In this document: positions 1-21,966 of the stretch, one piece after another
How positions within the stretch are numbered: the first letter of the stretch is position 1
How the letters are laid out: every line of letters starts with the position of its first letter
Source: Bacteroidaceae bacterium
GTDB taxonomy: Bacteria > Bacteroidota > Bacteroidia > Bacteroidales > Bacteroidaceae
Reading direction: 5' to 3'
NCBI GenBank assembly: GCA_017633615.1
Contig: JAGBPB010000016.1
Coordinates: 1-21,966, forward strand
Length of the DNA stretch: 21,966 nucleotides
Position numbers and translations under genes: made by a program
Notes under the pieces: model-generated
What the model saw: the letters and a program-made list of their open reading frames with translations, nothing else
Told to the model about the DNA's origin: nothing
Database searches by the model: none

Positions 1-3000
1 AGTCATTGTTGTCTACCATGGCGGTTATGGTGCCCAAATGGTCAGTTATGGCAGCTGCGGAGTGTGTCACGGTACCGCCCTGTGTAGAGCTTACGGTATG
101 CAGTCCTGCCAGGCCGTCAGCACCGTTCACGTAGTAGAAGCTGGTTGTAACACCATCAGTGGTCTTCTCCTCATAGTCACCCCACTGGAACTTCTCATAC
201 TCTATGTGGTAGGTCTTGTCATACCTGCTGCTCACCTTCTCAAGGTCAGGACCATATTCCGCAGTGTAGTAGTAGAAGTCTGTCTGATCATAGTGCCAGA
301 TGGTACTGACCTTGCCCCACAGGTTGTAGGTGATCTCATGCCCGTACAGCGTGAGCGTCTGCTCATCATTGTCTATGGACTGCACGGCATGGGGCTTTGA
401 GAAGCTGCTGTAGGTGTAATCGCCCAAGTCTGTCTTGTAGGAAATGTTGCCGTTGGCGGCATAGACCATCTCCATGATCTCCTCATTGTTCTCCTGGACG
501 GCAGTGAGGCGGTCCAGGTTGTCATAGACAAAGTTCCAGGTCTCACCGTCAGACATACGGTTGTTGGCCGATGTCAGGTTACCCGTCATGGGAGAGAAGT
601 TGTAGTCCTCATCCTGATAAACCCAGTCATCATGTTGTACTGTTCTTATGGAGTCCAGATATCCGTACTGGTCAAGAAGGTGTGTCTTAACAAACGGATA
701 AGAGGTGTTGTTGTCAAGAACTGTCTCTGACACCGTGCGGCGGCCTGTATATCCTGTTAGGTTCCACTTGACGGCACCGCCCGCACCGTTAACGCCTGTC
801 AGGTTACCGTAGGCATCATATGTGTAGGTGAACACCTTACTGCCGGGCTGCGTGCTGGTAACGAGCAGTCCATTTGAGTCATACGTGTATGACTTGCTTC
901 TTGATATCACGCCTGTCTTAAACATAGTCTCATCAGTGACACGGCCATAAGCATCATAAGTGTAGGTCTTGGTCCATCCGTTCAGGCTCTCACTCACAAG
1001 ACGCATCTGCCCCGTACCATCCGTGTTGCTGTTGCCGTAGGTGTAGGAGATGGTCTCTGAACTGCCGGACTGGGATGCCGTGACGTTGGACACACGGCCA
1101 AGGTAGTCATAATTTGTGGAAAAAACAACTCCGCGTGCGTCAGTCCTGCTAGTTTCGCGGCCAAAAGCATCATAAATATATGTCGTGGTGCCCGCATCCG
1201 GGTCCGTGATGGATGTGCGGTTGCCGCGGTCATCATACTGGAAGGTCCAGGTGGCGTTGTTGGTCGTTGCCTGCAATATACCGCCGTTGGAAGAAAAGGT
1301 GTTCTCTATGCTGCTTGAAGCAGGTCCTTCAACTTTGAAAAGGTTACCCATCGCGTCATACCTGTAGGTAGTGGTACGGTTTGTGTTTCCATCTTCGGTG
1401 ACTGTTACAATACGAATGCTTCCATTAGATAGATAGCCGTATGTCTTCCTCCTGCCACCTGGATATATCTCATTCATAACTCTACCACGCACATCATATT
1501 TCTTTCTGCTGGTGAGTGACAGGCCTCCGTTAACATCCGTGCTGCTTACCGTCAGCTCATGGTTGCTGTAGCTGTATGTTGTGGTACTGCTGACGCTGAC
1601 GTTCTTTGGCCCTATGCTCTCCATGAGCACTTCACGTCCCTGGTTGTCATACCATGTCTTGACCCATGGGCGGCCTGTACCCTGCTCCAGCACAAACCAC
1701 CGCTGAGAGGCATCGCTTCCCCAGCCGCGGGTGTAGGTCACCTCACCATCACCAGCCTTCTGGGTGCAGGTTATGTTACCCCAACCGTCATAAGTATTGG
1801 TAACGGTATTGTTTATTGAAGTGTTTATGCTGTCCTGCTCCGTCAGCACGTTACCCCAGGTATCATAGGTATATTTGCGTACTGATGAGGCTGGGCTTGT
1901 GTATATCCTTACCGGGAAACGGTGTGTGGCATCATAGCTGTAGTAAGTGGTGCAAGGGGTCGTATTACCGGAAAATGTACTCAACTCACTTGTAAGGTTG
2001 CCCCACGAGTCATAAGAATAACTGGTGGTCAACGGAGCGGTTGTTCCGTAGTTGTCAACTTTTGTGGAAACTGTGCCTGTGGTGCTGTTGTAGGTGTAAT
2101 TGGTTGTGACGCTGAATGGAGATGTGTCGTTGGGATGACGTTGGCTGGTTACCACCGTCTGCGGGCGATATACGCCCCCCACTTTGGTATCGGTATATTG
2201 CCGGTATCTTACTGCACGGTACATATTGGTTCCATAGACCGTGCTGTCAGACAAGACGTAACCCTTTACCGTATCGCAGGTGTGGTATGTTGACGTAGTG
2301 AAACCGTCCATATCAGTCTCAACTGTCTGTGACGGATATGCAAAGTATATCTTACGGTTGGAACTGTTATATGTGTCACTGATGCTGAGGGTGATGGTGG
2401 CTTGTGACACATCACTGCCAATGGTAGTCCTGGAGTATGTAATCTTGGGTATATAATGCGCAGTGTCCCACTGGGTAACACCGCTCTCTGTGGTAACACC
2501 TGTGGTGGTGTTGGTTGTAATAGTCTTGCTGAACCCCAGCAGTCCGCGGCCGCGCAGGTGGGCCTTGAGGCCCTCATAATTATACTGTGTTGTCATACTG
2601 CCGGCCACACCGTTGCTTTGAGTAGTCTGCTTGACTACGTTGAGAGGTATGGTGTATCTTGGAGCAGGATAGGATTCATCAGTACCGCGCGTGTATATAT
2701 TCTGATCAGCAAGAGTGGAGTACGTTATATTGGTGGTGGCACCAAAATCACCGCTGACAGAAGTGACCTTGCCGCTTTGTGCAGTGAGGCTGCTGTTCTT
2801 GTATATGCGCCATACGGGATCTGAGTTTGCATTGACACCGTGGGCGCAGTCATAGCCGTAGTTTACCAGTTCCATGCGGCCGTCACCGTCAAAATCACCT
2901 GTCAGATACCTGTTACTCAAGGCATCATCTGCTCTGCTTGAAGAAGCATGGTGGACTTGAACAAGTGCTGTCCCTGTAGAGTGTAGCCAATAGGTGTCAG

Positions 3001-5959
3001 TTGAAATAAAAACTCCAGTTCCTGATATATGTTTTGTCTCAGTTAAAACAACATCCGATTTACCATCACCGTCAAAATCAAGTATTTCACAATGACAATT
3101 ATTACTATTATAGCTAGTATGGATCTGATCTAGTGAACTTGGGCCACGTGATAATGTTTTTGAGAAAGAACCGTCTCCATTATTGATGTAAAAATACCAT
3201 TGGTACAATGGCTCCTTTGTCAGAACGTCAAGCAAGCCATCTCCATTAAAATCTCCTGGAGTTAAGCAATAGGAATCCTTTAATAATGTTCCAGTGTTAT
3301 TGCCAGAGTTAAGAAATGTGTTATTGTTCATGCCTCCACCATGATTCCAAATAATGGCGTAGCTGTCTTCACATACTACAAATAAATCTACTAGACCGTC
3401 ACCATTCATATCACTCGCATAAAGATGTTTGGGATCTGAATCAAATGTCAGGTCCTGTGTTGCACAACCTACTAACGGACTATTGTAGTTCGGTCCGTAA
3501 TTATTATCGTAACGCGCTACGCAGAGATTGTATACGTCGTATTTCTTTTCTGTTTCAAGATAAACTATTTCACTCCTGCCGTCATTGTCAAAATCACCGG
3601 TAGCGCAAAGAGGTTTGGAGATGGTTTGCAGAGGAAATAGTTTATATTTATGGTCAAAATCAGGCCCCACAACATTGAAAATGATTCTTGCATAATCCCC
3701 GGTAGCATAGTCGTAGAAAGGAACTATCATCTCATTGGTCCCATCTCCATCTATATCCACATTCATGTTAGCTGCGATTTCTGTCATGATTAAAGAGCCT
3801 AGCGAACCTAAATATTCCATGGTATAATGCTGGTTAGAATTGGAGAAAGTAACATTTCCGTTCTGATCCAGTGATGCATAGGCTCCATCAACAATTGTGT
3901 AAGGGTAACCATTATTGACATCTATCGGAATAATTTCTATCAAGTCATCAAGACCGTCGCTGTTCAGGTCTCCAGAAAAAACTGTCATGGTTTGGAAAGG
4001 AACATCTTCTTCAAGAAGCAGGCTGGTTGATGGACTGATAGAGGGGGAATATGAATTGAATGAGACGGCCGGCAGGAAAGACCAATTAAGCTGAGTGGCA
4101 GGCAGAGTTTGGTTCTGAGCGTTCTTTTCAGTAACGCTCACAAGACGTGAGAACTTGTAGGAGGTGCCGTCATTCATGCTGTAGTTAAGGTCATATGAGC
4201 GGAATGTGTTTGCGTTTGTCTTTCCCGTTATGTTGGTAAGACGCCTCTGCATACTCCCTTTCTGTCCGTCAAATCTGATGAGTATGGAGTCCGGGCGGGA
4301 ATCATAAGTGAACTCCACTACATTGGAGAGTGAGTTTGTATGATTAACATTGTTGCCATATGTTATCTGATAAGGATACACACAATTGTTGTTTTGCTGG
4401 TAGCTGTATATCATGTAGTTGCCTGTGGGTTGCTGGGCACGGCACAGATACCATGAGTGTGTCCTTCGGTTGCTATTCACGGTGTATGAAAGGCGAGAAT
4501 TGTAGTCGGAGTTTGAATACGGGTCATGACCGTACCAGTATGTCATGCCGTTGCTACCTTGAACCTCATACCATGTATTATCGGCGCTATTGTAACAAAT
4601 TCCATGTGTAATTACAACGGTGAAAGGGTCAGATTCAGGATTATATGTAGCGCCGTCACGGCCTGCCGTACCGGATCTGAGTATCAGGCGTACGCCGTCC
4701 AGATAGAGTGCGTCATCGGCAAGGTATTTCATGCCTTGTGCCGTTCCGTCATGGAAGATATCCTTGGGGCCGCGTGTTATGGATGACATTCCAGAAAGGC
4801 TGGCCCCGTATCCGCACAATCCGTTACCCGCCTGACTATTGTATGTTATGGCCAGCTGCGGCTGCAGGCCGTCCACGCCCTGCGGTACAGCTATGGGTAT
4901 GCTATACGTAGCTCCACCCATGGGCGATACGCCGAAAAATCCGCCCATGGCACCTACTGCCGTGCCTGGCTCAGCGCTGTACGTGGAGGGTATGACGGGG
5001 TAGTCGTATCCGGCCTCTGTATTGGCGATAATGTTTGTGGTGATGATTCCGTTTGCTGTCTTTCCTTCTGACACCACATAGTATGTGCCGGGAGAGAGCT
5101 GACGGTTGATGAACGCCTGGCATGTATCGGAGCAATGTCCGCCGCCTGAGTAGTTGTCATTGCTTTCAATAACAGAACCGGATGAGTTGAGCAGATAAAG
5201 AAAAGTATCCTGTAAGGATGAGCCTTGATGGGTTATGGTGACGTTCATTTCTGTAGACAGAGTGAATGTGTAATAGACGTCATTTGTGGCTTGACCCATG
5301 CGGTTGCTGAAGGTATGGGTATCTTGGGTGTTGCTATATGAGAATGAACCGGAATACGTTCCTGCCACAATAGGTAGAGTGCGGCTGTCACCCGTGGGCA
5401 CCTCATCAAATGTCATGTTGGTGGTGATGTAGCCGTCATATGTCTTGCCTTCACTTACTACGAAATAGAATCCGGCTGGCAGAACCATGCGTATATATGA
5501 TTGCGTGGTATAGTAACAGTGACCATCACCACTGTAATCATCATTCTCTGCTATCAGTTGTATGGAACTGCCAAGCAGGTGCATATAGGTGTCATAAACG
5601 TTTGAGCCATCGTGGGTCAGTGTTACTATCATCTCTTTTGGCAACTGGAACACATAGTATACGTCTTTAGTGTTTTGGCCAACATATACATTTGAGTAGT
5701 CATTGGTATTTACTGTGTTGGTATAGGTCTGGTGGGTGGCCGATGAGGGGATGGACGTGACCAGGATGGGGTCACCTATGGTATTGCCCGTAGGGTATGA
5801 ACGGACAGGAGGGATAGTGTCCTTGATAGTGTCACAACATACAGAATCTCCCGGCTGAATAATTTTGATGCTGTCCTGCCTTATATTTCCTGTCTGTGCG
5901 GAAAGGGAGAATACTATACAGATGAGGAAAAATAAGATAGATAAGGGTTTTGTTTTCAT
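1..5959 (-). CDS. SpvB/TcB-like RHS-repeat exported protein, C-terminus cut by window edge
   Basis: Reading the minus strand from the ATG at 5959, I find no stop to base 1 (1986 codons), so the 3' end lies outside. Residues 1-21 are a signal peptide (MKTKPLSILFFLICIVFSLSA). Residues about 85-290 hold two tandem copies of a PPC-like beta-sandwich unit (motifs ENDDYSGDGHC and SNDNYSGGGHC). Residues about 345-385 match the SpvB/TcaC N-terminal signature (ATYSIPIAVPQGVDGLQP, then YNSQAGNGLCGYG). Residues about 660-1035 carry seven DxDxDG-type motifs (for example DFDGDGKSDVV), as in FG-GAP/VCBS propellers. RGRGLLGF near 1133 resembles the TcB middle domain. At least a dozen YD repeats follow (YDSWGN, YDAYGNLTG). 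The last residues, DHLGTITAMVD, normally precede the RHS core. The layout resembles the B component of Tc toxins, where RHS repeats build a shell around a C-terminal cargo. Whether this one carries a toxin, an adhesin or a sorting domain cannot be seen. It is probably the last gene of a three-gene operon. Confidence 0.93.
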   Translation of the reverse strand, partial: MKTKPLSILFFLICIVFSLSAQTGNIRQDSIKIIQPGDSVCCDTIKDTIPPVRSYPTGNTIGDPILVTSIPSSATHQTYTNTVNTNDYSNVYVGQNTKDVYYVFQLPKEMIVTLTHDGSNVYDTYMHLLGSSIQLIAENDDYSGDGHCYYTTQSYIRMVLPAGFYFVVSEGKTYDGYITTNMTFDEVPTGDSRTLPIVAGTYSGSFSYSNTQDTHTFSNRMGQATNDVYYTFTLSTEMNVTITHQGSSLQDTFLYLLNSSGSVIESNDNYSGGGHCSDTCQAFINRQLSPGTYYVVSEGKTANGIITTNIIANTEAGYDYPVIPSTYSAEPGTAVGAMGGFFGVSPMGGATYSIPIAVPQGVDGLQPQLAITYNSQAGNGLCGYGASLSGMSSITRGPKDIFHDGTAQGMKYLADDALYLDGVRLILRSGTAGRDGATYNPESDPFTVVITHGICYNSADNTWYEVQGSNGMTYWYGHDPYSNSDYNSRLSYTVNSNRRTHSWYLCRAQQPTGNYMIYSYQQNNNCVYPYQITYGNNVNHTNSLSNVVEFTYDSRPDSILIRFDGQKGSMQRRLTNITGKTNANTFRSYDLNYSMNDGTSYKFSRLVSVTEKNAQNQTLPATQLNWSFLPAVSFNSYSPSISPSTSLLLEEDVPFQTMTVFSGDLNSDGLDDLIEIIPIDVNNGYPYTIVDGAYASLDQNGNVTFSNSNQHYTMEYLGSLGSLIMTEIAANMNVDIDGDGTNEMIVPFYDYATGDYARIIFNVVGPDFDHKYKLFPLQTISKPLCATGDFDNDGRSEIVYLETEKKYDVYNLCVARYDNNYGPNYNSPLVGCATQDLTFDSDPKHLYASDMNGDGLVDLFVVCEDSYAIIWNHGGGMNNNTFLNSGNNTGTLLKDSYCLTPGDFNGDGLLDVLTKEPLYQWYFYINNGDGSFSKTLSRGPSSLDQIHTSYNSNNCHCEILDFDGDGKSDVVLTETKHISGTGVFISTDTYWLHSTGTALVQVHHASSSRADDALSNRYLTGDFDGDGRMELVNYGYDCAHGVNANSDPVWRIYKNSSLTAQSGKVTSVSGDFGATTNITYSTLADQNIYTRGTDESYPAPRYTIPLNVVKQTTQSNGVAGSMTTQYNYEGLKAHLRGRGLLGFSKTITTNTTTGVTTESGVTQWDTAHYIPKITYSRTTIGSDVSQATITLSISDTYNSSNRKIYFAYPSQTVETDMDGFTTSTYHTCDTVKGYVLSDSTVYGTNMYRAVRYRQYTDTKVGGVYRPQTVVTSQRHPNDTSPFSVTTNYTYNSTTGTVSTKVDNYGTTAPLTTSYSYDSWGNLTSELSTFSGNTTPCTTYYSYDATHRFPVRIYTSPASSVRKYTYDTWGNVLTEQDSINTSINNTVTNTYDGWGNITCTQKAGDGEVTYTRGWGSDASQRWFVLEQGTGRPWVKTWYDNQGREVLMESIGPKNVSVSSTTTYSYSNHELTVSSTDVNGGLSLTSRKKYDVRGRVMNEIYPGGRRKTYGYLSNGSIRIVTVTEDGNTNRTTTYRYDAMGNLFKVEGPASSSIENTFSSNGGILQATTNNATWTFQYDDRGNRTSITDPDAGTTTYIYDAFGRETSRTDARGVVFSTNYDYLGRVSNVTASQSGSSETISYTYGNSNTDGTGQMRLVSESLNGWTKTYTYDAYGRVTDETMFKTGVISRSKSYTYDSNGLLVTSTQPGSKVFTYTYDAYGNLTGVNGAGGAVKWNLTGYTGRRTVSETVLDNNTSYPFVKTHLLDQYGYLDSIRTVQHDDWVYQDEDYNFSPMTGNLTSANNRMSDGETWNFVYDNLDRLTAVQENNEEIMEMVYAANGNISYKTDLGDYTYSSFSKPHAVQSIDNDEQTLTLYGHEITYNLWGKVSTIWHYDQTDFYYYTAEYGPDLEKVSSRYDKTYHIEYEKFQWGDYEEKTTDGVTTSFYYVNGADGLAGLHTVSSTQGGTVTHSAAAITDHLGTITAMVDNND

Positions 5960-5978
5960 ATGTATAGGTGTATAGGCA

Positions 5979-6422
5979 TTAGTTCTTGATTATTTTCCAA
6001 ACACTGTTCTTGCCGTTTATGCGTATCACAAACAGGTATGTGGCATCAGGATAGTCTGTGATGTCAATCTCATTTACTGCGCTGAGCCTGTCCTTGTGAT
6101 ACAACAGGATTCCGTTCATGGAGTATATGCCCATGGATGAACCGTCAAAAGAGTCTGTCCCCGTTATCTCTATCTTGAGGTCACCCTGGGTGGGATTGGG
6201 GTAGATTGTGATCCTGGAAAACGATAATGAATCCTGATATGTACGTTGTTCTGATGAATCTCCGTCTGATTGACGGTTGAAAATGATTTCACGTTGTGTT
6301 ATCGTCCTGTTGCCGGCTGCATCATACGTGTACAGCACACGGTCGGCATGAACATATAATGTTGGTACAAATAAAAACAAAGAGATAATGATTGGTCGCA
6401 AAGACCGGTCCTTCTTTTTCAT
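5979..6422 (-). CDS. Small exported protein with one YD repeat and T9SS type A sorting domain
   Basis: This 147-residue protein has an N-terminal signal peptide (about residues 1-27, hydrophobic PIIISLFLFVPTLYVHA). A single RHS/YD repeat follows (VLYTYDAAGNRTITQREI), then a linker. The C-terminal domain of about 75 residues has the hallmarks of T9SS type A sorting domains: ITIYPNPTQGDLKIEI, a central MGIYSMNGILLYH strand pair, and a final YLFVIRINGKNSVWKIIKN. T9SS domains of this kind direct export through the outer membrane and are usually removed or anchored at the surface. It sits 19 bp upstream of the giant RHS gene and 30 bp downstream of the DUF3244 gene on the same strand, so co-transcription is likely. 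The lone YD motif beside a large YD-repeat protein suggests a partner or capping role, which is inference only. It could instead be the remnant of a longer RHS gene, but it has an intact signal peptide and sorting domain. Confidence 0.88.
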   Translation of the reverse strand: MKKKDRSLRPIIISLFLFVPTLYVHADRVLYTYDAAGNRTITQREIIFNRQSDGDSSEQRTYQDSLSFSRITIYPNPTQGDLKIEITGTDSFDGSSMGIYSMNGILLYHKDRLSAVNEIDITDYPDATYLFVIRINGKNSVWKIIKN

Positions 6423-6452
6423 ACGGCATAAGGTTTTAAAGTTATACGCTCG

Positions 6453-6815
6453 TTATAAATCAAAATAGCCATACCACCAACATCCTGACGCATAGATATG
6501 GATGGTATAGCTACCGGACGGCAATGTTGAAAGATTGGCCTGGACGCTGAACGCTGGAGAATACGTTTGATTGAATACCTGAAGGTCAGATGAATTTGTC
6601 ACCACAATCTGCGATGCTGTCATCTCACCAAACGACACGGTTATTACTTGGTCATCTATTGATGCCGTTACTTCAATTACAATTGAACGAGGTTCATCGT
6701 CAGGATCAATAACAGGTGGAGCGTGTTGAACCAAATGAATATTATTTTCAGCATAAGCAACACATTGTCCAACTATTAAGGTGAACAGAAATAAAAAGAC
6801 CTTTTTCATAAACAT
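6453..6815 (-). CDS. DUF3244-family small exported protein
   Basis: This 120-residue protein begins with a signal peptide (MFMKKVFLFLFTLIVGQCVAYA, cut near residue 22). The remainder is a single beta-rich, Ig-like domain. The pattern is typical of the Bacteroidales DUF3244 family: a strand pair around ASIDDQVITVSFGEMTASQIVVT, then QVFNQTYSP, and a closing LPSGSYTIHIYASGCWWYGYFDL. No catalytic residues are apparent, and the family has no established biochemical function that I can name. It appears to be the first gene of the operon leading into the YD/T9SS gene and the RHS gene, with a TAnnTTTG promoter-like element just upstream. The TPR/HTH regulator gene ends about 145 bp upstream on the same strand. 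Confidence 0.8.
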   Translation of the reverse strand: MFMKKVFLFLFTLIVGQCVAYAENNIHLVQHAPPVIDPDDEPRSIVIEVTASIDDQVITVSFGEMTASQIVVTNSSDLQVFNQTYSPAFSVQANLSTLPSGSYTIHIYASGCWWYGYFDL

Positions 6816-6833
6816 CTGTTTTGGTTACAGACA

Positions 6834-6870
6834 CAAAAGTAGGAGCGCAAACAATATCATTGACCAAAAG
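6834..6870 (-). promoter_or_regulatory. Candidate promoter of the DUF3244-YD/T9SS-RHS operon
   Basis: On the minus strand a Bacteroidetes -7 element TACTTTTG (6834-6841, fits TAnnTTTG) lies 18 bp upstream of the DUF3244 start. A TTTG (6865-6868) stands 23 bp further upstream as a possible -33 element. The spacing is slightly longer than usual, so the -33 call is weak. Confidence 0.5.
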
Positions 6871-6873
6871 AAG

Positions 6874-6891
6874 GTATACAAAAAAGTATAC
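6874..6891. repeat. GTATAC-A6-GTATAC symmetrical repeat, possible operator
   Basis: Two copies of the palindrome GTATAC are separated by six A residues (on the plus strand), making a larger inverted repeat as well as a direct repeat. It lies just upstream of the -33 region of the candidate RHS-operon promoter and downstream of the TPR/HTH regulator gene. That position would suit a regulator binding site, but no binding protein can be named from sequence. Confidence 0.3.
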
Positions 6892-6961
6892 ATTTACAGG
6901 TATTAGATAATGTTCTATATGAAAAAGAGGTTTAGAAAGGTGTTATTCCTGTGGTATGTTT

Positions 6962-8594
6962 TTAGAATGATGTATGGCTTGTAAATAGATTAAGGAAGTC
7001 TGATGGAGCTCTTTTAGACAATCTGGACAAACGTTGCTTAACGGCAATTGGAGTTATGGAAAACAATTCTGATATAAGGTTTATGCTTAAATCTAATTGT
7101 CTAAGAATTATTGTGAGTATTTCCTTTTCTTTTACATCAGGTATTTCTGCTACAATATCTGAGATGATTTCCATATATGATAATTCAATCTCTTCAAACA
7201 ACGTCTCTTTCTTTTCTTTGCTTAGATTATTAGAGAGTGTGCCTAATTTGAATGAATTTAAAAGATTCTGTTTGACTGAATCTGTTGCGACAAACAGTTA
7301 ACCGGCTTCGATATAAATCCAACAATGTACTGCGGGCTTCTTGGTCAAAAACAGAGAGTTCACTTACCCTTGCTTGTAGAACTTTAATGTTACTTTTTCT
7401 TATTTCATCTTCTTGGCGCAATAGATCTTGTTGTTTTTCTACAATCTTTTTTCTTTCTCTGTTTTTGAAAATATAGTAAAGAAGAAAGAATAATGTGGCC
7501 ATCAACAATAAAGAGAATGAGCCAATAATCATAAAACGTATTTGCTTGTATTTAAGCGTTTCTTGAGCTAACTCTTCATTATGTGCGTATTGTATTTTTT
7601 CTATTTCTTGCGACCTTTCCGATATATTTATGGAGTCACGCAATATTTTATAAAGATTATACCATTCTACAGCATCTTTAGGAGAATCCAATAAAACTGC
7701 TAGTTCTGTCAAACGGTCTGCATTAGAACATTTTGTATATAGTTCATTATCATATTTCATGGATTCATTTGAGTAGTAGTATGCAGAATCATATTCTTTA
7801 ATTTCATAATAAATATCTGCTTTTACGCTATAACCGACTCCTAAATCTGAAACTTGTTTTACGCTTTCCAGATATGAATCAATGTAAAATAAGGCCTTAT
7901 GGAAGTCTCTGGAATAGTAAAGACAGATTTTTGCTTTTTGCAGTGCGGCAATTAGTTTTTGACTTTTTGAAAAACTGTCATTACTTATTATTTCACTGAA
8001 GATGCTGTCTGACAATTCAAAATTTCTTTCATATAGAGCACATAGTCCTTCGCGAACAGATACGTAATTTAATATTTTGTGGTCATTCAATCTTTCTGCA
8101 TTGATTTTGCAACACAAAAATTGATATTTTGCCTGCTCAAGCATCATTCTATTCAGGAAATGTAATCCCAAATTTTGTTCTGTAAGTGCATAATAGCGTA
8201 CAAGTGTATCGGGAAACAGGTCTTTGGCTTTCAGATAAGCATCTATTGCTGCAATATCATCGTTTAGTTCTTTATATACGCATCCTTGGGTGTACCAGGC
8301 CATAGCAGAGCGATAGTTCTTGTGGTGGGAACCGTAATAACTGGTGGCAGTGAGTATAAGGCTATCAGAATAAATAGACTTGTATTGTTTGTAGGTGGCC
8401 TGGGTCTTGAGGACGGCATACCACGCGCGGTCTTGCTTGGATGATGGAGTTGTCATGGATTCCAGAATGGAATCGGCTGCAGCGGGGGTGGTGTCAAGCA
8501 ACTGCTCCGCTTTATAAAGGTTATTAGAAGTGTCCTTATCTTGACAGGAAGATATGAACGCTGTAATCATTAATATAAGGATTAATCTTTTCAC
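6962..8594 (-). pseudogene. TPR lipoprotein-type regulator with TM helix and C-terminal HTH, split by a +1 frameshift
   Basis: The gene starts best at GTG 8594, giving a lipoprotein-like signal (VKRLILILMITAFISSC). An upstream GTG at 8699 lengthens the same frame but would place the promoter inside the gene. TPR-like helical repeats follow (for example AMAWYTQGCVYKELNDDIAA), then a transmembrane helix (FMIIGSFSLLLMATLFFLLYYI) and a coiled-coil stretch (RERKKIVEKQQDLLRQEDEI). The first frame stops at 7230-7232. The family's missing C-terminus continues one base later in the next frame down to a stop at 6962: LSNNLSKEKKETLFEEIELS, then a helix-turn-helix-like NLISELFSITPIAVKQRLSRL. Removing one base, most simply from the T4 run (minus strand) at 7260-7263, would rejoin the frames. 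Intact relatives sense cell-envelope or cytoplasmic signals and bind DNA with the C-terminal HTH. The break may be a true mutation, phase variation or a sequencing error. The gene is AT-rich compared with its neighbours. Confidence 0.75.
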
Positions 8595-8618
8595 TGAATA
8601 TTTTGAAATTAGATACTT

Positions 8619-8653
8619 CAAAATTATAATATTTAATGGAGTCAGGATGTCAA
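8619..8653 (-). promoter_or_regulatory. Promoter for the TPR/HTH regulator gene
   Basis: On the minus strand TTGACA (8648-8653) is followed, 21 bp later, by TAATTTTG (8619-8626). The latter fits the Bacteroidetes -7 consensus TAnnTTTG and also contains most of an overlapping TATAAT. It lies about 25 bp upstream of the GTG at 8594, which supports that start over the GTG at 8699. Confidence 0.6.
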
Positions 8654-8699
8654 GTTCCAAATAAAAAAGTAAGATGGCACAACCATAGGAAAAATACAC

Positions 8700-8707
8700 T
8701 ATTTTTG
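8700..8707 (+). promoter_or_regulatory. -7 element for the FKBP isomerase gene
   Basis: TATTTTTG fits TAnnTTTG and is followed by CAC, exactly as in the element upstream of the DUF4254 gene at 15871. It lies about 43 bp upstream of the ATG at 8751. I see no convincing -33 element at the expected distance. Confidence 0.5.
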
Positions 8708-8750
8708 CACAAAATTTCTAAGAAACAGGTATTTAATAAAGTATAGAAAG

Positions 8751-9602
8751 ATGAAAAAACTGAATGTTTTGATGGCCGGAATGGCCGTTGCCGCACTGGT
8801 TTCATGCACAGGCGGTGCAGGTACAGGAAAAGTGACTATGAATGACGTTAAGGACACTATCTCATATTCAATAGGTATGGGTCGCGCTGTACGTGTATAC
8901 AGGGATCAGCTTCCCTATGATATTGTTGATTCCGTTACTATGAAATCATTCATCAAGGGTTTCTTGGAAGCAGCAAAGGATCCTGAGGATAAGGCTGGTC
9001 TTGCATATGCCTTGGGTTATGAGATCGGTAGCCAGGAGATGAGTCAGGCTTTTGTAGGTCTGAGCGAGCAGCTGTTCGGTACAGATGGCGGCACATTCAA
9101 CAAGAGCAATTACATAAGCGGTTTCTGTGACGGTCTTATGGAAAACTGGAAGTATATGTCATTTGAAGAGGCCGATGAGACTTCAAACCGTCTGTATGAG
9201 GTTCTCACCCAGCAGCAGTATGACAAGGTTCGTGATGAGAATGCCGCTTATCTGGAGAAGAAAGCTAAGGAGGATGATGTTTTCAAGACAGAGAGCGGTC
9301 TGCTTTACCAGGTTGTAAAACTTGGTGACGGCGGTCCCAAGCCTACTGAAACCAGTGATGTTGAGGTTCGTTACCGCGGTGAGCTGATTGACGGTACCAT
9401 GTTTGATGAATCAAAGGAACCTGTTACTCTTAATCTGAGCAGGGTTATCCCCGGTTGGACTGAGGGTCTCCAGCTTATGAGCGTGGGCGACAAGTATAAG
9501 TTCTTTATTCCTTACGATCTTGCTTACGGTGAGAGAGGTCAGGGTAGCATCAAGCCTTTTGCAACACTTATTTTTGATGTTGAGCTTGTAAACATCAAGT
9601 AA
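8751..9602 (+). CDS. FKBP-type peptidyl-prolyl cis-trans isomerase lipoprotein
   Basis: This 283-residue protein has a lipoprotein signal peptide with lipobox LVSC (Cys19), so it should be anchored in the periplasm or outer membrane. Residues about 30-175 form an alpha-helical FKBP N-terminal (Mip/FkpA-type) dimerisation domain (DTISYSIGMGRAVR, then a second related ALGYEIGSQEMSQAF). Residues about 190-283 are the FKBP catalytic domain: VEVRYRGELIDGTMFDES, VIPGWTEGLQLMSVGDKYKF, IPYDLAYGERG and IKPFATLIFDVELVNI are the standard strands and active-site loop. The enzyme catalyses proline cis-trans isomerisation and assists folding of exported proteins. It is transcribed alone, divergently from the TPR/HTH gene, and is followed by a strong terminator. 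Confidence 0.95.
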   Translation: MKKLNVLMAGMAVAALVSCTGGAGTGKVTMNDVKDTISYSIGMGRAVRVYRDQLPYDIVDSVTMKSFIKGFLEAAKDPEDKAGLAYALGYEIGSQEMSQAFVGLSEQLFGTDGGTFNKSNYISGFCDGLMENWKYMSFEEADETSNRLYEVLTQQQYDKVRDENAAYLEKKAKEDDVFKTESGLLYQVVKLGDGGPKPTETSDVEVRYRGELIDGTMFDESKEPVTLNLSRVIPGWTEGLQLMSVGDKYKFFIPYDLAYGERGQGSIKPFATLIFDVELVNIK

Positions 9603-9622
9603 TTACAACTTCAAGACATACA

Positions 9623-9659
9623 GAGTGGGGGCGGTTTTTCCGCTCCCACTCTTGTTTTT
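9623..9659 (+). terminator. Rho-independent terminator after the FKBP gene
   Basis: A 12-bp stem (9623-9634 with 9640-9651, one G-U pair, GAGTGGGGGCGG against CCGCTCCCACTC) with a five-T loop is followed by TTGTTTTTG. It begins 21 bp after the FKBP stop codon. Confidence 0.9.
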
Positions 9660-9703
9660 GTCATTTTGTAAGCATAAAAGAGACAATGGAAAGAAATAAT
9701 ACC

Positions 9704-9711
9704 TAATTTTG
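9704..9711 (+). promoter_or_regulatory. -7 element for the Lrp-dipeptidase operon
   Basis: TAATTTTG fits TAnnTTTG and lies 39 bp upstream of the ATG at 9751. No clear -33 element is visible. Confidence 0.4.
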
Positions 9712-9750
9712 GTACAAATTATCCTTTGAAGTTTTATTTTGGCTTACAAT

Positions 9751-10236
9751 ATGAACGTAAAAAAGCTTAATTCAGCAACAGACAGAATGGACTCTCTTGA
9801 CAGAAAGATTCTAAGTATCATCTCACAGAACGCACGTATCCCGTTCCGTGATGTAGCGCTCCAGTGCGGTGTCTCCCGTGCAGCTATCCATCAGCGTGTA
9901 CAGAAAATGTTTGATGACGGGGTTATTACCGGTTCAGGTTATCATGTGAATCCCCGCAGCATAGGTTACAACACATGCACCTATGTAGGCCTCACGCTTG
10001 AAAAGGGTTCCATGTATCATCAGGTTGTGGCAGAACTGGATCAGATTCCTGAGGTGGTGGAGAGCCATTTCACTACCGGCCGTTATACTATGATGATAAA
10101 GCTGTTTGCCCGTGACAACTCTCATCTTATGGAGCTCATAAACGGACATATCCAGGAGATAAAGGGCGTAACCGCCACAGAGACCCTTATCTCTCTTGAT
10201 GAGAGTATCAAGAAAGAGATACCCATAATGGAATGA
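9751..10236 (+). CDS. Lrp/AsnC-family transcriptional regulator
   Basis: The ATG at 9751 gives a 161-residue protein. A TTG at 9739 would add four residues and is less likely. An N-terminal winged helix-turn-helix begins at MDSLDRKILSIISQNARIPF and includes ALQCGVSRAAIHQRVQKMFDDGVI. The C-terminal RAM (ligand-binding and oligomerisation) domain follows, with VGLTLEKGSMYHQVVAEL and VVESHFTTGRYTMMIKLFA. Members of the family sense amino acids or related small molecules and control their metabolism or transport. Its stop codon overlaps the start of the amidotransferase-dipeptidase gene (ATGA), so the two are translationally coupled. That suggests it responds to the substrate or product of that peptide- or glutamyl-cleaving enzyme, but which ligand cannot be read from sequence. 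Confidence 0.93.
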   Translation: MNVKKLNSATDRMDSLDRKILSIISQNARIPFRDVALQCGVSRAAIHQRVQKMFDDGVITGSGYHVNPRSIGYNTCTYVGLTLEKGSMYHQVVAELDQIPEVVESHFTTGRYTMMIKLFARDNSHLMELINGHIQEIKGVTATETLISLDESIKKEIPIME

Positions 10237-12056
10237 GTATGACCAAGGCGGAGCGGCTTGAATCCATGCTTAAAGGTTTGGATTCAGGTATGGATGTGCT
10301 GGGTTATAAAGCCCCTGTAATAGGTATAAGCGGAAACTTCAGGGAGGGAGACTGTACTCTTGCCCAGGCATATTATATGTCAGTGCTTGAAGCAGGCGGA
10401 ACCCCCGTGGTAATCCCCTCTTATGATGATGAAAAGGCGCTTGTTTCACTGCTTGATTCCTTGGACGGAATTATTCTTTCAGGCGGAGCGGATATTGATC
10501 CTGTCTTTCTTGGCGAAGAGCCTTTGGAGGGTATCTCCGTCAACCCTCGTCGCGATACACAGGAACTGGCTCTGGTACATCTGGCAGTTGACCGTCAGAT
10601 ACCTATACTGGGCATTTGCCGCGGAATCCAGGTGCTTGCTGCGGCATTGGGAGGAAAGCTTTATCAGGATATAAAGACCCAGCACGGAAAGGACAGCATG
10701 GAACATAGCCAGACTATAGCCCGCGGACTACCTTCACATGAGGTTAGTATAGAAAAGGACTCTATGCTGTATAGCCTGATGGGTACAGAGACTCTCGCCG
10801 TAAATTCTTTCCATCATCAGGCAGTAAAAGAGGCTCCTGCAGGGTTCCGTGTCACGGTTACCGCTCCGGACGGAATCATCGAGGGCATGGAATCTACTGC
10901 ATTCCGTCAGATACTGGGCGTACAGTGGCATCCGGAGTGTTTCATTCTGGAGAATGACCGTACCATGATGCCTGTTTTCAATTGGCTGGTTGAGCAGGCA
11001 AAACTGTTCAGGCATGCCAAGGAGTTGCACAGTAAGACCATTATCCTGGACAGCCATTGTGACAGCCCTATGTTTTTTGACAAGGGTGCACATTTCTGTC
11101 AGAAAAACCCGGGTGTAAAGGTTGAATATGAATATGTGGGTGAACCTTCACCCGATGGCAGCCCTACATTCAGTTATAATCCGCTGGTAGATCTGCACAA
11201 GATGACATTCGGCCGCCTTGATGCCAGTTTTATGGTGGCTTATCTGAAACAGCATGAACGTGACACTGAGTCCTTGAATGCAGCTGTAGCCAAGGCCAAC
11301 CGTCTGCTGTCCCTCATTGATGAGCGGATAGCTGAGTGTGGAGGATATGCTGCCATTGCCACCACGCCTGATGAGTTGTGGCAGAACAAGTCAAGGGGAA
11401 TAAAGTCTGTCGTCAAGGGTATAGAGAACGGTTATGCCATTGGTCTTGATGTGGATAATGTGGACCGTTTCCGCAGCCGCGGGGTTGCTTATATGACCCT
11501 GTGCCATAACGGTGACAATGACATATGTGATTCACATAAGGGTAACCATGAGCATAACGGCTTGTCTCAACTGGGCCGTGAGGTGGTGGCCCGCATGAAC
11601 AAGGTGGGTATGATGGTTGATCTGTCTCATGCTTCAGAAAAGAGTTTCTGGGATGCGCTTGAGTGCAGTACCAAACCTATCATATGTTCCCATTCTTCAA
11701 GCCGTGCGCTGTGTGACCATACCCGTAACCTTACCGATGACCAGATGCGTGCCCTTGCTGCATCCGGCGGTGTGGCACAGGTATGCGTGTACAGCGGATT
11801 CCTGAAAAAAGGCGGTAATGCTACTGTTGAGGATGCCATACGTCATATCATGCACATGATAGATGTCATGGGCGTGGATCATGTAGGTATAGGTTCTGAT
11901 TTTGACGGAGGTGGCGGAGTGCCTGGACTGGAAGATGCGTCTTGGTTTATTACTCTGACAGAGAGACTTATAAGCAACGGACTTGATGACGGGCAGATTT
12001 CAAGACTCTGGGGTCTCAACTTCCTGGACGTCTGGCGCAGGAACATCAGAGGTTGA
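10233..12056 (+). CDS. Fused class I glutamine amidotransferase-like (peptidase C26) and membrane dipeptidase (M19) protein
   Basis: Two enzyme modules are joined in 607 residues. Residues about 23-250 resemble gamma-glutamyl-GABA hydrolase (PuuD-like, peptidase C26). The nucleophile is Cys129 (GICRGIQ) and the partners are His233 and Glu235 (VQWHPE). Residues about 267-607 resemble renal dipeptidase (M19). The metal ligands are His275 and Asp277 (DSHCD), Glu in GIENGYAIG, and His in VDLSHASEKSF and CSHSSSRAL; GVDHVGIGSDFDGG and CHNGDND are also present. Both active sites look intact. There is no signal peptide, so the enzyme is probably cytoplasmic. The first domain would cleave gamma-glutamyl amide bonds and the second a dipeptide; the exact substrates are unknown. 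The start overlaps the Lrp stop (ATGA); an in-frame ATG at 10239 is the alternative. The last 57 bp overlap the end of the opposing lipoprotein gene. Confidence 0.93.
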   Translation: MSMTKAERLESMLKGLDSGMDVLGYKAPVIGISGNFREGDCTLAQAYYMSVLEAGGTPVVIPSYDDEKALVSLLDSLDGIILSGGADIDPVFLGEEPLEGISVNPRRDTQELALVHLAVDRQIPILGICRGIQVLAAALGGKLYQDIKTQHGKDSMEHSQTIARGLPSHEVSIEKDSMLYSLMGTETLAVNSFHHQAVKEAPAGFRVTVTAPDGIIEGMESTAFRQILGVQWHPECFILENDRTMMPVFNWLVEQAKLFRHAKELHSKTIILDSHCDSPMFFDKGAHFCQKNPGVKVEYEYVGEPSPDGSPTFSYNPLVDLHKMTFGRLDASFMVAYLKQHERDTESLNAAVAKANRLLSLIDERIAECGGYAAIATTPDELWQNKSRGIKSVVKGIENGYAIGLDVDNVDRFRSRGVAYMTLCHNGDNDICDSHKGNHEHNGLSQLGREVVARMNKVGMMVDLSHASEKSFWDALECSTKPIICSHSSSRALCDHTRNLTDDQMRALAASGGVAQVCVYSGFLKKGGNATVEDAIRHIMHMIDVMGVDHVGIGSDFDGGGGVPGLEDASWFITLTERLISNGLDDGQISRLWGLNFLDVWRRNIRG

Positions 12057-14156
12057 CTCTTGCAGTTTCTCTTGCTTCTTGCTCTTTCTGGCTGCTTTCA
12101 GATTCTGATATTTGAGCTTGTTTTTGAGACGGCGCTCCTTGCGCTCGTTACGTTTGCTCTCTTTTTTCTTTTTCTCAGACTCTATCTGTTGGGATTTCTT
12201 TTCAAGTCTCTCAATATTCTTTTGGTGTATGTCAGTCTTTTTCTTGTTGGCTTTTTCCTTGATCAGCTCATCAGGTTTCTGCTCATGCAGAGGCCGTTCT
12301 ATAACACTCCATAACTCTGTCTCATGAGTCCAGTCCTGTTTTAACTGGAACCCTCTCTTTATGAACCAGACGTTTTCTGCCTGACGTTTCTCTTCATACT
12401 CACCTGTATCCCATTTTCCGTTTCCGTTTTCATCATTGAACATGGATACAAAGTATGTGGCAGGAGGGAGCAGGAAGAAATCAACGGTTCCGCCATCCAA
12501 CAGGCCGGATCTTACAACCTTTCCGGTATTGTTGAGAACGCGTACGGTATAGCCAGGTTGGGGATTGGCCACATTGACGGTCAGAGTACTGTATTGGCTG
12601 AGCGCACTGAACTTCAGGGTAGATTCCAGTTTGTCATTGTGCAGGCCGTAAAGACCCTGTATGCTTGCTGAATCAATGGATATCTTGAATGTCTGTTCCG
12701 GTCTCCACTCGGCAAAAATGGTGTATCGGAGAATATCAATGGAATCATGCTCTATCTCAAAAGGAACAGGATTCCATATAGTATCAACCTTCTGATAGAT
12801 ATGTATAGCTGTATCGGACAGGAATGTGACAGGCTCATCAAATGTAAGACTTATGTCAGAATAAAGGATACTTAAAGAAGAACCGGATGTAAGATTGGCG
12901 TTGAGGAATTCTTTTTTGGGAGCCAACAGTCTGGCTATTCCTAAGGAATCGCCAGTTCTTTCCAATCGCCGTATCTGCTTGTCACGCTCTTTCATCTCTT
13001 CTTCTGCCTTGTGTTCGGCTTCTTTAAGAATCTGTTTACGGTTCTTCTTGGGACAGAGGTTGAGCGTGTCTGTCCGGGGTGAAAGCAGTCCTGCTGTATC
13101 AGTAGCCAGATATGTCACGCTGAAACTCAAGGTATCCTTATAATATACCATAGTGTCCTTCATCCAGAAGGTAAGGGTGTCATACCGGGCGCTGTGTTGC
13201 AGTATATACGAGTCCTTTTCTTCAAAATTAAGCCCTTTGACCTGGGGCATGGAGTCCAGCGGCAGCGCAAACGTCAGGGTAAACTTTTCATGTGTGGTGC
13301 GTTCTGCGGCACTCATGTACTGTTGTACAGGCTCAGGTGTAAAAGCCAGAAGCGTTATGTCATCGGGAAGATATTGGGTATATGACACCAGCATGATGGA
13401 ATCAACTTCACCCTTGGCATTGAAGAGTGTATCTTCCCTGTAGCGTATCTGCGATGTGGGGACTATGGCGGAATCCATCCAAGCAATCATCTCATTTCTC
13501 TGAGAGTAGCTGTATGAGCCGTCCATATCCTTTACGGCATAAATCCGGTATTTGCCCGGAGCAATTCCGCGTACGGTAAAATGACCGCTGGCGTCAGTAC
13601 GTGATACTCTGTCAAACTTTTTTGTAGTGAAAGCAGAGTCGGAAAGATCACTGTGAAGCCCCACGGTGATACCCTTTACGGGTTCCAGATTCTCAGCATT
13701 GAGAACGTAACCGGAAACCTCAAGTGAATCAATTGTATCGCCGGTGCTGAACCTAAAGCAGTAATCACCTAGCGGATTACCTTCATTGTTGTCAACTATT
13801 CCGTCAGCAAAATCAATAGAGTAGGTTGTGTTGGGCTGGAGTGAGTCAAAAAGTTCCACCTGGATTTTCTTGCCGGTTACTTTAATCTCAGGCTGCTCAA
13901 TCTGTGGAGGTGAAAAGACTACCTTCTCACTGGCGTTTTCAAGTTTTATGAATTCATTGAATTCAATGGAAACCTTGCGTCCTGAGAATCCTGTCGCACC
14001 GTTTTCAGGGTGGCTTCCAACTATTTTAGGAGGAGTTTCATCATATGCTCCACCGTCAGGATTACCTATTGCTGCACAACCCGACAATGCGGCAAAGGCC
14101 ATTAAGGCCAGTGCCGCATTGAAGATTAATGGGGTTATGTGGCTTGGGCGATTCAA
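12000..14156 (-). CDS. Ig-like (Big_5) domain lipoprotein with charged C-terminal tail
   Basis: I prefer the TTG start at 14156, one base after the fabF stop, because it gives a compact lipoprotein signal ending in LSGC (Cys27). The longer GTG start at 14231 would overlap fabF by 74 bp and add 25 residues. Right after the signal comes a Big_5 Ig-like domain (ETPPKIVGSHPENGATGF, VSIEFNEFIKL, LQPNTTYSIDFADGIVDN). A carboxypeptidase-regulatory-like fold follows (GHFTVRGIAPGKYRIYAVKD), then further beta domains. The final 90 or so residues are extremely rich in Lys, Glu and Arg and probably helical. Such proteins are common in Bacteroidetes and of unknown function; location at the outer membrane or periplasm is inferred from the lipobox. 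The last 57 bp overlap the 3' end of the dipeptidase gene on the opposite strand. It may share a transcript with acpP and fabF. Confidence 0.88.
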   Translation of the reverse strand: MNRPSHITPLIFNAALALMAFAALSGCAAIGNPDGGAYDETPPKIVGSHPENGATGFSGRKVSIEFNEFIKLENASEKVVFSPPQIEQPEIKVTGKKIQVELFDSLQPNTTYSIDFADGIVDNNEGNPLGDYCFRFSTGDTIDSLEVSGYVLNAENLEPVKGITVGLHSDLSDSAFTTKKFDRVSRTDASGHFTVRGIAPGKYRIYAVKDMDGSYSYSQRNEMIAWMDSAIVPTSQIRYREDTLFNAKGEVDSIMLVSYTQYLPDDITLLAFTPEPVQQYMSAAERTTHEKFTLTFALPLDSMPQVKGLNFEEKDSYILQHSARYDTLTFWMKDTMVYYKDTLSFSVTYLATDTAGLLSPRTDTLNLCPKKNRKQILKEAEHKAEEEMKERDKQIRRLERTGDSLGIARLLAPKKEFLNANLTSGSSLSILYSDISLTFDEPVTFLSDTAIHIYQKVDTIWNPVPFEIEHDSIDILRYTIFAEWRPEQTFKISIDSASIQGLYGLHNDKLESTLKFSALSQYSTLTVNVANPQPGYTVRVLNNTGKVVRSGLLDGGTVDFFLLPPATYFVSMFNDENGNGKWDTGEYEEKRQAENVWFIKRGFQLKQDWTHETELWSVIERPLHEQKPDELIKEKANKKKTDIHQKNIERLEKKSQQIESEKKKKESKRNERKERRLKNKLKYQNLKAARKSKKQEKLQESTSDVPAPDVQEVETPES

Positions 14157-14157
14157 G

Positions 14158-15432
14158 TCAATCTTTGAACTTCTTGAAGATGACGCATGAGTTGTGTCCG
14201 CCGAATCCGAATGTATTGGACAGAGCGGCACGCACCTCTCTCTTTTGCGCTTTGTTAAAGGTAAAGTTCATGCGATAGTCTATCTGCTCGTCTTCATCAC
14301 CCTCCTCATGGTTGATGGTGGGCGGTATGATGTCGTTCTTGACGGCAAGTACAGTGGCTATTGCCTCAATCACTCCGGCACCGCCAAGCAGATGTCCTGT
14401 CATTGATTTGGTTGAACTAAGGTTCATGTCATAGACATGCTCTCCGAACACAGCCTTGATTGCCTTGCATTCTGCAATGTCACCCAGGGGAGTGGATGTG
14501 CCGTGCATATTGATGTAGTCAATATCCTGGGGCTTCATCCCGGCATCCTCAAGAGCCTCCTGCATGACACGTGTTGCACCGCGGCCTTCAGGTTCCGGTG
14601 CTGTCATGTGATAGGCATCGGCTGTGGCGCCCCATCCGGCAACTTCAGCATAAATCTTGGCACCGCGTGCAACTGCATGCTCATACTCTTCAAGTATAAG
14701 GATGCCGCCGCCTTCACCCAGTACAAATCCGTCACGGCTGGCGCTCATGGGGCGTGAAGCTGTCTGAGGAGAGTCATTACGGGTAGAGAGTGCGTGCATT
14801 ACGCTGAATCCTACGATACCGCAGTCACCAAGAGCGGCCTCGGCACCACCTGTAACAATAACGTTGGCTTTACCCAGACGAATCATGTTGACAGCATCAA
14901 TGATGGCGTTGGTGCTTGATGCGCAAGCTGATGATGTAGCATAATTGGGTCCAGTGAACTTGTACATGATTGAAATCAGTCCAGCTGCAATGGAACCGAG
15001 TATGCGCGGTACGAAAAATGGGGTAACCTTAAGTTCCAGACCTGCTTTCTTCTGTTCGTGGATGGAATCTATGCCCTCTTCAAAGGAATCAACACCACCA
15101 ATACCGAAACCAAGTATGACACCGATACGATCCAGGTTTTCCTTTTCCAGGTCAAGACCTGAATCATTTATGGCCTGGACTGCTGAAGCTACAGCAAAAT
15201 GACTGTATTTGTCAAGCTTGCGTGCCTCTTTGCGGTCCATATATTCAGATATGTCAAAGTTCTTGACCTGACATCCGAATTTGACCTTGGTCAGTATGGC
15301 ATTTGTGTCAAAATTGGTAATAGGGCCAGCTCCGCTCACCCCTGCAACGGCATTGTTCCAGAATTCAGGAACAGTGTTACCGAGAGGGTTGACGGTACCC
15401 AGTCCGGTTACGACAACTCTTTTAAGATCCAT
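14158..15432 (-). CDS. fabF: 3-oxoacyl-[acyl-carrier-protein] synthase II (KAS II)
   Basis: This 424-residue protein has the full thiolase fold of KAS II. The catalytic triad is visible: Cys170 (TSSACASS), His310 (NMHGTSTPLGD) and His347 (STKSMTGHLLGGAG). The N-terminal RVVVTGLGTVNPLG and the glycine-rich LGEGGGILILEEYE also match. The enzyme condenses malonyl-ACP with acyl-ACP in fatty acid chain elongation and is cytoplasmic. It lies 26 bp downstream of acpP, the gene for its carrier protein, a classical gene order. The Ig-like lipoprotein gene begins immediately after its stop codon. Confidence 0.98.
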   Translation of the reverse strand: MDLKRVVVTGLGTVNPLGNTVPEFWNNAVAGVSGAGPITNFDTNAILTKVKFGCQVKNFDISEYMDRKEARKLDKYSHFAVASAVQAINDSGLDLEKENLDRIGVILGFGIGGVDSFEEGIDSIHEQKKAGLELKVTPFFVPRILGSIAAGLISIMYKFTGPNYATSSACASSTNAIIDAVNMIRLGKANVIVTGGAEAALGDCGIVGFSVMHALSTRNDSPQTASRPMSASRDGFVLGEGGGILILEEYEHAVARGAKIYAEVAGWGATADAYHMTAPEPEGRGATRVMQEALEDAGMKPQDIDYINMHGTSTPLGDIAECKAIKAVFGEHVYDMNLSSTKSMTGHLLGGAGVIEAIATVLAVKNDIIPPTINHEEGDEDEQIDYRMNFTFNKAQKREVRAALSNTFGFGGHNSCVIFKKFKD

Positions 15433-15458
15433 CTTATATGGAAGCGGAAGATTGCGAC

Positions 15459-15704
15459 TTACTTTGTAGCTGCCTGGCTGATGAGCTCGATAGCCTCACC
15501 TACGGTTGTGATCTTCTCAGCCTGATCATCAGGAATTGAAATACCGAATTCCTTCTCAAACTCCATAATCAGCTCAACGGTATCCAGTGAATCTGCACCC
15601 AGATCAGCTGCGAAGCTTGCCTCAGGAGTTACCTCTGATGCCTCAACACCAAGTTTGTCAACGATGATAGCCTGAACTCTCTCTGCAATCTGTGAATCTG
15701 CCAT
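15459..15704 (-). CDS. acpP: Acyl carrier protein
   Basis: The 81-residue acidic protein has the phosphopantetheine attachment motif [11 protein letters not shown], with Ser39 as the modified residue. The flanking helices ([19 protein letters not shown] and [13 protein letters not shown]) are typical of ACP. It carries growing acyl chains during fatty acid synthesis and supplies FabF, encoded directly downstream. A good promoter lies upstream at 15742-15773. Confidence 0.98.
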
Positions 15705-15741
15705 AATTGTAATTTTTTAGTATTAAAAATGAATTTGGATG

Positions 15742-15773
15742 CAAAGAAACCCATTTTAAACAAGGGTCACAAA
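15742..15773 (-). promoter_or_regulatory. Promoter of acpP-fabF
   Basis: On the minus strand TTTG (15770-15773) is followed after 20 bp by TTTCTTTG (15742-15749), close to the Bacteroidetes -33/-7 pair TTTG and TAnnTTTG. It lies about 37 bp upstream of the acpP ATG. Confidence 0.55.
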
Positions 15774-15784
15774 TAAAGAAAAGC

Positions 15785-15836
15785 CAAAACGGCATTGATG
15801 TGCACAAACAACCCAAATATGTGTAATGCTGTTTTG
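15785..15836. repeat. Inverted repeat between divergent promoters
   Basis: CAAAACGGCATT (15785-15796) pairs with AATGCTGTTTTG (15825-15836) along 12 bp with a single G-T position, around a 28-nt loop. It lies between the acpP promoter and the DUF4254 promoter without covering either core element, so it could be an operator acting on both sides. It lacks a T-run and is not a convincing terminator. Confidence 0.4.
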
Positions 15837-15847
15837 AGGCGTAATGG

Positions 15848-15878
15848 TTGTCTATTCAGAAAAATACCGCTATTTTTG
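15848..15878 (+). promoter_or_regulatory. Promoter of the DUF4254-GT9 operon
   Basis: TTG (15848-15850) is followed after 20 bp by TATTTTTG (15871-15878), which fits the Bacteroidetes TAnnTTTG consensus. The ATG at 15907 lies 28 bp further on. Confidence 0.6.
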
Positions 15879-15906
15879 CACAATCTAAACAGAACGGATT
15901 GTTGAC

Positions 15907-16521
15907 ATGACATTCAGCCAGGAAAGTTTTGAGATTTTTGATCGTGCCATTGCCGATTATCACAAGAAAGACAATGTGGATACTCCTGTTTCTAATCCGT
16001 ACAAGGAGAAGAGTATTGAGTTCTATCTTTATCTCAAGAACTGGATTGACACAGTCCAATGGCATCTGGAGGATATTATCCGTGACCCCAACATAGATCC
16101 TGTCAAGGCTCTGGCAATAAAACGCCGTATTGACCGCTCAAACCAGGACCGCACGGATATTGTGGAACTGATAGACAGTTATTTTCTGGATAAGTTCAGT
16201 AATGTGAGCGTCAGGACAGATGCCACAATCAATACTGAGAGTCCTGCGTGGGCTGTTGACAGACTGTCAATTTTGGCTCTCAAGATATTCCACATGAAGA
16301 TAGAGGCTGAACGTACAGATGCTCCATCCGGTCAGCAGGAACTTTGCCGCCGTAAGCTGGAAGTGCTTATGGAGCAGAAAAAAGACCTGTCCGGTGCAAT
16401 TGACATGCTGCTTGACGATATGGCTGCAGGACGCAAGTTCATGAAGGTGTACAAGCAGATGAAGATGTACAACGATCCTACTCTCAACCCTGTTCTTTAC
16501 GGACAGAATGGCTCAAAATAA
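15907..16521 (+). CDS. DUF4254 domain protein
   Basis: This 204-residue, mostly helical cytoplasmic-looking protein has no signal peptide or membrane helix. Its pattern matches the Bacteroidetes DUF4254 family: NPYKEKSIEFYLYLKNWIDT, QWHLEDIIRDPNIDP, KRRIDRSNQDRTDIVELID, and a C-terminal DDMAAGRKFMKVYKQMKMYN. The family has no established function. The gene overlaps the start of the GT9 gene by 14 bp, and in Bacteroidetes DUF4254 and a family 9 glycosyltransferase often sit together. A role in cell-surface glycan (lipopolysaccharide) assembly is therefore reasonable but inferred from neighbourhood only. Confidence 0.85.
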   Translation: MTFSQESFEIFDRAIADYHKKDNVDTPVSNPYKEKSIEFYLYLKNWIDTVQWHLEDIIRDPNIDPVKALAIKRRIDRSNQDRTDIVELIDSYFLDKFSNVSVRTDATINTESPAWAVDRLSILALKIFHMKIEAERTDAPSGQQELCRRKLEVLMEQKKDLSGAIDMLLDDMAAGRKFMKVYKQMKMYNDPTLNPVLYGQNGSK

Positions 16522-17584
16522 GACTCCCCGGAACGTACTCCTGATCCGCTTCTCTGCAATAGGAGATGTGGCCATGACTGTGCCTGTTATCCAATCAGTT
16601 GCCCAGTCATATCCCTATATACATTTTACTGTACTTTCAAATGCGCGGTTTGCTCCTTTCTTTGAGCATATGCCCGGGAATGTGAGCTTTTGGGGAGTTG
16701 ATCTTAAGAAGGATTATCATGGTTTCGGGGCCATGTTCAAGCTTTTCCGTCAGCTCCGTAAGAGGCATTTTGATGCCGTGGCTGACCTTCACGGTGTGTT
16801 GCGCACCACTGCTCTCTCCATTTTCTACAGGCTCTGTTTTGTAAAAGTACGTAGGATAGAAAAAGACCGCCGTTCACGCAAACGCATTACCCGCCAGAAA
16901 AACAAGGATCTCACTCCCCGTCTCACTTCATTTGACCGTTACCGTATAGTTCTGGAAAAACTTGGTTTCAGGTTTGAGATGAGGTTCCGTTCCATATTCG
17001 GTGAAGGAAAGGCTGATTTGTCTGCTGTGAGGAATGTTGTCGGTGAGAAGGACTGTATATGGGTCGGTATTGCTCCGTTTGCCGCTCACAAGGGTAAGAT
17101 TTATCCTCTTTATCTGATGGAGGAGGTGGTTTCACAGATAGATAGTGCCTGTCTGTGCCGTCAGTTTGTGTTTGCCTACGGTAAGGAACGTTCACTTGTT
17201 GAAGAATGGGCTGAGAAATACCGTTCAGTAGAGATTATCGATCCCCGTCTGGGAATTGGAGGTGAACTTGTCCTGATAAGTAATATGGAGGTGATGGTTG
17301 CCATGGATTCTTCAAATATGCATCTGGCATCAATCACCGCAACTCCTGTCGTTTCAGTCTGGGGTGCCACTCATCCTGCGGCAGGGTTCATGGGATGGGG
17401 ACAGAATCCCGATGATTGCATCCAACTGGACCTTCCGTGCCGTCCGTGCTCCATCTACGGAAAGAAAGAGTGCATGTACGGTGATTACCGCTGTCTTACC
17501 GGCATCAATCCCGATGCCGTGTTCGCTAAAGTCAAGATGCAATTGGGGACTGTCCCCTTTTGCACATGCGATAGTAAGCGATAA
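16508..17584 (+). CDS. Glycosyltransferase family 9 (ADP-heptose:LPS heptosyltransferase-like)
   Basis: This 358-residue protein has the GT-B layout of heptosyltransferases. The N-terminal domain opens with NVLLIRFSAIGDVAMTVPVI and contains FDAVADLHGVLRTTAL. The C-terminal, nucleotide-sugar-binding domain contains WVGIAPFAAHKGKIYPL and the family signature AMDSSNMHLASITATPVVSV followed by WGATHP. It should transfer a sugar, probably heptose-like, to the lipid A core on the cytoplasmic side. The acceptor is not known. It is coupled by a 14-bp overlap to DUF4254. Its last residues, MQLGTVPFCTCDSKR, are encoded by the left arm of the inverted repeat at 17536-17630 and are unlike the usual end of this family, so the C-terminus appears to have been replaced by the repeat. 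Confidence 0.92.
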   Translation: MAQNKTPRNVLLIRFSAIGDVAMTVPVIQSVAQSYPYIHFTVLSNARFAPFFEHMPGNVSFWGVDLKKDYHGFGAMFKLFRQLRKRHFDAVADLHGVLRTTALSIFYRLCFVKVRRIEKDRRSRKRITRQKNKDLTPRLTSFDRYRIVLEKLGFRFEMRFRSIFGEGKADLSAVRNVVGEKDCIWVGIAPFAAHKGKIYPLYLMEEVVSQIDSACLCRQFVFAYGKERSLVEEWAEKYRSVEIIDPRLGIGGELVLISNMEVMVAMDSSNMHLASITATPVVSVWGATHPAAGFMGWGQNPDDCIQLDLPCRPCSIYGKKECMYGDYRCLTGINPDAVFAKVKMQLGTVPFCTCDSKR

Positions 17585-17630
17585 TAGTTAAATAATACAC
17601 GTGCAAAAGGGGACAGTCCCCAATTGCATC
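17536..17630. repeat. 30-bp perfect inverted repeat forming both 3' gene ends (REP/MITE-like element)
   Basis: The arms 17536-17565 and 17601-17630 are perfectly complementary over 30 bp, around a 35-nt AT-rich loop. Each arm contains its own palindrome, GGGGAC-T-GTCCCC. The left arm is read by the GT9 gene and the right arm by the WbqC gene, both in the frame giving MQLGTVPFCTC; both stop codons (17582-17584 and 17588-17590) are in the loop. As RNA it could fold into a long hairpin and stop transcription from either side, although there is no T-run next to the stem. The nested palindrome suggests a REP-type or miniature mobile element. No transposase or target-site duplication is seen here. 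Confidence 0.85.
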
Positions 17631-18220
17631 GGGAACTCCGGGCCCATGTTGAAGAGGAGATCTACGGCGCTCAGGTTGGGTAGGAAACCGTATTTTTGTT
17701 TAAAAACCTGCCAGTAGGGTTGGGGGGATTCAGGTTCTCCGATACCCGGTTCTGCTAGAGCACGCAAATCCAGCATATCATCTGTTTTGCGCGTATATGA
17801 TTCCGTCAGTTTAAACTGTTTATTGATTCCTGCAAGTTCCATTATGCGCAGCGTAAGTTCTGTATTGAAATCCAGCAGGAACTCATATTTTTTCTCATAG
17901 AAGGGGCGGAAATCATCCTGGTAGTACATGAAGAAGGGGCTGTTCATGTAGGCTGATTCCAGTGAGTTCCAATGTTGGTGGCGCCACTCCCCGTGGTCAC
18001 TTATGCGTACATCCTTCATAAGCTGTTTAGGGGAATCTGTCTTTACCACGGGTATTGTCAGAGTCTGTACTCCGCCTGCTGTGGCTATCCTGCAGCGGTT
18101 CCGATAGGTCTGCTTACAGTAGTTGTCATACTGTTCAATAAGAACATCACCGCCACTGTTGATGGCGGTGAAGAAACTTACGGGTGGCAGGTATGCCGAT
18201 GTGAGCAGGACGGTTTGCAT
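17588..18220 (-). CDS. WbqC family protein
   Basis: Starting at the ATG at 18220, which overlaps the lepB stop (TGATG), the protein has 210 residues. A longer same-frame start at 18283 lies within lepB and is unlikely. It matches the WbqC-like family: VLLTSAYLPPVSFFTAI, EQYDNYCKQTYRNRCRI, SDHGEWRHQHWNSLESAY, MNSPFFMYYQDDFRPFYEKK and KYGFLPNLSAVDLLFNMGPE. WbqC-like proteins are linked to surface polysaccharide genes, but the reaction here is not known. Relatives usually end a few residues after NMGPE. Here the end is PMQLGTVPFCTCII, encoded by the right arm of the inverted repeat, so the natural C-terminus was probably replaced. It is the last gene of the dapB-lepB-wbqC run. Confidence 0.9.
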   Translation of the reverse strand: MQTVLLTSAYLPPVSFFTAINSGGDVLIEQYDNYCKQTYRNRCRIATAGGVQTLTIPVVKTDSPKQLMKDVRISDHGEWRHQHWNSLESAYMNSPFFMYYQDDFRPFYEKKYEFLLDFNTELTLRIMELAGINKQFKLTESYTRKTDDMLDLRALAEPGIGEPESPQPYWQVFKQKYGFLPNLSAVDLLFNMGPEFPMQLGTVPFCTCII

Positions 18221-19671
18221 CAGTTGTAACTCTTGACTGAACGGAACAGACGGTTCCAGCGTATCTTGCCCTTCTGCCCCCAATTCTTGTCTTTGTCAAG
18301 TGAAAGCCATATGAATACCGGACGGCCTACTATGTGATCCTCGGGAACATAACCCCAGAACCTTGAGTCAGCGCTGTTCTGGCGGTTGTCACCCATCATC
18401 CAGTAGTAATCCATCTTGAAAGTGTAGCTTGTGGCCGGTTCACCGTTTATGAGAATGGTTCCGTCACGGTCTACCTTGAGGTCATTGTCCTCATACACTT
18501 TTATGATTCTCTCATAGAAAGGCAGATTCTCAAGGTCAATCTGCACTGATGAACCTTTGGCTGGAATCCATATGGGGCCGTAGTCATCAACTGTCCATTT
18601 TGTATTCTTGTTCTGGGGGAACAACCATTCTGATTCAGCTGCAGAACAGGTGTACGGCTCTATGTCCGATACTATCCCGGTCTGGCTTGCCAATAGTTCC
18701 TTTGCCTTTAGGGTAAGCGGCATCAGGTGCTTTCCGGCCCTGTTTTCCTGTGACGGAAGATCTTCAAGACTAAGATGCAACTGTTTTCTTAATGATTCAG
18801 GAATGGGACGCAGCAAAGTAACTATGTAGTTGGTCTGTGCTGCTTCCGGCTGTTTGGCAGCAACGCCGTCTATATAAACGATGCCCCCCTTTATTTCTAG
18901 GGTTTGGCCGGGCAGGCCTACGCAACGCTTCACATAGTTTTCACGGCGGTCAACAGGACGGGCCATAATCTTGCCGAACTTGGACTCATTCTGTACAATA
19001 TACTTGCGCCCTACGCTGTAATAGAAATCGTACACACGGCGCTGTTCCATTGTGGAGAGGCTGTCCAATTCTATCTCTTTACAAAGGCTTTTGCCCAGCG
19101 GATAAACTATCATTCCGTAGTAATCGGCGCTGGTGTAGTTGGAATTGGTTACAATGGTATCGCCTGCAGGATAATTGAACACTACAATCTCATCCTGCTT
19201 TATCTTGCTGAATCCCTTGATACGTTCATACGGCCATTGCGGCTTGTCAAAATAACTCTTGGCTCCACCCGGGAACTGGTTCTGGGTGAGGGGCATAGTG
19301 AGGGGTGTCATAGGTTTACGCGGACCGTAAGCTATCTTACTCACGTAAAGGTGGTCACCCACAAGCAGTGATTTTTCAAGTGAAGATGAGGGTATGGCGT
19401 AGTTCTGGAACAGATAGATATTGACAAAATAGACCGCTATAAGAGCAAAGACAATGGCATCAATGCTATCCATTATCTGATAAAGGGTCTTGTTCTTTAT
19501 CTTTTTCCACCAGTCCCATTTGATTACCCTTGTGGTAAAGGCGTCAAAAACGAACGGTATTAGCAGTATACCCATCCAGCTCCTTACCCAAATCAGAAAA
19601 AGAATATAAAGGGCGGTATAAACAGCGCCCTTTATCCATTGTTTTTTTGTTATCTCCTTGATCTGCCTCAT
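18220..19671 (-). CDS. lepB: Signal peptidase I, long Bacteroidetes form
   Basis: The 483-residue protein has two N-terminal membrane segments (about residues 14-40 and 68-90), followed by the periplasmic catalytic domain. The nucleophile is Ser97 in IPSSSLEKSLLVGD, and the general base is Lys248 in YVKRCVGLPGQTLEI. The C-terminal signature YYWMMGDNRQNSADSRFWGYV is present. It removes signal peptides from exported proteins at the outer face of the inner membrane. It is longer than the E. coli enzyme because of an insertion between the catalytic residues and KIRWNRLF, as is usual in Bacteroidetes. It lies 15 bp after dapB and its stop overlaps the wbqC-like start. Confidence 0.96.
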   Translation of the reverse strand: MRQIKEITKKQWIKGAVYTALYILFLIWVRSWMGILLIPFVFDAFTTRVIKWDWWKKIKNKTLYQIMDSIDAIVFALIAVYFVNIYLFQNYAIPSSSLEKSLLVGDHLYVSKIAYGPRKPMTPLTMPLTQNQFPGGAKSYFDKPQWPYERIKGFSKIKQDEIVVFNYPAGDTIVTNSNYTSADYYGMIVYPLGKSLCKEIELDSLSTMEQRRVYDFYYSVGRKYIVQNESKFGKIMARPVDRRENYVKRCVGLPGQTLEIKGGIVYIDGVAAKQPEAAQTNYIVTLLRPIPESLRKQLHLSLEDLPSQENRAGKHLMPLTLKAKELLASQTGIVSDIEPYTCSAAESEWLFPQNKNTKWTVDDYGPIWIPAKGSSVQIDLENLPFYERIIKVYEDNDLKVDRDGTILINGEPATSYTFKMDYYWMMGDNRQNSADSRFWGYVPEDHIVGRPVFIWLSLDKDKNWGQKGKIRWNRLFRSVKSYN

Positions 19672-19686
19672 CCGTGCACACTCTGT

Positions 19687-20448
19687 TTATGAAAGTGAAT
19701 CCATCAGGTCATCCATAGTGAGGAATCCCTTACGGTTTACGGTATATTCAGCAGCAAGAACTGCGCCGAGAGCCAAACCGCTGCGATCTTTTGCAAAGTG
19801 GATTATTTTTATGAAATCAGCGTTTGAATCATAAGTGATTTCATGGATACCGGCTATCTCTCCCTCGCGAATAGAGTCAATGCGTACATCGGAAGGAGAA
19901 TATTCGGATGTTCCGGTTATGCTTCCGTCTGCATTAAGCACGGTTCCCTTGCTCCAGCCGGTCTTGCGGTCCAGCTGTGATATGATACCCTCTGCCAGTG
20001 TTATGGCAGTACCGCTGGGCGCGTCAAGTTTATGGATATGATGCGTCTCTGACATGCGGACCTCATACATGGGGTAACCGTTCATAAGTTTGGCAAGATA
20101 GGTGTTTACTTTTGAGAACAGAGCTACTCCGATGCTGAAGTTGCTTGACCAGAACAGGGTGTTTGAACCGTCCTTGCAGAGATCTTTCATCTCGTCACGA
20201 TGTTCTTCCATCCAGCCGGTACTGCCGCTTACCACCTTAACGCCTGCCTTGAAGCATTTCAGAACGTTTCCGTAAGCCTGTGTGGGGGCGGTAAACTCTA
20301 TTGCTGCATCAGCATTCTTGAACTCAGGGCTGTCAAAGTCCTGCGGATTGTCTATGTCAATCCTGCAAACTACCTCATGACCGCGTGACAGAGCTATCTT
20401 CTCTATCTCGTGGCCCATCTTACCATAACCTATAAGTGCTATCTTCAT
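19687..20448 (-). CDS. dapB: 4-hydroxy-tetrahydrodipicolinate reductase
   Basis: The 253-residue enzyme has an N-terminal NAD(P)-binding fold (LIGYGKMGHEI, Gly7-Gly12) and the family signature ETHHIHKLDAPSGTA at residues 134-148, where His136 and Lys140 correspond to the catalytic pair. It reduces 4-hydroxy-tetrahydrodipicolinate to tetrahydrodipicolinate in lysine and diaminopimelate synthesis, feeding peptidoglycan. It lies 14 bp after the Spy/DUF4890-like gene and 15 bp before lepB, so the genes are probably one transcript. Confidence 0.98.
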   Translation of the reverse strand: MKIALIGYGKMGHEIEKIALSRGHEVVCRIDIDNPQDFDSPEFKNADAAIEFTAPTQAYGNVLKCFKAGVKVVSGSTGWMEEHRDEMKDLCKDGSNTLFWSSNFSIGVALFSKVNTYLAKLMNGYPMYEVRMSETHHIHKLDAPSGTAITLAEGIISQLDRKTGWSKGTVLNADGSITGTSEYSPSDVRIDSIREGEIAGIHEITYDSNADFIKIIHFAKDRSGLALGAVLAAEYTVNRKGFLTMDDLMDSLS

Positions 20449-20462
20449 TTTTATTTCGGTTA

Positions 20463-21017
20463 TCAGAACATGCTTTGAGTATTGTCCTGGACGTGCTGGA
20501 GAATGCTGCTGAATTTGTTATCCATTGTAGTGCCGCTCAGTTCCTTCCAGAGGGTATACTGGTCTGCGTTAAGCGCTTTCTTATACCGTTTGTCAAACTT
20601 CTGGATGATCTGGTTATAAGTTTTCCTTGCAGCTTCTGTATCAAACTGTACATTGGTAGGGGTTTGCTGTGCCATCATGTTGTTTCGGCCACGGAAACCG
20701 CCGTTCTGCATCATCTGAAACTCTCTTACAGACATCTGGAGATTACGGCAAAGCTCCTCAAACTCCTGTGCGTAGAGCTTGACGATCTTGTCATACTGCT
20801 TCTCTGTCAGGTCCAGACGGCCTGCTACATCCTGTATGCGTGCGTTTGCTATAGAGTCAGACTCAAGTTCATAGAAAGGTTTCTCCATTCCCATTCCGGC
20901 ACCTCTTGGAGCACCCATAGGAGGACGGCCGCCACCCATTGGACGTCCGCCCATGGGCTGTGCTGATGCAATTACTGCCACAAGGCAAGCTGCAATTGTA
21001 AATAGTAATTTCTTCAT
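20463..21017 (-). CDS. Spy/DUF4890-like exported helical protein
   Basis: This 184-residue protein has a signal peptide (MKKLLFTIAACLVAVIASAQ) and a Gly/Pro/Met-rich segment (PMGGRPMGGGRPPMGAPRG). A helical region follows with the LTEKQYDKIVKLYAQEFEEL pattern common to DUF4890 and Spy/CpxP-like periplasmic proteins, ending in KRYKKALNADQYTLWKEL. Such proteins are thought to act as periplasmic chaperones or stress sensors, but family membership here is judged by pattern only. It is probably the first gene of the dapB-lepB-wbqC run (14 bp to dapB). Confidence 0.75.
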   Translation of the reverse strand: MKKLLFTIAACLVAVIASAQPMGGRPMGGGRPPMGAPRGAGMGMEKPFYELESDSIANARIQDVAGRLDLTEKQYDKIVKLYAQEFEELCRNLQMSVREFQMMQNGGFRGRNNMMAQQTPTNVQFDTEAARKTYNQIIQKFDKRYKKALNADQYTLWKELSGTTMDNKFSSILQHVQDNTQSMF

Positions 21018-21060
21018 TGTTTTGTGTTAAAAATATTTGGTAGTAAAAGCTTTAAAGCAA

Positions 21061-21097
21061 AGATACTCTTTCCAGTTATGCGCCGGAAAGAGTATCT
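21061..21097 (-). terminator. Terminator after pckA
   Basis: A perfect 13-bp stem (AGATACTCTTTCC at 21061-21073 with GGAAAGAGTATCT at 21085-21097) around an 11-nt loop is followed on the minus strand by a T-rich tail (TTGCTTTAAAGCTTTT). It starts 22 bp after the pckA stop and separates pckA from the downstream Spy/DUF4890-like gene. Confidence 0.85.
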
Positions 21098-21119
21098 CTA
21101 ATAATATGTCTAATTAAGA

Positions 21120-21966
21120 TTAGAGCTTCGGTCCAGCTGCAACGAGAGCCTTACCAGCCTCATTACCCTCATACTTCTTGAAGTTCTTGATGAAGCGGCC
21201 AGCCAGATCCTTAGCCTTCTCCTCCCACTCTGAAGCGTTAGCGTAAGTGTCGCGAGGATCAAGGATTGCAGGATTTACGTTAGGCAGAGCTGTGGGAACC
21301 TCAAAGTCAAAGTACGGGATCTTCTTGGTCTCAGCCTTCAGGATGCTGCCATCCAGAATAGCGTCAATGATACCACGGGTATCAGGAATTGAGATACGCT
21401 TGCCAGTGCCGTTCCAACCGGTGTTAACCAGGTAAGCCTTGGCGCCGCTCTTCTCCATCTTCTTAACCAGCTCCTCAGCATACTTGGTAGGATGCAGCTC
21501 AAGGAATGCCTGGCCGAAGCAAGCTGAGAATGTAGGAGTGGGCTCAGTGATACCACGCTCTGTACCAGCCAGCTTAGCGGTGAAACCTGACAGGAAGTAG
21601 TACTTGGTCTGCTCGGGAGTCAGGATTGATACGGGAGGCAGTACGCCGAATGCATCGGCTGACAGGAAGATAACGTTCTTAGCGTCAGGACCTGCACTCT
21701 TGCCGTTTACCTTCTGGGCAATCTTATCAATGTGGTCAATAGGATATGATACGCGGGTGTTCTCGGTAACGCTCTTGTCAGCGAAATCAATCTTACCGTT
21801 CTTGTCAACGGTTACGTTCTCCAGAAGAGCGTTGCGCTTGATGGCACCGTAGATGTCGGGCTCGTTCTCCTTGCTCAGGTTGATAACCTTAGCGTAGCAG
21901 CCGCCCTCCAGGTTGAATACGCCCTCATCGTCCCATCCGTGCTCGTCATCACCAATGAGAAGACGC
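21120..21966 (-). CDS. pckA: Phosphoenolpyruvate carboxykinase (ATP), 5' part outside the window
   Basis: The frame is open from the right edge to the TAA at 21120, giving the last 282 codons. Compared with a usual length near 530-540 residues, about half is present. Recognisable segments are [20 protein letters not shown] and [19 protein letters not shown], both with the substrate- and metal-site surroundings of this family. [60 protein letters not shown] and [10 protein letters not shown] follow. It interconverts oxaloacetate and phosphoenolpyruvate with ATP/ADP, and in Bacteroidales it is central to CO2 fixation into the succinate pathway as well as gluconeogenesis. Confidence 0.98.

Follow-up and report, generated by a model that had tools for sequence, protein, structure and literature searches.

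The persistence of REP and TIR elements in genomes is generally put down to harmless landing near gene ends. As far as the accessible parts of one comparative account describe them, the closest known systems include the TIR repeats that accompany TIRYT transposases and are known with them as TIRtrons (Di Nocera et al., 2013), which carry a GGGGWSAS motif and form moderately abundant families, the GTAG-REPs, whose ends supply a TAG and which also occur inside ORFs, and the Rickettsia palindromic elements (RPEs), which are translated in frame within genes, carry a CGTC tag and have no known dedicated transposase (PMC3733652). The accessible part of a second account distinguishes two relevant groups of the associated enzymes: TnpA-REP subclass 2.6 (RAYT group 5), found in Bacteroidetes with atypical flanking hairpins, NH(L/I/V)H, WQ and YIH(Q/N)NP signatures and a median length of 179 aa, and subclass 2.1 (group 1), whose long proteins have NHVH, W(E/Q) or FQ, YIELNP or Y(I/V)HLNP and a C-terminal HTH, and which is reported there without REP-like flanks (PMC6006769).

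Here we describe a locus in a 21,966-nt stretch of Bacteroidaceae DNA (contig JAGBPB010000016.1; this whole stretch is called the window below), where a GT9 glycosyltransferase gene and a WbqC-like gene converge on an inverted repeat. It is very likely, in our judgement, that this repeat is a REPIN-like dimer of HuH-transposase-type palindromic units inserted at the dyad where the two genes meet. The relevant features are as follows.

16508..17584, plus strand: GT9 glycosyltransferase gene (PF01075), with MQLGTVPFCTC codons at 17537-17569, then DSKR and the stop
17536..17568, plus strand: left repeat arm, a unit of REP/TIR type, with nested palindrome GGGGACTGTCCCC at 17545-17557
17569..17597, no strand: loop between the arms, with both stop codons inside
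17588..18220, minus strand: WbqC-like gene (PF08889), with MQLGTVPFCTC codons at 17597-17629, then II and the stop
17598..17630, minus strand: right arm of the inverted repeat, with nested palindrome GGGGACAGTCCCC at 17609-17621
17528..17850, no strand: tract identical to a related locus (L001) at 322 of 323 positions, with flanks 72-81% identical

The WbqC reading frame spans 17588-18283 on the minus strand, with its likely start at 18220. Each arm is 33 nt long, the two are 97% complementary across a spacing of 29 nt, and their outer 30 nt are perfect, which confirms the inverted repeat that a first-pass annotation had placed across the 3' ends of both genes. That annotation also had both proteins ending in the same repeat-encoded peptide: the common tail and the stops in the loop were borne out, but the proteins do not finish on those 11 residues, as GT9 runs on for four (...KVK-MQLGTVPFCTC-DSKR) and WbqC for two (...EFP-MQLGTVPFCTC-II). 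In a structure model of GT9 (28 sequences, mean pLDDT 74.2) the last helix ends at residue 346, the tail starts at about residue 344, and residues 353-358 have pLDDT under 50. The proposed bidirectional hairpin stands as a folding prediction, with 17528-17638 folding as RNA at -64.3 kcal/mol (z -11.8; 0 of 200 shuffles equally low), but a scan for the terminator consensus (G+C stem, short loop, T-run) gave no match at the window junction. None of the Rfam matches reached threshold; eight were to microRNA-type families and one was to a plastid element, and all are taken as artefacts of the long hairpin. As to carriage by phages, one exact arm pattern had 0 matches in viral contigs. Elsewhere in the window, imperfect direct repeats of two families (D1 and D2) lie within 860-6422, and 5979-6422 encodes a small protein with a YDAAGNRT motif, presumably as in RHS-like proteins.

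The junction was compared with that of relatives. A WbqC match was found in 36 of the 37 genomes of the genus, and among the 30 loci compared for junction state nine were empty, nine held an insert, six had other arrangements and six had one gene end that was not found. At the empty junctions the GT9 and WbqC stops overlap by 4 nt, typically within TACCTTTAAAGGTA. The filled ones hold a window-type insert in G001, GGGGCACA...GGGACGGTTC units in five genomes (G004, G008, G012, G034, G035), a TACACAGTAGGGACGGTTCC unit in G016 and a GTGTCACATTGGGGACAG form in G013. Because nine of the 30 junctions are empty and nine hold inserts of several families, the window repeat is an insertion into the GT9/WbqC junction; about 20 nt of native junction are missing in the window, a loss that clean insertion does not account for. 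A longer GGGGTATCAGTATC element stands by itself in G003 and is nested in G008 and G016. At loci L003, L008 and L016 this junction has a second inverted-repeat element (GGGGTATC(A/G)GTATC...GATACCCCAAAAAGTTC), either by itself or inside the loop of a palindromic pair.

The protein termini were read from the best 120 rows of each protein search, the GT9 set comprising 134 rows (115 of the best 120 listed, together with the locus rows and the window; five rows of at most 335 residues were left out). Native C-termini are found in 115 of these 134, most rows ending ...KVK(K/A)YL or similar, while eight carry MQLGTVPFCTC, nine have other repeat-like tails and two are otherwise long (row P0008 was counted as long by pattern, though its C-terminus is native). 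Similarly, most of the best 120 WbqC rows end ...GPEFPLYL or similar, with (M/L)QLGTVPF tails in eight and other GTV- or GSDP-containing tails in 16. The tail is not common to the orthologues, and the idea that it represents shared native residues is ruled out by native C-termini that lack MQLGTVPFCTC.

The repeat is also dispersed, in support of the mobile element suggested in the first-pass annotation, and is not confined to the window site. A 22-nt arm pattern, allowed up to three mismatches, was searched in the 16 genomes behind the related loci with the reversed pattern as control; it matched in all 16, from two (G002) to 122 (G008) times each and 82 times in the best-matching genome (G001), and the control gave 0 in every one. 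A 20-nt core pattern is present in 23 of the 37 genomes of the genus, and the arms recur nearly identical at tens of unrelated sites. The window core GGGGACAG (17609-17616 on the plus strand, plus its mirror) fits GGGGWSAS, as does the GGGGTCAG of relatives; the window arms begin GATGCAATTGGGG, and the commonest tips elsewhere are TGATAC and TAGTAC. One copy at a different site in another genome (L186) resembles the window in the stretch between the cores (0 of 200 shuffles scored as high), and most of the 24 distinct loops compared are unlike the window's. A nested tail in WbqC row P0127, together with half-remnants beside full copies at L076, L079 and L124, suggests that insertion into older copies may also occur.

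The likeness to units moved by tyrosine transposases was likewise upheld, as sister palindromes flank Y1/HuH genes in the relatives. A Y1 transposase match occurs in 12 of the 16 genomes behind the related loci and in 23 of the 37 in the genus. Sixteen transposase loci were read, and the proteins of 14 have the NHVH...Y(I/V)HQNP signature and are about 263-289 aa long. Repeat cores belonging to either of two families lie on both sides of 11 of these 14 genes, on one side of one and on neither side of two, and at L059 one flanking core falls within the called ORF start. The signatures are NHVH, FQ and YIHQNP (not HLNP), WQ was not seen in them, and most of the proteins are about 265 aa long. 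Three proteins scored against profiles all reached the Pfam Y1_Tnp cut-off and gave 53-56 bits with NCBIfam REP_Tyr_transpos (NF047646), below its curated cut-off of 80 bits, and two of the three had a weak C-terminal HTH match (E 0.07-0.08). No transposase was found at the cut-off in G001, despite its 82 arm matches, and likewise none in G005, G007, G011, G022, G024 and G037, where core matches are present. The presence of both is weakly linked, with a transposase match in 16 of 23 genomes with the core versus 7 of 14 without it, and we infer the window element's tie to a transposase by way of the relatives' genomes.

The position of copies relative to genes was counted in a sample of sites chosen by pattern matches rather than by a genome-wide census, with gene ends from simple ORF calls. 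Sites with like flanks were counted once and orthologous sites in different genomes separately. The count excludes loci L001-L016, L047-L062 and L091-L120, as well as any core that lies 400 bases or less from the end of its locus. The resulting 157 distinct clusters (109 single, 42 double, four triple and two quadruple) lie between tandem genes in 80 cases, between convergent genes in 44, between divergent genes in 11, inside reading frames in 20 and at edges in two; convergent sites are only mildly over-represented (44 of 135, compared with 32 of 149 adjacent gene pairs in L001-L016). The commonest exact position is at the element tip: in 48 of the 170 gene ends facing a copy, the stop's last base lies exactly 8 nt before the core, while two lie at 7 nt, two at 9 nt and 55 at 12-18 nt. 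These tip stops are TGA (34) or TAG (14) and never TAA, which leads among stops farther from the core (52 of 97) and makes up 344 of 938 background stops (all frames of at least 150 aa in the fetched loci, overlaps counted). An A-rich flank accompanies 46 of the 48 gene ends at the tip. Since stop-bearing tips (51) and A-rich flanks (66) are also present on the 104 sides without a gene end, both belong to the element. It is possible that, because the tips carry TGA or TAG with A/T-rich flanks, insertion beside the T of a TAA would re-make a stop, in one phase and on either strand. The element belongs to an established class, the REP/TIR elements that lie at gene ends, but is a little-described, stop-codon-supplying Bacteroidales variant, and a literature search outside subscription papers and preprints found no description of such elements in Bacteroidales.

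Twenty-one facing ends have a negative offset, 19 of which run through the core and two of which stop within the tip. The 19 read-through ends use three frames (13 GDxP, four GTxP and two GLxP), the window's own frame, GTxP, being a rare one. The first-pass annotation had instead cast the arm as an in-frame C-terminal cap, whose copies should sit at gene 3' ends in one frame; this was not supported, as three frames are used in read-through and more gene ends fall exactly on the tip stop than on any other single position. Specific in-frame copies include three tandem units (EDAIGDSPLLH) at L073:1328-3022 (G001:C23), inside a 564-aa open frame that looks like an M56/BlaR1-type sensor, and similar frames in L018, L019, L161 and L176 also carry units near the same place. 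Further in-frame units, QKGSDPNC or QKGTVPNC, occur at L157:4684 and 4882 and at L185:422, in a frame that is presumably sugar-nucleotide-transferase-like.

There are seven convergent sites at which the element is reached by both genes, and the phases are equal in all seven, although the number is small and six of them are tip stops, in the favoured stop phase. The equal-frame effect recurs with a different arm sequence at L016, where the tails read KYTVGTVPSV and EYTVGTVSSV. Such equality would arise because a symmetric element sits at a symmetric site, the dyad where the genes meet; convergent overlapping stops are symmetric sites of this sort, read alike from both sides. Specifically, the GT9 and WbqC frames would be mirror images about the dyad, a symmetric insert would be entered in the same phase from either side, and both genes would read on into the loop because the arm is stop-free in all frames. 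The matching tails are therefore best explained by insertion symmetry rather than shared function, and equal phase may be a matter of geometry, without need for selection on the peptide. In the mechanism that we propose, a Y1/HuH transposase of RAYT/TIRYT type would move the units as single-stranded hairpins, a loss of no more than about three native end residues would account for tolerance of the insert, the hairpin may influence how both transcripts end at their 3' side, and the window allele would have moved between species by homologous recombination.

That MQLGTVPFCTC instead serves both proteins as a functional cap, its frame kept by selection, is highly improbable. Eight of the 134 GT9 rows, which do not group together on the tree, have the same tail followed by similar loop residues (DSKR or ESKR), and the other tails at this junction are mostly GTVP or GSDP too, but the tail is absent from 115 of the 134 GT9 rows, the final six GT9 residues are modelled at low confidence, and the similar loop residues fit the spread of one allele, as the 322/323 tract supports. 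The three read-through frames at other copies also argue against it, and a cap with a universal frame is ruled out by these phase counts. Nor is an intrinsic bidirectional terminator, unrelated to the family and merely repeat-like, at all probable, even though the predicted hairpin is very stable (-64.3 kcal/mol) and at many single units elsewhere the stem is preceded by an A-run and followed by a T-run (A-rich flanks at 46 of 48 tip-stop gene ends and on 66 of 104 sides without a gene end): near-identical arms at tens of unrelated sites, copies flanking transposase genes, the 20 of 157 clusters that simple ORF calls place inside reading frames, and the lack of a terminator-like match at the window junction all speak for an inserted repeat, to which a terminator role may be additional.

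The inserted allele has also, judging from the sequence comparison, probably spread by recombination, because the tract is identical to that of another species at 322 of 323 positions within flanks of 72-81% identity. The 323-bp tract covers the element plus the adjoining third or so of WbqC, with its left end within 8 nt of the element edge; outside it, identity to L001 is 81% in the GT9 3' half and the WbqC 5' half and 72% in a LepB stretch, and the other 15 loci are 68-76% identical over the part of WbqC that lies in the tract. A quick GT9 tree, on which the MQLGTVPFCTC tail needs at least five changes forced by well-supported branches, fits the spread of one allele. It is unlikely that the L001 tract is instead an assembly join of related species at the repeat. 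The relatives' genomes were assembled from metagenomes, repeats are a source of false joins, and GT9 row P0001 (98% identical to the window) and WbqC row P0124 (88%) both have 3,799 bases as their longest contig. However, the window is unlike L001 on both sides of the tract, identity runs out within WbqC, at 17851, with no repeat found close by, a join would require an already existing identical stretch, and two WbqC rows that match the window at 99% and 97% identity represent eight and 10 member sequences. We consider the join less likely than recombination. Rows P0001 and P0124 may sit on one mosaic contig, such that junction mosaics exist or are assembled.

Repeated occupation was also seen at another junction of G001, with a gene ending LQVDTK. 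Of 30 orthologous loci, 25 yielded this gene end. In 10 of the 25, a palindrome from one of several families lies at the stop or no more than 6 nt from it, and the stop is TGA or TAG in nine of these 10 versus two of the 15 others. A second orthologue set, that of the L129 gene, gave gene ends for 12 loci out of 30, which allowed few comparisons. We tentatively suggest, as a possibility short of even chances, that within this Bacteroidaceae group HuH-transposase palindromes act as exchangeable gene-end cassettes, with ends retaken by different families and elements recombining between species along with part of a neighbour gene. If so, the same gene ends are occupied repeatedly (10 of 25 LQVDTK-gene ends and nine of 30 GT9/WbqC junctions). 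How such landing can be harmless is visible here, in stop-carrying tips and in the many copies that sit exactly at a gene's stop, and close species with the junction empty, differently filled or recently shared make element gain, replacement and transfer testable.

Set against the known systems, as far as the accessible parts of the cited accounts describe them, these elements share features with several. Like TIRtrons, they comprise palindromic or inverted GGGGWSAS units on both sides of a Y1/HuH gene and dispersed copies that are often dimers, but here there are tens to more than 100 pattern matches per genome in many relatives, and the GGGACGGTTC sister family deviates from the GGGGWSAS motif (PMC3733652). 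Like GTAG-REPs and REPINs with a RAYT, they lie downstream of genes, between convergent or tandem genes and in inverted pairs, with stop-supplying tips and copies inside ORFs (PMC3733652, PMC3116915), and the REPIN architecture of two inverted units and a spacer is present in the window. Stop-supplying ends and in-ORF copies are accordingly known in kind, because GTAG-REPs do likewise (PMC3733652); unlike those described, the hairpin foot here lacks GTAG, and the tips are TGA or TAG at both ends, with an A-rich flank. In-frame translation of palindromic repeats within genes is shared with RPEs, but the arm ends lack CGTC and most copies here lie at gene ends (PMC3733652). The transposases resemble subclass 2.6 in their occurrence in Bacteroidetes, atypical flanking hairpins, NHVH and YIHQNP, but WQ was not seen and the proteins are mostly about 265 aa rather than a median of 179; they resemble subclass 2.1 in NHVH, FQ, length and, by weak matches in two of three proteins, a C-terminal HTH-like region, but have YIHQNP and are flanked by repeat cores (PMC6006769). 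By their sequence signatures, the transposases of these relatives appear as a mix of subclasses 2.1 and 2.6 as there defined (PMC6006769).
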